NCBI RefSeq assembly: GCF_000372645.1
Contig: NZ_APMP01000026.1
Coordinates: forward strand, 1-64,000
Length of the DNA: 64,000 nucleotides
DNA from: Caulobacter vibrioides OR37
GTDB lineage: Bacteria > Pseudomonadota > Alphaproteobacteria > Caulobacterales > Caulobacteraceae
Reading direction: 5' to 3'
Below the pieces are notes generated by a model. That model worked only from the letters and a program-made list of their open reading frames with translations. It did no database searches and was not told the origin of the DNA. Each line of letters opens with the position of its first letter. Within the stretch, counting starts at the first letter, position 1. Below are positions 1 to 64,000 of the stretch, one piece after another. The position numbers and the translations under genes are program-made.

Positions 1-107
1 GGGTTTGGGGTGGGGGGTGACTACGGGGGTTGATGCCGCGCGACGCCGCCGACTCAGCGATCACCCCCATCCCAAACCCTTCCCCCATCAAGGGGGAAGG
101 GCGCTGG

Positions 108-112
<5 letters not shown>
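1..112. repeat. Palindromic intergenic repeat (TTCCCCCATCAAGGGGGAA type), cut by window edge
   Basis: The first 20 bases and the stretch at 61-80 are near-perfect reverse complements of each other. The right side continues into a short hairpin (CTTCCCCCAT/AAGGGGGAAG) at about 79-101. The left arm starts outside the window. The same element type recurs at 12918-13054 and 15447-15568. The element overlaps the 3' end of the acyl-CoA dehydrogenase gene by a few bases and could act as its transcript end. Confidence 0.7.
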
Positions 113-1412
<1,300 letters not shown>

Positions 1413-1566
1413 GGCCGTTCCCTCTTCCCGCTCTCTCGTGTCAAACAGTTGTTTGAAGCTTTTGTAGACCGCCCTGACCGGCGCGGCAAGCGCCATGCGC
1501 CCGATCGTCGCGCCGAACGCGCCGAACCGGGTTGTCATGTCGGCGCGCCTGGCCGAAAAGACCCCC

Positions 1567-2163
1567 ATGCTGAACCTGACCGCCGATACGCTCGAGGGCC
1601 GCTACGTCCGGCTCGAACCCGTCACCGTCGACCATCGCGACGAACTGAAGGGGGCCATCGACTGCGATCCCGACAGCTGGGAGATCATGTCGGTCAACGG
1701 CTGCGGCGAGGGCTTCGAGGACTTCTGGGGCGCGCTGCAAGGCGAGACCCAGCGGGGCGAACGCATCGGCTACGCCATCCGCCGACTGTCGGACGGCAAG
1801 GTGGTCGGCACCTCCAGCTACCTCAATATCCGCAGGCTGCACGGGGGTTTGGAGATCGGCTCCACCTTCCTGAACCCCGACGCGCGCTCGGGTCCGGTGA
1901 ACCCCGAGAGCAAGCGCCTGATGCTGTCCCACGCCTTCGACAAGGCCGGGGCCATCCGCGTCGAGCTGGTGACCGACGTGCGCAACGCGCGCAGCCAGGC
2001 CGCCATCGAGAAGCTGGGCGCCAGCAAGGAAGGCGTGCTGCGCAACCACAAGATCACCTGGACCGGCCACGTGCGCGACACCGCCGTCTTCTCGATCACC
2101 GACTACGACTGGCCGGCGATCCGTGAACGGCTGGAGTTCCGCCTCGCCGAAACCTTCGTCTGA
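1567..2163 (+). CDS. GNAT-family N-acetyltransferase (RimJ/RimL-like)
   Basis: 198 residues from the preferred ATG. The protein opens with a GRYVRLEPV strand typical of RimJ/RimL-like acetyltransferases. It carries the acetyl-CoA binding part in its second half and ends with the [13 protein letters not shown]...EGVLRNH block that marks this subgroup. It likely acetylates an amine on a protein N-terminus, a small molecule or an antibiotic; the substrate is not predictable. Upstream in-frame starts at 1495 and 1537 exist, but the homologous region begins only at about 1567. It is divergent from the acyl-CoA dehydrogenase gene. Confidence 0.85.
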
Positions 2164-2240
2164 CGACCTGGCGAAATAAAACGCCGTTCTCTCGACGGTC
2201 GTAAGACTTCCAAAAGCATCAGGCGCTAGCGTCGGTCCCC

Positions 2241-3473
2241 ATGACGGCCATCGCATGCCTGCGTATCCTGTTCACGGACGGAGAAAGCCGTCCCGGAGAA
2301 GTGCCCAAGCACAAGGCGCAGGGCGTCGCGGACGCGTTCCTGAAAGCCCGCTGGCGCAAGCCGCGCAAGTGCGGGGCCGTGGCGCCCCTGGCCTTCGTCA
2401 TCGCCGACACGCGCGTCGACCAGCTGGATCCCACCGAGCTGCAGGCCCTGGCCGCCGAGCTCGAAAAGGTGCTGTTCCCCGGCCGCCCGATCGGCACGAT
2501 CGCCCTGATGAGCTTCGAGGGCGACGAGCAGGCGGTCCTGAAATTCGCCAGCCTGTCGGAGAAGGAGCTGATGGGCCTGATGGCGGGCGAGGGCTATGGC
2601 GGCGACGCCGGCCGCGTCCACGTCGTCCGCGCCGACTCCGTTCACCCGCTGCCCTGCACGCGCGAGGAAGCCAAGGCCCAGGCCGCCGAGAAGGCCGCCG
2701 CCGCCCAGCCCCCCGTCGCCGATCCGCCCCCCGCCGCCAAGCCCGCTCCGCCGAAGACGGCGGCGCGGATCGAGAGCCCGCCGCCGGCCGCCGAGACCGG
2801 CTGGTGGGGCGTCCAGGACCTGGCCCAGGGCGTTTTCGTCGGCTCGGCCATCGGCCTGCGCGCCGACCTGATCGGCCCGGTCCCCGAGGACGACGCCAAG
2901 CTGCTCAAGCGCGACCTGATCTGCCTGACCGACGCCCAGGCCGCGTTGAAGACCGCCGCGTTCGGCGAGATCCATGTGCCGTTCAGCTTCTGGAACCTGA
3001 CCACGCCGTCCTCGCAGGACGCCTATCGCGGCCGCCTGTCGCGCTACCCGCTGGACCAGCGCCCGCGCCTGTGCGCCACGGTCTACGGCACGCCGCGCGA
3101 GGCCTCGATCGGTATGCTGCAGCAGGCCCGCGCCTTCCTGAAGGGCGGCTTCGCCCTGATGGACGTCCGGATCACCGACCCGACCTTCCCGATCCAGAGC
3201 CTGTCCCCCGATCTCGTCGACAGCATCACCCTGGTGCTGTCGGGCGAGACCGAGCAGGCGCGGCTGAAGCAGATCCTCAAGTTCGTCGAGCGCAAGGCCG
3301 GCTACGTCGCCAAGGGCGTCCGCCAGGCGGTGGCCAATGTGACCTCGGCCGTCGAGTTGGAGGCCTGCAAGGTCGCCGGCGTCGCCCGCGTCCAGGGTCC
3401 GATCGTCACCGACCTGCTGGACAAGCCCGTGGACGGCCCCGAGGCGGCCGAGCAGGCCAAGAACGCGGCTTGA
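2241..3473 (+). CDS. Uncharacterised two-part protein with Pro/Ala linker
   Basis: 410 residues, not recognised. The N-terminal part (about 1-135) has an alpha/beta pattern. A low-complexity Pro/Ala/Lys linker at about 142-185 follows. The C-terminal part (about 190-400) contains a strand-helix alternation, with IHVPFSFWNL, ALMDVRI and DSITLVLSG as its most distinctive pieces. There is no signal peptide or membrane segment, so it should be cytosolic. The C-terminal alternation loosely resembles an (alpha/beta) barrel such as an EAL domain, but no catalytic EAL signature is visible. Codon use and GC at third positions match the neighbours, so it is very likely a real gene. Confidence 0.8.
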   Translation: MTAIACLRILFTDGESRPGEVPKHKAQGVADAFLKARWRKPRKCGAVAPLAFVIADTRVDQLDPTELQALAAELEKVLFPGRPIGTIALMSFEGDEQAVLKFASLSEKELMGLMAGEGYGGDAGRVHVVRADSVHPLPCTREEAKAQAAEKAAAAQPPVADPPPAAKPAPPKTAARIESPPPAAETGWWGVQDLAQGVFVGSAIGLRADLIGPVPEDDAKLLKRDLICLTDAQAALKTAAFGEIHVPFSFWNLTTPSSQDAYRGRLSRYPLDQRPRLCATVYGTPREASIGMLQQARAFLKGGFALMDVRITDPTFPIQSLSPDLVDSITLVLSGETEQARLKQILKFVERKAGYVAKGVRQAVANVTSAVELEACKVAGVARVQGPIVTDLLDKPVDGPEAAEQAKNAA

Positions 3474-3551
3474 CGGGGCGCCGTTTCGCGGGCGCTTGAC
3501 CCTCACCCCGCGTGAGCCCTGAGTGATCGCCCCATCGAGAGGGAAGGTCAC

Positions 3552-4325
3552 TTGAGCGTCTACACGGTCAAACAGATGGCGAGGCTGTCCGGCGTCTCGG
3601 TGCGCGCGCTGCACCATTACGACGCCATCGGCCTGCTGCGCCCCCGCGCCGTGGGGGCCAACGGCTATCGCTACTACGACCGCGAGGACCTGCTGCGTCT
3701 GCAGCAGATCCTGTTCCACCGCGCCCTGGAAACGCCGTTGAAGGACATCCAGGCCGCCTTGGACGATCCGGGGTTCGACCTCGCCGCCGCCCTGCGCGCC
3801 CACCGGGTTCGCCTGGCGTCGGAGGCCGAGCGCTACGCCCGGTTGGTGGACATCGTGGACCGCACCCTCGCCGACCTCAAAGGAGACGAGACGATGGAAG
3901 ACAAAGAGATGTTCAAGGGATTCGACCCGGCCAAGCAGGCAAGGCACGAGGCCGAACTGGTCGAGCGCTACGGCGAGCCGATGGCCGAGCGGATCGCGCA
4001 GTCCACGGCCGGCATGAAGAGCTGGGGCAAGGGCGACTGGGCCGGCTTCCAGCAAGAGGCCGCCGCGATCGAGCACGACATGGCCAGGGCTCTGAGCCAG
4101 GGCCTGCCGGTCGACAGCGATCCGGTGACGGCCATCATGCGCCGCCACTGGGCGTGGATCGCCAAGTCCTGGAACCGAGAGCCGACGCCGGACGCCTTTG
4201 CGGGCTTGGCGCATCTCTATCAGGACAACCCGGAGTTCACGGCCCGCTACGAAGCGATCGCGCCGGGGCTGACGGAATATCTGGCCGAGGCGATGCGCGC
4301 GTTCGCGGAGCGGCGGGCGGCTTAG
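3552..4325 (+). CDS. MerR-family regulator with C-terminal TipAS domain
   Basis: 257 residues starting at TTG, with GGGAAGG 6-12 bases upstream. Residues 1-70 are a MerR winged helix (MARLSGVSVRALHHYDAIGLL, then GYRYY). Residues about 75-110 form the dimer helix. Residues about 118-257 are a TipAS antibiotic-recognition domain. TipA-type regulators bind drug-like peptides and twist their promoter to activate transcription. The domain here has no cysteine at all, so the covalent thiopeptide capture described for Streptomyces TipA is unlikely; non-covalent sensing is an inference. A strong internal start at 3894 could also yield the sensor domain alone. The gene converges on mutL across a nested palindrome. 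Confidence 0.92.
   Translation: MSVYTVKQMARLSGVSVRALHHYDAIGLLRPRAVGANGYRYYDREDLLRLQQILFHRALETPLKDIQAALDDPGFDLAAALRAHRVRLASEAERYARLVDIVDRTLADLKGDETMEDKEMFKGFDPAKQARHEAELVERYGEPMAERIAQSTAGMKSWGKGDWAGFQQEAAAIEHDMARALSQGLPVDSDPVTAIMRRHWAWIAKSWNREPTPDAFAGLAHLYQDNPEFTARYEAIAPGLTEYLAEAMRAFAERRAA
3894..4325 (+). CDS. Possible free TipAS domain from an internal start
   Basis: AAGGAG at 3879-3884 lies 9 bases before an in-frame ATG at 3894 (codon 115 of the MerR gene). This would produce a 143-residue protein made of the TipAS domain alone. In Streptomyces lividans tipA the same two-product arrangement is established: a long regulator and a short 144-residue drug-sequestering form. The SD sequence and spacing are seen directly; production of the short form here is inferred. 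Confidence 0.5.
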   Translation: MEDKEMFKGFDPAKQARHEAELVERYGEPMAERIAQSTAGMKSWGKGDWAGFQQEAAAIEHDMARALSQGLPVDSDPVTAIMRRHWAWIAKSWNREPTPDAFAGLAHLYQDNPEFTARYEAIAPGLTEYLAEAMRAFAERRAA

Positions 4326-4463
4326 CGCCCCCTCCGTCGCGACGCGTATCCGCATCGCGCCACCTCCCCCGCTTCGCAAGGGAGGAGAAGGCTGCGATCT
4401 CCTCACCCGTGTAACGGGGGAGGTGGCTCGGCGCCGGCAGGCGACGAGACGGAGGGGGCGCTA
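4323..4463. repeat. Nested long palindrome between convergent genes
   Basis: TAGCGCCCCCTCCGTC at 4323-4338 is the exact reverse complement of 4448-4463. Inside it GCCACCTCCCCC at 4359-4370 pairs with 4416-4427. The two convergent genes (MerR/TipAS and mutL) end at its two edges, and the MerR stop codon lies within the left arm. This is a MITE-like or REP-like element without coding capacity. It could fold as one long hairpin and act as a bidirectional transcript end. Confidence 0.75.
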
Positions 4464-4468
4464 TCGCA

Positions 4469-6397
4469 CTAGCGCCGCCCGAACAGCTTCTCGATATCGG
4501 CCAGCTTCAGCTCCACATAGGTCGGGCGGCCGTGGTTGCATTGGCCGGAGTGGGGGGTGGCCTCCATTTCGCGGAGCAGGGCGTTCATCTCGGCGCCGTT
4601 CAGCCGGCGACCGGCGCGGACGCTGCCGTGGCAGGCCATGGTCGAGCAGACCTCCTCCAGCCGCTCCTTCAGGGCCAGGGCCGCGCCGTTCTCGGCCAGG
4701 TCGTCGGCGATGTCGCGGACCAGGGCGGCGGCGTCGGTCTTGCCCAGCAGGGCGGGGGTCTCGCGCACCAGCACCGCGCCGGGGCCGAAGCTTTCGATGA
4801 CGAGGCCGAGACTCGCCAGCTCCTCGGCGCGGGCGACCACGCGCTCGGCCTCGGCGGGGTCGAGGTCGACGACCTCGGGCAGCAGCAGGGTCTGGCGCGC
4901 CACGCCGCCGTCGGCCATCTCGCGCTTCATGCGCTCGTAGACCAGGCGTTCGTGGGCGGCGTGCTGGTCGACGATCACCATGCCGTCGCGGGTCTGGGCG
5001 ACGATGTAGGTCTCGTGCACCTGGGCTCGCGCCGCGCCTAGGGGATAGTCGATATAGCCCTCTCCCCCTTGCGGGGAGAGGGTTGGGTGTGGGGGTGTCA
5101 GCGCGGCGACGGTCTCTTCAAAGCCCGCGCGCCCACCCCCTGGCCCGCTCCCCGCGAGGGGGAGGGGGAAATCGCCCTCCACCCGCGCCGAAACCTCGGT
5201 CAGCCCCGGCAAGTCCATGCTTTGCATGTTCAGGGGCCGCTGCGTCGGCGGGGTCCAGCCGCCTTCGCGCCAGGCCGAGAAGCCCGCTGGCGAAGGACCC
5301 GGCGGGTAGCCCGGGAACGGACTCTGCTGGGCGCGGATGCTGTCCAGGGCCTGGGCCGCGACGGTGGTCGAGGCGCGGTGGCCCGCGCCGGCCAGGGCGT
5401 GCCGCAGGGCGCCGACGATCAGGCCGCGCACCAGGGCCGGATCGCGGAACCGCACCTCGGCCTTGGCCGGGTGGACGTTGATGTCGACCTCGGTCGAGTC
5501 CAGCGTGACGTAGAGCGCCGCCGTCGGGTGGCGGTCCCGGGCCAGGAAATCGGCATAGGCCGCGCGCAGGGCGCCTTGCAGCAGGCGGTCGCGCACCGGC
5601 CTGCCGTTGACGAACAGGTACTGGTGGGCGGCGTTGCCCCGGTTGTAGGTCGGCAGGCCCGCGAAGCCCGCCAGCCGCACGCCGTCGCGCGTCTGGTCGA
5701 TCTCGATGGCGTTGTCCTGGAAGTCGCGGCCCAGCACGGCGGCGAGACGGGCGAGGCGTCCCTGAGGCCCCGGATGCTCGGCCGGCAGGCGCAGGATCCG
5801 CCGCCCGTCGATGTCCAGCGAGAAGGTGATGGCCTCGTGGGCCATGGCCTGGCGCTTGATCTCCTCGGTGATCGCCAGGGCCTCGGCGCGTTCGGACTTC
5901 ATGAACTTCAGGCGGGCCGGCGTGGCGTAGAACAGGTCGCGCACCTCGATCCGCGCGCCGTGCGGGCCGGGGAAGGCGGCGGGGGCGACGTCGCCCACGC
6001 TGCCGCCCTCGACCAGGATCGAGAAGGCGTCGGCCTGGCCTCGGGCGCGGGAGCTGATCGACAGCCGCGCCACCGAACCGATCGACGGCAGGGCCTCGCC
6101 CCGGAAGCCCATGGTGTGGATGCGCAGGAGGTCCCACAGCCCGTCCTCGTCCGGGGCCAGCTTGGAGGTGGCGTGGCGCTCGATGGCCACCGGCAGTTCC
6201 TCGGCCGTGAGGCCGCAGCCGTCGTCGGCGACCAGGATGCGGGTCAGGCCGCCGCCGTGGGCCTCGACCTCGATCCGCGTGGCGCCGGCGTCGATGGCGT
6301 TGTCGACCAGCTCCTTGATCGCGCTGGCCGGCCGCTCGACCACCTCGCCGGCGGCGATGCGGTTGACGGTCTCGGGCGGCAGGCGGCGGATGGTCAT
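4469..6397 (-). CDS. mutL: DNA mismatch repair protein MutL
   Basis: 642-residue MutL, which couples MutS mismatch recognition to strand incision. The start ATG at 6397 gives the canonical [18 protein letters not shown] beginning; the open frame runs further upstream but without homology. The N-terminal GHKL ATPase carries the expected NAIDAGA and DDGCG motifs. The C-terminal domain carries DQHA-x2-E-x4-[11 protein letters not shown] and CNHGRPT, the metal-binding motifs of endonuclease-active MutL. This fits a bacterium that lacks MutH. The variable linker, at about residues 408-447, is encoded by an in-frame copy of an intergenic palindrome (5057-5174), which lengthens the linker with Pro/Gly-rich sequence. 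Confidence 0.97.
5057..5174. repeat. Intergenic-type palindromic repeat inside mutL
   Basis: GCCCTCTCCCCCTTGCGGGG at the left edge and the complementary GCTCCCCGCGAGGGGGAGGG at the right edge bracket a GC-rich centre. The same CTCTCCCC-TTGCGGGGAGAG type occurs between genes at 40224-40343, 56268-56402 and 62941-63077. Here it is translated without a stop, in the MutL linker, giving residues such as [12 protein letters not shown]. Confidence 0.8.
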
Positions 6398-6531
6398 CAA
6401 GCGGACTTTCGGGCGGAGCGCGCCGGCGGGACGAGCGCCACCATTGCCACTCCTTAATTTGACCGGCCGGACGGCGGTCGGCCAAGCAAGGACAGTCGAC
6501 ATATTTAGCGCGATTCCGCCGCCGTTCGAGG

Positions 6532-6588
6532 AACGGCGTGCTGGACCGCCTGCGGGCCAAGGGCTTCACCGTAACCGCGCCTGAATAA
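6532..6588 (+). pseudogene. C-terminal remnant of a TraB/GumN-like paralogue
   Basis: Eighteen codons followed by TAA read [18 protein letters not shown]. The last residues of the next gene are GGVLDKLRAKGITVRTPG. Twelve of 17 aligned positions are identical. No start or upstream homology is visible between this and mutL. The simplest reading is a tandem paralogue lost by deletion, leaving its 3' end. Confidence 0.6.
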
Positions 6589-6645
6589 GGTCAAGCTTCC
6601 GCCATGGCGGCGCGCCACGGTTGAGCCGAAACAACGGGAGGCTGA

Positions 6646-7593
6646 ATGCGCGCGTTTCTGACAGGCTTGATGCTGGCGGGGATCACCGTCGGGGGCCAGG
6701 CCCAAGCCCAGGCCCAGGCGATCGATGACCCTCAGGCCAATGTGGTCGAGGCCCTGGTGGTCAGCGCCAAGCTGCCCGGCCCGGCGTGGTGGCGGGTCTC
6801 GGACGGCGACACCACGATCTATGTGATGGGGATGCCGTCCATGCTGCCGAAGGGGCAGGCCTGGGACAAGACGGTGCTGGAGCGTCGCCTCGACGGCGCC
6901 TTCGCCCTGCTGACGCCGCCGGTCTGGCAGGCCGGGCTGACCGACATCCCCGCCATGCTGCGGCTGCGGGGCAGTCTGAAGGACGACGGCGCCTGGACCG
7001 CGCGGGCCCCGGCCCTGGCGGCGCGGACCCAGCACGCCTGGACCGCCGTCGACAAGAACGACGACGGCTGGCGCAAGTGGAAGCCGCTGTTCGTCGCTCT
7101 CCAACTGAACGGCAAGGCCAACAAGCAGGCCCAGCTGCAGATGTCCGAGCCGGACCGGACCATCGAGAAGCTGGCCCGCGAGCGGCGGGTCAAGGCGCGG
7201 CCGGCGGCGGTCCATAAGGCCATGCCGATGCTGAAGTCCCTGGTGCGCGAGAACAGCGAGGCGGCGGGGCTGACCTGTCTGTCCGAGACCCTCGACGCGG
7301 TCGAGGCCGGCTCCGCGCCAGCCCGGGCGGCGGCCGACGCCTGGGCGCAGGGCCGCGTGAAAGAGGCCCTGGCCGCTCCGCGCAGCGCCGAGCGCTGCGA
7401 GTTGCTGCTGCCGGGCGTCTCCGATCTGAAGCGCCAGCTGGTCGACGACGAGGTCGGAGGGCTGACCGACCTTCTGAAGACGCCCGGCCACGCCGTGGCG
7501 ATCTTCCCGCTGCGGGCCCTGGTCGCCGAGGGCGGGGTGCTGGACAAGCTGCGGGCGAAGGGGATCACGGTGCGCACGCCGGGGGACGGGTAG
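6646..7593 (+). CDS. TraB/GumN-family secreted protein
   Basis: 315 residues with an N-terminal signal peptide (MRAFLTGLMLAGITVGGQAQAQ, cleavage near residue 20-25), so periplasmic or exported. The mature part begins PAWWRVSDGDTTIYVMG, the typical opening of TraB/GumN proteins, and ends with the family-like GGVLDKLRAKGITV. In related families this fold is discussed as a metal-dependent protease-like domain. No conserved GxxH pair is obvious here, so enzymatic activity is doubtful. Start ATG at 6646 has a CGGGAGG ribosome site. A remnant of a paralogue lies just upstream. The gene is divergent from mutL. Confidence 0.8.
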   Translation: MRAFLTGLMLAGITVGGQAQAQAQAIDDPQANVVEALVVSAKLPGPAWWRVSDGDTTIYVMGMPSMLPKGQAWDKTVLERRLDGAFALLTPPVWQAGLTDIPAMLRLRGSLKDDGAWTARAPALAARTQHAWTAVDKNDDGWRKWKPLFVALQLNGKANKQAQLQMSEPDRTIEKLARERRVKARPAAVHKAMPMLKSLVRENSEAAGLTCLSETLDAVEAGSAPARAAADAWAQGRVKEALAAPRSAERCELLLPGVSDLKRQLVDDEVGGLTDLLKTPGHAVAIFPLRALVAEGGVLDKLRAKGITVRTPGDG

Positions 7594-7641
7594 GGGCGCT
7601 TCCGTCGCGAGGCCGAGGACAACCTGTTGAGCATCCACAGC

Positions 7642-7692
7642 TAGAGCGTGATAGCCGAAAGTGTGAGCGGTTTCGGCGGTTATCACGCTCTA
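7642..7692. repeat. TAGAGCGTGATA hairpin, single-hairpin member of the TAGAGC family
   Basis: TAGAGCGTGATAGCCGAAA at 7642-7660 pairs with 7671-7692 with a three-base bulge. The trailing AATGTTTGATTT-GGAGCC matches the junction sequence between the two hairpins of the longer copies at 45181 and 53559. This looks like a partial (one-hairpin) copy. It lies between the convergent TraB/GumN and DUF3850 genes and could end both transcripts. Confidence 0.75.
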
Positions 7693-7748
7693 AATGTTTG
7701 ATTTGGAGCCTGTCGCGCCAGGGGCGCGGGGTGGTCGTCGGGCCAAGC

Positions 7749-8228
7749 TCAGCCCTTGCGCACGATCCGCGCGGCGGCGGCGTGGAAGCCGGCCTCGGCC
7801 TCGGCGGAGTCGGCGACGGCCGCGTGGCGGTCGCGGGCGACGCCCATGTTGCTCTTGGCGTAGCTCTCCGAGACCTTGCGGGCCTCCTGGGCGCGCAGGG
7901 CGGCGTTGGAGGCGGCGGTCTCGTGCCACTGGGCCAGGGCCTCGGGCGTCAGGTCGCCGGCCGCGTCGGGATGCGGCGCCACCTCGCCAAAGCCGATGGC
8001 CACGAAGCCGTGGATCACCCCGCCATAATCCTCTTCCGACAGCAGGAAGGTGATCTGCCGCTCCTCGACCTGGCCGGTGTAGTCCTGGGTGTCGGGCTCG
8101 AACTCGCGCAGCACCAGGATGTCGCCGACCTTGAAGTCGCGGTCGTTGCGACGGATCTCGAAGCGCTTTTGGCCCGACCGCACGGCGGCGAAATATTTGG
8201 GCCAGGTCTTCAGGTCGTGGCGGTTCAT
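7749..8228 (-). CDS. DUF3850 / ASCH-like domain protein
   Basis: 159 residues. The first 85 residues match the DUF3850 pattern: HDLKTWPKYFAAV, GQKRFEIRRNDRDFKVGD, then LREFEPDTQDYTG. This is a compact PUA/ASCH-related fold thought to bind RNA or modified nucleotides. The remaining 75 residues are a charged helical tail rich in Ala, Glu and Arg, not typical of the short stand-alone members. Similar small proteins are often phage-encoded, but nothing else here is phage-like. No operon partner is visible, since a palindromic repeat separates it from engB. Confidence 0.8.
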   Translation of the reverse strand: MNRHDLKTWPKYFAAVRSGQKRFEIRRNDRDFKVGDILVLREFEPDTQDYTGQVEERQITFLLSEEDYGGVIHGFVAIGFGEVAPHPDAAGDLTPEALAQWHETAASNAALRAQEARKVSESYAKSNMGVARDRHAAVADSAEAEAGFHAAAARIVRKG

Positions 8229-8322
8229 GGTCGGAAGCTTTTCTGGGAAAACGGAAGGCGGTGGTTCTGGCGGCGGAACCCTAGCGCACGGTTAATGGCT
8301 CAAACATATCCCCAAACCAACA

Positions 8323-8436
8323 CGTCATCCCGCGACTTGTTCGCGGGACCCATTTGTCGGTCGCGGACGCGGAGCGGAACGGAGCGTTCACGGTGCGGCT
8401 GAACCATGGGTCCCGCGCATGAAGCGCGGGATGACG
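8323..8436. repeat. REP-like palindrome (CGTCATCCCGCG type)
   Basis: CGTCATCCCGCGACTTGTTC begins an arm at 8323-8353 that is complementary, with a few mismatches, to 8406-8436 (ATGGGTCCCGCG...GGGATGACG). It lies downstream of engB and upstream of the DUF3850 gene, both on the minus strand. No protein-coding potential. A long stem could form. Confidence 0.7.
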
Positions 8437-8456
8437 GCGCGAGTTGGGCGATCAGA

Positions 8457-9104
8457 TCACGCGTCGACGCACAGCCGGACGATCTCGGCGCGCAGGTCCG
8501 GCATCCCCAGGCCCTTTTCGGACGAGGTGGCCAGCACGCGGGGGAAGGCCGCCGGGCGCTTGGCGATGGCCTTCAGCGTCTCGGCCACGACCTTGTCGAC
8601 CTCGGCGGGCTTGATCTTGTCGGCCTTGGTCAGGACGATCTGGTAGGACACCGCCGCCTCGTCCAGCGCGTCCAGCGCCTCCAGGTCGACCTTTTTCAGG
8701 CCGTGGCGGCTGTCGATCAGCACATAGACGCGCTTCAGGTTCGGGCGGCCGCGCAGATAGGCCCGGCCCAGGTCCTGGAACTTGTCGGCGATCGAGCGCG
8801 AGACGCGGGCGAAGCCATAGCCGGGCAGGTCGACCAGCCGCACCGTCTCGGCCAGCAGGAAGAAGTTGATCTCCCGCGTGCGGCCCGGCTCGTTCGAGGC
8901 CCGGGCCAGGTACTTCTGGTTCACCAGGCCGTTGATCAGGCTGGACTTGCCGACGTTGGAGCGGCCGGCGAAGGCCACCTCGGGCAGGTCCGCGGACGGC
9001 ATGGCGTCCATGCGCACCGCGCCCATCACGAACGAGACGGGTTGGGCGAAGAACACCCGGGCCCGCTCGATTTCCTCGTCGGTGAAGATGGGATCGTCGC
9101 TCAT
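8457..9104 (-). CDS. engB: Ribosome biogenesis GTPase EngB (YihA/YsxC)
   Basis: 215-residue TRAFAC-class GTPase needed for late 50S subunit assembly. G1 is GRSNVGKS at 47-54, G3 is DLPGYG at 92-97 and G4 is TKAD at 159-162, in standard order. The start ATG at 9104 overlaps the yidC stop by one base (TGATG), which points to translational coupling; longer in-frame extensions upstream overlap yidC and can be discarded. It is the last gene of the rpmH-rnpA-yidC-engB block, an arrangement found in many alphaproteobacteria. Confidence 0.97.
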
Positions 9105-10963
9105 CAGGTCGCGCTTGCGGTCTTGCCCTGCAGGCGCGCCAGGATGCGGTCGATCGGCGTCTCCACCTTGTAGCGGCGCATGATCACGTACTGCTGGATG
9201 ATGGTCAGGATGTTGCTCCAGCACCAGTAGATCACCAGGCCCACCGAGAACTGCGACAGGGTGAAGGTGAAGATGATCGGGAAGAACTGGAAGATGCGCT
9301 GCTGCATCGGATCGCCCGCCGGCGGGTTCATCGACTGGGTCAGCCACATGGTGAAGCCGTACAGCAGCGGCCAGACGCCGATGTGCAGGTTGCCGTCCAG
9401 GAAGCCGCCGATCATCGGGGCCGTCGCCGGATTCCAGGGGATCAGGCCGAACAGATTGAAGATGGTGCTGGGGTCGCGGGCCGACAGGTCGTGGATCCAG
9501 CCGAAGAACGGCGCGTGCCGCATTTCGATCGTGACCGTCAGCACCTTGTACAGCGAATAGAAGACCGGGATCTGGATGAAGATGGGCAGGCAGCCCACCA
9601 TCGGATTGATCTTCTCCTTCTGGTACAGGACCATCATTTCCTGCTGCTGCTTGGCCGGATCGTCCTTGTGCTTGGCCTTCAGCTTCTCGACCTCGGGGGC
9701 GATCTTCTTCATCTTGGCCATGGACTCATAGCTCTTGTCCGCCATCGGATAGAGGATGAGCTTGAGCACGACGGTCAGCAGCATGATGGCCAGGCCGAAG
9801 TTGCCGACCAGCTTGTAGAAGATCTCCAGCACGTTGAAGATCGGCCGCGTGAAGAAGCGGAACATGCCCCAGTCCACCGCGTCGTCGAAGCGCGGGATCT
9901 CGGCCTTGGGGTTGTTCCAGAACTGCCAGATGGCCGGCGGCGTGGTCTTGCCGTACTCGTACTGGCGCAGCAGCGGCACGGTCTTGGCGCCGGCGAACAG
10001 GCGGGTCGTCTGGGTCAGGGTCGCGCCCGGGTTCAGGGCCTGGGTCGGACCGACGAAATTGACGTCATAGATGTCGGCGCCGGGCGCGGGCGTGACGCGG
10101 TACTGCGCCTTGATCGTCTGGTCCTGGCCCGGGATCAGCGCCGCCAGCCAGTACTTGTCGGTGATGCCCGCCCAGCCGCCGGTCGAGTCGAAGCTCTCCA
10201 GCGGATGGTCCTTCTTCCACGCGCCGTACTTGGACAGCTTCAGCTCGCGCTTGTCGCCCGCGCCCAGCACGCCGATGGCGCCCTCGTGGACGATCTGGGT
10301 CTTGCCCAGCTTGTCGGTGATGCCCTGGCGCTGGACGCTGGCGTAGGGGGCCAGCTGGAAGGCGGCGGCCCCGTTGTTCTTGACGCTGTCGGTCACGGTG
10401 AACATCGCGTCGGCGTCGACGGCGATCACGCGGGTGAAGACCAGGCCCTGGCCGTTGTCATAGGTCAGGGTGACCGGCGAATTGGGACGCAGCACCTGGC
10501 CCGGCGCGGCGGTCCAGACGGTGCGGCTGTCGGGCAGGCCCGGCAGGTTGGCGCCGGCCCAGCCGAAATCGGCGAACCAGGCGTGCTCGGCGCCCTCGGG
10601 GCGGAACAGCTCGACCGGCGGCGAGCCCTTGTCGGTGGTTTCGGCGTACTTGCGCAGCAACAGGTCGTCGATCCGCGCGCCCTTCAGGGCGATCGAGCCC
10701 GACAGCGAGGGGGTGTCGACGGCGATGCGCGGGCTCTGGGCCTTGGCGGCGTCGCGCGACAGGCGCATCGGCGCGGGGTTGCCGCTGGCGTCCAGGGTCA
10801 CGCCGGCCTTGGCGGCGGTCTGGGCTTCGGCGGCCTTCTTGGCCTGAAGCTCGGCCTGGGCGCGCTTCTGCTGCGGACCCAGGACGAGGAACTGGTACCC
10901 GATCAGGATCACGAACGCGACGGCGATGAACGCCATCGTGTTTTTGTTGTCGTTCTGCTGCAT
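9104..10963 (-). CDS. yidC: Membrane protein insertase YidC
   Basis: 619 residues, Gram-negative-type YidC. An N-terminal transmembrane helix (about 9-29) is followed by a large periplasmic P1 domain. The conserved insertase core follows (about 365-595), with hydrophobic segments such as [19 protein letters not shown] and the cytoplasmic coiled hairpin [19 protein letters not shown]. It inserts and folds inner-membrane proteins alone or with SecYEG. It lies 7 bases downstream of rnpA. No yidD gene is present between them, unlike in many bacteria. Confidence 0.97.
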
Positions 10964-10970
10964 GGAGCGC

Positions 10971-11420
10971 TTAACCGGAAACTTTGAGATCGGGTTGTTG
11001 GGAGGCGGCGGATGTGGACGGCGCGCCGGGGCGGGGCCGGGGAGGCTTGGCGCCCCCGCGATCGTACTCGGCGGCGAGGCTTATCAGCGCGGTTTTGACG
11101 TCGTCAAGCAAACGCCCCCATTCACGCGCGCCGGTGCCGCCGCGCGCGATGAACACATAGTCGTGCGAGGGGCGCGCATGAAGGGGCAGGACCAGCCGCG
11201 CGGCCTCGCGCAGGCGGCGCTTGGCGCGGTTGCGCTCGACGGCGCCGCCGATCTTCTTGGTGGCGGTGAAGCCGACGCGGACGACCGGGTCCTGGTCCTC
11301 GCGCTTGCGCATCTGGACGAAGACCGCCCCGCGCGACAGGGCCGGCGCCTTGGCGGCCAGCAGGAAGTCGGGGCGTTTCCGCAGGCGCTCGAACTTCAGA
11401 GCGGACGGCGTCTCAGGCAT
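10971..11420 (-). CDS. rnpA: Ribonuclease P protein component
   Basis: 149 residues. The RNase P protein assists the catalytic RNA in maturing tRNA 5' ends. The diagnostic RNRAKRRLRE motif is at 63-72, after the FERLRKRPDF opening. The C-terminal tail of about 30 residues is Pro/Arg/Ser-rich and extends beyond the usual 110-120-residue core. The ATG at 11420 is directly preceded by the 3' arm and T-run of a hairpin rather than by a normal SD sequence. Translation may therefore depend on the fold of the rpmH-rnpA spacer. Confidence 0.96.
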   Translation of the reverse strand: MPETPSALKFERLRKRPDFLLAAKAPALSRGAVFVQMRKREDQDPVVRVGFTATKKIGGAVERNRAKRRLREAARLVLPLHARPSHDYVFIARGGTGAREWGRLLDDVKTALISLAAEYDRGGAKPPRPRPGAPSTSAASQQPDLKVSG

Positions 11421-11421
11421 G

Positions 11422-11478
11422 AAAAAAGCCGCCTTTCCGGCGAGAACCTGAGGACAGGTCTGGGGAAAAGGCGGCTTT
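11422..11478 (-). terminator. Hairpin with T-run between rpmH and rnpA
   Basis: Read on the minus strand, AAAGCCGCCTTTTCC (11478-11464) pairs with GGAAAGGCGGCTTT (11438-11425), followed by further T residues and then the rnpA ATG. The loop is 25 bases. The shape is that of an intrinsic terminator or attenuator. It occupies the place where the rnpA ribosome site should be. Confidence 0.65.
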
Positions 11479-11513
11479 GATCATCGTCTTGCCTCCCGAG
11501 GGAGGAAGAGAAA

Positions 11514-11648
11514 TTAGGCGGTCAGGCGCTTGCGGCCCTTGGCGCGGCGACGCGCGACGACCTTTTGGCCGTTCTTGGTGGCCATGCGCGCGCGGTAGCC
11601 GTGACGGCGGGCACGCACGAGCTTCGACGGCTGGAAGGTGCGCTTCAC
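11514..11648 (-). CDS. rpmH: 50S ribosomal protein L34
   Basis: 44 codons from a GTG start at 11648. The protein begins [20 protein letters not shown] and ends with the basic GRKRLTA tail, a full match to bacterial L34. It is the first gene of the rpmH-rnpA-yidC-engB block, with a 93-base spacer containing a hairpin before rnpA. It is too short for usual ORF cut-offs but is unmistakable. Confidence 0.97.
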
Positions 11649-11784
11649 GACGTGGCTCCGAAATGCAAAAACGTTGAACGCGAGACGTCAGGTCCCGCGA
11701 GTGAGGGGCGGTGGATAAAAGAACGGGCGCGGGATGTCAACCTGAGTCGGTTCAGAGGGTTAGAGAACGGTTCTCTTCTTTCCC

Positions 11785-11912
11785 GATATCCCCGGCGAAT
11801 GCCGGGGCCCAGATTCATCCGGAGCGTTTTGGGATGATCCGAGATCCGGTCTTCGTCGCTGTTTGAGGCTTGTGGGTTCGACCTGGACCCCGGCATTCGC
11901 CGGGGAGGTCGG
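11785..11912. repeat. Palindromic repeat, CCCCGGCGAATGCCGGGG type, copy 1
   Basis: Left arm GATATCCCCGGCGAATGCCG begins at 11785 and the complementary arm runs 11882-11912. Each arm also contains its own short palindrome (CCCCGGC-GAAT-GCCGGGG). Two further copies lie at 14157-14278 and 15041-15170. It sits upstream of rpmH, between it and the MDR gene. Confidence 0.75.
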
Positions 11913-11923
11913 AGGGATTGGCG

Positions 11924-12919
11924 CTACGGAACGATCACCGCCTTGCCCACCACCTTGCGATCGGCCAGCAGATCGAACGCCTCGCGCCAGCGCTCCAGCG
12001 GCAGTTCGGCGTGGACGTGGGGACGGATGGTCCCTTCGTCGGCCATCCGCCAGATCGCCTCGCCGTTCTCGCGGCCCTTGTCCGGGAACTGGCGGCCGTA
12101 CTCGCCGGCCCGCACGCCCATGACCGAGAAGCCCTTGATCAGCGGCATGTTGACCGAGACCGTCGGGATGCGGCCCGAGGTGAAGCCGATGATCAGCAGC
12201 CGCCCGTCGAAGGCGATGCAGCGCACGCTCTCGTCGAAGACGTCGCCGCCCACGGGATCGTAGATCACGTCGGCCCCCCGGCCGCCGGTGATCTCTTTCA
12301 CGCGCTCGCGGAAGCCCCTCGTGACATTGACCACGGCGTCGGGGGCATACAGCGCCTGGACCTGGGCCAGCTTGTCGTCGGAGGCCGAGGCGGCGATGAC
12401 CCGCGCGCCCAGGGCCTTGGCCAGGTCGACGGCGGCCAGGCCCACCCCGCCGGCCGCGCCGTGGACCAGCACCCACTCGCCCGGCTCGACCCGCGCGCGG
12501 CGCACCAGGGCGACATAGGCCGTCAGATAGGCCGCGCCATAGGCGGCGGCCTCGGCGAAGGACAGCCGCGCGGGCTTGGGCTTCAGGGCGTCGGCCGACA
12601 ACACGGCGTATTCGGCGAACCCGCCCAGCCGCGCCCCGCCGACCACCGCGTCGCCGACCTTCAGGCCGGTGACGCCCTCGCCCAGGGCGACGACCTCGCC
12701 GGCCAGGTCGAGGCCCGGCGTGAAGGGCAGGGGCGGTTTGAACTGGTACTCGCCCCGGGTCATCAGGAGGTCGGGAAAGTTGACGCTGGCCGCCCGCGCC
12801 CGGACCAGCGCCTCGCCGGGACCGGGCGTCGGCGTCGGGACCTCGCGCACCGCGCAGCCGGCGAAGTCGGGCGCCAGATCCTCGACGACGAGGGCGCGCA
12901 TCTCCGTGGGTATGGTCAC
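11924..12919 (-). CDS. NADPH:quinone oxidoreductase-like MDR protein
   Basis: 331 residues, zinc-free medium-chain dehydrogenase/reductase of the quinone oxidoreductase type. An N-terminal GroES-like domain (PGPGEALVRARAASVNFPD) is followed by a Rossmann domain with VHGAAGGVGLAAVDLA near 150. It ends with the HVHAELPLERWREAFDLL segment usual for this family. It likely reduces quinones or enoyl compounds using NADPH. The annotated start is GTG at 12919. Its purine-rich SD (GGAAGGGA) lies inside an adjacent palindromic repeat; an internal ATG at 12901 is possible. The neighbourhood is catabolic (hydrolase, monooxygenase, TetR). Confidence 0.9.
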   Translation of the reverse strand: MTIPTEMRALVVEDLAPDFAGCAVREVPTPTPGPGEALVRARAASVNFPDLLMTRGEYQFKPPLPFTPGLDLAGEVVALGEGVTGLKVGDAVVGGARLGGFAEYAVLSADALKPKPARLSFAEAAAYGAAYLTAYVALVRRARVEPGEWVLVHGAAGGVGLAAVDLAKALGARVIAASASDDKLAQVQALYAPDAVVNVTRGFRERVKEITGGRGADVIYDPVGGDVFDESVRCIAFDGRLLIIGFTSGRIPTVSVNMPLIKGFSVMGVRAGEYGRQFPDKGRENGEAIWRMADEGTIRPHVHAELPLERWREAFDLLADRKVVGKAVIVP

Positions 12920-13054
12920 GCTCCCTTCCCCCTTGATGGGGGAAGGGTTGGGGATGGGGGTGACAGCGTGTCGAGATGGGGCGCGGCGGTGCTCAAGCCC
13001 GCCGCCGTCACCCCCATCCCTGCCCTTCCCCCATCAAGGGGGAAGGGAAGCGTG
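12918..13054. repeat. Palindromic repeat, CTTCCCCCTTGATGGGGGAAG type
   Basis: Left arm (12921-12968) and right arm (13006-13053) are near-perfect complements, and each carries an inner hairpin. It is the same element type as at 1-112 and 15447-15568. Its left edge provides the purine-rich stretch just before the start codon of the MDR gene. Confidence 0.78.
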
Positions 13055-13067
13055 AGGCCGGACAGGC

Positions 13068-14117
13068 TCATGCCGTGGCCCGCTGGTCGAACGCTTCCCG
13101 CACCAGCCCCGCGATTTCGCGACAGGCCGCGTCGGCCGCCGGGATCGCGCCGGTGAAGGCGGTGAACCCATGCGCCAGGCTGTCGTAGCAGCGGTAGCTG
13201 ACCGGCACGCCCGCCGCCTTCAGGCGCTTGGCGTAGGCCTCGCCCTGGTCGTTCAGCGGGTCGAAGCCGGCCGTGGCGACCACCGCCGGCGCCAGGCCCG
13301 AGAGGTCGGCGGTTTTGTCCGGCGACAGGCGCGGATCGGCCGGGTCGGCGTCGGGGCCCATATAGTGGCCCATGAACCAGTCCATCGTCTCGCGGGTCAG
13401 CGGATAGGCGTCGGCGTAGGTGGTCATGGACGGCGTCTCGCTGGCCACGTCCACGGCCGGATAGATCAGGATCTGCACGGCCGGCTGAGGCTCGCCCTTG
13501 CGCGCCATCTCCTGGGCGACGATGGCCGAGAAGTTGCCGCCCATGCTGTCGCCGCCGATGGCCGGCGGGACCGGCGCGGCGCCGAAGCGGGCGGTGTTGT
13601 CCCGCGCCCAGCGGTAGGCGGCCAGCACGTCCTCCAGGCCGGCCGGGAACTTGTGGTCCGGCGCCAGGCGATAGTCGACCGAGATCACCGCCGTCCGACA
13701 GATCCGCGCCAGGATCGAGCAGAAGGCGTGGCAGGTCTCCAGGTCGCCGATCACCCCGCCGCCCATGTGGGCGTAGACGATCAGCGGCGCGCCGCTGTCC
13801 TGGTTCTCGGGGCGATAGGCGCGGCAGGGGATCGGTCCGTTCGGCCCCTCGACCGACAGGCTCTCGGTGCGCACGCCGGGTTCCAGCGGGCCCTGGACGG
13901 CGGCCAGGCCCCGGGCGCTGCCGGCCACGGCCTCGGCGGGCGAGAGCGTGCTCATCGGCGGCAGCTTCTTGGCCGCGTGGGCGAAGAACTGGAAGCGCGG
14001 GTCCAGCGTGCGCCCGCCCTTATAGACCACGCCGCCGCCCGACATGGCCCGCAGGATCGGGCTGGGCAGCGACAGGATCAGCTTCAGGATGGTCTTCTGC
14101 GCGGCGTCCGAGGCCAT
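13068..14117 (-). CDS. Alpha/beta hydrolase (hormone-sensitive-lipase-like esterase)
   Basis: 349 residues. An oxyanion-hole stretch YAHMGGGVIG replaces the classic HGGG. It is followed by the nucleophile elbow GGDSMGG, the acid in GFDPLNDQG and the histidine in LAHGFTAF. This order is that of HSL-type (family IV) carboxylesterases. An N-terminal cap of about 100 residues precedes it. The start ATG at 14117 has AAGGGAG upstream. The substrate is unknown; proximity to a flavin monooxygenase and TetR regulator suggests ester cleavage in a catabolic route, which is inference. Confidence 0.9.
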   Translation of the reverse strand: MASDAAQKTILKLILSLPSPILRAMSGGGVVYKGGRTLDPRFQFFAHAAKKLPPMSTLSPAEAVAGSARGLAAVQGPLEPGVRTESLSVEGPNGPIPCRAYRPENQDSGAPLIVYAHMGGGVIGDLETCHAFCSILARICRTAVISVDYRLAPDHKFPAGLEDVLAAYRWARDNTARFGAAPVPPAIGGDSMGGNFSAIVAQEMARKGEPQPAVQILIYPAVDVASETPSMTTYADAYPLTRETMDWFMGHYMGPDADPADPRLSPDKTADLSGLAPAVVATAGFDPLNDQGEAYAKRLKAAGVPVSYRCYDSLAHGFTAFTGAIPAADAACREIAGLVREAFDQRATA

Positions 14118-14156
14118 GTTTGCTCCCTTAATATTGTCTAGCGTCGCTCCGAACCC

Positions 14157-14278
14157 GTCTCCCCGGCGAAGGCCGGGGCCCAGATTCGGTCCGAGCGGTT
14201 TGAGATGATCCGAGACGCGCCTGTCCCGACCCCGCTGGCGTTCGGGGCTCGATCTGGATCCCGGCCTTCGCCGGGAAG
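14157..14278. repeat. Palindromic repeat, CCCCGGCGAAGGCCGGGG type, copy 2
   Basis: Left arm TCTCCCCGGCGAAGGCCGGG begins near 14159 and the complement lies at 14251-14278. It belongs to the same family as 11785-11912 and 15041-15170. It fills most of the spacer between the TetR and hydrolase genes. Confidence 0.72.
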
Positions 14279-14308
14279 AACGGGGGAGGGGCGCTTGGAG
14301 GTCAAGGC

Positions 14309-14986
14309 CTACAACCTCGGCAAGGCGGGCAGGCCGCCCAGGATCAGCTTGACCGCGAAGTCGGCCGCGCCCTCGGTGTCGATGGGGCGGCGCTCCAGCA
14401 TCTTGTCGCCGATCTCGCGGGCCACCGCGATGCAGGCCGAGGTCAGGTAGTCGAGGTCGACGGCCGGAGCGTGGGCGCGTTCCAGCACCCGGGCGAAGCC
14501 CTCGCGCACCTCGTCGAACACCGCGGTCATCTCGGGCGAGGGGCGGGCGTGCGGTATCTGCTCGCCCGGCGGACGGTTGATGCGCCAGCTCTCCTGCTCG
14601 GTGGCCACGAAGTTGAAATAGGCCAGGATCGCCCCGCGCACGAAGCTCTCGAAGTCGGTCGCCTTTTCGGACTCGGCGCGCAGAAGCGGCCGAAAGCGCC
14701 GCGCGCCGTCGTCGGCCAGGGCGTCGAACACCTCTTCCTTGGACTTGTAGTAGTTATAGAAGGTGCCTGAGGCGAGGCCGGTGCGGCGGATGATGTCGCG
14801 CACGGTCGCGGCGTCGTAGCCCAGCTCGCCGAACACCGCGCGGGCGGCGTCCAGGATCGCCTGGCGGTTCGCCGTCTTGGTCCGCTCCCGCTTGCCCGGC
14901 CTTTGATCGACATGGGGCTTGGGAAAATAGGCGATGTTCGACATGGGCGGCGACTCGAAGGCGGGACGTTCGTGACGCCCCGTCAT
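14309..14986 (-). CDS. TetR-family transcriptional regulator
   Basis: 225 residues. A TetR HTH at about 33-80 (RQAILDAARAVFGELGY, then TVRDIIRRTGLASGTFYNYYKSKEE) is followed by a helical ligand-binding domain. The ATG at 14986 has AAGG about 9 bases upstream; a second ATG at 14944 would also keep the domain. It probably represses neighbouring catabolic genes (FMO, hydrolase, MDR) on the same strand. The target is not proven by any visible operator. Confidence 0.92.
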   Translation of the reverse strand: MTGRHERPAFESPPMSNIAYFPKPHVDQRPGKRERTKTANRQAILDAARAVFGELGYDAATVRDIIRRTGLASGTFYNYYKSKEEVFDALADDGARRFRPLLRAESEKATDFESFVRGAILAYFNFVATEQESWRINRPPGEQIPHARPSPEMTAVFDEVREGFARVLERAHAPAVDLDYLTSACIAVAREIGDKMLERRPIDTEGAADFAVKLILGGLPALPRL

Positions 14987-15040
14987 GATCACAGCCTTAG
15001 TCGGCGGCCGGACGCAAGGGTTTGGCTTCGACCTTAAATA

Positions 15041-15170
15041 TTCCGATCTCCCCGGCGAATGCCGGGGCCCAGATCTCGAACGTCTTTCATGATCGGAAAA
15101 GCTCCGAGCTTTTAGAGCCCACCCCTTGCGCTTTTCCATCTGGGCCCCGGCGTTCGCCGGGGAAATCGGA
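15041..15170. repeat. Palindromic repeat, CCCCGGCGAATGCCGGGG type, copy 3
   Basis: Left arm TTCCGATCTCCCCGGCGAAT begins at 15041 and pairs with 15137-15170 almost perfectly. It is the best-preserved of the three copies. It lies between the TetR gene and the DUF2164 gene. Confidence 0.78.
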
Positions 15171-15183
15171 GTCGAGGGAGGTC

Positions 15184-15435
15184 TCACAGCGGCTTCACCG
15201 GCTGTTCGATGTCGTAGACGGCCTCGCTGATCGCCTCCAGCTTCTCGCGGTACAAGGCCTGGGCGTCGTGGAGACCCTGGTTGTAGAAATAGGGGCCCAG
15301 CCGTTCGGTGATGAAATCCAGCAGGAACTCGGCGTCGAAGCCCTTCACCTCCAGATCCAGCTCGGTCCGCAGGTAGTCGGAGAGCCCGCCGATCAGCTTG
15401 GCGCGGGTGTCCTTGTCGAAGGTGATCTTGGGCAT
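15184..15435 (-). CDS. DUF2164 family protein
   Basis: 83 residues, starting MPKITFDKDTRAKLIGGLS. The LRTELDLEVKGFDAEFLLDF and LGPYFYNQGLHDAQ stretches are characteristic of the short DUF2164 family, whose function is unknown. It is small, acidic and soluble, with no signal peptide. The start ATG at 15435 is clear. It lies between the FMO and TetR genes with a repeat on each side, so co-transcription is uncertain. Confidence 0.85.
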   Translation of the reverse strand: MPKITFDKDTRAKLIGGLSDYLRTELDLEVKGFDAEFLLDFITERLGPYFYNQGLHDAQALYREKLEAISEAVYDIEQPVKPL

Positions 15436-15446
15436 GGTCTGCTTTC

Positions 15447-15568
15447 TCCCTTGCCCTTGATGGGGAAGGGGCGGGGATGGGGTGCGCGGCGGTGGATAGT
15501 GGCAAGGCCGCGTCCCTTTCGGAACCCGTGTCACCCCATCCAACCCCTTCCCCATCCAGGGGAAGGGC
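15447..15568. repeat. Palindromic repeat, CTTGATGGGGAAGGGG type
   Basis: The arm at about 15447-15484 is complementary to 15532-15567 (CACCCCATCCAACCCCTTCC start). It is the third member of the family at 1-112 and 12918-13054. It fills the spacer between FMO and DUF2164. Confidence 0.75.
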
Positions 15569-15569
15569 T

Positions 15570-16967
15570 TTAGCTCGCCAGCAGCGGTTCCGACTTGCTC
15601 TGCGCGATCGCCGCCACCGGCAGCTTGCCGCCGGCCGCCCTGGCCCGCGCCTCGCCCTTGGCGATCTCCTTCTTCAGGTCGGCGCAGTAGACGTTGAAGT
15701 CGACTTGGATGGTGTGCCGGGCCGCCTGGTAGAACTGGCCCAGATGGCGCTCCTCGTCCTTGACGATGATGCGCTGCATCTCCGCCTCCGGCGGCGGGGC
15801 GTATTGACCGACCAGATAGGCGGCCGCCAGCTTGGCCTGCTGCTCGGCGAAGTTCACCAGGGTCGGCAGGGGCTGGGCCAGGCCCATGAAGAAGAGGTTC
15901 GGGATCCCCGGTTTCATCATCCGCTTGAACAGCGGGAAGCGGTGGTCGGCGCCGGGCAAGAGCGCCGGATCGTCGAAGAACGGGAAGCTGATCTTGTAGC
16001 CGGTGGCGAAGATGATCGCGTCGACATCCTCGACGCTGTCGTCGGCGAAGCGCACGCGCTTGCCCTCCAGCGCCTTGATCGCCGGCTTGAACTTGATGTC
16101 GCCGCAGCCCGCGCGGGTCAGGAACTCGCCGGAGACCGACGGGTGGGCTTCCAGCGGCTCGTGGTCGGGCTTGGGCAGGCCATAGTCCTCCATCCGGCCG
16201 ACGGTCTTCTTCAGCACCGACCGGGCCAGGGCCACGCCCAGCTTGCGCGGCATCCAGGCGGGCATGGCGGATTTGTCGGCCGGCTTGCCGTTCAGGTACT
16301 TGGGAAACACCCAGACCCCGCGCCGGGCCGAGACCCAGAGGTTCTTGGCGATCGGCCGCTGCGAGAGCTCGCTGGCGATGTCCATGGCCGAATTGCCCAT
16401 GCCGACCACCACGACGTTCTTGCCGCGCATGTCCACCGGATCGAACGGGTCGCAATAGGCGTGGGCGTGGAAGGCGGGGCCGTCGAACTCGCCCGGATAG
16501 TCCGGCACGCGCGGGTCCCAGTGGTGGCCGTTGCAGACGAACAGCACGTCATAGAACCGGGTCTCGCCGGTCGACAGCGTCACCGACCACAGGCCCTCGC
16601 TGGTCCGTCGCGCCGTCTCGACCTTGGTGTTGAAGGTGATGGTCGGGCGCAGGCCGAAGTGGTCGACATAGTCCTTGAAGTACTGGAACAGCTGCGCGTG
16701 GTGCGGGAAGTCCGGCCAGTCCTTCGGCACGGGGAAGTCCTCGAAGGCCAGCCGCCACTTGCTGGTGTCGATGTGCAGGCTCTCGTAGCAGGCCGACAGG
16801 CCGTTGGGGTTCTTGTAGTACCAGTTGCCGCCGATCTCGTCGGACATCTCGAAGCAGTCGTAGGGGACGCCCAGGTCCTTCAGCCGCTTGAGGGTGGTGA
16901 AGCCGCTGCAGCCCGCGCCGATGACGCACGCCTTGGGCAGCCTCGCGTGGGGGACCCTGGCCGACAT
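15570..16967 (-). CDS. Flavin-containing monooxygenase
   Basis: 465 residues, class B flavoprotein monooxygenase. The FAD site is VIGAGCSGFT at about 15-24. The FMO fingerprint FDGPAFHAHAY (FxGxxxHxxxY) is at about 160-170, and the NADPH site is VVVGMGNSAMD. It ends with the ATGYKISFPFF motif region. The Tyr rather than Trp at the end of the fingerprint favours N/S-oxygenating FMOs over Baeyer-Villiger enzymes. AGGAGGG sits just before the ATG at 16967. It oxygenates a soft nucleophile or ketone; the substrate is unknown. It lies next to a carotenoid oxygenase and a TetR gene. Confidence 0.93.
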   Translation of the reverse strand: MSARVPHARLPKACVIGAGCSGFTTLKRLKDLGVPYDCFEMSDEIGGNWYYKNPNGLSACYESLHIDTSKWRLAFEDFPVPKDWPDFPHHAQLFQYFKDYVDHFGLRPTITFNTKVETARRTSEGLWSVTLSTGETRFYDVLFVCNGHHWDPRVPDYPGEFDGPAFHAHAYCDPFDPVDMRGKNVVVVGMGNSAMDIASELSQRPIAKNLWVSARRGVWVFPKYLNGKPADKSAMPAWMPRKLGVALARSVLKKTVGRMEDYGLPKPDHEPLEAHPSVSGEFLTRAGCGDIKFKPAIKALEGKRVRFADDSVEDVDAIIFATGYKISFPFFDDPALLPGADHRFPLFKRMMKPGIPNLFFMGLAQPLPTLVNFAEQQAKLAAAYLVGQYAPPPEAEMQRIIVKDEERHLGQFYQAARHTIQVDFNVYCADLKKEIAKGEARARAAGGKLPVAAIAQSKSEPLLAS

Positions 16968-17047
16968 TCCACCCTCCTGACTTATCGTTGTTCAGGTGAG
17001 TGTACCGGCGTTACGCCAACCGGCAAGCGGCCTTTAGGGAAGCTCGC

Positions 17048-17371
17048 TCAGCGCCCGAACGTCTGGGGCGCGTAGGTGGCGACGCAGGCGGCGTTGCACT
17101 GGGCCCAGCGTCCGCCGCAGCCGTCGTCGTCGCCGCCCGCGTTGCAGAAGAACAGCGTCTTGGAGCAGGTCGCCTTGCACTGGGCCTGATCGCCGGGCGG
17201 CCGGGCGCTGGCCAGCGGGATCGGGGCGGGCAGCACGAAGCTGGGGGCGTTGACCGGCGCCGGAGGCGGCGCGGCGGCCTTGGGCGGCGGAACCACGATC
17301 ACGGGCTTGGCCGGCGCGGCGGCGGCCGACGGGGCCAGGGCCAGCAGCAGGAGAAGGAGCGCGCGACGCAT
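17048..17371 (-). CDS. Small secreted proline-rich, cysteine-rich protein
   Basis: 107 residues from the ATG at 17371 (a TTG two codons earlier is possible). A signal peptide (about 1-20) is followed by a Pro/Ala-rich linker to about residue 60. A compact C-terminal region with six cysteines follows (CKATC, FFC, GCGGRWAQC, NAAC). The even cysteine number suggests three disulfides in the periplasm or outside the cell. No known family is recognised. Confidence 0.7.
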   Translation of the reverse strand: MRRALLLLLLALAPSAAAAPAKPVIVVPPPKAAAPPPAPVNAPSFVLPAPIPLASARPPGDQAQCKATCSKTLFFCNAGGDDDGCGGRWAQCNAACVATYAPQTFGR

Positions 17372-17472
17372 GGGCAAAGGCTAGCGGGACACGGTAAAGA
17401 CCCGATTAACCATGTTGGCGTTCGGCGCCCGATCGCCCCGACCAAGGCCAGGGAGATCGGATCTTTTCGAGG

Positions 17473-18966
17473 CTACCCCTTCAGCATCTCGCGTCCGGCC
17501 CAGACGCTGTGGGTTCCGCTGCTGAGCTTGTGGGGCAGGGCCAGGCGGCAGACGACCTCGAAGCGCTTGGCGTCGATGATCGCGCACTCCGAGCGGCCCT
17601 TGGTCTCGTCGATCAGGAAGGTGACCAGATAGCCGTCGTCCTCGTCGGCCGCCCCGACCCGGGGCGCGAACGGCGCCTCGCTGGCGTAAACGCCGTCGGG
17701 CAGGGTGATCGACCAGCTCTCGCCGGTCTCCAGGTCGTGCTTGACGAAGCCGTTGAACAGGAACCAGCCGGGCCGCGTGGTGGTCGAATAGGCGTAGCGA
17801 TAGGGCCGGCCGGCGTATTTCTGATTGAACATGCCGAATTCCAGGATCCGGTCGTCCAGGTGCTTCTCGGTCGTCTGGCCGGTCTTCAGATTGAACCGCC
17901 AGCGGTGCAGCTTGGGAAGGAAGCTGTGCTCGTCCAGATAGGCCATCAGGTGGCCGTGGCCGTCGGGGGCGCTTTCCAGCGGGCGCGGGGTCGGGTTTTC
18001 CTGGAAGTAGCCGTCCAGCACCACCTCGTCGCCGTCCTCATACGCGTTGAGCCAGTGCAGCACATAGGTCGGCTCGGCCTCGAACCAGCGCGGCTCGCCG
18101 CCGTGGCGCGGGACGATGGCGAAGCGCGACGGCACGCCCTTGTGCAGGCGCACCGCGTGGATGTTCCGCGCCATCAGCTCCTGGTCCCAGAACACCGGCA
18201 GGTCGTTGAGGATCGCGTATTTCGACGAGAAGGCCATGTCGTGCGGCAGGCGCGGGCCGGGCGTGGGGACCGCCTGATAGACCGTGCGCTTGCCGCTGGC
18301 GTCGACCACGCCGTAGTGCATGTAGGGCGCGGACTTGGAGTAGTTGAAGAACAGCAGCTCGCCGGTGGCCTCGTCGACCTTGGGGTGGGCCGACACGCCA
18401 TCCAGCGGCGCCCATGTGGCCACGCCCAGGGTCTCCAGGGTCAGCGGATCCAGCCGATAGGCCTCGCCGCACTGGTAGAAGGTGGCCAGGGCCTCGCCGT
18501 TGTGAACGACGATGTCGGTGCTGGCGCTGTCCTTCAGGGCGCCGTGGGCGCCGAAGCCGGGGCGCTTGGACGTGCCCGGACCGTCCATCAGCCCGCCCCA
18601 CAGGCCCTCGCCGGCTTCCTGCTCGGCTTCGAAGCACCGCGTGCGGACGAAGCGGTTGCGATAGGAGGCCTCGCCGCCCTTGAACTCGATCTGGCAGATC
18701 ATGCCGTCGCCGTCGAACGGGTGATAGCGGCCCAGCGGGTCGTGGACGGGGTTTTCGGTGTTGCGCAGATAGACGCCGTCCAGGTCGGTAGGGATCGCGC
18801 CCTCCAGCACCGGCAGGTCCCAGGCGTTGACCTCCTCGTGCAGCGGGGTCCAGGGCCCGGTCATGTACGGGTGGTTGGTCGGCGACAGCGACACGCGCAC
18901 CGGCGGCAGGCGTTCCACCTTCATCTCGGCGACTTTCTGGGCGACCTTCATCTCGGCGACGGTCAT
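17473..18966 (-). CDS. Carotenoid oxygenase (lignostilbene-dioxygenase-like)
   Basis: 497 residues, non-heme iron(II) carotenoid cleavage dioxygenase fold (seven-bladed propeller). Typical blocks are YLRNTENPVHDP, YHPFDGDGM, the His-containing VSAHPK, LPHDMAF and YVLHWLNAYEDGDEVVLDG, and the last ligand in SGTHSVW. Four metal-binding histidines are thus available. It cleaves a double bond in a carotenoid, stilbene or phenylpropene using O2. GGGAGG precedes the ATG at 18966. The N-terminus has an odd near-repeat (MKVAQKVAEMKVE). Substrates of this subgroup are often lignin-derived stilbenes, but that is family knowledge, not shown here. Confidence 0.93.
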   Translation of the reverse strand: MTVAEMKVAQKVAEMKVERLPPVRVSLSPTNHPYMTGPWTPLHEEVNAWDLPVLEGAIPTDLDGVYLRNTENPVHDPLGRYHPFDGDGMICQIEFKGGEASYRNRFVRTRCFEAEQEAGEGLWGGLMDGPGTSKRPGFGAHGALKDSASTDIVVHNGEALATFYQCGEAYRLDPLTLETLGVATWAPLDGVSAHPKVDEATGELLFFNYSKSAPYMHYGVVDASGKRTVYQAVPTPGPRLPHDMAFSSKYAILNDLPVFWDQELMARNIHAVRLHKGVPSRFAIVPRHGGEPRWFEAEPTYVLHWLNAYEDGDEVVLDGYFQENPTPRPLESAPDGHGHLMAYLDEHSFLPKLHRWRFNLKTGQTTEKHLDDRILEFGMFNQKYAGRPYRYAYSTTTRPGWFLFNGFVKHDLETGESWSITLPDGVYASEAPFAPRVGAADEDDGYLVTFLIDETKGRSECAIIDAKRFEVVCRLALPHKLSSGTHSVWAGREMLKG

Positions 18967-19059
18967 GGCGGCTCCTCCCGATCGAGACGCCTAGTATGAC
19001 GCCTTAGTCTCGTTGTGCAAGTTTCCCATGCGTCGCTTTCGCGCCGCGAAGGGGGCGTC

Positions 19060-19914
19060 CTACGCCAGAGCCGCGAACGCCTCGGTGGTCGCGTCCAGTC
19101 CCGAGGCCTCATCGGTCCAGATCGCCACGACCCGGCAGCCGCGCGCATAGGCGGCGAAGCCGCTGCCGGGGCCGCCGCCGGTGTGGCCCAGAGGATGGTT
19201 CAGCGGATCGTCGGCCCGCAGCATCAGGCCCAGCGCGTAGGCCGGGTCCGGGTGCAGGGCGCTACGGTGTTCGGGCAGGGCGCGGCGCTCCAGCATGGCC
19301 GCGAAGGTCTCGGGCGACAGCAGGGCGCCGGTGATCAGCGCGCGCAGCAGCCGGGCGGCCTCGATCGCCGGACCCACGACCAGGCCGTGATAGACCCAGC
19401 CGGGATGGTAGTCGGGCGCGCCGCCCATGGCGACGTCGGCCAGGTCCTCCGGCGTCAGCGCCAGTCGGGCGGCGGTCAGGCCGGCCGGCGCGAAGACCAG
19501 GGCGCGCAGGGCCTCGCCCAGCGCGAGGTCGGACGCGGCCGAGACGACCTGGGCGACCTCCAGATAGCCGATGTTGGAATAGGCCCAGCCTTCGCCGGGC
19601 GGATAGCGGAGACGGGCGGCGTCGGTCTCGGCCAACAGGCGGTCGGTCGACCAGGGCTGCGCGCCGGCGGCGACGTCGTCGTGATAGGCGGGTAGGCCGC
19701 CATAGTCGGGCAGCCCCGCCTCGTGCCGCAGCAGCTGGGCCAGGCTGAAGGGCCGTCCGGGCAGCGGCTTGTCCAGCGCCAGACGGCCGTCCTCGACCAG
19801 GCGCAGGGCGGCGATGGCCAGCGCCGTCTTGGTGAAGCTCCACCACGGAACGGGGCCGGCATGGCCCGAAAGGGTCTCGGTTCCGGCGGAGTTGATCAGG
19901 GCGCGCGATTCCAC
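19060..19914 (-). CDS. Serine hydrolase of the beta-lactamase class C / PBP4 family
   Basis: 284 residues from GTG. The catalytic SxxK is SFTK at about 26-29, the YxN motif is YSN in WAYSNIGY, and the third motif is HTGG (HTGGGPGSGF). The usual N-terminal part before SxxK is very short and no signal peptide is visible, so it is likely cytosolic. It probably hydrolyses esters or peptides rather than being a resistance enzyme. It starts 12 bases after the end of the sugar dehydrogenase gene, so the two are likely co-transcribed. Confidence 0.87.
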   Translation of the reverse strand: MESRALINSAGTETLSGHAGPVPWWSFTKTALAIAALRLVEDGRLALDKPLPGRPFSLAQLLRHEAGLPDYGGLPAYHDDVAAGAQPWSTDRLLAETDAARLRYPPGEGWAYSNIGYLEVAQVVSAASDLALGEALRALVFAPAGLTAARLALTPEDLADVAMGGAPDYHPGWVYHGLVVGPAIEAARLLRALITGALLSPETFAAMLERRALPEHRSALHPDPAYALGLMLRADDPLNHPLGHTGGGPGSGFAAYARGCRVVAIWTDEASGLDATTEAFAALA

Positions 19915-19926
19915 CCTGCCTTGATA

Positions 19927-21255
19927 CTACCGCGCCGGGCTGACCCGCCAGACCGTGTCGCCCACATCGTCGGCGACCAGCAGGGCGCCGCTCTTGTCGA
20001 CGATGACGCCGACCGGACGGCCCTGGGCCTTGCCCTTGTCGTTCAGGAAGCCGGTGACGAAGTCCTCGACCTTGCCCGCGGGCTTGCCGGCCTCGAACGG
20101 GACGAAGATCACCTTGTAGCCGGCCTGCGGGTTTCGGTTCCACGAGCCGTGCTGGCCCACGAACACGCCGCCGCGATAGCGGGCCGGGAAGCTCTGGCCC
20201 TGATAGAAGGCCAGGCCCAGCGAGGCGGTATGGGCCCCGACCGCGAAGTCCGGGACGATGGCGCGCTCGACCAGGTCGGGGCGGCGGTCGCTGTCGCGGA
20301 TCCGCTTGTCCGCGTGCCGGCCGAAATAGCTGAAGGGCCAACCGTAGAAGCCGCCCTCGCGCACCGAGGTGATGTAGTCGGGCACCAGGTCGTCGCCCAG
20401 CTCGTCGCGCTCGTTGACGGCGGTCCACAGCTGGCCGGTGGCCGGATTCCAGTCCAGGCCGTTCGGATTGCGCAGGCCCGAGGCGAAGACGCGCTTGGCG
20501 CCGGTGGCCAGGTCGATCCGCAGGATCGCGGCGCGGTCGGTCTCGGCGGCCAGGCCGTTCTCGCCGACATTGCTGTTCGAGCCGACCGTGGCGTAAAGCG
20601 CCTTGCCGTCGGGACTGGCGATGATGTTCTTGGTCCAATGGTGGTTGATCGGCCCGCCCGGCAGGTCGGCGATCTTGCGGCCCGGCGCGTCGATGCGGGT
20701 CTGACCCTCGACATAGGGGAAGGCCACGATGGCGTCGGTGTTGGCGACATAGAGCGTGTCGCCGACCAGGGCCATGCCGAACGGCGAGTGCAGGTGGGTC
20801 AGGAACGGGACCTTGGTCTCGGCCACGCCGTCGTGATCGGCGTCGCGCAGCAGGGTGATGCGGTCGGCGCTGGGCACGCCCGCTCCGGCTTTCTTCATCA
20901 GCAGACCCTCGAAGAAGCCGCGAACGCCCTTCGGCTTCTCGCCGTCGCGCGGGCCGTTGGTCTCGGCGACCAGCACGTCGCCATTGGGCAGGGCCAGCAA
21001 CCAGCGCGGATGGTCCAGGCCCTTGGCGAAGGGCTGGATCCGGAAGCCGGCCGGGACCTTCGGCGTCTGGCCCGCCGGCCATCCGACCACGTCGGAAACC
21101 TTAACGGTCGGGATCAGGGCGCGTCGCGGTTCGGGCAGGGCGGGGTTGGCGCCGTAGCCGACGGAATTCCCTGTCTGGCCAGGGCTTTGACCGCATCCCG
21201 CCAAGGCCGCGAGCGCGGCGCAGGCGACCAGCGCCCCGTAAAAACCGCGACGCAT
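19927..21255 (-). CDS. PQQ-type sugar (sorbosone) dehydrogenase lipoprotein
   Basis: 442 residues. The lipoprotein signal ends ALAALAGC with Cys21 as the lipidated residue, so it is membrane-anchored in the periplasm. The mature part is a beta-propeller of the glucose/sorbosone dehydrogenase type, with [51 protein letters not shown] and [11 protein letters not shown]. Such proteins oxidise aldoses or aldehydes with PQQ and pass electrons to the respiratory chain. PQQ binding is inferred from fold only. It is probably in one operon with the serine hydrolase behind it. Confidence 0.9.
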
Positions 21256-21331
21256 AGCCGCTCTCCCTCTTCATCCAGCGTTCAACGCGCGAGGGCTCTA
21301 ATCGGCCACGGTCGTCGAGACGGGTTTGGCC

Positions 21332-21988
21332 ATGGTGAAGTTCTTAGCCACAACGATCAACCGCAGATATCTGATGGGCGGCCTGCTGGGCCTCGGTGCG
21401 CCGGGCGCGGCCTCCGCCGCCGCGCGCGGGAAGCCGCCGTCCCCGCCGCTGGTCACGCTGCTGGGCGATTCCATCACCGCCGGCCTGGGCGTGGCCGAGG
21501 GGCTGGCCCTGCCGGCGCGGCTGCAGTCGGCGCTGGATCAGCTGCGCGTCCGCGCCCGCGTCTTCGGCTTCGGGGTGATGGGCGACACCACCCTGGGCGG
21601 CCTGGCGCGGGTCGAGCGCGTGCCGGTCGGCACCAGCGTCTGCGTCGTGGCCCTGGGCGGCAACGACCTGCTGCAGGGCGCCGACCCCGCCTGGACCCGC
21701 GCCAACCTCCGCGCCATCGTCCAGCGCCTGAAGGCCCGCGGCATTCGCGTGGTGCTGGCGGGCGTGCGCGCCCCGGCCCTGCTGGGCGTCGACTACGCCC
21801 GCCGCTTCAGCCAGATCTATCCGCAGCTGGCCCAGGAGGAGGGGGTGTTCCTCGAGCCCGACTTCTTCACCGGCGTGATCGGGGTCGCCCGCTACATGCA
21901 GGGCGACGGCATCCATCCGAACGCGGAAGGCGCGCGGATCATCGCCGATCGGCTGGCCCCGGTGGTGGCGCGCGCGCTGAGCGCCTGA
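21332..21988 (+). CDS. GDSL/SGNH arylesterase, exported
   Basis: 218 residues from ATG 21332 (TTG at 21326 is also open). An N-terminal NRRYLMGG-type segment followed by a hydrophobic stretch looks like a twin-arginine signal. Block I is LLGDSITAG, block III is ALGGNDLL and block V is DGIHPNAEG, giving the Ser-Asp-His triad of TesA-like lysophospholipase/arylesterases. It likely acts in the periplasm on aryl or thioesters. It is divergent from the sugar dehydrogenase gene, with a 76-base shared upstream region. Confidence 0.9.
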   Translation: MVKFLATTINRRYLMGGLLGLGAPGAASAAARGKPPSPPLVTLLGDSITAGLGVAEGLALPARLQSALDQLRVRARVFGFGVMGDTTLGGLARVERVPVGTSVCVVALGGNDLLQGADPAWTRANLRAIVQRLKARGIRVVLAGVRAPALLGVDYARRFSQIYPQLAQEEGVFLEPDFFTGVIGVARYMQGDGIHPNAEGARIIADRLAPVVARALSA

Positions 21989-22015
21989 CGCGAAAACGCC
22001 CTCCGCGGCGGGCGC

Positions 22016-25000
22016 CTACTCCGCCGCGTTCAGGCCGTGCTTGTCGCCGGACGCGTGATGGCGGCCGCCGAACAGCCGGCCCATCAGCCGTTCGGCGCGG
22101 GTCTTCAGACCGTCCATCAGCACGAACACCACCGGGATGTAGAGCAGCGACAGCAGGGTCGAGGTGATCAGGCCGCCGATCACCGCGATGGCCATCGGGG
22201 CGCGGAACTCGACGTCCGCTCCGAAGCCCACGGCGACCGGGATCATGCCCGCGCCCATGGCCACGGTGGTCATCAGGATCGGCCGGGCCCGCTTGTGGGC
22301 GGCGTCGATGATCGCCGTGCGCTTGTCCATGCCCTGTTCCTTCATCGCCATGATCGCGTACTCGACCAGCAGGATCGAGTTCTTGGCCGCGATGCCCATC
22401 AGCATCAGGATCCCGATCAGGGTCGAGATCGAGAAGCTGGAGTGGACCAGCACCAGCAGGCCGAAGGCGCCGCCGATGGCCAGCGGCAGGGCCACCATGA
22501 TCGTGATCGGGTGGGCGAAGCTGCGGAACAGCAGCACCAGCACGACGTACATCAGAAGGATGCCGGTCACGAGCGCGCCGACGAAGCCGGTGACCATCTC
22601 GGCGATGAACTCGGAATCGCCGGCCGGGGTCTCCTTGACGCCCGGCGGCAGGTGCTTGACCGAGGGCAGGGCGTGGACGCGCTTGGCCGCCTCGCCGACG
22701 ACGATGCCGTCCAGCTCGGCGGTGATGGTGGCCACGCGCGAGCGGTCCTGGCGGCTGATCTGCGAGGGACCGGCGCCGAAGCGGATGTCGGCCACGGCCT
22801 CCAGCGGCACGGGTCCGTTGGCCGACGGCACGCGCAGGGTTTGCAGCACCGCCAGATCCTCGCGAGCGTTCTGCGACAGGCGCAGGCGGATCGGCACCTG
22901 GCGGTCGCCGAGATTGTACTTGGGCAGGTTCTGGTCGACGTCGCCGATGGTGGCCACGCGCACGGCCTGCGAGATCGCGCCCGCCGAGACGCCGGCGCGC
23001 GCCGCCTGGTCGGGCTTGGGCGTGACGACGATCTCCGGACGGGCGATCGCGGCGGTGTTGACCACGTGGGCCAGGCCCGGGACGCCGCGCATCTCGGCCT
23101 CGACCTTGCGGGCGGCGGCTTCCAGGTCCGGGCCGTTGTCGCCCAGCAGGCTCAGGGTGTAGGACGCGCCGCTGGAGGGGCCGCCGCCATTGTTGCTGCC
23201 CGAGCCGATGCGCGCGCCGGGAATGGCCGCCAGCTGGTCGACCATCTCGCGGTTGAACTGCCGCTGGCTCATGCGCTGGTGCTTGTCGATCAGGTCGGCG
23301 GTGACGCTGGCCGTGTTGATCGAGTCGCCGCCGACCGCGGCATAGACGCTGACCACTTCCTTGCGGGCCAGCAGCGCCTTGGTGACGCGCTGGGTCACGG
23401 CGTCGGTCTCGTCCAGCGTCGCGCCGGGCGGCAGCTCGACCGAGAACTCGGCGCGGCCGCGATCGACCGCCGGCTGGAACTCGAACGGCAGGCGGGTGGC
23501 CAGGAACACCGAGCCGGCGAACAGCGGAATGCCCATCAGCAGGACCTTCCAGCGATTGCGCAGGCCCCAGTTCAGCGCCTTCAGATAGGGCCCCATCCAC
23601 GGGGGGTCCTTGTCCTCATGGCTGGCGTCGGCCTTCAGCATGTAGGCGCCCATCAGCGGCGTCAGCAGGCGGGCGACCACCAGCGAGAACAGCACCGAGA
23701 TGCAGGCGGCCAGGGCGAAGGCCTTGAAGAACTGGCCGATGATGCCGGGCATGAAGCCCACGGGCGCGAACACCGCCACGATGGTGAAGGTGGTGGCCAC
23801 GACGGCCAGGCCGATCTCGTCGGCGGCTTCCATGGCCGCCGCGTAGGGGCTTTTGCCGCCGCGCATGTGGCGGACGATGTTCTCGATCTCGACGATGGCG
23901 TCGTCGACCAGGATCCCGACGGTCAGCGACAGCGCCAGCAGGGTGATGCCGTTCAGCGACTGGTTCAGCGGCGCCAGCACCGCGAAGGTCGGGATCAGCG
24001 ACAGCGGGATGGCCACGGCCGACAGCAGGGTGGCGCGCCAGTCGCGCAGGAACAGCAGCACCACCAGCACGGCCAGCACCGCGCCCAGGATCAGCGCCTC
24101 CATCGAGGCCGCGTAGCTGTTCTCGATATATTTGACGTTGGAGGTGACCTCCTCGATCTTCAGCTCGGGGTGGTCCTTGTTCAGCTGGGCGACGGCCTTG
24201 CGCACCTTCTCGGCGGTCTGGACCTCCGAGCCGCCGCGCGAGCGGACCATGTTGAAGGTCACGACCTCCTGGCCGTCATAGCGGGCGCGCGAACGCGGCT
24301 CGGCCCAGTGGTCGGTGACCGTGCCGAGATCGCCCAGACGCACTGTGCCCCCGCCGGACATCGGCACGCGGGTCTCGCGCAGCTGCTCGACCGAGCCGGC
24401 CGCGCCCAGGGTGCGGATGGCCCGCTCGGCGCCCGAGATCGTCACCCGCCCGCCGGGCAGGTCGGCGTTGGACGAGACCAGGGCCTGGCTGACGGCCGCG
24501 GCCGTGACGCCGCTGGCGGCCAGGCGATCGGGATCCAGCGCGACCTCGATCTCGCGGCTGACGCCGCCTTGCCGGTTGACCTGCCGCACGCCCTTGATGG
24601 CCAGCAGCGCCCGGCTGACGTCGTTGTCGACGAACCAGCTGCGCTGTTCCGGCGTCAGGGTCGGCGCCCGGACCACATAGGTGATCAGGCCGTTGCCGGT
24701 GGTGTCGATCCGGGTGACGATCGGTTCCTGCATGTCCTGCGGCAGCGAGCCGCGCAGATTGGACATGGCGTTGCGCACGTCGTTGGTGACGCGCTCGTGG
24801 TCCACCCCCAGCTCGAACTCGATGAAGGTGGTCGAGGCGCCGTCGACGACGGTGGAGTTGATGTGGCGCACCTGGCCCAGGCCCGCGACCGAGTCCTCGA
24901 TCAGCCGTGTGACCTGGGTCTCCAGCTCCTGGGGCGCGGCGCCGGGGCGCACGGCCGTGACGACGACGAACGGGAAGTCGACGTCGGGATTGTTGTTGAT

Positions 25001-25102
25001 CCGCATGCTCTTGAAGCCGGCGATCCCGAAAACCGTCAGCAGCAGGAACAGGATCACGACGGGGATCGGGTTCTTGATCGCCCAGGATGAGATGTTGCGC
25101 AT
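22016..25102 (-). CDS. RND-family efflux transporter (AcrB/MdtB-like)
   Basis: 1028 residues, full-length hydrophobe/amphiphile efflux-1 type RND pump. There are twelve membrane segments in two halves, each half with a large periplasmic loop. The proton-relay pair is in [15 protein letters not shown], and N-terminal [13 protein letters not shown] is typical. It drives export of drugs or metabolites across both membranes together with its adaptor and a TolC-like channel that is not encoded here. It is preceded by its adaptor gene with a 10-base gap on the same strand. Confidence 0.95.
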
Positions 25103-25112
25103 CGGACGGTCC

Positions 25113-26270
25113 TCAGCGCGCCGGTTGGGCGGGGGTCTGGACGCGCGGCGTCGCGCCCACGCGCACGGGGTCGCCTTCGCCCAGGAAGCCCGCGCCGTCG
25201 ACCACCACCGTCTCGCCCGGGTTCAGGCCCGCGGCGGCGACGCGGTCGCCGGTCGTGGCCAGCACGTCGATCCGGCGGAAGTGAACCTTCTTGCCGGCGT
25301 CGACGACGAACACCCCGGGGCGGTTCTCGCGGTACAGCACCGCGGCCGAGGGCACGACCAGGGCGGGCTGATCGCCGGCGTCGATGGTGGCGCGGGCGAA
25401 CATGCCCGGCCGGAACGCGCCCATGGCGGTCAGCGCCACCCGCGCCATGCCCAGACGGCTGGACGGATTGACCTCGGAGGTGACGATGCGGACCCGGCCG
25501 CTCATCTGGCCGACCTTTTCGGAATAGACCTTGGCCGGCATCCCGGCCTTGACGGCCGAGAGGTCGGTCTCGGGAATTTCGGCGTTCAGCTCCAGGCGGC
25601 TGTCGCGGACGATGCGGAAGAGCTCGCTTCCGGCGGTGACGATCTGGCCCTTGTGGACGCTGCGGCGGCTGATCAGCCCGCCGACCGGCGCGCGGATCGT
25701 GGCCTGGGCCAGATGGGCGGCGGTCTCGCCGCGCGCGGCCTCGGCGGCGGCCAGGTTGGCGGCGGCCGAGCCTTCCTTGGCCGTGGCGGTGTCCAGGCCG
25801 GCCTGCGACAGGTAGCCCTTGGCGTTCAGCTCGCGCGAACGGTTCAGCGACGCCCGCGCCTCGGCCAGGGTGGCCTTGGCGGCCGCGACGCTGGCCTCCT
25901 GCTGGCGCAGCTGCGCGGCGATCAGGGTGTCGTTCAGCTTGACCAGCACCTGGCCGGCCTTGACCACCTGACCCTCTTCGGCGTTGACCGCCAGGGCGGT
26001 CAGGCCGCCGGTCTCGGCGCCGACCGGCACCTCTTCCCACGGCGAGATCGTGCCGCTGGCGTTGATCTGGCGAGCGATCGGCGCGCTGACCACCTGGGCC
26101 ACGCTGACGGTCTGGGCGGCGGTCCCGCCCTCGGCGGCCTTGACCTTCTTGGGCTTCTTGTCGCCGCAGCCGGCCAGCGCGATCGCGCTGACGCCCAGGA
26201 TCAAGACCAGCGCGCTCACAGACGGGCGACGCCCCGCGATCCGGTTCAGCACGACGATATCCCCAGCCAC
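25113..26270 (-). CDS. RND efflux periplasmic adaptor (membrane fusion protein)
   Basis: 385 residues. A lipoprotein-type signal (SAIALAGC, Cys at about 35) anchors it in the inner membrane. The order is that of HlyD/AcrA adaptors: barrel-sandwich start (ASGTISPWEEVPVGAE), helical hairpin (about 110-170) with QEASVAAAKATLAEARAS, the second lipoyl half APVGGLISRRSVHKGQIV, then a beta-barrel. It forms the bridge between the RND pump downstream and an outer-membrane channel. An AT-rich stretch (TTAATTTACCGTAAG) about 50 bases upstream may hold its promoter. Confidence 0.94.
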   Translation of the reverse strand: MAGDIVVLNRIAGRRPSVSALVLILGVSAIALAGCGDKKPKKVKAAEGGTAAQTVSVAQVVSAPIARQINASGTISPWEEVPVGAETGGLTALAVNAEEGQVVKAGQVLVKLNDTLIAAQLRQQEASVAAAKATLAEARASLNRSRELNAKGYLSQAGLDTATAKEGSAAANLAAAEAARGETAAHLAQATIRAPVGGLISRRSVHKGQIVTAGSELFRIVRDSRLELNAEIPETDLSAVKAGMPAKVYSEKVGQMSGRVRIVTSEVNPSSRLGMARVALTAMGAFRPGMFARATIDAGDQPALVVPSAAVLYRENRPGVFVVDAGKKVHFRRIDVLATTGDRVAAAGLNPGETVVVDGAGFLGEGDPVRVGATPRVQTPAQPAR

Positions 26271-26357
26271 AATTAAAAGCCCGCCGGCCTTCTAGCCGAC
26301 AAACCCCGGAGCGCTGAGTTAATTTACCGTAAGACGATAAATGGCCCTCAATGCGCG

Positions 26358-26996
26358 TCAGGCTTTCACGTCGCGGTCCGTCCCGGCCTGCGCCGCCTTG
26401 GCCCGGGCGAAGGCGGGGCGGTCCCGCATCCGGGCCCAGTACGCGGTCACGGCCGGGGAAAACTGCTCGGAAAGATCCAGCGTCTCGGCCAGCAGCAGGG
26501 CGTAGGCCACCGAAATGTCCGCGCCGGTGAAGCGTTCGCCGGCCACGAACGGCGCGGTCTCGAGCCGGGCGTCCAGGCCGCGCAGCCGCGCCAGGAACCA
26601 GCGGGCGTAGTCGCCGGCGACCTGGGGATTGCGCCGATCCTCGGGCTCCAGCCGCGTGTAGCGCAGCACCAGGGTCTGCGGAAAGGTCAGGGTCGCCTCG
26701 CCGTACAGCAGGCCGTTCAGATAGGCGCCATAGCCGGCCTCGTCCGGGCGCACGGACAGGGCGCCGTTCCCATGACGCATCGACAGGTACTCGATCATCG
26801 CCGAGGACTCGGTCATCCGCGTCTCGCCGTCGACCAGCAGCGGGATGGTGCCCAGCGGGTTTTCGTCGAGATAGTCCCGGGCGTGGAAGCGCGGCGGGAA
26901 CGGTAGCAGCTTCAGCTCATAGGGCAGGCCCAGCTCCTCCAGCGCCCAGAGCGGCCGGAACGAGCGGGCGTCGCGGCAGTGCCAGAGGGTGATCAT
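26358..26996 (-). CDS. Glutathione S-transferase family protein
   Basis: 212 residues starting MITLWHCRDARSFRPLWALEE. An N-terminal thioredoxin-like domain with NPLGTIPLLVDGETRMTESSAM (glutathione gamma-Glu site) is followed by a helical C-terminal domain with the GERFTGADISVAYAL N-capping motif. It probably conjugates or reduces electrophiles with glutathione. The ATG at 26996 was chosen because the upstream in-frame extension lacks homology. It lies just downstream of the thiolase gene on the same strand. Confidence 0.92.
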   Translation of the reverse strand: MITLWHCRDARSFRPLWALEELGLPYELKLLPFPPRFHARDYLDENPLGTIPLLVDGETRMTESSAMIEYLSMRHGNGALSVRPDEAGYGAYLNGLLYGEATLTFPQTLVLRYTRLEPEDRRNPQVAGDYARWFLARLRGLDARLETAPFVAGERFTGADISVAYALLLAETLDLSEQFSPAVTAYWARMRDRPAFARAKAAQAGTDRDVKA

Positions 26997-27113
26997 GCCT
27001 GTCTCCCCATATCCCCTCCGACCCCATATCCCCTCCCGACGCGTCGGAGGGGTGAACGAGACGGCGCGGCGCGCGCCCTCGTCCACCGCCTCCCCCGCGC
27101 GGAAAGAGGGCGA

Positions 27114-28286
27114 TCAGAGCCGCTCGATGATCGTGACGTTCGCCAGGCCGCCGCCCTCGCACATGGTCTGCAGGCCATAGCGGGCGCCGCGATCCTTCAG
27201 GGCGTGCACCAGGGTGGTCATCAGCTTGGCCCCCGAGCCGCCCAGCGGGTGGCCGAGCGCGATGGCGCCGCCGTGGACGTTCAGCCTGTCCGGATCGGCG
27301 CCCGTCGCCTGAAGCCACGCGGTCGGCACCGAGGCGAAGGCCTCGTTGACCTCGTAGAGGTCGATGTCGCCGATCTTCATGCCGGCCCGCTCCAGGGCCC
27401 TTTGGGTGGCGGGGATCGGCGCCTCCAGCATGATGACCGGGTCGTGGCCGATCACCGTCATGCCGTGGATCCGCGCCAGCGGCGTCGCGCCCAGCGCCTT
27501 CAGGCCGCGTTCGTTGACGATCATCACGCCCGCCGCGCCGTCGCAGATCTGGCTGGAGGTGGCGGCGGTCAGGCGGCCGTCCTCGGCCAGCAGCTTCACC
27601 GCGCCGATCGACTCCCGCGAGGCGTCCCAGCGGATGCCCTCGTCGGCGGCGTGGGTCTCGGTCGTCCCGTCCGGCAGGGTGACCTCGATCGGCACGATCT
27701 CGGCGGCGAACTTGCCGGCCTTGGTCGCTGCGGCTGCGCGCTGGTGGCTGGTCAGGGCGTAGGCGTCCAGCACGTCGCGCTCCAGGCCGTACTTGCGGGC
27801 CACCATCTCGGCGCCGGCGAACTGGCTGAACTGGATGTCCGGATAGCGGGCCTGGATGCGCGGGCTCATATAGGTCCCGAAGCCGTTCTTGTAGGGCAGG
27901 GTCGAGGGCAGGCCCATCGGCACGCGGCTCATGCTCTCGACGCCGGCGGCGATGACGATGTCCATGGCCCCCGACATCACGGTGGCGGCGGCGAAGTGGA
28001 TGGCCTGCTGCGACGAGCCGCACTGGCGGTCGACCGACGTGGCCGGCACGCTCTCGGGCAGCTTGGAGGCCAGGACCGCGTTGCGCGCGATATTGACGGA
28101 CTGCTCGCCCGCCTGGCCGACGCAGCCCAGGATCACGTCCTCGATCAGGGCCGGATCGGCGCCGACGCGCTCGACCAGGCTATCCAGCACCACGCCCGCC
28201 AGGTCGGCCGGATGCCAGCCAGAGACCTTGCCGCCCTTGCGCCCGCCGGCCGTCCGCGCGGCCGCCACGATATAAGCTTCGCCCAT
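27114..28286 (-). CDS. Acetyl-CoA C-acyltransferase (thiolase)
   Basis: 390 residues. The acyl-enzyme cysteine is Cys89 in DRQCGSSQQA. The second site is GGAIALGHPLGGSGAKL (His), and the proton-transfer cysteine is in CEGGGLANVTIIE. It is a degradative-type thiolase that splits 3-ketoacyl-CoA with CoA in beta-oxidation or related acyl catabolism. AGGAGG lies before the ATG. It stands upstream of the GST gene on the same strand; the 117-base spacer contains a degenerate CCCCTCC repeat. Confidence 0.95.
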   Translation of the reverse strand: MGEAYIVAAARTAGGRKGGKVSGWHPADLAGVVLDSLVERVGADPALIEDVILGCVGQAGEQSVNIARNAVLASKLPESVPATSVDRQCGSSQQAIHFAAATVMSGAMDIVIAAGVESMSRVPMGLPSTLPYKNGFGTYMSPRIQARYPDIQFSQFAGAEMVARKYGLERDVLDAYALTSHQRAAAATKAGKFAAEIVPIEVTLPDGTTETHAADEGIRWDASRESIGAVKLLAEDGRLTAATSSQICDGAAGVMIVNERGLKALGATPLARIHGMTVIGHDPVIMLEAPIPATQRALERAGMKIGDIDLYEVNEAFASVPTAWLQATGADPDRLNVHGGAIALGHPLGGSGAKLMTTLVHALKDRGARYGLQTMCEGGGLANVTIIERL

Positions 28287-28348
28287 GTGTTCCTCCTGTG
28301 GCGGGGAGGAAAACAGGCGGTGGCGCCTATGTCAGCGGTGACGCGGCG

Positions 28349-28780
28349 TCAGGGGGCGCTGGTCTGGCGTTGTCCGGAGGCGCGGGACAGGCTGCCAATC
28401 AGCAGGGCGAACATGGTGAGGTAGCTGAAGAGGTTGCTGGCCGCGAAATAGGCTCGGCCCCAGATTTTTGGGTCCAGCATGACCGCGAGGTGCACTAGCA
28501 CGATCAGTCCAAGGAAGGCGCTCGCCCACATGGGCCACCAGCGGTCGGAGGTTAGAGAGATCGCCAGGACCACCAGGAAGAGGACGATGTCGACCGTCAT
28601 CACGGCGATATCGAGACCGGCCTCGCGGGCGGCGCGCATCAACACGGCCGAAGCGAACCAGGCCAAGATCATGGCCACGGCGGAAAGACGTTCCGGCCGA
28701 CCGCCGAAGCTCAAAGCGAACCCGCACGACGTCAGCAGGACGATCAGGCTGGCCCACTGGTGAAAGGTGTGGAGCGTCAT
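28349..28780 (-). CDS. Small integral membrane protein, unrecognised
   Basis: 143 residues with four predicted membrane segments (about 10-27, 33-50, 58-78, 86-104) and a fifth weakly hydrophobic stretch at about 112-132. It lacks charged clusters or known motifs. The ATG at 28780 is clear. It is located 62 bases from the thiolase gene on the same strand. Function unknown. Confidence 0.75.
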   Translation of the reverse strand: MTLHTFHQWASLIVLLTSCGFALSFGGRPERLSAVAMILAWFASAVLMRAAREAGLDIAVMTVDIVLFLVVLAISLTSDRWWPMWASAFLGLIVLVHLAVMLDPKIWGRAYFAASNLFSYLTMFALLIGSLSRASGQRQTSAP

Positions 28781-28811
28781 GCGCTCACCCTATCGCGTCT
28801 TCAGACGGTTG

Positions 28812-28924
28812 CTAGAGCGCGTTAGGTTCAAGTGTGAGCGGTTAAACCGCTCGAACGCGCTCTCAATATTTGAATCTAGAGCCTGTTCCAGCCCTCGCTG
28901 GAACAGGCGCTGCATTTCGCTAGA
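28812..28924. repeat. Two-hairpin TAGAGC element
   Basis: First hairpin TAGAGCGCGTT... (28813-28863) and second hairpin TAGAGCCTGTTCCAG... (28877-28924) are separated by a short AT-rich spacer. This is the same design as the elements at 45181-45297 and 53559-53674, but the stem sequences differ. It lies between the small membrane protein and the 119-residue orphan gene. Confidence 0.72.
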
Positions 28925-28933
28925 GCGCGCTAT

Positions 28934-29293
28934 CTAAGCGACTTCGCGCTCGTCCGCGACGACTTCAAGGAAGCCCGTCTGAGTCGGGGGCGGAGGCTTT
29001 TCACCGCCGCCGCCGAAGGCCACGCGCGACAGGCCAATGTCGCGCTGGGCGACCGACAGTTGCTGATGGGTGGCCACGATGTTCTGGCGCGCCACGCCCA
29101 GGGCCTGCATCGTCTCGATGGCGCGCATCAGCGCGTCCTGACCGATGATCGCCGAGAGGTTGGCGTCCTGACGGGTCGCGGGCATCAGGCCGGCCAGGGC
29201 GGCGGTCTGGGTGATCGCGGCGTCGATGGCCTTTTCCGCGGCGAAAAGGGCCTCGGCCACGGTTTCGGCGGCGAGACGGCGTTCCTTGAGCAT
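28934..29293 (-). CDS. Helical orphan protein, 119 residues
   Basis: Not recognised. About 100 residues of amphipathic, Ala/Gln-rich helix (AAETVAEALFAAEKAIDAAI, AIETMQALGVARQNIVATHQ) are followed by a Gly/Pro-rich tail (GGGGEKPPPPTQ). No membrane segment or signal is present. AGGAGA precedes the ATG at 29293. It is the last gene of a small minus-strand cluster that starts with a LuxR-type HTH gene. Confidence 0.7.
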   Translation of the reverse strand: MLKERRLAAETVAEALFAAEKAIDAAITQTAALAGLMPATRQDANLSAIIGQDALMRAIETMQALGVARQNIVATHQQLSVAQRDIGLSRVAFGGGGEKPPPPTQTGFLEVVADEREVA

Positions 29294-29391
29294 GCGTTCT
29301 CTCCTCGCGCGCGGCCAGCCCGCCGGCGCGTTGCTAAGGGTTTGATGTTCCGAGAAGCGATCGCGCCTGCCCCAGCGGCGCGACGATCAGG

Positions 29392-29499
29392 TCACAGAAG
29401 GCCTTCCAGCGCGTGGAGCCCCGCCAGGATCGATCCGAACGCCAGGGCGGTCAGAACCATCACGGCGGCGATGAAGGCCAGCCGGAGCGGAAGGCTCAG
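29392..29499 (-). CDS. Possible 35-residue single-span membrane peptide
   Basis: The frame reads a hydrophobic helix (LAFIAAVMVLTALAFGSILA) and ends at 29392. No ATG is available before the helix. A CTG at 29499 overlaps the stop of the preceding gene in a CTGA arrangement that would permit translational coupling; a GTG inside the helix is the alternative. The composition strongly favours a membrane peptide, but translation is unproven. Confidence 0.35.
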   Translation of the reverse strand: MSLPLRLAFIAAVMVLTALAFGSILAGLHALEGLL

Positions 29500-29846
29500 T
29501 CGATTAGGTCGACCCCATCCAAGTCCGGCGAAGAGCTGTCGGAGTCCGACAGGAACGTCTCGTCCATCACCGCGCTGGCGATGCAGAGGATCTCCCGCAG
29601 CACCAGTTCCGAAGGCTTGAACGGGGCCTGCTTGCGCGTGGCCTCCACCAGATCGCGCACCATCGCCGCGCCCGTCGGGGAGACCGAAAGGCTCGTCAAT
29701 TGGCGCTCCAGCTCGCCCCAGGTGATCGGGGGCAACAGCTCGGCCGTGTTCAGGCGGGGCCAGTCGTTCTGGAAGTTGATCACGTCCTGACGAATGTGGG
29801 TCACCCGGCCGATCGCGTCCTTCTGATACGGAGTAAGTTCCTGCAC
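29496..29846 (-). CDS. Unrecognised 116-residue acidic protein
   Basis: The GTG at 29846 is preferred because AAGGAG lies 6 bases upstream; the frame also opens at TTG 29864. The sequence starts with a polar part (QELTPYQKDAIGRV), is helical in the middle, and ends in an acidic Ser/Asp tail (SDSDSSSPDLDGVDLID). No known domain. It sits between the LuxR-type gene and the possible membrane peptide, all on the minus strand with short spacing. Confidence 0.65.
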   Translation of the reverse strand: MQELTPYQKDAIGRVTHIRQDVINFQNDWPRLNTAELLPPITWGELERQLTSLSVSPTGAAMVRDLVEATRKQAPFKPSELVLREILCIASAVMDETFLSDSDSSSPDLDGVDLID

Positions 29847-29897
29847 GGTAAGCTCCTTGCTCAACGCCGTCAGGAGACCGTGACAGGGGGGGATCGC

Positions 29898-30206
29898 CTA
29901 GCCGGGCCGGATCGGACCCCGACGCGATCGGAGGGGGGACCCCGACGGGACGCCCGGCCCGGGCGCGGCGTCGCGCGATCCCCGATCGAACAGCCGGCGG
30001 GCGGCGTCGTAGCGATCGGCGGCGCCCAGGCGGCGGCGGGCCTTGTCCAGGTGCCAGTCGACCGTGTGCTTGGACAGGCCCAATTCCCGGGCGATTTCCT
30101 TGGAGCTCATGTGCCGATCGACGAGTCGGAGGCATTCGCGCTCACGCTCGGTGAGGCGGTCTAGGTCGTCGACCTGATCCGTCAGTGAAGGATCGCCCTT
30201 GCCCAT
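29898..30206 (-). CDS. Stand-alone LuxR-type HTH regulator
   Basis: 102 residues from the ATG at 30206, which has AAGG 9 bases upstream; an ATG at 30254 would add 16 residues. A GerE/LuxR HTH spans about 18-75 (LTERERECLRLV, then SSKEIARELGLSKHTVDWHL), followed by a basic Arg/Pro/Gly-rich tail. There is no receiver or autoinducer domain. It probably regulates its own small cluster downstream. The gap to the next gene is about 50 bases. Confidence 0.85.
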   Translation of the reverse strand: MGKGDPSLTDQVDDLDRLTERERECLRLVDRHMSSKEIARELGLSKHTVDWHLDKARRRLGAADRYDAARRLFDRGSRDAAPGPGVPSGSPLRSRRGPIRPG

Positions 30207-30406
30207 CGGCGGAACCTTATGCGAACCCGAGGCTTCGACAAGCCGTTGAAACATTAAACCTGCGCTACGGATTCGCGAGGCGCGTCGCCAGAGGCGAGCG
30301 TCGGCCTCGGCCTCCGGGAGGCGGATCTAAAGGTTTTGATAACGCTATCTTTAGGATCGCGCGAAGAGGCGTTTTGTCGCGGATAAGGCGTTCTTGGAGC
30401 CCGACC

Positions 30407-31135
30407 TCAACCCCCGCGTCGGGCGGCTTCGGACTCGGTGGCGGGCGAGGCCGCGCGGATCAGTTCCAACACGTCGACGATGATCGCGCGCATGGCGGTC
30501 TGGGCCCTGTCGGCGTCGCGGGCGATGATCGCCTCGGCCACGTCCTCGTGTGACGGGATTGAGGCGGTGCGGCCCTTGATGCGGTTGGTGAAGCGGATCG
30601 AGATGCGCAGGGCCGTGTTCACCAGCTCGTGCAGCTCGCGATAGAAGGGGTTCTTGGTCGCGTTCAGGATGGCGATGTGGAAGGCGATGTCGGCCGACAG
30701 CGGGTCGTCCTCGCCCTCGGCGGCGGCCTCCATCCGGCGCAGGCCCTTGCGGATCTCCTCCAGTCCCGCCTCGTCGGCGTTGCGCGCGGCCAGGGCGGCG
30801 GCGGCCGGCTCGATCCCCAGGCGCATCTCGGTGAAGTCGGCCAGCAGTCGCAGGGAGAACTTGCGCTCCAGCAGCCAGCGCAGCACGTCGGGGTCGAGCA
30901 TGTTCCACTCGGCCTCGGGCTCCACCACCGTGCCGTGGCGCGGCCGGGCGCTGAGCAGGCCCTTGGCGGTCAGCATCTTGACCGCCTCGCGCGTCACGGT
31001 GCGGCTGGCGCCGAACTGCTTGGACAGCTCCCCCTCGGTCGGAAAGCCCACCTGGGCGTATTCGCCGGTCACGATGGCCTGACCGAGTTGCTCGACCAGT
31101 CCGTAGGTCAAGCTCAAGCCGGGCTGGGTCCGCAT
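30407..31135 (-). CDS. GntR/FCD-family transcriptional regulator
   Basis: 242 residues. A GntR winged helix (about 8-75: VEQLGQAIVTGEYAQVG, SKQFGASRTVTREAVKML, RPRHGTVV) is followed by an FCD effector domain. The FCD metal-site residues are seen as an Asp/His pattern (SADIAFHIAIL and PSHEDVAEAI). FCD regulators commonly sense sugar acids or other carboxylates. It follows the sugar-acid operon on the same strand with a 164-base gap and is the likely repressor of that operon, which is inference from position. Confidence 0.93.
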   Translation of the reverse strand: MRTQPGLSLTYGLVEQLGQAIVTGEYAQVGFPTEGELSKQFGASRTVTREAVKMLTAKGLLSARPRHGTVVEPEAEWNMLDPDVLRWLLERKFSLRLLADFTEMRLGIEPAAAALAARNADEAGLEEIRKGLRRMEAAAEGEDDPLSADIAFHIAILNATKNPFYRELHELVNTALRISIRFTNRIKGRTASIPSHEDVAEAIIARDADRAQTAMRAIIVDVLELIRAASPATESEAARRGG

Positions 31136-31299
31136 CGGCGACTCTTCTTCCTTCTCGCGACGACGCGGGCGTCGCCACGCATCGAGATTGCTCCGCTGGC
31201 CAACGAAGCGGTTCGGCCGACTACAGCCGCGCCGCGCCGTTTCGGCAAGTGCCGTTCGCCGAGCGCGTTCTTGTCATGGACCGTGAGTCTGGATCGCGA

Positions 31300-31905
31300 T
31301 CAACCCTGGCGCCAGGCGGCGACCAGGGCCGCCGCGCGCTGGCCGACCTCGGCCGCGGTGTAGCCGGGGCGATAGAGTTCCCCGCCGACGCCGACGCCCG
31401 CCACGCCGACCGCGCGCCAGGGCTCCAGATTGGCCGCGCCGACCCCGCCGACGGCGTAGACCAGCACGTCCTTGGGCAGCACGTCCTTGACCGCCTTGAT
31501 GTGGCCCGGGCCGAACGTGCCGGCCGGGAACAGCTTCAGCGCCTTGGCCCCGGCCTTCACCGCCGCGAGGGCCTCGGTGGGGGTGGCGAAGCCGGGCATG
31601 GCCGTCAGGCCCAGCGCGACGGCGCGGCGGATGACGTCCGGATCGACGTTCGGGGTCACGATCAGCTTGCCGCCGACCTTGGCCACGTCGTCGACGGCCT
31701 CGGCCGACAGCACCGTGCCGGCCCCGCACAAGGCCTTGTCGCCGAAGGCGGCGCACAGCTTCTCGATGCTGACCAGGGGATCGGGCGAGTTCAGCGGCAC
31801 CTCGATCGCCTGGACGCCGGCGTCGACCAGGGCGGCGGCGATGTCGAGGATCTCGTCCGGCTTCACGCCGCGCAGGATGGCCACGATGGGGGGAGGATTG
31901 GACAT
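31300..31905 (-). CDS. dgoA: 2-dehydro-3-deoxy-6-phosphogalactonate aldolase
   Basis: 201 residues, class I KDPG/KDPGal aldolase of the Eda family. It begins PPIVAILRGVKPDEI, with the catalytic Glu region AIEVPLNSP. The Schiff-base lysine is in GAKALKLFPAGTFGP, and the phosphate site is in VYAVGGVGAANL. LNSP instead of LRTP, and the dgoK neighbour, favour the KDPGal enzyme. It cleaves the phosphorylated keto-deoxy sugar acid to pyruvate and glyceraldehyde-3-phosphate. One base separates the dgoK stop from this ATG. Further upstream frame was rejected because it overlaps dgoK. Confidence 0.92.
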   Translation of the reverse strand: MSNPPPIVAILRGVKPDEILDIAAALVDAGVQAIEVPLNSPDPLVSIEKLCAAFGDKALCGAGTVLSAEAVDDVAKVGGKLIVTPNVDPDVIRRAVALGLTAMPGFATPTEALAAVKAGAKALKLFPAGTFGPGHIKAVKDVLPKDVLVYAVGGVGAANLEPWRAVGVAGVGVGGELYRPGYTAAEVGQRAAALVAAWRQG

Positions 31906-31906
31906 G

Positions 31907-32821
31907 TTACGCTTCCCGCGACTTGGAGATCGCCGCCAGCCCGGCGAGGACGGCCGCGTCGCCATCGACGGTCGCGGCCTGGACCCCGGCCTGGGCCAGG
32001 GCTTGCACATAGAGATCACAGAGGCCGCCGGCGCCGATCACGGTCACCGCGTCCATCGGTCCGAACCAGTCGCGGGCGGCGGCCACGTCGGCCCCGACCA
32101 GCAGGCCCGACAGGTAGCCCATGGCGTCGGCCGGGCTCATGCCGTCCAGCAGCTGGCGGGCGCGGGTCTCGAACATCAGGTGGGTCAGGCGCGCCGCGCC
32201 GTGCTCGGCGACGCGGGCCAGGCCGCGCGCGAAACCCTCGGCCGAGCCGTCGACCCGCGCTCCGCCGCCGGCGGCCAGGGTCGAGTGCTGCTTCAGCAGG
32301 GCGAAGGTCTCGCCGACCGGGGCGGTGACGAAGCCCGCGACCTTGCCGTCCTCGACCACGGTCCACTTGTTGTGGGTGCCGGGCAGGACCAGCAGATGGC
32401 GCCCGGTCTTCAGGGCCAGGTTCAGCGAAAGGGCGCCGAAGACCTGGGTCTCCTCGCCGCGCATGACGTCGGGGCCGCCCAGCGGGTTCACGCACGAGAG
32501 GCCCGGGACCAGCGTCACCGGAAGACCGTCGGCCTCGAAGCTCAGCGCCTTGTCGGCGACGTCGGCGACGCCGGCCGGGCAGGGGGCGTAGGCCGCCTCG
32601 CGCCAGCCGATCCGCGAACCGACCATGCCGCACATTACCGCGCGGGCCGGGTTGGCCTCGCGCCAGTCGCCGACCAGGTCCAGGAATGTCTTCTCCGGCG
32701 TGTCGGTCAGGGCCGAGACGCCGGGGCCGTCGCGCCGGTGGATCACCGCCTTGCCCTGGCGCAGCCACAGCCGCAGGCGCGAGGTGCCCCAGTCGCCGAC
32801 GATGACCACGTCCTGGTCCAT
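31907..32821 (-). CDS. dgoK: 2-dehydro-3-deoxygalactonokinase
   Basis: 304 residues, DgoK family (ASKHA fold). It begins VIVGDWGTSRLRLWL, with MCGMVGSRIGW near 65 and the ATP-region LVLPGTHNKW near 150. It phosphorylates 2-keto-3-deoxygalactonate at C6 for the aldolase. The ATG at 32821 overlaps the dehydratase stop by one base and the stop is one base before dgoA, so all three are translationally linked. A much longer open frame in this phase is accidental. Confidence 0.94.
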   Translation of the reverse strand: MDQDVVIVGDWGTSRLRLWLRQGKAVIHRRDGPGVSALTDTPEKTFLDLVGDWREANPARAVMCGMVGSRIGWREAAYAPCPAGVADVADKALSFEADGLPVTLVPGLSCVNPLGGPDVMRGEETQVFGALSLNLALKTGRHLLVLPGTHNKWTVVEDGKVAGFVTAPVGETFALLKQHSTLAAGGGARVDGSAEGFARGLARVAEHGAARLTHLMFETRARQLLDGMSPADAMGYLSGLLVGADVAAARDWFGPMDAVTVIGAGGLCDLYVQALAQAGVQAATVDGDAAVLAGLAAISKSREA

Positions 32822-34557
32822 CAGTGGCTTTCGCGGGTGACGACCGAGCCCGACGACCCGACCAGGAAGTCCAGGTCCGCGCCCTGGTCGGCCTGCAGCA
32901 CGTGGTCGACATAGAGCTTTGCGTAGCCGCGCGTATAGGTCGGGGCCGGGCGGTTGGCGCGCCAGGCGGCCAGGCGGCTTTCCAGCTCCTCGGCGCCGAT
33001 CGCCAGGGTCAGGGCGCGCGAGGGGCCGTCGAACACGATCTCGTCGCCGCTCCGGACCACGGCCAGCGGGCCGCCGGCGTCCGCCTCGGGCGAGACGTGC
33101 AGGATTACCGCGCCATAGGCGGTGCCGCTCATCCGCGCGTCGCTGATGCGCAGCATGTCCTTGACGCCCTTTTCCAGCAGCTTTCGAGGCAGCGGCATGT
33201 TGCCGACTTCCGGCATCCCCGGATAGCCCTTGGGGCCGCAGCCCTTGAGCACCAGGATCGAGGTCTCGTCGACGTCGAGGTCCGGATCGTCGATGCGGGC
33301 GCGGAAGTCCTCGATGCTCTCGAACACCACGGCCTTGCCGCGATGGCTCAGCAGGTGCGGGCTGGCGGCGCTGGGCTTCATCACCGCCCCGCCGGGGGCG
33401 AGGTTGCCGCGCAGCACCCAGATGCCGCTGTCGGGCTTCACCGGGGCGTCCATCGTGCGGATGACCTCGGCGTTGAACACCTCTGCGCTCTCGTACTGCG
33501 CGCCGATGCGGTGGCCGGCGACGGTCGGGGCCTCGGGATGCAGAAGCTTTTCCAGCTGCTTCATCACCGCCGGCAGGCCGCCGGCATAGTGCAGGTCCTC
33601 CATCAGGAAGCGGCCCGACGGCTGCAGGTCGACCAGCAGCGGCACGTCGCGCGACAGGCGGTCGAAGTCCTCGAGCTCCAGCGTCACGCCCAGGCGTCCG
33701 GCCAGGGCCAGCAGGTGGACGACGGCGTTGGTCGAGCCGCCGATCGCGGCGTGGACGCGCAGGGCGTTCTCGAACGCGGCGCGGGTGGCGACCTGGGACA
33801 GCGTCCGGCCTTCCTTGACCATGCGCACGATCGTGCGGCCGGTCTCGTGCGACAGGGCCCGGCGACGGGCGTCCACGGCGGGGATGCTGGCGTTGTAGGG
33901 CAGGGACAGGCCCATGGCCTCGATGATCGCGGCCATGGTCGAGGCCGTGCCCATCGTCATGCAGGTGCCCGGCGAGCGGCTCATGCCGCTCTCGGCCGAC
34001 ATGAAGTCGGCCAGGGTCATCTCGCCGGCGCGGACGGCTTCGGAGAACTTCCAGACGTCGGTGCCCGAGCCGATGTCCTTGCCCCGGAACTTGCCGTTCA
34101 GCATCGGGCCCGACGAGACGACGATGGTGGGCAGGTCGACGCTGGCCGCGCCCATCAGCTGGCCCGGCGTGGTCTTGTCGCAGCCGCCCAGCAGCACGAC
34201 GCCGTCGATCGGATTGCCCCGGATCGACTCCTCGACCTCCATGGCCAGCAGGTTGCGGAACAGCATGGCCGTCGGCCGCATCTGGGTCTCGCCCAGCGAC
34301 ATGGCCGGGAACTCCAGCGGCAGGCCGCCGGCTTCCCAGACGCCGCGCTTCACGTGCTCGGCGATCTCGCGCAGGTGCGCGTTGCAGGGGGTGATCTCGG
34401 ACCAGGTGTTGCAGATGCCGATCACCGGACGGCCGTCGAACACGTCGTCGGGCAGACCCTGGCTCTTCATCCACGATCGGTGGATGAAACCGTCCCGATC
34501 CAGCTTGCCGTATGTGCCGCCGCTGCGCAGGCGCTTGCCCGCGTTCTCGTCGCTCAT
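32821..34557 (-). CDS. IlvD/EDD-family sugar-acid dehydratase (arabonate/galactonate type)
   Basis: 578 residues. Iron-sulphur ligands are expected in GICNTWSE, LGGCDKTTPG and SRSPGTCMTMG. The GLPDDVFDGRPVIGICNTW opening and the 578-residue length match L-arabonate dehydratases, which also act on D-galactonate or D-fuconate. With dgoK and dgoA directly behind, D-galactonate is the most coherent substrate. In enteric bacteria that step is done by the unrelated enolase-type DgoD. An AT-rich promoter/operator candidate precedes the gene. Confidence 0.9.
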   Translation of the reverse strand: MSDENAGKRLRSGGTYGKLDRDGFIHRSWMKSQGLPDDVFDGRPVIGICNTWSEITPCNAHLREIAEHVKRGVWEAGGLPLEFPAMSLGETQMRPTAMLFRNLLAMEVEESIRGNPIDGVVLLGGCDKTTPGQLMGAASVDLPTIVVSSGPMLNGKFRGKDIGSGTDVWKFSEAVRAGEMTLADFMSAESGMSRSPGTCMTMGTASTMAAIIEAMGLSLPYNASIPAVDARRRALSHETGRTIVRMVKEGRTLSQVATRAAFENALRVHAAIGGSTNAVVHLLALAGRLGVTLELEDFDRLSRDVPLLVDLQPSGRFLMEDLHYAGGLPAVMKQLEKLLHPEAPTVAGHRIGAQYESAEVFNAEVIRTMDAPVKPDSGIWVLRGNLAPGGAVMKPSAASPHLLSHRGKAVVFESIEDFRARIDDPDLDVDETSILVLKGCGPKGYPGMPEVGNMPLPRKLLEKGVKDMLRISDARMSGTAYGAVILHVSPEADAGGPLAVVRSGDEIVFDGPSRALTLAIGAEELESRLAAWRANRPAPTYTRGYAKLYVDHVLQADQGADLDFLVGSSGSVVTRESH

Positions 34558-34603
34558 GACCGTCCCTAACGCGGCCCGAAGGCCTGCCTTTGCTTACGAC
34601 CGC

Positions 34604-34632
34604 GTCATTTATAGTATAATAAGTACCTATGC
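34604..34632 (-). promoter_or_regulatory. AT-rich promoter/operator candidate of the sugar-acid operon
   Basis: On the minus strand TTGCAT is followed by AGGTACTTATTATAC and TATAAA, inside otherwise GC-rich DNA and about 50-75 bases before the dehydratase ATG. The spacing from the -35-like box to TATAAA is 15, slightly short. The AT-rich half-symmetric stretch is a reasonable GntR/FCD site, but no perfect palindrome is seen. Confidence 0.4.
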
Positions 34633-34656
34633 AACGGCGGGCGCGGGCAGCACCCG

Positions 34657-37600
34657 CTAGAAGCTGTCCACCCGCGCTTCCCAGGGGCGGCTCACGCCGG
34701 CCGCCGCGTCCAGGCCGCCGACGATCCAGCGCCGCGTGTCGACCGGGTCGATGACCGCGTCGATCTCCAGTGCCGCGGCCATGCTGGTCGCCTTGCCGGC
34801 CGCGTAGAGCCGCGCCACCAGCTGGTCGTAGAGCGCCTTTTGCTTGACCGGATCGCTCTCCGCCTCCAGCTCCTTGCGATAGCCCAGCTTGACCGCGCCC
34901 TCCAGGCCCATGCCGCCGAACTCGCCGGTCGGCCAGGCGGCGATGAAGGCCGGGGCGTGGAACGACCCGCCCGCCATGGCCTGGGCGCCCAGGCCATAGC
35001 CCTTGCGCGTCACCACGGTGAACAGCGGCGAGCGCAGCTTGGCGCCGGCGATGAACTGGCGGCTGACGCGCCGCACGGCGGCGGCGTCCTCGCTGTCGGG
35101 ACCGACCATGAAGCCGGGCGTGTCGCACAGGCTCAGCACCGGCAGGGCGAAGGCGTCGGCGAGCTGCAGGAACCGGGCGGCCTTCTCGGCCCCCTCGCAG
35201 TCGATGGCGCCGCCCAGGTGGCGCGGATCGTTGGCGATCAGGCCCATCGGCCGGCCCTCGATCCGGATCAGGCCCGTGACCATGCCGGCCGCGAAGCCGC
35301 CGCGCAGCTCCAGGAACGAGTCCGCGTCGACCAGGATCTCGATCAGGGCGCGGACGTCATAGACGCGCAGCCGGTTCTCGGGGATCGCGCTTCGCAGCCG
35401 CCGCTGGTCCGGCGCGGTCCAGCTGGGCAATGCGCCCTGGAAGTAGGACAGCGCCCGCTTGGCCAGCCGCGTGGCGTGGGCCTCGTCGTCGGCCAGAATG
35501 TCGATCACCCCATTCTTCCACTGGTGGTCCGAGGGGCCGATCTGCTCGGGCTTGAACACCCCCAGGCCGCCGCCCTCGATCATCGCCGGGCCGCCCATGC
35601 CGAGGTTGCTGTCCCGGGTGGCGATGATGATCTCCGAAAGCCCGGCGATGGCGGCGTTGCCGGCGAAGCAGCGGCCGGCGACGATGGCGATCTTGGGGAC
35701 CAGGCCCGACAGCTGGGCGAAGCTTCGGAACGTCGGCACGTCCAGGCCCGCCACGGCGGTGGTGTCGGTGTCGCCCGGTCGTCCGCCGCCGCCCTCCGCG
35801 AACCAGACCACCGGCAGGCGCTGGTCGGCGATGATGCTCATCAGCCGGTCGGACTTCCTGTGGTTCATCGCCCCCTGCGTGCCGGCCAGCACGGTGAAGT
35901 CGTAGGCCAGCGCCGCCGTCCGCGCCCTGTCCGGCGGGAACAGGGCGCCGTTGACGGTCCCGATGCCGGTGATCAGGCCGTCGGCCGGGGTGTTGACGAT
36001 CAGGTCCTCGGTCGAGCGCCGCCGCTTCTGGGCCGCGATGGCCAGGGCGCCGTATTCCAGGAAGCTGCCCGGATCGACCAGGTCGTCGATGTTCTCGCGC
36101 GCCGTGCGATGGCCGGTCTTGCGGCGCTTGGCGACCGCGTCGGGGCGGGCCTCGTCGAGGGTGTGGCGATGGCGGGCGACGACCTCGGCCAGGTCGGGGC
36201 GGATCGCGTCCAGGTCCTCGGCGACCGTCTCGACGGCGGCGCCGCCCTCGACCGCCATCGGCTCCAGGAAGACCAGCGGCTGGCCCTCGGCGACGGCCTG
36301 GCCGGGCGCGGCGGCGATCCTCAGCACCCGGCCGCCCGAGGGGGCGTTGACCAGGTGCTCCATCTTCATGGCCTCCAGCACCGCCAGCGCCTGGCCGGGC
36401 CGGACGAGGTCGCCCTCGGAGACGGCGATCGACCCGACCGTGGCCGACAGCGGGGCGGCGGCGGCGACCGCGCCGTCCAGGGTCTCGAACGCCGGGCCGG
36501 GGGTGTCTTCGGGCAAGCCCGCGACCAGCTCGGCCGCGTGGTCCTCGATGAAGCGGGTGGTGGGGTTGTCCGGCGCCGCCGCCAGGATCGCCCGGATCAG
36601 CGGCGCGGTGGTCGCCACGCCGCCGACGCGGAACTCGGCCAGCGCCCGGTCCAGCCGGGCCGAGGCTTCGGGGAGCGTCCGTCCACGGACGATGACCTTG
36701 GCCAGCAGGCTGTCATAGGCCGTCCCGACGCTCAGGCCCGCGGCGCCGGCCGCGTCGACCCGCACGCCCGGACCGCCCGGCGGGGCCCAGGCGGTGATCG
36801 TGCCGCCGGACGGCTTGACCACGCCCTCGGCGGTCAGGGTCTCGGCGTTGACCCGCGCCTGGATGGCCACGCCGAAGGCGGCTGGCGCGTCGGCGAGGCC
36901 CAGGTCGGACAGGCGGGCGCCGGCCGCCAGGTCGAATTGCAGCCGCGCCAGGTCCAGGCCCGTGACCTCCTCGGTCACCGTGTGCTCGACCTGGAGCCGG
37001 GGATTGACCTCGATGAACAAGGCCTCGTCCGTATCGGCGTCGATCAGGAACTCGACCGTGGCCAGGCCCCGATAGCCGGCGCACAGCCGCTCGGACCACC
37101 CGGCCAGGGCCGCGCGCTGGTTGGCCTCCAGGGCGGCCGGGGCGATCTCGACCAGTTTCTGGTTGCGGCGTTGCAGCGAGCAGTCGCGATCGCCCAGGGC
37201 CAGGACCTCGGCGCCGTCGCCGACGATCTGCACCTCGACGTGGCGGGCCCGCTCGATCCGCCGCTCGGCATAGAGGCCGCCGTCGCCGAACGCCGCCTCG
37301 GCCTCGCGGGCGCAGGCGGCGAAGGCGGCGTCCAGCTCGCCGGGATCCAGCACGGCCCGCATCCCGCGCCCGCCGCCGCCGGCCCGGGCCTTCAGCATGA
37401 TCGCGCCGTGCGCGGCCTGGAAGGCGCGGGCCTCGTCCAGGCCGATCGTCCCGGTGCCGGGGATCAGCGGCAGGCCGCGCTCGGCCGCCAGCGCCCGGGC
37501 CCGGGCCTTGTCGCCGAAGGTCTCCAGGTGCTCGGGCGAGGGGCCGACGAAGACGACGCCGGCCTCGGCGCAGGCCCGCGCCAGGGCGGGGTTCTCGGAC

Positions 37601-37854
37601 AGGAAGCCATAGCCGGGATGCAGGGCGTCGCAGCCCTCGGCCCGGGCGATGGCGACGACGGCGGCGATGTCCAGATAGGCCCGCGCCCCCGCGCCCGGCA
37701 GGGCGACGGCGCGGTCGGCGGCGGCGACGTGCGGGCTGTCGGCGTCGTCGGCGGCGTACAGGGCCACGCTTTCGATCCCGGCCTCCGCCGCCGCGCGGGC
37801 GATGCGGATGGCGATTTCGCCGCGATTGGCGATCAGGACGCGGGACAGCAACAT
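34657..37854 (-). CDS. Single-chain biotin-dependent acyl-CoA carboxylase
   Basis: 1065 residues. The N-terminal biotin carboxylase (about 1-435) begins RVLIANRGEIAIRIARAA, with AGGGGRGM and FIEVNPRLQVEHTVTE. A BCCP domain has the biotinyl lysine at about 497 in EAMKM. A complete carboxyltransferase (about 545-1065) contains ENIDDLVDPGSF, DTPGFMVG and GKATSMAAALEIDAVIDPVDTR. The architecture resembles the single-polypeptide long-chain acyl-CoA carboxylases rather than the split alpha/beta type. It makes malonyl- or methylmalonyl-type CoA esters; the acyl substrate is not predictable. GAGGAAG precedes the ATG. It is divergent from the SOS operon. Confidence 0.93.
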   Translation of the reverse strand: MLLSRVLIANRGEIAIRIARAAAEAGIESVALYAADDADSPHVAAADRAVALPGAGARAYLDIAAVVAIARAEGCDALHPGYGFLSENPALARACAEAGVVFVGPSPEHLETFGDKARARALAAERGLPLIPGTGTIGLDEARAFQAAHGAIMLKARAGGGGRGMRAVLDPGELDAAFAACAREAEAAFGDGGLYAERRIERARHVEVQIVGDGAEVLALGDRDCSLQRRNQKLVEIAPAALEANQRAALAGWSERLCAGYRGLATVEFLIDADTDEALFIEVNPRLQVEHTVTEEVTGLDLARLQFDLAAGARLSDLGLADAPAAFGVAIQARVNAETLTAEGVVKPSGGTITAWAPPGGPGVRVDAAGAAGLSVGTAYDSLLAKVIVRGRTLPEASARLDRALAEFRVGGVATTAPLIRAILAAAPDNPTTRFIEDHAAELVAGLPEDTPGPAFETLDGAVAAAAPLSATVGSIAVSEGDLVRPGQALAVLEAMKMEHLVNAPSGGRVLRIAAAPGQAVAEGQPLVFLEPMAVEGGAAVETVAEDLDAIRPDLAEVVARHRHTLDEARPDAVAKRRKTGHRTARENIDDLVDPGSFLEYGALAIAAQKRRRSTEDLIVNTPADGLITGIGTVNGALFPPDRARTAALAYDFTVLAGTQGAMNHRKSDRLMSIIADQRLPVVWFAEGGGGRPGDTDTTAVAGLDVPTFRSFAQLSGLVPKIAIVAGRCFAGNAAIAGLSEIIIATRDSNLGMGGPAMIEGGGLGVFKPEQIGPSDHQWKNGVIDILADDEAHATRLAKRALSYFQGALPSWTAPDQRRLRSAIPENRLRVYDVRALIEILVDADSFLELRGGFAAGMVTGLIRIEGRPMGLIANDPRHLGGAIDCEGAEKAARFLQLADAFALPVLSLCDTPGFMVGPDSEDAAAVRRVSRQFIAGAKLRSPLFTVVTRKGYGLGAQAMAGGSFHAPAFIAAWPTGEFGGMGLEGAVKLGYRKELEAESDPVKQKALYDQLVARLYAAGKATSMAAALEIDAVIDPVDTRRWIVGGLDAAAGVSRPWEARVDSF

Positions 37855-37954
37855 CGGGGCTTCCTCTGGGAAGGCGCTTCATACGGTCGTTTGACGCACC
37901 TTCGCCTGTCCCGCCGATCCCGCCAAGGCTTGACTCTCCGGTCGGGGAAGATCA

Positions 37955-37969
37955 GAACAAAAGTGGAAC
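37955..37969. promoter_or_regulatory. LexA (SOS) box before imuA
   Basis: GAACAAAAGTGGAAC, which read on the other strand is GTTC-N7-GTTC, the alphaproteobacterial LexA box. It lies 12 bases before the imuA ATG and about 20 bases after a TTGACT -35-like element (37930-37935), the right position to block transcription. It also sits in the intergenic region shared with the divergent carboxylase. Confidence 0.85.
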
Positions 37970-37981
37970 ATGGAGTGAAGG

Positions 37982-38767
37982 ATGGCCGGATCGCGCGAGG
38001 CGCGTCTTGCGGCCCTGAGAGGCCGGATCGCCGCGATCGAAGCGGGGACTCGGACTCCGACTCCGGTCCTGCCGTTCGGCGATCCGGCCATCGACGGCTG
38101 CTTCCCCGGCGGCGGCCTGCCGCTGGGCGGCTGGCACGAGGTGACGGGGGCGGGGCTGGAGGACGAGACCGGCGCCGCGCCGGCGGCCTTCGTGAGTCTG
38201 CTGCTGCGGTCTCTGTTCTCCACGGGGGTCAAGACCGGGGCCATCGTCTGGGTGGCGCGGCGCGACGACCTCTTCGCGCCGGGCCTGGCGGGCCTCGGCT
38301 TCCCGGCCGGACGGCTGATCCAGGTTCGCGCCCGCGACGAGGCCGAGACCCTGTCGGTGCTGGAGGACGCGCTGTCCACCCAGGGGGTCGCCGCCGCCGT
38401 CGGCGAGGCCGAGGCGCCGGACCTGACCGCCGGCCGCCGCCTGCAGCTGGCCTGCGAGCGGCGGGGCGGCTTCGGCGTGGTGCTGCATCGACGGCCCTAT
38501 GGCGGCCGGGCGGGCCAGGGCGGGGCCGTGTCCGGCTCGGCCTCGTTCAGCCGCTGGCGGATCGCCCCGTCGCCCACGCCGCCGCCGCCGGACGATATCG
38601 GCCTGGGCCCGCCGCGCTGGCGGGTCGAACTGGAACGCTGCCGGGGCGGACGTCCCGGCGCCTGGATCTTGGAGTCGTCGGATGCCGCGCATCCTTTCCG
38701 TCTGGTGTCCCCACTGGCCGATCACGACATGGCGCCGGCGGAACCCGGGCTACGCCGGGTCGGCTGA
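37982..38767 (+). CDS. imuA: ImuA, SOS mutasome RecA/SulA-like protein
   Basis: 261 residues of the ImuA family. The LPFGDPAIDGCFPGGGLPLGGWHEV opening and the VWVARRDDLFAPGLAGLG segment resemble the RecA-like core, but an intact Walker A is not evident. ImuA is required with ImuB and DnaE2 for damage-induced mutagenesis in Caulobacter. The LexA box is just upstream. The 3' end overlaps imuB by 86 bases in another frame, which is unusually long. Confidence 0.92.
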   Translation: MAGSREARLAALRGRIAAIEAGTRTPTPVLPFGDPAIDGCFPGGGLPLGGWHEVTGAGLEDETGAAPAAFVSLLLRSLFSTGVKTGAIVWVARRDDLFAPGLAGLGFPAGRLIQVRARDEAETLSVLEDALSTQGVAAAVGEAEAPDLTAGRRLQLACERRGGFGVVLHRRPYGGRAGQGGAVSGSASFSRWRIAPSPTPPPPDDIGLGPPRWRVELERCRGGRPGAWILESSDAAHPFRLVSPLADHDMAPAEPGLRRVG

Positions 38768-40223
38768 AAGATCCTCCCCCCTCGCCCTCTTGGCCACCGA
38801 AGGCGGAACGCGCCGGCTGGCCGCCGTCGACGAGGCCGCCCGAGCCCTGGGTCTTTTCGCCGGCCAGAAGGCCGCCGACGCCCTGGCCCTGGTCCCGAAC
38901 CTGGCGACCTTCGACCACGATCCGGCCGCCGACCGCGCGGCGCTGGAGGCCCTGTGCGACTGGTGCGTCCGCTTCTCGCCGGCCGTGGCCATCGACGGGC
39001 GCGACGGCCTGTTCCTCGACATCACCGGGACCGACCACCTGTGGGGCGGGGAGGCGGCGATGCTGGTCGACCTCGCGGCGCGGCTGGCCCGCTGGGGCGT
39101 GCCGGCGCGCGCGGCGATCGCCGACACGGCCGGCGCGGCCTGGGCCCTGGCCCGCCACGGCGACGACCTTTCCATCGCGCCGCCGGGCCAGCAGCGGGCG
39201 GCGATCCAGGACCTGCCGGTGGCGGCCCTGCGGCTGGAGGACGCCGCCGAGGCGCAGTTGCCGCGCCTGGGCCTGCATCGCGTCGGCCAGCTGCTGGCCC
39301 TGCCGCGCGCCCAGCTGGCCAAGCGCTTCGGGCTGGCGACGACGCGCCGCCTCGACCAGGCCCTGGGCCTGGCCGCCGAGGCCCTGACCTTCCGCCGCCC
39401 GGCCAGCCCCTGGTTCGACCGCCTGGCCTTCCTCGAGCCGATCAGCGCGCCCGAGGACCTGGCCCGCGCGGCCGGCGACGCCCTGGCCCTGATCTGTCGG
39501 CGGCTGGAGGCCGAGGGGCGCGGGGCCAAGCGATTCGAGGTGACCTTCCACCGCCTGGACGGCCGGGCCTATCCGGCGCGCGCGGGCCTGGCCCGGATCG
39601 GGCGCGACGCCGCGCGGCTGACCCGCCTGATCGTTCCCAAGCTGGACACCATCGACCCCGGCTTCGGGATCGAGGTGGTGACGGTCCGCGCCGCCGCCGT
39701 CGAGCCCATGGCCCCGGCCCAGGACCGCCTGGACGCCGACGCGGACGCCAGCCTCGACGCGACCCTGGCGCCGCTGGTCGACCGGCTGGTGAACCGTCTG
39801 GGCGAGACGCGGGTCTGGCGCGCCGATCCCCATGCCAGCCATGTGCCCGAACGCTCGGTCGCCCGCGTCGCGCCGCTGGACCCGCCGTCCGCGCTGGCCG
39901 GCTGGGATCCCGACCGCCCGCGCCCGGTGCGGCTGTTCAAGCGGCCCGAGGCGATCACCGCCCTGGCCAAGGTCCCCGACGACCCGCCGATCCAGTTCAC
40001 CTGGCGGGGGCGCTCGCACCGCGTCCGCCGCGCCGAGGGACCCGAGCGCATCGGCCAGGAATGGTGGCGCGCCGGGGTCGGCCAGACCGACACCGGTCCC
40101 GGCAAGATCCGCGACTACTACCGCGTCGAGGACGACGCGGGCGGCCGGTTCTGGATCTACCGCCAGGGCCTGTTCGACGGCGACGACGCGCCGAAATGGT
40201 GGATCCATGGCCTGTTTGGATAG
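38682..40223 (+). CDS. imuB: ImuB, inactive Y-family polymerase-like protein
   Basis: 513 residues from the ATG at 38682. The opening RILSVWCPHWPITTWRRRNP is the standard ImuB N-terminus. Family members lack the acidic catalytic residues of Y-family polymerases and serve as a hub linking DnaE2 to the sliding clamp. The palm-like region (DGLFLDITGTDHLWGG) and the C-terminal WWRAGVGQ...RDYYRVEDDAG block are in place. The start lies inside imuA, so coupling is likely. Longer upstream frame has no similarity. Confidence 0.93.
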   Translation: MPRILSVWCPHWPITTWRRRNPGYAGSAERSSPLALLATEGGTRRLAAVDEAARALGLFAGQKAADALALVPNLATFDHDPAADRAALEALCDWCVRFSPAVAIDGRDGLFLDITGTDHLWGGEAAMLVDLAARLARWGVPARAAIADTAGAAWALARHGDDLSIAPPGQQRAAIQDLPVAALRLEDAAEAQLPRLGLHRVGQLLALPRAQLAKRFGLATTRRLDQALGLAAEALTFRRPASPWFDRLAFLEPISAPEDLARAAGDALALICRRLEAEGRGAKRFEVTFHRLDGRAYPARAGLARIGRDAARLTRLIVPKLDTIDPGFGIEVVTVRAAAVEPMAPAQDRLDADADASLDATLAPLVDRLVNRLGETRVWRADPHASHVPERSVARVAPLDPPSALAGWDPDRPRPVRLFKRPEAITALAKVPDDPPIQFTWRGRSHRVRRAEGPERIGQEWWRAGVGQTDTGPGKIRDYYRVEDDAGGRFWIYRQGLFDGDDAPKWWIHGLFG

Positions 40224-40343
40224 GCCGCGCGGCCCTCACCGGACCTGCTCCGCAGGTCGTCCTCTTCCAGAGGGAGAGGAGGGGGGCCTCTCCTCCCCCT
40301 TTGGGAGAGGGGGACCGGCGAACGCCGGTGGAGGGGGAGCGCC
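40224..40343. repeat. CTCTCCTCCCCC palindromic repeat between imuB and dnaE2
   Basis: Complementary runs around CTCCCCCTTTGGGAGAGG (about 40290-40312) and flanking GGAGAGGAGGGG/CCTCTCCTCCCC segments fill the whole spacer. The 3' edge supplies GGAGGGGGAG, the apparent SD of dnaE2, 4 bases before its ATG. It belongs to the family of 5057-5174, 56268-56402 and 62941-63077. Confidence 0.7.
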
Positions 40344-43300
40344 ATGAAGGTCCCCGCCTACGCCGAACTCCAGGTCACGACCAACTTCTCCTTTCTGCGC
40401 GGCGCCTCGCACGCCGAGGAGCTGGCCATCGCCGCCGAGGCCCTGGGGCTGGCGGCCATCGGCGTCGCCGACCGCAACAGCCTGGCCGGGGTCGTGCGCG
40501 CCTGGACGGCGGCCAAGACGCGGAATATCCGTGTGCTGAGCGGTTGCCGGCTGGACTTCATGGACGGGACGCCCAGCCTGCTGTGCTACCCCGCCGACCG
40601 CGAGGCGTTCGGCCGGCTGACCCGCCTGCTGACGGTCGGGCAGCGGCGGGCCGAGAAGGGCGCGTGCCACCTGACCTGGCGCGACTTCCTGGAGCATTCC
40701 GACGGCCAGCTGGGCCTGATCGTCCCCCCCAAGACCCTGGACGAGGCCTTCGCGCGCGATCTTGCCCGCATGGCCGGCGACCTGCGCGGACGCGCGTGGC
40801 TGGCGGCCAGCCGCGCCTACGCCGCCCAGGACCTGAAGCGCCTGGCCCGGCTGGACGCCCTGGGCCGCGAGGCCGGGGCTCCGATCGTCGCCACCAACGA
40901 CGTCCTCTATCACGGTCCCGAGCGGCGGCCGCTGCAGGACGTCATGACCTGCGTGCGCGAGCACTGTACGATCCAGGAGGCCGGTCTTCGGCTGGAGGTC
41001 AACGCCGAACGCCACGTCAAGTCGCCCGGCGAGATGACCCGGCTGTTCGAGCGCTGGCCTCGGGCGATCGAGCGCACGATCGAGATCGTCCAGCGCATCG
41101 CCTTCGACCTTGGCCAGCTGAACGAGCAATATCCCGACGAGCCCGTGCCGCCCGGCAAGACGGCGATGCAGCACCTGACCGACCTGACCTGGAGCGGCGC
41201 GGCCTGGCGCTATCCGGGCGGCGTGCCCGACAAGGTCAGGGCCCAGCTGACCGAGGAGCTGCGGCTGATCGGCAAGATGGACTATCCCAACTACTTCATC
41301 ACCGTGCACGACATCGTCCGCGAGGCGCGGGCGATGGGAATCCTGTGCCAGGGGCGCGGCTCGGCGGCCAATTCCTCGGTCTGCTATTGCCTGGGCGTGA
41401 CGGCGATCGACCCGACCGAGCATCGCCTGCTGTTCACCCGCTTCATCTCCGAGAACCGGGGCGAGCCGCCCGACATCGACGTCGACTTCGAGCACGAGCG
41501 GCGCGAGGAGGTGATGCAGTATGTCTATCGCCGCTATGGCCGGGAATACGCGGCCATCTGCGGCACGGTGATCCACTACCGCCCGCGCAGCGCCATCCGC
41601 GACGTCGGCAAGGCCCTGGGCCTGACCGAGGACGTCACCTCGCTGCTGGCCGGCACGGTCTGGGGCAGCTGGGGTTCGGGCCTGCCCGAGGAGCACCTGC
41701 GCAACGCGGGCCTGGACCCCGAGGCGCCGGAGATCGCTCGCGCCGTGGCCCTGGCCACCCAGCTGATGGGCTTTCCGCGCCACCTGTCGCAGCACGTCGG
41801 CGGCTTCGTCCTGACCAAGCGGCGGCTGGACGAGACCGTGCCGATCGGCAACGCCGCCATGGCCGACCGCACCTTCATCGAGTGGGACAAGGACGATATC
41901 GACAGCCTGAAGCTGATGAAGGTCGACGTGCTGGCCCTGGGGATGCTGAGCGCCATCCAGCGGGCCATGACCCTGCTGCGCGACGACCACGGCCAGGCCT
42001 GGCTGAAGGACCTGGCCGACATCCCCAAGGAGGTTCCGGGCGTCTACGACATGCTATGCGTCGCCGACAGCGTGGGCGTGTTCCAGGTCGAGAGCCGGGC
42101 CCAGATGTCGATGCTGCCCCGGCTGAAGCCGCGCAGGTTCTACGACCTGGTCATCGAGGTGGCGATCGTCCGTCCGGGGCCGATCCAGGGCGACATGGTG
42201 CATCCCTATCTGAAGCGGCGCAACGGGATCGAGCCCGTGGACATGCCCGCGCCGTCGCCCGCGCACGGTCCGGCCGACGAGCTGCATCAGATCCTCGGCA
42301 ACACCTATGGGGTGCCGCTATTCCAGGAACAGGCCATGAGCCTGGCCATCGAGGCGGCCAAATTCACGCCCGACGAGGCCGACGGCCTGCGCAAGGCCAT
42401 GGCCACCTTCCGCAACCTCGGAACGCCCGACGAATATCGCGACCGCTTCGTCGAGGGCATGGTGTCGCGCGGCTACGAACGCGACTTCGCCCAGCGCTGC
42501 TTCAAGCAGATCGAGGGCTTTGGCCACTACGGCTTTCCGGAAAGCCACGCGGCCAGCTTCGCCAAGCTGGTCTATGTCTCGGCCTGGATCAAATGGGCGT
42601 GGCCGGACGTGTTCTGCGCGGCGCTGATCAACTCCCAGCCGATGGGCTTCTACCAGCCGGCCCAGCTGGTCCGCGACGCGCGCGAGCACGGGGTCGAGGT
42701 GCGCCCGCCCGACATCCTGGCCAGCGACTGGGACTGTACGCTGGAGGCTCTCCTCCCCCTCTTGGGGGAGGGGGCCGCCCGCTTCACCCCCCGTTCCGAC
42801 AAGATCGCCGACTACGCCAACCGCCATCGCTGGAAGGCCGTCCGTCTCGGCTTCCGCCAGATCAAGGGGCTGAAGAAGGCCGACGTCCAGACCCTGCTGC
42901 GCGCCCGCGCCGAGGGCGCGCGCGCGCCGGGCGAGTTCGCCCAGGGCGGGGTTCCGCAGCGGGCGCTGGAGCTGCTGGCCGAGGCCGACGTCTTCGCCTC
43001 GGTGGGCCTCTCCCGCCGCGAGGCCCTGTGGGCGGTGAAGGGGCTGAAGGGCGAGCACCGCGCGCCGGTCCAGGCGCCGCTGCTGGCCGGCCTGCCGCTG
43101 TTCGAGGACCGGGTGGCGCTGCCGGAAATGGGCCGCCCCCAGGAGGTGGCCGAGGACTATCGCACCACCAGCCTGTCGCTGAAGGCCCACCCGATCGGCT
43201 TCTATCGGCCGATGCTGGCGCGGCGCGGGGTGATCACCGCCGAACAGCTGCGGACCCTGAAGGACGGGGCCAAGGTCGCGGTGGCGGGCCTCGTCCTGAT

Positions 43301-43604
43301 CCGCCAGCGACCGGGCACGGCCAAGGGCGTGGTGTTCGTCACCCTGGAGGACGAGACCGGCGTGGCCAACGCCGTGGTCTGGAAAGACCGCTTCGAGGCC
43401 GACCGCAATGTGGTGATGACCGCCTCGTTCCTAGTGGTGCGCGGCCGGGTGCAGCGCGCCGAGGGCGTGATCCACGTCGTGGCCGAGGGCTTCACCGACC
43501 TGTCGGCCCACCTCTCGACCCTCCGCGACGAACCCGCCGCCCCCGCTCCCCGCGTCCGCCAGAAGGTCTCGGGACGGCTCCTGAGGAGCCGGGATTTTCA
43601 CTGA
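40344..43604 (+). CDS. dnaE2: Error-prone DNA polymerase DnaE2
   Basis: 1086 residues, C-family polymerase alpha-subunit type. An N-terminal PHP domain begins [22 protein letters not shown]. The three catalytic aspartates are D377, D379 and D381 in PDIDVDFEH. Thumb/fingers, a helix-hairpin-helix ([11 protein letters not shown]) and an OB domain ([19 protein letters not shown]) follow. It ends SRDFH, as is usual for DnaE2. It carries out translesion synthesis after damage with ImuA/ImuB. A CTCTCCTCCCCC hairpin is translated near residue 802. The last 60 bases are duplicated at 45864-45923. Confidence 0.96.
42746..42775. repeat. Short intergenic-type hairpin translated within dnaE2
   Basis: GGCTCTCCTCCCCCTCTTGG starts a short hairpin (CTCCCCCTCTTGGGGGAG) in the linker before the [15 protein letters not shown] block. 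It resembles one half of the CTCTCCTCCCCC repeat family and encodes LLPLLGEG. It may be a fossil in-frame insertion, but native sequence is possible. Confidence 0.45.
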
Positions 43605-43609
43605 GGGGG
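43550..43609. repeat. Source copy of a 60-bp duplication (dnaE2 3' end)
   Basis: These 60 bases contain the last 18 codons and stop of dnaE2 and a small hairpin (GGCTCC-TGA-GGAGCC). They are identical to 45864-45923. The copy here is the functional one, since it encodes the conserved DnaE2 C-terminus. Confidence 0.85.
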
Positions 43610-43661
43610 CGTCAGCTCATGTCCCGAGGAGGCGAACAGGAAGGCGCGGTCCAGCGCGTGA

Positions 43662-45059
43662 TCACGCGGCCAGGACGCGCGGCATATCCCCCTGGTCCGC
43701 GCGGCTGATCTGGAAGTGGCCGACCAACGTCGCGAGGTTGCGGGTCTCGGTCTCCATATTGGCCGCCGCCGCCGTGGTCTCTTCCACCATGGCCGCGTTC
43801 TGCTGGGTCACGTGGTCCATGTGGTTGATCGCGGTGCTGACCTGATGAAGGCCCTGCGCCTGTTCTTGCGTCGAACGGGAGATCGCGACGAGCAGGGTGT
43901 CGATGTCGGCCACCTTGTCGACGATTCCGTCGAGCGCCTGCCCGGTTTCGGTGACGAGGCGAACGCCTCTGGCCACCTGCTGGCCGCTGGTGGAGATCAG
44001 GGCCTTAATCTCCCTGGCCGCCTCGGCGGAACGTTGAGCCAAAGAGCGCACCTCCTGGGCGACGACGGCGAAGCCTCGCCCGGCCTCGCCCGCGCGCGCC
44101 GCCTCCACCCCGGCGTTCAGCGCCAGCAGATTGGTCTGGAACGCGATCTCGTCGATGACGCCGATGATCGTGCCGACCTGACTGGAGCTGGCCTCGATCT
44201 CGGCCATCGCCACGACGGCGTCGCGCATGACCTCGCCCGATCGGACCGCGTCCAGGCGGGCTCCGGACGCGGCCGAGGCGGCCTGCTGGGAGTCGTCGGC
44301 GCTGCGCCGCACCGTGGCGGTAATCTGATCCATCGCCGCGGCGGTCTCTTCGAGGCTGGCCGCCTGCTGTTCGGTGCGGCGCGAGAGATCCTGCGCGGCG
44401 GCCGCGATCTCGCCCGCCCCCATGCGCAGACTGTCCGCCGCGCCGTTGATCGCGGCCATGGCCTTGCTCAAGCTTTCCACCGAACGGTTGAAATCTTGTC
44501 TGATGCGATCGAAGCCGCCAGGGAACGCGGCCTGGATGCGAACGCTGAGATCGCCAACGGCCACGCGCTCAAGGCCTTCCCCCAAAGCGGAGACGACCAG
44601 CGCCTGAGCCGCTTCGGCGTCATCGCGCGCGGCGTTGCTGGCCGCCTGCCGCTGGCGGATTTCGGTGATGTCGGTGGCGAACTTGATGATTTTGTAAGGC
44701 CGGCCTTCGGCGTCCAGCACAGGGTTGTAGGAGCCCCGGATCCAGATTTCCGCGCCGCCCGCTCCGACTCGGCGAAAGGCGTCCGCGAAGGCTTCTCCCG
44801 CGCGCAACCGCTCCCAGAACCGGGCGTACTCGGCGCCGCCGGCGTCCTCCGGCGGGACAAACATGCTGTGGCGCCGGCCTTTGATGTCCTCCAGCCGGTA
44901 ACCCATCGTCGCCAGGAAATTGTCGTTCGCGTCGATGATCGTGCCGTCGAGTTCGAATTCGATGACAGCCTGCGAACGATGAACGGCCGCCACGATGGCC
45001 TCCAGATCCGCGACCTGCTTCTTCAGCGCCGCCGTCTGTCTGTTTTCAATCCCGAACAT
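43662..45059 (-). CDS. Cytoplasmic methyl-accepting chemotaxis protein with PAS domain
   Basis: 465 residues without membrane segments. A PAS domain (about 22-135: AVIEFELDGTIIDANDNFLATMGY, ending IIKFATDITEIR) is followed by a HAMP-like linker and a methyl-accepting signalling domain. The hairpin tip is IGVIDEIAFQTNLLALNAGVEAARAG, which contacts CheA/CheW. It probably senses redox state or a small internal ligand through PAS. It shares design and sequence with the second receptor at 53697-55622. A two-hairpin TAGAGC element lies upstream of it. Confidence 0.94.
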   Translation of the reverse strand: MFGIENRQTAALKKQVADLEAIVAAVHRSQAVIEFELDGTIIDANDNFLATMGYRLEDIKGRRHSMFVPPEDAGGAEYARFWERLRAGEAFADAFRRVGAGGAEIWIRGSYNPVLDAEGRPYKIIKFATDITEIRQRQAASNAARDDAEAAQALVVSALGEGLERVAVGDLSVRIQAAFPGGFDRIRQDFNRSVESLSKAMAAINGAADSLRMGAGEIAAAAQDLSRRTEQQAASLEETAAAMDQITATVRRSADDSQQAASAASGARLDAVRSGEVMRDAVVAMAEIEASSSQVGTIIGVIDEIAFQTNLLALNAGVEAARAGEAGRGFAVVAQEVRSLAQRSAEAAREIKALISTSGQQVARGVRLVTETGQALDGIVDKVADIDTLLVAISRSTQEQAQGLHQVSTAINHMDHVTQQNAAMVEETTAAAANMETETRNLATLVGHFQISRADQGDMPRVLAA

Positions 45060-45180
45060 GCCCGCGCTTTCAAACCAGGGGTGAGACGATTGGTCCTACA
45101 GCGCTTTACTTAAGGCTTGATTATATCGAGTTCGATATTTTTTGCGTGACAAATTTAGACGCGGACTTGGCGGATTCATT

Positions 45181-45297
45181 CTAGAGCCTTTAGCCTGAAA
45201 TCGGAATCGATTTCAGGCGTCAAAAAGGCTCTAAATCAAATGTTTAGAGCGTGAGATAAGCTGAAACCGGTTCCCACTTTCAGCCTCACGCTCTAGA
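45181..45297. repeat. Two-hairpin TAGAGC element, orientation A
   Basis: Hairpin 1 CTAGAGCCTTTAGCCTGAAA... and hairpin 2 TAGAGCGTGAGATAAGCTGA... are joined by AAATCAAATG. The reverse complement matches 53559-53674 with only a few differences over about 116 bases. It lies between the PAS chemoreceptor and the MarR gene and occupies much of their divergent upstream region. Confidence 0.85.
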
Positions 45298-45340
45298 GCG
45301 TGAAGGCTCTAATCCATGACGGATCATGGAGGCATTCCAG

Positions 45341-45838
45341 ATGGACGTTCTTCGCCCCGAGACATCCGATGCCGTCGGGCCGACGTCCGACTACACCGAC
45401 TTGCGGGTGGACCAGCAATTATGTCTGGCGTTGCAGATCGCCAGCAGCCTCGTCACCCGGATCTATCGCGGGCTACTCGAGCCGCTGGGCCTCACCCATC
45501 CTCAGTATCTGGTCCTCATCGCGCTGTGGGAGCGCCAAGAGCGTTGCAGCATGGGCGACCTGCGGCGGGGACTGTGCATGGACACCGGCGCGATCACGCC
45601 GCTGGTCAAGCGGATGGAGGCCGCCGGCTTGCTCACGCGGTCTCGCGACGTGGTCGATGAGCGAAGGGTCTGGGTCGACTTGACCGACGCCGGATGGTCG
45701 CTGCGCGATAAGGTCCTGGCGGTGCGCGGGAGCGTCGTGGAACAGTTGCCCCTGTCGGATGACGAGATCGCGACCATGCGCGCCAGCCTGCAAGCCTTCA
45801 ACGCTGGAATGCTCGCCAGCGCGCCGCCGTTTCGCTGA
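45341..45838 (+). CDS. MarR-family transcriptional regulator
   Basis: 165 residues from the ATG at 45341, which has GGAGG 10 bases upstream (an ATG at 45326 is weaker). The winged helix spans about 55-125: LVLIALWERQERCSMGDLRR, TGAITPLVKRMEAAGLLTRSRD and the wing DERRVWVDLTDAG. The close spacing and a Cys in the first helix are reminiscent of OhrR-type organic-peroxide sensors, but Cys content alone is not proof. No operon partner is visible. Confidence 0.9.
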   Translation: MDVLRPETSDAVGPTSDYTDLRVDQQLCLALQIASSLVTRIYRGLLEPLGLTHPQYLVLIALWERQERCSMGDLRRGLCMDTGAITPLVKRMEAAGLLTRSRDVVDERRVWVDLTDAGWSLRDKVLAVRGSVVEQLPLSDDEIATMRASLQAFNAGMLASAPPFR

Positions 45839-45863
45839 GTCCCGGTTTCCGGTCGACCCGGGG

Positions 45864-45923
45864 CCGCGTCCGCCAGAAGGTCTCGGGACGGCTCCTGAGG
45901 AGCCGGGATTTTCACTGAGGGGG
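45864..45923. repeat. Exact 60-bp copy of the dnaE2 3' end
   Basis: Identical over 60 bases to 43550-43609 (for example GGGACGGCTCCTGAGGAGCC), including the dnaE2 stop codon. It sits 25 bases after the MarR stop, with no dnaE2 homology around it. The copied hairpin GGCTCC-TGA-GGAGCC followed by GGGATTTT could act as a terminator for the MarR gene. Confidence 0.9.
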
Positions 45924-46053
45924 GAGGCGGGCCTTCCGTGCCGACATCTTTTCCGCGATAGCATGTACGGCCCAAATGTTATCGAGATCGGCTTTGTCCC
46001 TGGCGCGCCGGCGCCCATGGGTGGCATCGACCTATCCCCTTGAGGAGCGCCGC

Positions 46054-46827
46054 ATGAGCTCGCCAGCCACGTTCGACGCGCCGGAGCTATCGCGGGCCTA
46101 TGCCGATCTCAGGCGTCAGGAAGGTCGGCCGAACGACGAGATCGAGACGCCTGCGCTGCGAAGCCTGTTGCCCGCCCTGACGGGCCTGCGCGTCGTCGAT
46201 CTGGGGTGCGGGGCCGGCCAGATGGCCAGCTGGGCGGCCGATCAGGGCGCGAGCGCGGTGCGCGCCTTCGACGCCTCGGCGCGGATGATCGAGAAGGCTC
46301 GCGCCGCCGCTGGGCGTCCGGTTGTCGAGTACGCTGTCCTGCCCATCGAGGACATCGCGCTGGCGCCCGGCTCGGCGGACGTGGTGATGAGCGGTTTGGC
46401 CTTTCACTACATCCAGGACATCGAGGCGCTGTTCTCGCGGATCCATGGCTGGTTGGCGCCGGGCGGCCTGCTGGCCTTCTCGGTCGAGCACCCGATCATG
46501 ACCTGCGCCGCCCGCGCCTGGTTCCACGACGAGCGGGGAGAGCGGCTGCACTGGCCGGTCGACCGCTATCTCGAGGAAGGCGGCCGAACGGTCGAATGGC
46601 TGGGAACGACGATCGAGCGGGTCCACCGAACCGTTTCGAGCTACGCGCGGGCCTTGATCGGCGCCGGGTTCCAGATCGTCGACATGCGCGAACCGGCCCC
46701 GACCTCGGACCAGATCGAGCGCTGGCCGGCCCTGGGCGATCACCGCCGCCGCCCGCCGTTCCTGCTGATGGCCGGCCGATCCGCGTCGACTCCGGGAACG
46801 GACTTTCAGATCCGAACCAGATCGTAG
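46054..46827 (+). CDS. SAM-dependent methyltransferase (class I)
   Basis: 257 residues from the ATG at 46054 with GAGGAG upstream. Motif I VVDLGCGAGQMASWA at about 49-63 and the acidic AFDASARMIEKAR strand bind SAM. VVMSGLAFHYIQDIEALFSR and WLAPGGLLAFSVEHPI are the motifs of the Methyltransf_11 type. The second half has HRTVSSYARALIGAGF. It probably methylates a small molecule. The 3' end overlaps the convergent 96-residue gene by 22 bases. Confidence 0.9.
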   Translation: MSSPATFDAPELSRAYADLRRQEGRPNDEIETPALRSLLPALTGLRVVDLGCGAGQMASWAADQGASAVRAFDASARMIEKARAAAGRPVVEYAVLPIEDIALAPGSADVVMSGLAFHYIQDIEALFSRIHGWLAPGGLLAFSVEHPIMTCAARAWFHDERGERLHWPVDRYLEEGGRTVEWLGTTIERVHRTVSSYARALIGAGFQIVDMREPAPTSDQIERWPALGDHRRRPPFLLMAGRSASTPGTDFQIRTRS

Positions 46828-47096
46828 ACATAGGCCTTGTCGCCCTTGCGACTGACCCAGACGGTCTCGGGCGGCAGCGGGCCTTGCGCCATCCTGTCGA
46901 CGTCCCACGGCGCGCTGAGGACGACGCCGTGCTCGTCGCTCACCGTCCAGCCTCGCTCCGGCGTCCAGGCCAGGCTCAGCGGAGAATCGGTTCGCCGCCA
47001 GGCGGGCCGGCCAGACTCGCTTGGAGCCGGCGTGAAGCGATAGGTCACGCCGTCCAGCCGGCGGCGGAATTCGAAGATGAGTTCGGTCGAGGACAT
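46806..47096 (-). CDS. Unrecognised 96-residue protein
   Basis: Starts MSSTELIFEFRRRLDGVTYR at the ATG 47096. Predicted mostly beta-strand, with WTPERGWTVSDEHGVVL in the middle and a KGDKAYVYDLVRI end. No signal, membrane span or known domain. Its end overlaps the methyltransferase gene on the other strand by 22 bases. Confidence 0.6.
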   Translation of the reverse strand: MSSTELIFEFRRRLDGVTYRFTPAPSESGRPAWRRTDSPLSLAWTPERGWTVSDEHGVVLSAPWDVDRMAQGPLPPETVWVSRKGDKAYVYDLVRI

Positions 47097-47210
47097 CAGC
47101 GGGCCTGTCTTGCGCGCGGAGACATGTCGGATGGCCGCGACGGTGGTCGATAAGGCCGCGCGAGGCAATGGGACCGCCGTCCGACGCCGATGGGCGTGTT
47201 CCGCCCCGCC

Positions 47211-48353
47211 TCACCGCTCCCGCAGGCCGAACCAGCCGCCGTCGGCGTCGAACAGCACGTCGTAGCGGCGCAGGGCGTGGCGGCCGGTGTTCACGAAGGC
47301 CTTGGTCATCGGCGAGTTGACCAGCACCTGGCTCGGCGCGATCGGATCGCCCTGGCCCACCGTGAAGGCGAAGGTGGTGGCCGGGGCGGTCGGCACGGTG
47401 ACGGTCACGGTCTGGCCGTCGTCCAGCACCTTGGACGGGGTCTTGGCGTTCTGGTTGGTCTCGGTGTGGGTCTTCAGCGCGGCCGGATCAGCGACGCCCA
47501 GATACATGGTGGCGATGCCGGTATCGATCAGCAGCGCGCCCGCCTGGGCGGGCTGGTCGCCGGCCGCCACGGTCATCGGGGCCTGCCCCCAGTCCAGCGG
47601 ACCGCCGCCCGGCCGGGCGTCCAGCTTGACGAACCGGAAGCCGGCGGCGGCCTGGGCGGTCAGGCCGACCCGGGCCCCGTCGGGGGTGATGACGTACCCC
47701 TTGCGGAAGCCCTTGGCCGAGATCGGCTTGCCGGCCAGGGCGGTCAGGTTCAGCAGCGGGTTCTTGTCCGGCGTGCCCTGCGTCTGGCCATTGCGCTCCC
47801 GGCCAAAGCCGACGCCCATATAGGCGATGCCCCTGGGCAGATCGACCGTCTCGGTCGGGGCGGCGCAGGTCCCCGGCGAGGTCTTCGTGTCGTAGCCGGG
47901 GCATTTCATCGCCGTCTCGACGATCAGCACGGGGACCTGGGCGCGCGCCGCCTCGCCGCCGGCCGCGTCGGCGTAGACGATCGTGGTCGGGACCCAATGG
48001 CCGACCCACAGGCGCTTGCTGCTGCTCAGGAACTCCCAGCCGGCCGGATAGGCGGCGGCCTTGGCGGCGGAATAGCCGGGCAGGTCGGCGGCGGACACCA
48101 CGACTCCGGTGGAGCCGGTGTCCATCACCACCGGATGCGGCTGGAACGCCCCCAGCGGCCCCTCCAGCCGCAAGGCCACCTTCGGCGGCGCCTCGAACGG
48201 CTGCTGGGACGAGGGCAGGAAGGGGATGAGCCCGGTCTGGGCGTATGCCGTCAGGTCCGGCCCCGCCTGGGCGTGGGCCGCCCCGCCGACCAGAAGGGCC
48301 GCCAGTCCGACGACGGAGAATCCGCCCCGCCGAAGGGTCCGCAACGCGCGCAT
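47211..48353 (-). CDS. Secreted pepsin-like (two-DTG) protein
   Basis: 380 residues with a signal peptide (about 1-29, cleavage after AHAQA). The first active-site-like motif is VVMDTGSTGVVV with Asp78 and the second is LLIDTGIATMY with Asp277. That is about 199 residues apart, as in bilobal pepsin-like aspartic proteases. The protein ends YDVLFDADGGWFGLRE, a typical closing strand with a GW. Pepsin-like genes are rare in bacteria. AAGGAG precedes the ATG. Activity is inferred from motifs only; the two Asp could also mark an inactive carbohydrate-binding relative. Confidence 0.65.
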   Translation of the reverse strand: MRALRTLRRGGFSVVGLAALLVGGAAHAQAGPDLTAYAQTGLIPFLPSSQQPFEAPPKVALRLEGPLGAFQPHPVVMDTGSTGVVVSAADLPGYSAAKAAAYPAGWEFLSSSKRLWVGHWVPTTIVYADAAGGEAARAQVPVLIVETAMKCPGYDTKTSPGTCAAPTETVDLPRGIAYMGVGFGRERNGQTQGTPDKNPLLNLTALAGKPISAKGFRKGYVITPDGARVGLTAQAAAGFRFVKLDARPGGGPLDWGQAPMTVAAGDQPAQAGALLIDTGIATMYLGVADPAALKTHTETNQNAKTPSKVLDDGQTVTVTVPTAPATTFAFTVGQGDPIAPSQVLVNSPMTKAFVNTGRHALRRYDVLFDADGGWFGLRER

Positions 48354-48387
48354 CGGGGGTCTCCTTTGTCTCGTCGTTCTTCGGCGC

Positions 48388-50271
48388 CTACGACGCCCGG
48401 ATCTTCACCACCTTGGACGGGCCGGTCTGGCGGAGGTCCTCGACCAGGTCGAACAGGGCGGCGCGGAGGGCGGTTTCGTCGCCGATCTCGGCCAGGGCGT
48501 CGAGGGCGTCCAGGCGGGCGTCGGGGATGGGCGGGGCCGGGGCCAGGCGCAGGGCTTCCATGATGCCGGGGGCCTTGGGGCGGGCGATCTCGTTCACGTC
48601 GACCAGGGTCTCGGTCAGCTTCTCGCCGGGGCGCAGGCCGGTGATCTCGATGGCGATGTCGCGTTCGGGGACCAGGCCCTGCAGCTCGATCATCCGGCGG
48701 GCCAGGTCGATGATCTTGACCGGCTCGCCCATCTCCAGCGTCAGGACGCCGGCGTCGGGCTCCGAGGCGATCCGCGACAGGGCCACGGCGCGCAGCACCA
48801 GCTGCACCGCCTCGGGGATGGTCATGAAGTAGCGCTCGACCTCGGCGTGGGTCAGGGTGATCGGGCCGCCGGCGGCGATCTGGCTCTGGAAGATCGGCAC
48901 CACCGAGCCGGCCGAGCCCAGCACGTTGCCGAAGCGCACGATGCTGACCCGCATCTCGTCGCCGCCGCCGTACTGGCGGGCCACCGCCTCGGCCACGCGC
49001 TTGGCCGCGCCCATCACGCTGGTCGGGGCCACGGCCTTGTCGGTGGAGATCAGGGCCAGGTGCGCCGCGCCGCAGGCCTTGGCGGCCGTGGCGACGTTGC
49101 GCGTGCCCAGGACATTGGTGCGCACGCCCTCGCAGGGATGGTTCTCGACCAGGGTGACGTGCTTGAGCGCCGCGGCGTGGAAGACGATGTCGGGCCGCTG
49201 CTCGCCGAACACGCGGGCCACGCGGGCGGCGTCGCGCACGTCGCACAGCACCTCCTGGCGGGGCAGGGCCGGGTAGGTCTGGGCGATCTCGCGGTCGATG
49301 TGGAAGAGGTTGTATTCCGAGGCGTCGACCAGGGTCAGCTGGGCGCAGCCGCTGGCGGCGATCTGGCGGCACAGCTCCGAGCCGATGCTGCCGCCGGCCC
49401 CGGTGACCAGCACGCGGCGGCCCGCGACCAGGGCGCGGACGGGCTCGGGATCGAGGCGCACGGGCGGGCGGCTGAGCAGCTCCTCCAGGCTGATCTCGCG
49501 CAGGGTGGTCGCGGCGGGGGCCGCGCCCATCTCGACCACGCCGTGGCGGCGCAGCAGGCGCACGCCCTCGGCCTTCAGCCGGCCCAGGCGCTCGGCGCCG
49601 AAGGTGCTCATCGCGCTGTCGGTCAGGAACAGGATGGCCGAGGGCGGCAGGCCGCTGTCGCGCAGGCGGGCCAGCACGCTGTCGAAGTCGGCGATGGCGC
49701 CCAGCACGCAGACGCCGCGCAGCTCGTCGCCGGTCTCGCGGTCCAGCGGCGAGACGACGCCGATCGGGGCGTAGCGCTCGCCCAGGCCCGCCGGGGCGCG
49801 CAGGAAGGCCTCCGCCTCGCTGGTCGAACCGATGATCAGCAGGCGCGGCAGGGCCGGCAGCATCGCGGCGGGACCCAGGCGCAGGACCGACTCCAGAAGC
49901 ATCCGCTCATGGCCGCTGCGGCGGATGATGCGCAGCGCCGACAGCAGGGTGGTCTGGAACACGGCGGCGGCGGCCAGGGTGCGCAGGCCGCCGTCGATGC
50001 CCGGATGGACGAAGCGCGTGATGGCCATGAAGGTCACGGCCGTCAGCGCCGACGAGCGGAACAGGCGCAGGTGGTCGCTGGCCGACACGAATCGCCAGGG
50101 CGCGCGCTCGACGCGGAACACCAGCTCGACGATCAGGGCCGAGACGCCATAGCCGGCCATCTGCACGAAGGCGTCGGGGGTCAGGGGAACGCTGACGACC
50201 AGCAGGCGGCCGGCCAGGAACGCCAGCAGGGCCAGCAGGACATGGGTGACGATCTTGCCTGCATGGCCCAT
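48388..50271 (-). CDS. CapD/PglF-type nucleoside-diphosphate sugar epimerase/dehydratase
   Basis: 627 residues. Four hydrophobic helices at the N-terminus (about 1-130) anchor it. A middle domain (LLIIGSTSEAEAFLR) precedes the SDR catalytic domain from about 285, with the NAD site GAGGSIGSELC. The active-site block is STDKAVAPTSVMGAAKR, with Met replacing the usual Tyr, as known in this family. It converts a UDP-sugar such as UDP-GlcNAc to a 4-keto-6-deoxy sugar for surface polysaccharide or glycan. No polysaccharide cluster surrounds it in this window. Confidence 0.93.
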   Translation of the reverse strand: MGHAGKIVTHVLLALLAFLAGRLLVVSVPLTPDAFVQMAGYGVSALIVELVFRVERAPWRFVSASDHLRLFRSSALTAVTFMAITRFVHPGIDGGLRTLAAAAVFQTTLLSALRIIRRSGHERMLLESVLRLGPAAMLPALPRLLIIGSTSEAEAFLRAPAGLGERYAPIGVVSPLDRETGDELRGVCVLGAIADFDSVLARLRDSGLPPSAILFLTDSAMSTFGAERLGRLKAEGVRLLRRHGVVEMGAAPAATTLREISLEELLSRPPVRLDPEPVRALVAGRRVLVTGAGGSIGSELCRQIAASGCAQLTLVDASEYNLFHIDREIAQTYPALPRQEVLCDVRDAARVARVFGEQRPDIVFHAAALKHVTLVENHPCEGVRTNVLGTRNVATAAKACGAAHLALISTDKAVAPTSVMGAAKRVAEAVARQYGGGDEMRVSIVRFGNVLGSAGSVVPIFQSQIAAGGPITLTHAEVERYFMTIPEAVQLVLRAVALSRIASEPDAGVLTLEMGEPVKIIDLARRMIELQGLVPERDIAIEITGLRPGEKLTETLVDVNEIARPKAPGIMEALRLAPAPPIPDARLDALDALAEIGDETALRAALFDLVEDLRQTGPSKVVKIRAS

Positions 50272-50356
50272 GAACGCGCCTTTCGAGCCTAAAAGGTCGG
50301 GTCAACCCGGGGGAGTCGTCCCGCCATTAGCACGCTCGCCCCGCGCCGTCGCCCTT

Positions 50357-51586
50357 TCAGCCGCGACGCAGCGGAAGGATCTCGACGACCGTGTCGGCCA
50401 AGGCGGCCTCGGCGCCGGCCGCCCGGCGCAGCAGGGCGTCGGCGCGGGCGAAGACGCCGACCATCGAGGAATCCTGGTCGGGGAAGGGCGTCGCCAGGGT
50501 CCGTCCCTCGGCGTCGACCGACAGGGCCGCGCGCATCCAGTGCTCGCGCGGTCCGTTGGCGGGCAGGGGCGTCGACAGGCGCGCGGGGACCAGCCTGACC
50601 GTCGGGTCGGCCCCGGTCAGGGCCGCCAGCAGCGGCTTCAGGAACAGTTCGGCGCCGACCATGGCCGAGGCCGGATTGCCGGGCAGGCCCAGCACCGGCT
50701 GGCCGCTGGCCAGGCGTCCGAACCAGGTCGGCTTGCCCGGACGCATGGCGACGGTCTCGACGGCCAGCGACAGGCCCAGCGTCCGCAAGGCCGGCTTGAC
50801 CAGGTCGTGGTCGCCGACCGAGGCGCCGCCGATGGTGACGATCAGGTCGGCCTCGAGAGAGGCTTCGTGAGAGACGGCGGCGGCGATGGCGGCCGCGTCG
50901 TCGGCCGAGGCGGTCAGGCGGAAGGCCTCGCCGCCCCAGTCCTGGATCAGGGCGGCCAGGGCGTAGGAGCCGCTCTCGAAGATCTGGTCCGGGCGCGGCG
51001 TCTGGCCGGGCGGGACCAGCTCGTCGCCGGTGGCCAGGATCGCCACGCGCGGCCGGTGGGCGACCGCGACCTCGGCCAGGCCCGCCGAGGCGATCAGCGA
51101 CAGCCGCCAGGCGTCGATCACCAGGCCCTCGGCCAGCAGCGGGTCTCCCGCCTGGAAGTCGCCGCCGGCCGCGCGGATGTTGGCGCGGGGCGCATCGCCC
51201 GCGGCGAAGCGCACGGCGTCGCCGTCGCGCTCGGCCTCTTCCTGCAGGATGACGAGATCGGCGCCGGGCGGGACCGGCGCGCCGGTGAAGATCCGCACCG
51301 CCTGGTTGGCCTCCACCCGGTGCGGCCAGGCTCGGCCCGCCGCGCTCGCGCCGACGACCGCGAAGGCCTTGCCGGGCGCGTAGTCGGCGCGGCGGATCGC
51401 CCAGCCGTCCATGGCCGAGGCGGCGAACGGCGGCTGGGGACGGTCGGCGACGACACGCTGGGCCAGGACCCGCCCCAGCGCGTCGGCCAGAGACACGGTC
51501 TGGGGCGGCGGGCGGACGATCCCGTCCAGCATCCGGGCGCGGGCGTCCTCGACGGCGAGGGTCTTCAGGCGAGGGTGATCGGTCAT
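50357..51586 (-). CDS. moeA: Molybdopterin molybdotransferase MoeA
   Basis: 409 residues. The early SAMDGWAI motif (about 57-64), TGAPVPPGAD and the LATGDELVPPG block at the start of the MoCF domain are typical, as are TIGGASVGDHD and GLPGNPASA. It inserts molybdate into adenylylated molybdopterin. The ATG at 51586 starts MTDHPRLKTLAVEDA. It stands alone; other Mo-cofactor genes are not visible nearby. Confidence 0.95.
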   Translation of the reverse strand: MTDHPRLKTLAVEDARARMLDGIVRPPPQTVSLADALGRVLAQRVVADRPQPPFAASAMDGWAIRRADYAPGKAFAVVGASAAGRAWPHRVEANQAVRIFTGAPVPPGADLVILQEEAERDGDAVRFAAGDAPRANIRAAGGDFQAGDPLLAEGLVIDAWRLSLIASAGLAEVAVAHRPRVAILATGDELVPPGQTPRPDQIFESGSYALAALIQDWGGEAFRLTASADDAAAIAAAVSHEASLEADLIVTIGGASVGDHDLVKPALRTLGLSLAVETVAMRPGKPTWFGRLASGQPVLGLPGNPASAMVGAELFLKPLLAALTGADPTVRLVPARLSTPLPANGPREHWMRAALSVDAEGRTLATPFPDQDSSMVGVFARADALLRRAAGAEAALADTVVEILPLRRG

Positions 51587-51644
51587 GCGCCGCAGTATAG
51601 GGGCTTTGGTTCGCGAAGGCTTCGGGCGCGTGGACGGGCGCCGA

Positions 51645-52250
51645 TCAGGATCGGCTCAGTTCCGCCTCGACCTGGCCCAGCCGGTCCTTGCCGAAGAACA
51701 TCTCGTCGCCGACGAAGAAGGTCGGGATGCCGAACACGCCGCGCGCCACGGCGGCCTCGGTGTTGGCGACCAGCTCGGCCTTGACCTCCGCGTCGCCCGT
51801 CGCCGCCAGCAGGGCCGCGCCGTCCAGGCCGGCGGCGTCGGCGGCGGCCACGAACACCTCGGGATCGTCGAGCTTGAGGCCGTCCTCCCACATGCCCTTG
51901 AGCATGGCTTCCAGATAGGGGCCGCCCACGCCCGCGCGCTGGGCGGCGATCTGGCCGCGCATCAGCAGCAGGGTGTTGACCGGAAAGTGCGGATTGAAGC
52001 GAAAGGCCGTCAGGCCGTGCGCGGCGATGAAGCGGCGCATCTCCAGCATCTCGTAGTCCAGCTTGCCCTTCACGCCGCTGAAGGCCACGCCCGGCGCCTG
52101 GTTGCCGGTGGCCTTGAAAATGCCGCCCAGCAGGCACGGGATCAGCTTCACCGACGCCCCGTGACGGGCGGCGATCGCGGGCAGCGCCTTCCACGCCAGA
52201 TAGGCGTTCGGACTGCCAAAATCGAAGATGAAGTCCACCGTCTTGCTCAT
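51645..52250 (-). CDS. 2-hydroxychromene-2-carboxylate isomerase (DsbA-like)
   Basis: 201 residues, thioredoxin-like kappa-class GST family (HCCA isomerase). FIFDFGSPNAYLAWKALP is the family start, with the catalytic Ser in GSPN. FNPHFPVNTLLLMRG and GVFGIPTFFVGDEMFFGKDRL are also typical. Such enzymes use glutathione in aromatic catabolism or isomerisation. It lies 35 bases downstream of the SDR gene on the same strand, so the two are likely one operon under the divergent HxlR regulator. Confidence 0.93.
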   Translation of the reverse strand: MSKTVDFIFDFGSPNAYLAWKALPAIAARHGASVKLIPCLLGGIFKATGNQAPGVAFSGVKGKLDYEMLEMRRFIAAHGLTAFRFNPHFPVNTLLLMRGQIAAQRAGVGGPYLEAMLKGMWEDGLKLDDPEVFVAAADAAGLDGAALLAATGDAEVKAELVANTEAAVARGVFGIPTFFVGDEMFFGKDRLGQVEAELSRS

Positions 52251-52285
52251 CCGTTCCCTCCTTCGCCCGCGCTCCGGGTCTCCGC

Positions 52286-53026
52286 CTACCAGCTTTCCGA
52301 ATAGGGCCGCAGGTCGATCTCGTGGGTCCAGGCCGAGCGCGGCTGATCGTGCAGCCAGACATAGTTGGCGGCGATCTCGGCGGGCTTGAGGATCTCGTCC
52401 TTGGCCAGCAGGTCGTCGACATTGTCGCGCACCGACCGGATGAACACCCCGTCGATGGCCCCGTCGACCACCACGTGGGCCACGTGAATCCCCAGGGGAC
52501 CCAGCTCCCGCGCCGCGCTCTGGGCCACGGCTCGCAGGCCGGCCTTGGCCGAGGCGAAGGCCGAGAAGCCGTCCTTGCCGCGCAGGCTGGCGCTGGCCCC
52601 GGTGAACAGGATCGTGCCCCGTCCGCGCGGAACCATCACCCGCGCCGCCTCTCGCGCGGTCAGGAAGCCGGCGAAACAGGCCATCTCCCAGACCTTGGAG
52701 AACACCTGGGCGGTGGTCTCGATCAGGCCGAAGCGCACGTTCGCGCCGATGTTGAAGACCACCACCTCCAGCGGACCGACCTCGGCCTCGATGCGGTCGA
52801 CCAGGGCGATCATCTCGGCCTCCTGGCGGGCGTCGACGCCGAAGGCGCGCGCGTCCTGGCCCGCGTCGCGCAGCGCGACGGCCAGGGCCTCCAGCTGGTC
52901 CAGATGGCGGGGGCGGCGGGTCATGCACACCGTGAAGCCCTCGGCGGCGAAGGCCCGGGCGATGGCGCCGCCCACCCCGTCGCCGACGCCGACCACCAGG
53001 CACGCGCCCTTCGTCGTCCGGGTCAT
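52286..53026 (-). CDS. Short-chain dehydrogenase/reductase with Phe at the catalytic Tyr position
   Basis: 246 residues. The NAD(P) site GVGDGVGGAIARAF is at about 13-26 and NIGANV at about 92-97. The active-site region GASAS (143-147) is followed by F157-x3-K161 in FASAK, where YxxxK is normal. The Tyr-to-Phe change removes the usual acid/base, so catalysis may be weak or altered. The same substitution appears to be a feature of a subgroup. It is divergent from the HxlR gene and followed by the HCCA isomerase. Confidence 0.9.
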   Translation of the reverse strand: MTRTTKGACLVVGVGDGVGGAIARAFAAEGFTVCMTRRPRHLDQLEALAVALRDAGQDARAFGVDARQEAEMIALVDRIEAEVGPLEVVVFNIGANVRFGLIETTAQVFSKVWEMACFAGFLTAREAARVMVPRGRGTILFTGASASLRGKDGFSAFASAKAGLRAVAQSAARELGPLGIHVAHVVVDGAIDGVFIRSVRDNVDDLLAKDEILKPAEIAANYVWLHDQPRSAWTHEIDLRPYSESW

Positions 53027-53102
53027 CGCCGCCTCCTCCGTTTCGTTGTTCCGCGCGCAAGTTCGTATTGAATCTGTACTGAGTCAAACGCAGAATGGCG
53101 GC

Positions 53103-53561
53103 ATGAAGTGGGAAGACCTCGCCGACCAACCCTGCTCGATCTCACGCGCCCTGGCGGTGATCGGCGACCGCTGGACGCTGATGATCCTGCGCGACTGCTT
53201 CCTGGGCGTGCGGCGCTTCGAGGCCTTCCAGCAGCGGCTGGGGATCTCGCGGACCATCGTCACCGACCGCCTGCGGACGCTCGTGGACGAGGGGGTGCTG
53301 GAGCGGCGCGCCTATCAGCAGAACCCCGTCCGCCACGACTATCGCCTGACCGACAAGGGCCGCGACCTGCACCCCGTGGTCATGGCCATCGCCCACTTCG
53401 GCGACGCCTATTACGCGGGCGAGGCGGGCCCGCCCGTCCTGCGCCGCCACAAGGCCTGCGGATGCGACTTCCACCCGGTGCAGGTCTGCTCGGAATGCGG
53501 CGAACCGATCACCGCCCGCGCGGTCGAGGCGCGGGCGGGCGTCGGGTTCGGGGCGCCTTAG
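53103..53561 (+). CDS. HxlR-family transcriptional regulator
   Basis: 152 residues from the ATG at 53103. A winged helix (SRALAVIGDRWTLMILRDCF, RLGISRTIVTDRLRTLVDEG) is followed by a C-terminal cysteine cluster (CGCDFHPVQVCSECGEP) with a CxC...CxxC pattern that could bind zinc. It is divergent from the SDR/HCCA-isomerase pair with 76 bases between, the usual place of a self- and neighbour-regulating HxlR repressor. Its stop codon TAG forms the first bases of the repeat at 53559. Confidence 0.92.
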   Translation: MKWEDLADQPCSISRALAVIGDRWTLMILRDCFLGVRRFEAFQQRLGISRTIVTDRLRTLVDEGVLERRAYQQNPVRHDYRLTDKGRDLHPVVMAIAHFGDAYYAGEAGPPVLRRHKACGCDFHPVQVCSECGEPITARAVEARAGVGFGAP

Positions 53562-53674
53562 AGCGTGAGGCTGAAAGTGGGAACCGGTTTCAGCTTGTCT
53601 CACGCTCTAAGAATTTGATTTAGAGCCTTTTTGACGCCTGAAATCGATTCCGATTTCAGGCTAAAGGCTCTAGA
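53559..53674. repeat. Two-hairpin TAGAGC element, orientation B
   Basis: TAGAGCGTGAGGCTGAAAGT begins hairpin 1 and TAGAGCCTTTTTGACGCCTG begins hairpin 2, joined by GAATTTGATT. It is the inverted, near-identical partner of 45181-45297. It contains the HxlR stop codon at its left edge and ends about 23 bases before the end of the second chemoreceptor gene. Confidence 0.85.
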
Positions 53675-53696
53675 CGGGGCCGTCTCGACGCCTCTG

Positions 53697-55622
53697 TCAG
53701 GCGCCGCGGGCGAAGGCGGCGACGCGGTCCTGGCGTTGGGCGACGGTCAGGCCGGCGCCTGGGCGGCTCGCGGAGCCCTGGCGCTGGATCTTGAAGCGCG
53801 TCACCAGGTTGGTCAGCTTGCCGGTCTCGACCCGCAGGTTCGAGACGGCGGCGGTGGCTTCTTCGACCATGGCCGCGTTCTGCTGGGTCACCTGGTCCAT
53901 CTGGTTGACGGCGATGTTGACCTGGTTGAGCCCGGTGGCCTGCTCCTGCGACGACTGGGCGATCCGCGAGACCAGGCCGTCGATCTCGGCGACCTTGGCG
54001 ACGATGTCGCTGAGGGCCGTCTCGGTGTCGCCGACCAGCTGGACGCCGCGCGAGACATGGGCGGAGCTGCCGGCGATCAGCGCCTTGATCTCCTTGGCGG
54101 CCTCGGCCGAGCGTTGGGCCAGCGCGCGGACCTCCTGGGCGACGACGGCGAAGCCCTTGCCGGCGTCGCCGGCGCGGGCGGCCTCGACCCCGGCGTTCAG
54201 GGCCAGCAGGTTGGTCTGGAAGGCGATCTCGTCGATCACCCCGATGATGTTGGTGATCTGGGTCGAGCTCTCCTCGATCTCGACCATGGCCGACACGGCG
54301 TCTTGCATCACCTTGCCGGAATTGGCGGCGTCCCGGCGGGCCTGGCTGGCGGCTTCGGAGGCCTGGCGCGCGCCGTCCGCGCTGGCGCGGACCGTGGCCG
54401 TGATCTGGTCCAGGGCCGCGGCGGTCTCTTCCAGGTTGGCCGCCTGTTGTTCGGTGCGGCGCGACAGGTCGCTGGAGGCGACGGCGATCTCGTCCGAACC
54501 GCCGCGAATGCCGCTGGTCGACTCCGAAATGGCGTTCATCGCCGTGCGGAGGCTCTCGACGGCGGCGTTGAAGTCGGCCTTGATCTGGGCGTACTGGCCC
54601 TGGAAATCGGCGTCGATCTGGGCGGTCAGGTCGCCTTCCGCCAGGCGGCTGAGGCTGCCGGCCAGGGCCTTGACGACCATGGCCTGCTCGGCCGCGTTGG
54701 CGCGGCGCTGTTCCTCGGCCTGGCCGTTGGCGAGGTCGGCCTCGGCCTTCAGGCGCTCGGCGTCGGCGGCCAGCGCCCGGGCCCTAAGCCCATTGTCCTT
54801 GAACACCTGGACCGCGCCGGCCATCAGCCCGACCTCGTCACGGCGCCCTTGGCCCGTGACCCGGACGTCGAGATCGCCGTCGGCCAGACGCCGCATGTCG
54901 TTGGCCAGGGCGGTCAACGGACGGGTGATGGCGGCGCGCGACATCCAGAGGGCGGCGCCGACTCCGGCGCTCACGCCCAGGCCGGCGAGGATCAGCAGGT
55001 TGCGGGCGGTCCGGCCCGCGCCCGCCGTGAGGTCGTCGGAGGCGCGCGCCATGTCCGTGACGCCCCGATCGACCAGCGCGCTGTTGGCCTTGCTGTAGTC
55101 CGACACCATCGGACGCGCCAGCTTCATGGCCTCTCTCGCCTCGGCCTCGCGTCCCTGGCCGCTGAGCTGGACCACGTTGTCCAGCGCGGCCGTCACCTTG
55201 TCCAGATCGCGTCTCAGGACCGCGAGTTCGGACGCGTAGTCCGGCAGGCCTCGCGCCGCCTTGTCGATATAGCCGTAGGTCTTGGCCTTGGCGGCCTGGT
55301 AATTGGCGGTCTCCTCGGCGACCGACTTGGGATCCGAGGCGATGATGCCCATCGCCGCCGAATAGCTCATCTGGCTGACGGAGCGGTTGACCCGCTGCAG
55401 CGACGATTGGGCCTTCGCCCGCACGTCGGTGAGGTTGGAATAGGCCGCGTCCACCGACATGATCCGCAGGGCGCCGTAGCTGGCCACCGCGATGCAGATC
55501 AAGCCGAGGAAAAGGACGAGGACCGCGATCTTCGTGCTGATCTTGAGGTTATTCAAAGCGCTCTCGGCTCCCGGAAAACAGCCGTCTCGCTCGATTTCGC
55601 GAGTCGGTGCGGCGTTCGACAT
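53697..55622 (-). CDS. Methyl-accepting chemotaxis protein, transmembrane
   Basis: 641 residues. The first membrane helix is at about 32-52 (IAVLVLFLGLICIAVASYGA) and the second at about 207-229. They bracket a helical periplasmic sensor domain with no PAS/Cache signature (four-helix-bundle type). HAMP (ITRPLTALANDMRRLADGD) and a second HAMP-like linker precede the signalling tip (IGVIDEIAFQTNLLALNAGV). It drives CheA signalling from an external stimulus; the ligand is unknown. The C-terminal signalling part closely resembles that of the PAS receptor at 43662. Confidence 0.95.
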   Translation of the reverse strand: MSNAAPTREIERDGCFPGAESALNNLKISTKIAVLVLFLGLICIAVASYGALRIMSVDAAYSNLTDVRAKAQSSLQRVNRSVSQMSYSAAMGIIASDPKSVAEETANYQAAKAKTYGYIDKAARGLPDYASELAVLRRDLDKVTAALDNVVQLSGQGREAEAREAMKLARPMVSDYSKANSALVDRGVTDMARASDDLTAGAGRTARNLLILAGLGVSAGVGAALWMSRAAITRPLTALANDMRRLADGDLDVRVTGQGRRDEVGLMAGAVQVFKDNGLRARALAADAERLKAEADLANGQAEEQRRANAAEQAMVVKALAGSLSRLAEGDLTAQIDADFQGQYAQIKADFNAAVESLRTAMNAISESTSGIRGGSDEIAVASSDLSRRTEQQAANLEETAAALDQITATVRASADGARQASEAASQARRDAANSGKVMQDAVSAMVEIEESSTQITNIIGVIDEIAFQTNLLALNAGVEAARAGDAGKGFAVVAQEVRALAQRSAEAAKEIKALIAGSSAHVSRGVQLVGDTETALSDIVAKVAEIDGLVSRIAQSSQEQATGLNQVNIAVNQMDQVTQQNAAMVEEATAAVSNLRVETGKLTNLVTRFKIQRQGSASRPGAGLTVAQRQDRVAAFARGA

Positions 55623-55812
55623 GAGACAAACCTGGATTTGACCGGGTTAAAAATCCTTTACGTCATCAAATGATATCTTATTGGGAGTTGGAAACTCATA
55701 TTCCTGATTGGATTTGTTCGACGATGATATTTACCTGAGTGCTTTAGACGTGGGAAAAGTATTCGCGATGACTGCTTTTCGCATTCCTGGATGATGCGAC
55801 GTAATGTCTTCG

Positions 55813-56160
55813 CTATCGCCGCTTCATTTTGGCCAGGGCCGCGCGCATGGCCTGGGCCTGCGCGGCGGGCGGCTTGCTCTCGGCCGCCGCCACGATCGGA
55901 CCGGTTGCCGCTTCCAGCCGCTCGAAAGCCTCCAAGGCGGGCAGGATCGCGCCCTTTCGCGCCGGGACCAGCATCGCCACCTTGCGCGCGGCGGCCGCCA
56001 TCTGGCCGCACACGCGCGCCTTGTCGCGGGCCTTGGCGATGAGGGCCGGATCGTCGCTCTGCTCGATCAGGGCCCAGGCGGCGTCGAGCGCGGCCATCAT
56101 CCGGGCCTGCAGGTCGGCGCACCAGGCGGCGGGGGAGGGGGCGGTTGGGGTCTGGCTCAT
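55813..56160 (-). CDS. Unrecognised 115-residue helical protein
   Basis: Starts MSQTPTAPSPAAWCADLQA at the ATG 56160; the further upstream frame looks non-coding. It is almost entirely Ala-rich helix (AALDAAWALIEQSDDPALIA, AARKVAMLVPARKGAILPAL). Two cysteines. No membrane span. The 190 bases between it and the chemoreceptor gene are less GC-rich than their surroundings and hold no evident feature. Confidence 0.6.
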   Translation of the reverse strand: MSQTPTAPSPAAWCADLQARMMAALDAAWALIEQSDDPALIAKARDKARVCGQMAAAARKVAMLVPARKGAILPALEAFERLEAATGPIVAAAESKPPAAQAQAMRAALAKMKRR

Positions 56161-56267
56161 GGGGATAGAGCATGAGGCCGGTTTGGAGAGCGGGGAATAA
56201 GAAACGGGTGTTTTTATGTAAGGCGTTGTTTTTAAACAACCCGATCGCGAAATCGACGAGCATTCAT

Positions 56268-56402
56268 CCCCTCTCCTCCCCACTGGGGGAGCGGGACCGG
56301 CAAACACCGGTGAAGGGGGCTCGCAGCGGACAGGCCAGGCCCCTTCCGTCACGCCGCTTCGCGCCGCGCCACCTTCCCCCTAAGGAAAGGAGGGCGAAGC
56401 GA
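56268..56402. repeat. CTCTCCTCCCC palindromic repeat
   Basis: Segment starting CCCTCTCCTCCCCACTGGGG and the complementary-looking CCACCTTCCCCCTAAGGAAA part near the right edge, with an inner ACCGGCAAACACCGGT palindrome. It belongs to the family of 40224-40343. It occupies the middle of the 320-base gap 56161-56480, which otherwise shows only an AT-rich stretch at 56195-56250 and no gene. Confidence 0.65.
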
Positions 56403-56480
56403 CCCTGTGGATAACTTTCATAACATACTGGCAAGACGCGCCATGGCTTTATAGGTCACGCCCCTCAACCCGAGGTCCCC

Positions 56481-56972
56481 ATGTCGTTCCGGACCTATTT
56501 CGACGCCAGCGCCGAGGGGCTATCCGCCTATCTGCCTGTCGGGATCTTTGTACTTATCGCCTTCGTCGCCGTGTGGTGGACGGCCGTGAATGAGTTCGGT
56601 CGTGACGGAAAACGAATTCCGGCGGATCAGAGGCGGCAGATCAGCCGAGGCTTTGCCGCGCTTGCGGCCGTGATCGCCATCGTCGCTCTGGTCGGCATGC
56701 GCCACCGCCAAGTCGCGATCGCGCGCATCTTCGCTCAGCGGGACTTTACGGTCGTCGAGGGCGCGGTGTCAGACTTCCAGCCTAGCCCGGTCGGCAGCAA
56801 TGACGAGGAGCGCTTCCGCGTCGGCGAGATCTGGTTTTCCTATCGCGCAGCGGTCGACGAGGGTGGCTTTCATCAGACCCGCGCCCATGGCGGCCCCATC
56901 CGCGAGGGCCGGATCGTACGAATCGTCCAGGACCGCCAGGGCCGCATCCTGAAACTCGACCTCGCCGACTGA
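56481..56972 (+). CDS. Two-span membrane protein with soluble C-terminus, unrecognised
   Basis: 163 residues. Membrane segments at about 17-37 (LPVGIFVLIAFVAVWWTA) and 55-74 (GFAALAAVIAIVALVGM) are followed by a beta-rich soluble domain (FTVVEGAVSDFQP, RFRVGEIWFSYR, GRIVRIVQDRQGRILKLDL). The late domain resembles a small DUF3592-like fold in general pattern only. Convergent with nusG across a shared terminator. Confidence 0.7.
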   Translation: MSFRTYFDASAEGLSAYLPVGIFVLIAFVAVWWTAVNEFGRDGKRIPADQRRQISRGFAALAAVIAIVALVGMRHRQVAIARIFAQRDFTVVEGAVSDFQPSPVGSNDEERFRVGEIWFSYRAAVDEGGFHQTRAHGGPIREGRIVRIVQDRQGRILKLDLAD

Positions 56973-56984
56973 GCCCCCAAAGCA

Positions 56985-57015
56985 AAGGCCCCGCGCCTTG
57001 CGAGCACGGGGCCTT
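56985..57015. terminator. Bidirectional intrinsic terminator between the membrane-protein gene and nusG
   Basis: AAGGCCCCG at 56985-56993 pairs with CGGGGCCTT at 57007-57015 around a 13-base loop, with AA/TT flanks on both sides. It lies between two convergent genes. Confidence 0.8.
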
Positions 57016-57042
57016 CGAAACTTCAAACCCATCCGAGGACGA

Positions 57043-57600
57043 TCAGCTGATCTTTTCGACCTGGGCGTATTCCAGCTCGACCGGGGTGGCGCGGCCGAAG
57101 ATCGAGACGGTGACCCGCAGGCGGGCCTTTTCCTCGTCGACCTGCTCGACCGAGCCGTTGAAGCTGGCGAACGGGCCGTCGATGACGCGGACGTTCTCGC
57201 CGACCTCGTACAGCACCACGGCCTTCGGGGCGGCGACGCCTTCCTCGATCGTGCCGATGATGCGCTGGACTTCCTTTTCGGAGACCGGCATCGGCTTGGA
57301 GCCGCTGCCCAGGAAGCCCGTGACCTTCGGGGTGTTCTTGATCAGGTGGTAGGCCTCGTCCGAGAGGTTCATCTTCACCAGGACATAGCCCGGGAAGAAC
57401 TTGCGCTCGGCGTTGATCTTGCGGCCGCGGCGGATCTCGACGACCTCTTCGGTCGGGACCAGGATCTCGGAGAAGTTCTCCTCGAGGCCCTGGTTCTTGG
57501 CCTGCTCGCGGATGCTCTCGGCCACCTTCTTCTCGAAGTTCGAGTAGGCGTGGACGATGTACCACTTGTGGTTCGGGTTGGACGCGGTTTCGGTGCTCAT
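57043..57600 (-). CDS. nusG: Transcription termination/antitermination protein NusG
   Basis: 185 residues. The NGN domain opens KWYIVHAYSNFEKKVAESI, with RKFFPGYVLVKMN at its centre. A linker and KOW domain follow (GENVRVIDGPFASFNGSVEQVDEEKARLRV). NusG binds RNA polymerase and stimulates elongation, and connects to Rho and ribosomal S10. It lies 9 bases behind secE and is followed by the terminator at 56985. rplK, normally next to it, is 4 kb away on the other strand. Confidence 0.97.
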   Translation of the reverse strand: MSTETASNPNHKWYIVHAYSNFEKKVAESIREQAKNQGLEENFSEILVPTEEVVEIRRGRKINAERKFFPGYVLVKMNLSDEAYHLIKNTPKVTGFLGSGSKPMPVSEKEVQRIIGTIEEGVAAPKAVVLYEVGENVRVIDGPFASFNGSVEQVDEEKARLRVTVSIFGRATPVELEYAQVEKIS

Positions 57601-57609
57601 CGTCTTATC

Positions 57610-57945
57610 TTATCCCGCGGTGGCCAGCTTCAGAAGCTGGGTCGTGGCCAGGCCCAGGCCGCCGTCGATCGCGGCGAAGAACAGCGACGCCATCACGACC
57701 ATGATGAAGACCATCACCGAGGTGATCCAGGTTTCCTTGCGGCTGGTCCAGGTGATCTTGCGGGTCTCGGCGCGCACCTCGCGGAAGAACTGGACCGGGC
57801 TGACGCGCTTCTTCGGAGCGGCGGGAGCGGCGGCCGTCGTCGCGGCGGCCCCGGCGGGCGCCATCGCCGCGGCCGTCTTGGCGGCGCGGTTCTTCATAGC
57901 GGACGGGCTGGATCCCGGTTTCCTGGCCATGCTCTTGAGGCTCAC
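57610..57945 (-). CDS. secE: Preprotein translocase subunit SecE
   Basis: 111 residues from GTG 57945 (AGGAAG upstream), or 106 from ATG 57930. The first half is an Ala/Pro-rich, positively charged cytoplasmic extension. The conserved part is VSPVQFFREVRAETRKITWTSRKETW followed by one transmembrane helix (SVMVFIMVVMASLFFAAI). It is an essential clamp of the SecYEG channel. The long Ala-rich N-terminus is unusual compared with the 60-70-residue single-helix forms but common in alphaproteobacteria. Confidence 0.93.
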   Translation of the reverse strand: MSLKSMARKPGSSPSAMKNRAAKTAAAMAPAGAAATTAAAPAAPKKRVSPVQFFREVRAETRKITWTSRKETWITSVMVFIMVVMASLFFAAIDGGLGLATTQLLKLATAG

Positions 57946-57991
57946 GACTTCCTAAGGTGCGGGTCAGGAGCGACCCGTCGGAAACATATAG

Positions 57992-58067
57992 TGGCAGGAG
58001 TGGAGGGACTCGAACCCCCGGCCCTCGGTTTTGGAGACCGATGCTCTACCAGCTGAGCTACACTCCT
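57992..58067 (-). tRNA. tRNA-Trp (anticodon CCA)
   Basis: 76 bases. Acceptor stem AGGAGTG/CACTCCT, discriminator G and encoded CCA end. The anticodon loop is TCTCCAAAA with CCA at the expected centre. The T loop GGTTCGAGTCC is intact. It stands just upstream of secE on the same strand, the usual place of tRNA-Trp in bacteria. Confidence 0.97.
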
Positions 58068-58294
58068 GCGGACCGACCGCCCTTTCGGGCCGACGGAGAT
58101 CCGGAGACGGACAGCGCGCCGAGAGGCCTGGAAAGGCCTCGGCGCGCCACGTCCTGTCGCCAGAGCCGCGCCATTTAGCAGGGTCGTGTACGGCGGGCAA
58201 GCCGCGCGCCGAGGAATGATGGTCTCGAGCGGTCGGAACCGCGCCGATATCAAGCGGGGCGGGATCGATGCGCCCGGCCGGGCGTTATCCCGAC

Positions 58295-58501
58295 ATGCCC
58301 GAAATTCGAAACACGCCCGCCCAGACGCCTCCGTCTTCGACCGCGTCCGACCGCCCGTCGAATCGCGAGATCGAGCACGAGAATCAGCGTCCGCCGTCGC
58401 GTGACGGCGCGCCGCCGCGTCCGGCCACCGAACCGCCCGGCGCGGCCGACAGCAGCCGTTCGCCGAAGACCCGGACCGATCCGGGCTCCGGCGAGGGCTA
58501 G
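58295..58501 (+). CDS. Possible small disordered protein, 68 residues
   Basis: Starts MPEIRNTPAQTPPSSTASDR. Pro, Ser, Thr, Arg and acidic residues dominate, predicting disorder. No SD sequence is evident before the ATG. It lies in a 458-base gap between tRNA-Trp and the lipoprotein gene, of which the rest (58068-58294) shows nothing clear. Codon bias is compatible with a real gene but does not prove it. Confidence 0.35.
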   Translation: MPEIRNTPAQTPPSSTASDRPSNREIEHENQRPPSRDGAPPRPATEPPGAADSSRSPKTRTDPGSGEG

Positions 58502-58525
58502 GGGGTCATAAAGCGGCCGAGACGA

Positions 58526-58936
58526 TCAGCCGGCCTTCTCGGTCTTGGCCTTTTCGGTCGTTCCCGCCGCGCTGGCCGCCGTCGAGCCGCCGCACTGGAT
58601 GCCCAGATACGACCACTTCACGTCGGTGAGCTGGCGTCCGCACTGGGTGTTCTTGCCCTTGTCGGTGCCCTGCAGCGAGATCGCCACCCCCTTGGAGAGG
58701 TCGGGCGCCGGGCTGACGGCGCTGATGTCGTAATAGCCGCCGCCGCGGCCCTTCACGACCAGGCAGTTGGTCTTCTCGACCGGCCTGACGCAGCCCGAGG
58801 CGGTGACGGACGTGCCTTCGACGATGACTTGTTGGGCCTGCGCGACCTTCGTCTTCGCGCCGCCTTCGCTGCAACCGGCCAAACCAAACGCTACCATACC
58901 GGCCGCCGCGGCGGCCCCTACGAACCAAACCCGCAT
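58526..58936 (-). CDS. Small secreted lipoprotein, unrecognised
   Basis: 136 residues. The signal ends VAFGLAGC with the lipobox LAGC (Cys22), so the mature protein is membrane-anchored in the periplasm. The body has three pairs of cysteines in spaced positions (SGCVRPVEKTNCLVV, NTQCGRQL, GIQCGG), which suggests disulfides. The tail is Ala/Lys-rich. GGAGG precedes the ATG at 58936. No known family. Confidence 0.78.
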   Translation of the reverse strand: MRVWFVGAAAAAGMVAFGLAGCSEGGAKTKVAQAQQVIVEGTSVTASGCVRPVEKTNCLVVKGRGGGYYDISAVSPAPDLSKGVAISLQGTDKGKNTQCGRQLTDVKWSYLGIQCGGSTAASAAGTTEKAKTEKAG

Positions 58937-59399
58937 ACGTTCCTCCGTATCGTTGGCTCCGCGAACGAAGCAAAAGAAGTCTGCGCCCGGTTTGAAAGAC
59001 CGGCAATCACATTTTCGCCATTTTCGAAAAATCGGTTCGGCGTTTCCCGGGATCGGGAAACAGATTGTCCTTGGCCGGACGGCATTCGAACGCGCCGCGA
59101 CCATTTGTCGGCTAGACGCGCAATCTCATACCGATTCCGATGATGTCGTGTCTCATCCTGACGACTGTTCGCGAACCGAACCGACGTTTTTCTTTGTGGC
59201 GCCAATACTGAGGCTGATCTTTCGGACGCCGGTGTCGGCCCCCTTCGCCCTCCGTCATGGAGCGTCGGTCTGGTCGGAGTTTTTCCCGCCTCGTCTTTAG
59301 ACAACCGGCGTTGACAGGAAGACGGCCGTGATCCCATGAGACAGCCGACCGCGCCGCTCCGCCTTGGCGGCTTTTGGTTTTTCGAAGGATTCAGGTCAG
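58937..59399. other. 463-base region without a convincing gene
   Basis: Divergent upstream region of the lipoprotein (minus) and fpr (plus). It is less GC-rich than the rest. The hairpin GTTTCCCG-GGAT-CGGGAAAC is at 59042-59061, without a T-run. TTGACA at 59311-59316 is a good -35 for fpr, but no clear -10 follows. Open frames in it are out of frame with each other and lack coding bias. Confidence 0.6.
59359..59382 (+). terminator. Small hairpin with T-rich tail just before fpr
   Basis: CCGC-CTTG-GCGG followed by CTTTTGGTTTTTC, 18 bases before the fpr ATG. It is weak (4 bp) but T-rich, so it could be a weak terminator or an attenuator for the fpr transcript. Confidence 0.3.
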
Positions 59400-60230
59400 A
59401 TGACGGCCACCGCGTCCGCCGCTCCCGCCCCCGTCAAGGAAGCTCCCTACTTCACCGAGACGGTGCTGTGGGTGAAGCACTGGACCGACCGGCTGTTCAG
59501 CTTCGCCATCACGCGCCCGGCCAGCTTCCGCTTCCGCTCGGGCGAGTTCGTGATGATCGGCCTGCCGCCGCGCGAGGACCTGGGCGAGAAGAAGCCTATC
59601 CTGCGCGCCTACTCGATCGGCTCGCCCAGCTTCGCCGAGGAGCTGGAATTCTTCTCGATCAAGGTTCCCGACGGTCCGCTGACCTCGCGTCTGCAACTGA
59701 TCCAGGAGGGCGACGAGATCCTCCTGGGCAAGAAGCCGACCGGCACGCTGGTGCTGGACGCCGTGCGCCCGGGCAAGCGCCTCTTCCTGTTCGGCACCGG
59801 CACGGGCCTGGCGCCCTGGCTGTCGGTGGCCCGCGACCCGGACGCCTACAGCCGCTTCGAGCGGGTGATCGTCTGCCACGGCGTGCGCGAGGTGAAGGAG
59901 CTGGCCTATCGCGACCTCTTTACCCGCGACATCTTCGACGACCCGCTGGTCGGCGACGAGGCCCGCGCCCAGCTGACCTATTATCCGACCGTGACCCGCG
60001 AGCCGTTCGAACGCCAGGGCCGCTTCACCGACCTGATCGAGAACGGCAAGCTGTTCAGCGATCTGGGCGTCGAGGGCGGGAAGTTCGATCCCGAGCACGA
60101 TCGGGCCATGCTGTGCGGCTCGATGGCCATGATCAAGGACACCGCCGCCATCCTGGAGGCCCAGGGCCTGAAGGAAGGCTCCAACGCCGAGCCGGGCGAC
60201 TTCGTCATCGAGCGGGCGTTCGTCGGCTGA
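59400..60230 (+). CDS. fpr: Ferredoxin-NADP(+) reductase
   Basis: 276 residues from the ATG at 59400, which begins MTATASAAPAPVKEAPYF; the frame extends upstream to a TTG at 59364, but no homologous sequence is added. The FAD-site RAYSIGSP and the NADP-site FGTGTGLAPWLSVARDP are typical, and AMLCGSMAMIKDTA near the C-terminus is characteristic of bacterial FPRs. It transfers electrons between NADPH and ferredoxin or flavodoxin, for oxidative-stress defence and iron-sulphur assembly. It is upstream of the aro leader on the same strand. Confidence 0.94.
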   Translation: MTATASAAPAPVKEAPYFTETVLWVKHWTDRLFSFAITRPASFRFRSGEFVMIGLPPREDLGEKKPILRAYSIGSPSFAEELEFFSIKVPDGPLTSRLQLIQEGDEILLGKKPTGTLVLDAVRPGKRLFLFGTGTGLAPWLSVARDPDAYSRFERVIVCHGVREVKELAYRDLFTRDIFDDPLVGDEARAQLTYYPTVTREPFERQGRFTDLIENGKLFSDLGVEGGKFDPEHDRAMLCGSMAMIKDTAAILEAQGLKEGSNAEPGDFVIERAFVG

Positions 60231-60310
60231 CGCGCCCGGCTGGGAGACGCGGGAAAGGGCCGCGCGCTTTGGACGTGACAGGCGGCGAACTTGGCTCTAG
60301 GGTCACGGCG

Positions 60311-60394
60311 ATGACCCTCGCCGCCAGCCAACAGCTGTTTTGGTATTTTAGCTATCCGACGCCTCTGGCGCCGGGAGGGGATCGTTCGGCCTGA
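60311..60394 (+). CDS. Aromatic leader peptide for DAHP synthase attenuation
   Basis: 27 codons from the ATG at 60311 with AGGG 8 bases upstream, ending TGA at 60392-60394. Codons 10-15 encode Phe-Trp-Tyr-Phe-Ser-Tyr. Phe and Tyr there are written as TTT and TAT, which are uncommon in this GC-rich DNA, so the ribosome would be sensitive to charged tRNA shortage. Hairpins able to compete with the terminator follow before the DAHP synthase gene. This is the classic arrangement of an attenuation leader; aromatic amino acids would be the signal. Confidence 0.78.
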   Translation: MTLAASQQLFWYFSYPTPLAPGGDRSA

Positions 60395-60454
60395 AGATCA
60401 GGCTCTCTAGAACACCTTTCACCAGCCGCCAGGGGATCCCCGGGCGGCTTTTTT
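60370..60454 (+). promoter_or_regulatory. Attenuator: competing antiterminator and intrinsic terminator
   Basis: Terminator: AGCCGCC at 60424-60430 pairs with GGCGGCT at 60443-60449, with inner GGGGATCCCC, followed by T residues to 60454. Antiterminator: 60370-60383 (GCCGGGAGGGGATC) pairs with 60435-60448 through 7 + 4 base pairs. A stop-codon hairpin GCCTGA-AGA-TCAGGC spans about 60390-60404. A ribosome stalled at the Phe/Trp/Tyr codons would leave 60370-60383 free and prevent the terminator; one at the stop codon would cover it and allow termination. Confidence 0.72.
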
Positions 60455-60493
60455 GATGGCCGCCGGACCTCCCGACCTTCCAGGAGCAAAGCC

Positions 60494-61585
60494 ATGCCAT
60501 CCGCCGCCGCCGTCACCGCGCTGCCCGTCCCCACCGACGATCTTCGGATCTCCAAGCTGCGAACCCTCAGCCCGCCCGCCCAGGTGATCGGCGAGGCGCC
60601 GGCCAGTTCGTCGGTCGCCGAGGTGGTCGGCGACGCCCGCCGCGCCGTCCACGACATCCTCGACGGTCGCGACGACCGGCTGGTGGTGGTGATCGGCCCG
60701 TGCTCGATCCACGATCCCAAGGCGGCGCTGGACTACGCCCGCCGACTGGCCGCCGAGCGCGAGCGTCACGCCGGCGAGCTGGAGGTGATCATGCGGGTCT
60801 ATTTCGAGAAGCCCCGCACCACGGTCGGCTGGAAGGGGCTGATCAACGACCCGGATCTGGACGGCGGCTTCCGCATCGACGAGGGCCTGCGCCGGGCGCG
60901 CCGGGTGCTCCTGGACGTCAGCGCCCAGGGCCTGCCGGCGGCCTGCGAGTTCCTGGACGTGACGACGCCGCAGTACATCGCCGACCTGGTGGCCTGGGGC
61001 GCGATCGGGGCCCGCACCACCGAAAGCCAGATCCACCGCGAGATGGCCTCGGGCCTCTCTTGCCCGGTCGGCTTCAAGAACGGGACCAACGGCGACGTGA
61101 AGGTGGCGATCGACGCGGTGACGGCCGCCGCCCAGCCGCACCATTTCCTGGCCGTGACCAAGGAGGGCCGCGCCGCCATCGCCACGACGACCGGCAATCC
61201 CGACTGCCACCTGGTGCTGCGCGGCGGCAAGACTCCGAACTACGACGCCGAAAGCGTCGCCGCCGCCGCCCAGGCCTTGGCCAAGGCCGGCCTCGCGCCG
61301 CGCCTGATGGTCGACGTCAGCCACGCCAACAGCGGCAAGAACCATGAGAACCAGCCGGCCGTCACCGCCGACGTGTGCGCCCAACTGGCCGGCGGCGCCT
61401 CGCCGATCATGGGCGTGATGATCGAGAGCAACCTCGTCGCCGGCCGCCAGGACATCGTGCCCGGCCAGCCGCTGGTCTACGGCCAGTCGGTCACCGACGC
61501 CTGCGTCGACTGGGAGACCTCGGTCCGGATGCTGGACGACCTGGCCGCCGCGGTGAAGGCCGGACGCGCGGCGCGGAGAGGGTAA
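60494..61585 (+). CDS. aroG: 3-deoxy-7-phosphoheptulonate synthase (DAHP synthase, class I)
   Basis: 363 residues, AroF/G/H type. Typical blocks are VVIGPCSIHDPKAALDYARR, MRVYFEKPRTTVGWKG, the PEP-site GARTTESQIHREMASGLS, the Lys-site VGFKNGTNGD and the metal-site VDVSHANSGKNH. It catalyses the first step of the shikimate pathway, from PEP and erythrose-4-phosphate. The ATG at 60494 has AGGAG upstream. It is the only structural gene directly behind the attenuator. The isozyme type (Phe-, Tyr- or Trp-sensitive) cannot be told from the sequence alone. Confidence 0.95.
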   Translation: MPSAAAVTALPVPTDDLRISKLRTLSPPAQVIGEAPASSSVAEVVGDARRAVHDILDGRDDRLVVVIGPCSIHDPKAALDYARRLAAERERHAGELEVIMRVYFEKPRTTVGWKGLINDPDLDGGFRIDEGLRRARRVLLDVSAQGLPAACEFLDVTTPQYIADLVAWGAIGARTTESQIHREMASGLSCPVGFKNGTNGDVKVAIDAVTAAAQPHHFLAVTKEGRAAIATTTGNPDCHLVLRGGKTPNYDAESVAAAAQALAKAGLAPRLMVDVSHANSGKNHENQPAVTADVCAQLAGGASPIMGVMIESNLVAGRQDIVPGQPLVYGQSVTDACVDWETSVRMLDDLAAAVKAGRAARRG

Positions 61586-61630
61586 GGGGGCTTTGACTCC
61601 CTGGCCTTCGCCTGCTACACGCCCCGCCTC

Positions 61631-61653
61631 GCCCCCGGACCCCGTTCGGGGGC
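61631..61653 (+). terminator. Hairpin downstream of DAHP synthase
   Basis: GCCCCCG at 61631-61637 pairs with CGGGGGC at 61647-61653, with a T-rich stretch (TCGTTTTCTCTTTTC) beginning some 7 bases later. It is a plausible, though not perfect, terminator before the rplK promoter. Confidence 0.45.
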
Positions 61654-61746
61654 GTGCTCGTCGTTTTCTCTTTTCCGGAGAGAGGGCGGGTTCAAATCCG
61701 TGGAAGGGTCGCCAAGCCCGCACCACGGCTCACCAGTGAGGATATC

Positions 61747-62178
61747 ATGGCTAAGAAGATCCTGGGCTACATCAAGCTCCAGGTGAAGGCTGGCTCGGCC
61801 ACGCCTTCACCCCCCATCGGCCCGGCTCTGGGTCAGCGCGGCGTCAACATCATGGGCTTCTGCAAGGAGTTCAACGCGCGCACCGAGAACGTCGAAAAGG
61901 GCACCCCCCTGCCGACCGTCATCACGGTCTATCAGGACAAGTCGTTCACCTTCGTCACCAAGACCCCGCCGGCCACCTTCTATCTGAAGCAGGCCACCGG
62001 TCTGAAGTCGGGCGCCAAGCTGACCGGTCGCGAGACCGTCGGCTCGATCACCCGCGCCCAGCTGCGCGAGATCGCCGAAAAGAAGATGAAGGATCTGAAC
62101 GCCAACGATCTCGAGGCCGCCGCCAAGATCATCGAAGGCTCCGCCAAGGCCATGGGCCTGAAGATCGTGGAGGCCTAA
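61747..62178 (+). CDS. rplK: 50S ribosomal protein L11
   Basis: 143 residues starting [20 protein letters not shown]. Characteristic blocks are [41 protein letters not shown] and the C-terminal RNA-binding [13 protein letters not shown]11 forms the GTPase-centre stalk base with 23S rRNA. The ATG at 61747 follows GTGAGGATATC. It lies 4 bases before rplA; nusG/secE are not next to it but in the opposite orientation 4 kb to the left. Confidence 0.98.
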
Positions 62179-62182
62179 TCCA

Positions 62183-62869
62183 ATGGCTAAGCAACCCAAG
62201 CGCATCAAGGCCTGGACCGGCGACCGCGACGCGACCCACTCGGTCGAAGCCGCCATCAAGCTGGTCAAGGAAAACGCCAAGGCCAAGTTCGACGAGACCA
62301 TCGAGATCTCGGTGAACCTGGGCGTCGACCCGCGTCACGCCGACCAACAGGTCCGCGGCGTCGTCAACCTGCCGTCGGGCACCGGCCGTGACGTCCGCGT
62401 CGCCGTGTTCGCCAAGGACGCCAAGGCGGCCGAAGCGACCGCCGCGGGCGCCGAGCACGTCGGCGCCGAAGACCTGTACGAAAAGATCGCCGGCGGCTTC
62501 ATGGACTTCGATCGCGTCATCGCGACCCCGGACATGATGGCCCTGGTCGGTCGCCTCGGTAAGGTGCTGGGCCCGCGCGGCCTGATGCCGAACCCGAAGG
62601 TCGGCACCGTGACCCCGAACGTCGCCCAGGCCGTCAAGGACGCCAAGGGCGGCGCCGTGGAGTTCCGCGTCGAAAAGGCCGGTATCGTTCACGCCGGCAT
62701 CGGCAAGGCCTCGTTCACCGACGAAGCCCTGGTCGTCAACGTCAAGGCTCTGATCGAAGCCCTGAACCGCTCCAAGCCCTCGGGCGCCAAGGGCGTGTTC
62801 ATCAAGCGCATCGGTCTGTCGTCGACGATGGGTCCGGGCTTCAAGGTCGACACCGCCTCGGTCGGCTGA
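62183..62869 (+). CDS. rplA: 50S ribosomal protein L1
   Basis: 228 residues. It begins [20 protein letters not shown], with the [26 protein letters not shown]-binding strand and [24 protein letters not shown] near residue 135. It binds the L1 stalk of 23S rRNA and, in many bacteria, represses its own operon. The coding end at 62869 is followed by a strong terminator, so the operon seems to end here. rplJ, rplL and rpoB are not found in the window. Confidence 0.97.
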
Positions 62870-62898
62870 GCCTAAGCTTTTCAGTAAAGCGTAAGCGA

Positions 62899-62926
62899 AC
62901 GGGCGCTGGAGCGATCCAGCGCCCGT
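62899..62926 (+). terminator. Intrinsic terminator of rplK-rplA
   Basis: ACGGGCGCTGGA at 62899-62910 pairs with TCCAGCGCCCGT at 62915-62926 around a 4-base loop, followed by TTTC. Strong 12-bp stem. Confidence 0.9.
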
Positions 62927-62940
62927 TTTCGCGTTTGGGG

Positions 62941-63077
62941 GTCTTCCCTCTCCCCTTGCGGGAGAGGGTGGCCGAAGGCCGGGTGAAGGGTCGCGCTCGG
63001 CTAACCGGATAGGTATTTCACCCCCTCATCCGACCCGCTTCGCGGGCCACCTTCTCCCGCAAGGGGAGAAGGAAGAC
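62941..63077. repeat. CTCTCCCCTTGCGGGAGAG palindromic repeat
   Basis: The arm at 62941-62973 (GTCTTCCCTCTCCCCTTGCG start) is complementary to 63045-63077 almost without mismatch. It belongs to the same family as the mutL-internal copy at 5057-5174. It lies between the rplA terminator and the toxin-antitoxin pair. Confidence 0.8.
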
Positions 63078-63133
63078 CCCTACGTTGTACCCCCGGCTAG
63101 CCGATGCTACCTTCCGTCTAGACGGAGCCTCCC

Positions 63134-63373
63134 ATGCCCTTTCACGTCCGCGATCCCGAGACCGACGCCCTGGTGCGTCAGTACGCCGAGGAAAAGCGCG
63201 TCGGCATCACCGACGCGATCAAGCTGGCGGTCAATAAGGCGCGGGAAGCCGACGAGAAGGCGCTCGCCCAGAAGCGGGCCGCGTTGAAGGCCATTCGCGA
63301 CGAAGTGGCCGCCTGGCCCAGGACGGGCGAGGTCGCGGACAAGGCCTTCTTCGACAGCCTCAACGACGAGTGA
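63134..63373 (+). CDS. VapB-type antitoxin (Rv0623/PSK-like)
   Basis: 79 residues. A short N-terminal DNA-binding segment (PFHVRDPETDALVRQYAEEK, RVGITDAIKLAVNKARE) fits the Rv0623-type antitoxin family. The C-terminus (AWPRTGEVADKAFFDSLNDE) is of the type that wraps around a PIN toxin. It neutralises the toxin encoded next and likely represses the pair. The stop overlaps the toxin start by one base (TGATG). Confidence 0.88.
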   Translation: MPFHVRDPETDALVRQYAEEKRVGITDAIKLAVNKAREADEKALAQKRAALKAIRDEVAAWPRTGEVADKAFFDSLNDE

Positions 63374-63768
63374 TGTTCGTCGACGCCTCGGCCTGGACGG
63401 CCATCATCCTGAACGAGCCGGAAGCCGAGGATTTCGAGGCGCGGTTGCTGACCTCGGGCTTGGTGCTGACCTCGGCCTTGTCCAACTGGGAAACCGTGCG
63501 GGCGATCATGAAGGTCACGCGCCAGGACCAGGCCCGGGTCGAGGCCATCGTCGCCGGCTACCAGTTCGGCGCCGGGGCGCGCGTCGTACCCATCGGCGAG
63601 GCCGAGCAGCGCGTCGCCCTCGACGCCCACGCCCGCTACGGCAAGGGCGTCCACCCGGCCAGGCTGAACATGGGCGATTGCTTTTCCTATGCCTGCGCCA
63701 AGGTCCACGGCGCGCCGCTGCTCTACAAGGGCGAGGACTTCGCCCTGACCGATATCGAGGCCGCCTGA
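63373..63768 (+). CDS. VapC-type PIN-domain ribonuclease toxin
   Basis: 131 residues from the ATG at 63373 that overlaps the antitoxin stop; a GTG at 63370 is also open. The acidic active-site residues are Asp in FVDASAW (about 4), Glu in NWETV (about 40), Asp in MGDCFSYACAK (about 99) and a further one in KGEDF (about 119). The size and order are standard for VapC. It cleaves RNA when free of the antitoxin. Confidence 0.9.
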   Translation: MFVDASAWTAIILNEPEAEDFEARLLTSGLVLTSALSNWETVRAIMKVTRQDQARVEAIVAGYQFGAGARVVPIGEAEQRVALDAHARYGKGVHPARLNMGDCFSYACAKVHGAPLLYKGEDFALTDIEAA

Positions 63769-63769
63769 A

Positions 63770-64000
63770 GTGCCGATCGGGGAAAAGGCGGAGATCCTCG
63801 ACGTCGCGGTGATCGGCGGCGGACCGGCGGGGCTGATGGCGGCCGAGACGGTCGCCAAGGCCGGCAAGTCCGTGGCCGTGTTCGAGAAGATGCCGACCTT
63901 CGGGCGCAAGTTCCTGATGGCCGGGCGCGGCGGGCTGAACCTGACCCATTCGGAGGATTTCGAGCGCTTCGTGGCGCGTTACGGCGACCGGGCGGCGCGG
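63770..64000 (+). CDS. BaiN/HI0933-type FAD flavoprotein, partial
   Basis: Starts at GTG 63770, directly behind the VapC stop, and runs off the window; 77 codons are visible. The N-terminal FAD site VIGGGPAGLMAAE is followed by FEKMPTFGRKFLMAGRGGLN, a strong match to the TIGR03862/HI0933 family of NAD(P)/FAD-dependent oxidoreductases. The enzymatic role of these proteins is poorly defined. Confidence 0.85.
   Translation, partial: MPIGEKAEILDVAVIGGGPAGLMAAETVAKAGKSVAVFEKMPTFGRKFLMAGRGGLNLTHSEDFERFVARYGDRAAR

Follow-up and report, generated by a model that had tools for sequence, protein, structure and literature searches.

A short reading frame rich in aromatic residues, followed by two mutually competing RNA hairpins, precedes a DAHP synthase gene in Caulobacter vibrioides OR37, and very probably constitutes a ribosome-mediated transcription attenuator that senses charged aromatic tRNAs. 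This assignment is based on conservation among relatives, covariation of paired positions, the competing hairpin, and the geometry of the ribosome footprint. From these computed parts we infer where transcription would start and how stalling, termination, and induction would follow. The window is a stretch of 64,000 nucleotides (positions 1 to 64,000 of contig NZ_APMP01000026.1) with a G+C content of 69.6%, from a genome (G000) of 4.43 Mb. The closest named records to its DAHP synthase are Caulobacter genes, with 87 to 88% identity, and the features of the locus are as follows.

60275-60301, plus strand: probable promoter, with a -35-like GTGACA at 60275-60280 and a -10-like GCTCTAGG at 60294-60301 (from alignment and placement).
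60311-60394, plus strand: leader peptide ORF of 27 amino acids and a stop codon, MTLAASQQLFWYFSYPTPLAPGGDRSA, lacking a Shine-Dalgarno (SD) core (from sequence and from similar leaders in relatives).
60338-60355, plus strand: putative sensor codons Phe10-Trp11-Tyr12-Phe13-Ser14-Tyr15, TTT TGG TAT TTT AGC TAT.
60356-60374, plus strand: possible 1:2 "protector" hairpin inside the ORF, CCGaCGCC-UCU-GGCGcCGG (from the fold of 60356-60455).
60362-60380, plus strand: predicted antiterminator 5' arm inside the ORF, with the core CCUCUGGCG at 60362-60370, 6 nt past the last aromatic codon.
60384-60413, plus strand: predicted hairpin enclosed by the antiterminator arms, overlapping the stop codon of the leader (from folding).
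60415-60435, plus strand: predicted antiterminator 3' arm, of which 60424-60435 doubles as the terminator left arm (from folding).
60424-60454, plus strand: predicted intrinsic terminator with a 7-bp outer and a 3-bp inner stem, followed by six T (from folding and covariation).
60494-61585, plus strand: DAHP synthase of the class I AroFGH type, the gene proposed to be regulated (TIGR00034, 526 bits against a cut-off of 173).

The leader ORF begins with the ATG at 60311 and closes with a TGA ending at 60394, 99 bases 5' of the DAHP synthase ATG at 60494, exactly as in a preliminary description of this DNA, and the Phe-Trp-Tyr-Phe-Ser-Tyr run noted there is present in the window and kept in relatives. 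Across both strands of the window, no other ORF of 8 to 60 codons has five or more aromatic residues in six codons, and dinucleotide shuffles of 60231-60493 yield such an ORF in 2 of 5,000 cases. The run had also been said to use uncommon Phe and Tyr codons; this is correct for TTT, which accounts for 32 of 566 Phe codons (5.7%) in 47 long window ORFs picked by codon composition, but not for TAT, which accounts for 136 of 317 Tyr codons (43%). Leaders collected from this and other genomes make up 124 entries, with some genes present twice, and 107 distinct peptides; over the collection Phe is encoded by TTT 260 times and by TTC 77 times. The aromatic runs of the 107 leaders are 84% aromatic in frame versus 25% and 18% in the other two frames, a contrast that is overstated because the run was chosen by its in-frame content.

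General aromatic control, rather than control by a single amino acid, had been proposed for this leader, and this fits the 76 of 107 distinct leaders that contain Phe, Tyr, and Trp together. It does not extend to the 30 leaders with Phe and Tyr only, so Trp sensing is not universal; the remaining leader has Phe and Trp.

The strong terminator of the preliminary description is borne out as AGCCGCCAGGG-GATC-CCCGGGCGGCT followed by T6, and 60420-60455 folded alone reaches -20 kcal/mol (z of -3.5). A generic terminator scan of 60200-60500 found none and did not flag the leader hairpin, we believe because an A-G mismatch splits the stem. Pairing was evaluated on an alignment, also used for the covariance model (R1) described below, of 33 of the 60 leaders then known; near-duplicates, nine Devosia rows misplaced by MAFFT, and some divergent rows were omitted, so that its pair counts hardly speak for Devosia. 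Terminator pairs are kept in 93.7% of alignment cells, 4 of 9 pairs are changed on both sides among 32 distinct sequences, and none of 500 shuffles reaches this covariation score. RNAalifold on 23 sequences gave almost nothing, with a MAFFT alignment in which the Devosia terminator was offset.

The terminator and the antiterminator compete for 60424-60435. When 60356-60435 is folded, 60362-60380 pairs with 60415-60435 around the inner hairpin at 60384-60413 in one long hairpin of -39.4 kcal/mol (z of -3.1), and none of 200 shuffles is as low. With the terminator right arm included (60356-60455), the best fold is the terminator together with the small hairpin at 60356-60374 (-48.7 kcal/mol), and from the leader ATG onward (60311-60455) the best fold is the antiterminator, not the terminator, at -57.8 kcal/mol (z of -2.4). 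The small hairpin is clear in the window but is not put forward as a general feature, with p<0.05 in only 24 of 105 leaders and a median p of 0.195.

The conserved pairing is between CTGGCGG in the leader and CCGCCAG in the terminator left arm, with 88.4% of alignment cells paired versus 16 to 57% when the arms are slid against each other. A different alternative pairing, of 60370-60383 with 60435-60448, had been proposed from the window, where 11 of 14 positions are complementary, but it is not conserved: 50.0% of cells are paired, similar to the same arms slid by -3 (51.4%) or +1 (49.1%), and this candidate was rejected. In the antiterminator core, 2 of 7 pairs have changes on both sides and 24 of 500 shuffles attain the covariation score, so that the count-based covariation support is modest and weaker than that of the terminator. 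Forms changed on both sides include AGCGG:CCGCT, CCGGCGG:CCGCCGG, and CCACCGGCGGT:ACCGTCGGTGG. In rhizobia, where the left arm reads CCGCTAG, a wobble pair is retained in the terminator, and AGCGG in the leader fits the altered arm; the leader at L066 presents CCACCGGCGGU against ACCGUCGGUGG.

The duplex between the leader end and the left-arm region is better than shuffles at z<-1 in 55 of 59 leaders. Less favorable are the contiguous antiterminator helix, which has at least 6 bp in 80 of 107 leaders and beats shuffles at p<0.05 in 55 of 107, and swaps of arms among 30 leader groups, in which the native arm beat the mean foreign arm in 21 groups for the 3' arm and in 26 for the 5' arm. Of the 105 leaders having the pairing motif, 88 place its start 8 to 11 nt past the last aromatic codon, although the motif pattern is permissive and the matches at L083 and L085 are probably due to chance. 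It is found in all three reading frames of the ORF (85, 11, and 9 leaders) and is therefore kept as RNA, not as peptide. In Devosia geojensis (L042) it lies in another frame than in its Devosia relatives, such that the peptide ends in PLRRRLTRA rather than PLPAEATARLI, with the RNA element intact. Many leaders also have a purine-rich stretch, GGAGG or GGAAGGG, after the pairing element (60371-60380 in the window), part of which is paired with a CCC located 5' of the terminator left arm; it resembles an internal SD sequence and might slow the ribosome.

The start of the message is unlike that expected from the preliminary description, which placed an SD sequence before the leader; no core (GGAG, GAGG, or AGGA) is found upstream of the leader ATG in the window, and a core is present at the leader start in 8 of 91 nonredundant relatives, with 2 to 6 of 91 in other windows. 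Instead, the region is occupied by promoter-like sequences. The columns GTGAC and CTA are kept in 7 of 7 aligned Caulobacter-type sequences, a TA dinucleotide begins at -13 or -12 of the leader ATG in 59 of 91 relatives and within -16 to -10 in 74 of 91 (versus 7 to 15 of 91 in other windows), and TGACA begins at -35 or -34 in 21 of 91. A sigma-70 consensus promoter scan of the window gave no match at the candidate leader promoter. Since the -10 box is so placed in relatives, transcription would begin at the leader ATG or within a few bases upstream, and the leader ORF is probably leaderless or nearly so, which both the promoter placement and the missing SD fit. In some lineages, such as Massilia (L019 and L049), the best -10-like match is near -30, corresponding to a short 5' UTR.

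The proposed sequence of events is as follows. Transcription would begin at the AUG or immediately upstream of it, giving a (nearly) leaderless message on which a ribosome would load. When Phe-, Tyr-, or Trp-tRNA runs short, this ribosome would stall with one of codons 10 to 15 in the A site. A ribosome with its A site on the last sensor codon covers roughly the next 9 nt, so that its edge meets the start of the pairing element, and the front edge of the stalled ribosome would end about where CUGGCG begins. CUGGCG and the RNA following it could then pair with 60415-60435, capturing the terminator left arm and allowing read-through into the DAHP synthase gene. With charged tRNAs, the ribosome would pass over CUGGCG, leaving the left arm free, and the terminator would form and stop transcription near 60455.

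In computed folds of the RNA before the terminator right arm is made, ribosome position decides between the two structures, as the preliminary description had supposed; most equilibrium folds of the full RNA show no switch. At equilibrium, the terminator wins in most leaders, with a mean of 0.84 when the ribosome is on the run and 0.92 at the stop codon; termination is higher at the stop by more than 0.05 in 31 leaders, lower in 8, and tied in 68 of 107, and values for the window are 0.19 at F10, 0.13 at W11, 0.62 at Y12, 0.76 at F13, and 0.32 at Y15. Because equilibrium folds of most leaders favor the terminator wherever the ribosome sits, the choice would have to depend on the kinetics of folding, as it does in other attenuators. 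Left-arm capture was scored before the right arm is made, an approach adopted after the equilibrium result had been seen, using a ribosome mask on the 107 distinct leaders in two variants, with the RNA behind the ribosome either omitted or allowed to pair.

With the RNA behind omitted, capture is 0.82 to 0.86 with the A site 1 to 5 codons before the last aromatic codon and 0.75 on it, falling to 0.51, 0.34, and 0.28 at 1, 2, and 3 codons past it and staying at 0.25 to 0.32 to the tenth codon. A control in which the intervening stretch is shuffled gives 0.56 to 0.58 up to the last aromatic codon and 0.51 to 0.55 at 1 to 3 codons after the run, drifting to 0.32 at the tenth. Capture in the window is 0.90 through codon 14, 0.60 at Tyr15, and 0.29 at codon 16. 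With the RNA behind allowed to pair, capture is 0.80 to 0.84 while the A site is 1 to 8 codons short of the last aromatic codon, 0.68 once it is there, and 0.33 to 0.44 one to four codons past it, and the run mean exceeds the mean after it by more than 0.1 in 97 of 107 leaders, with the reverse in one. In this variant capture recovers toward the end of the ORF, to 0.63 with the ribosome at the stop codon, and the run exceeds the stop by more than 0.1 in 50 of 107 leaders and is lower in 3; the window switches little (0.89 to ∼0.77).

Leaders of this kind are widespread. With a leader defined as at least three aromatic residues in eight together with a terminator having a run of four or more T, a leader and terminator are present in 59 of 81 loci with an AroG-type enzyme (80 named contigs and the genome of the window), in alpha-, beta-, and gammaproteobacteria. 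Positive loci include Caulobacter, Kaistia, Devosia, Rhizobium, Methylosinus, Alcaligenaceae, Oxalicibacterium, Massilia, Pandoraea, and Rhodanobacter, and leaders are found in C. vibrioides strain T5M6 (L006) and at a Bordetella locus. Outside the alphaproteobacteria, many of the loci with the leader belong to Burkholderiales and Xanthomonadales. A Pseudoxanthomonas locus (L025) has a leader and terminator as well, seen in the sequence beyond the 59 and missed by the rule because a stronger upstream hairpin was picked. Gammaproteobacterial bins, Xenorhabdus, and SAR86 account for most of the 21 other loci lacking a call, which also include a few betaproteobacteria (L054, L062, and L067); two loci, L039 (upstream masked as N) and L072 (at a contig end), are tallied as having no leader though their upstream sequence is missing. 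One locus, titled Mycobacterium sp. KBS0706 (L014), has a leader and a DAHP synthase of alphaproteobacterial type (70% identity), and its organism label may be wrong.

Searches with the R1 covariance model extend this association. Among 289 alphaproteobacterial genomes, the 10 with an AroFGH match above cut-off are the genomes of the 10 best R1 hits, which score 48 to 88 bits, the next being 33. Nine of these hits are just upstream of the gene, and the tenth is at a contig end pointing off it, with the gene beginning another contig; the weakest (G232, 48 bits) has by eye a leader with Phe and Tyr only. At an E value of 0.01, hits of 33 bits or less occur in 84 further alphaproteobacterial genomes, and 20 of these examined as loci (L092 to L111) have no such DAHP synthase. 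In a second sample, of 348 genomes across the phylum, 194 have AroFGH and 50 of these have an R1 hit at the gene. All 23 alphaproteobacterial AroFGH genomes are among them, each with the hit beside the gene, as are 12 of 12 in family f164, 6 of 6 in f167, 6 of 10 in f187, 2 of 3 in f190, and 1 of 1 in f195; other hits in this sample score 28.8 to 37.4 bits and are away from the gene. By their leaders, f164, f167, f187, and f190 appear to resemble the Tepidimonas, Pseudoxanthomonas, Pandoraea, and Massilia loci, respectively. Because the genome of the window is in both samples, there are 32 distinct alphaproteobacterial AroFGH genomes, and all 32 have the leader, one split over two contigs and one weak.

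A leader is found at none of the 30 phylum-sample loci with the best-scoring AroFGH genes (L142 to L171, one per genome), and the same holds for 11 other selected loci at whose gene R1 has no hit (L221 and L229 to L238). Two pairs of entries have no leader by the rule: L091/L114 (the same gene), with a weak leader of Phe and Tyr visible by eye in L091, and L086/L113 (one genome, two contigs), with a full reverse-strand leader visible by eye in L086. Two Phe-rich leaders, L216 and L217, are also picked up weakly by R1, at 33 bits. The first, MKIFNTRFLFGFFFIPPL, precedes a single 667-codon ORF (L216:1418-3570) matching both bifunctional chorismate mutase/prephenate dehydratase and class I-beta DAHP synthase; enzymes for the first and for later steps of Phe synthesis look fused here, under a single leader.

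A midpoint-rooted FastTree of 178 DAHP synthases, 116 of them labelled as having a leader, has 9 label changes, and 52 of the 62 tips labelled as having none form one group with a support of 0.89. The other 126 tips comprise all 116 with a leader and 10 without, two of the latter (L039 and L072) being missing data. The Pseudoxanthomonas-like group is near the alphaproteobacterial groups in this tree, a placement hinting that the gene and leader may have been transferred together. A plasmid collection searched with the leader gave no match. The preliminary description had made the case turn on whether the F/W/Y run and two alternative hairpins are conserved in related genomes; the run, the terminator, and a competing hairpin are all kept, and attenuation is not refuted by this comparison.

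The genome of the window codes for a second DAHP synthase, without an aromatic ORF upstream.

G000:C6:44396-45730: class II DAHP synthase of the window's genome (L240).

All 22 alphaproteobacterial genomes tested, including this one and three without AroFGH, have a class II DAHP synthase (TIGR01358), and an aromatic ORF (4 of 7 residues) is present within 400 nt upstream of it in none of the 22. Class I-beta hits in 11 genomes tested are all below cut-off. As the class II gene has no aromatic ORF, the attenuated AroG-type enzyme looks like an inducible second enzyme, suggesting why these alphaproteobacterial genomes have two DAHP synthases, an unattenuated class II and an attenuated AroG-type.

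A more elaborate reading joins these points, and it is tentative and doubtful as a whole. The attenuator would be a leaderless, pan-aromatic OR gate, for which shortage of any one of the three charged tRNAs suffices because the sensor codons lie where a stalled ribosome frees the antiterminator; gene and leader would form a cassette, long established within a single branch of the enzyme family and spreading as a whole, that acts as an inducible booster beside the unattenuated class II enzyme, and the terminated RNA of ∼145 nt and the peptide may in addition act in trans, like those of the S. meliloti trp attenuator.

That the leader acts mainly in trans, with a terminated RNA of ∼145 nt and/or the peptide regulating other genes, with or without attenuation in cis, is improbable. 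Such activity has a precedent in rnTrpL and peTrpL, reported for the leaderless Sinorhizobium meliloti trpL attenuator (available part of PMC7298713), and the present leader is probably leaderless too, but the presence of the pairing element in all three frames past the run argues against selection on the C-terminal part of the peptide, and the element lies in cis before the same gene. A translational switch, in which access to the ribosome binding site of the DAHP synthase gene depends on the leader ribosome, is very unlikely; 74 of 91 relatives do have an SD core within 30 nt 5' of the DAHP synthase match, but the hairpin is followed by at least four T in the 59 leaders (a condition of the rule) and the terminator stem covaries. 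It is scarcely plausible that the hairpin only terminates the ferredoxin reductase-like gene upstream, with the aromatic ORF incidental: that gene ends at 60230 on the same strand, and intergenic intrinsic terminators are ordinary, but the leader and terminator recur before this enzyme in those 59 loci of three proteobacterial classes, the aromatic codons are in one frame, a -10-like box is at the ORF start, and shuffling yields such an ORF in only 2 of 5,000 cases. An aptamer binding an aromatic amino acid directly can practically be dismissed, since beyond a structured leader nothing speaks for it, there is no Rfam match at gathering score at the leader, and conservation falls on the codons, on the short pairing element, and on the terminator, while the spacer between them varies.

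Rfam 15 at gathering score has a single match in the window, a tRNA gene elsewhere (57995-58067, minus strand), and none in 20 relatives; in 20 further relatives at an E value of 0.01, there is one sub-threshold match, elsewhere in L200. A search of 60200-60600 at an E value of 1 gives one sub-threshold match within the gene and one to ncS54 (RF02871) on 60399-60455, which at 19.6 bits against a cut-off of 43 is rejected as the identity of the element; the main text of the ncS54 paper does not mention DAHP or aroG. Attenuation at this gene by charged aromatic tRNAs is the preferred reading, and the element could be curated as an RNA family. It is a concrete candidate for regulating the first step of the shikimate pathway in bacteria, Caulobacter included, for which the literature searched describes no such regulator, and covers the Rhizobium, Bordetella, Massilia, and Pseudoxanthomonas loci named above.

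The classical enterobacterial trpL and pheL attenuators have sensor codons in a short ORF, a terminator, and a mutually exclusive antiterminator, but each responds to a single amino acid, precedes another gene, and has a leader ORF with an SD sequence. The window leader shares their defining parts: an ORF with codons for the end products, a terminator, and an antiterminator that takes the terminator left arm. Its mixed-codon design is shared with the enterobacterial ilvGMEDA leader, in which one leader mixes codons of several end products, there the branched-chain amino acids. Attenuators of the trpL and pheL type are described in PMC7298713 and PMC2659441, and an Escherichia coli aroF attenuator has been proposed, as cited in PMC2659441 and PMC8632094, each in the parts available. 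In the available part of PMC7298713, the 5' end of the S. meliloti trpL attenuator RNA coincides with the leader ATG; this is an alphaproteobacterial leaderless attenuator, a design that the present leader may follow, but with Trp codons and located before trpE(G). For aromatic genes, the available part of a proteobacterial regulon survey (PMC5343134) discusses TyrR and TrpR, and the main text of a Caulobacter ribosome-profiling paper does not mention DAHP.

In the literature searched, which excludes most subscription journals, the preliminary impression that such a leader is little described holds for alphaproteobacteria, and no description of the element in alpha-, beta-, or gammaproteobacteria was found. 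It does not hold more widely, as DAHP synthase leaders are known in Corynebacterium glutamicum (aroR) and Acholeplasma. In the latter, the uORFC-13-1 motif precedes aroF, combines a terminator with a uORF containing one or more Phe codons, and, in the available part of PMC8632094, is limited to Acholeplasma and environmental sequences; the likeness is one of description. The C. glutamicum aroR leader has Phe-Tyr-Phe codons and attenuates the DAHP synthase gene aroF (available parts of PMC11802643 and PMC4046766), and the two leaders, compared through the published description, share consecutive aromatic codons and attenuation before a DAHP synthase; aroR is from an actinobacterium and, unlike the window leader, has no Trp codon named in those parts. 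It is induced under Phe limitation and unaffected by Tyr (available part of PMC11802643), and the mixed run therefore raises the question of whether three tRNAs act as an OR or one is dominant, as Phe is over Tyr in C. glutamicum. The element is very likely a regulator of this known kind, trpL/pheL- and aroR-like, newly seen and widespread in these proteobacterial groups.
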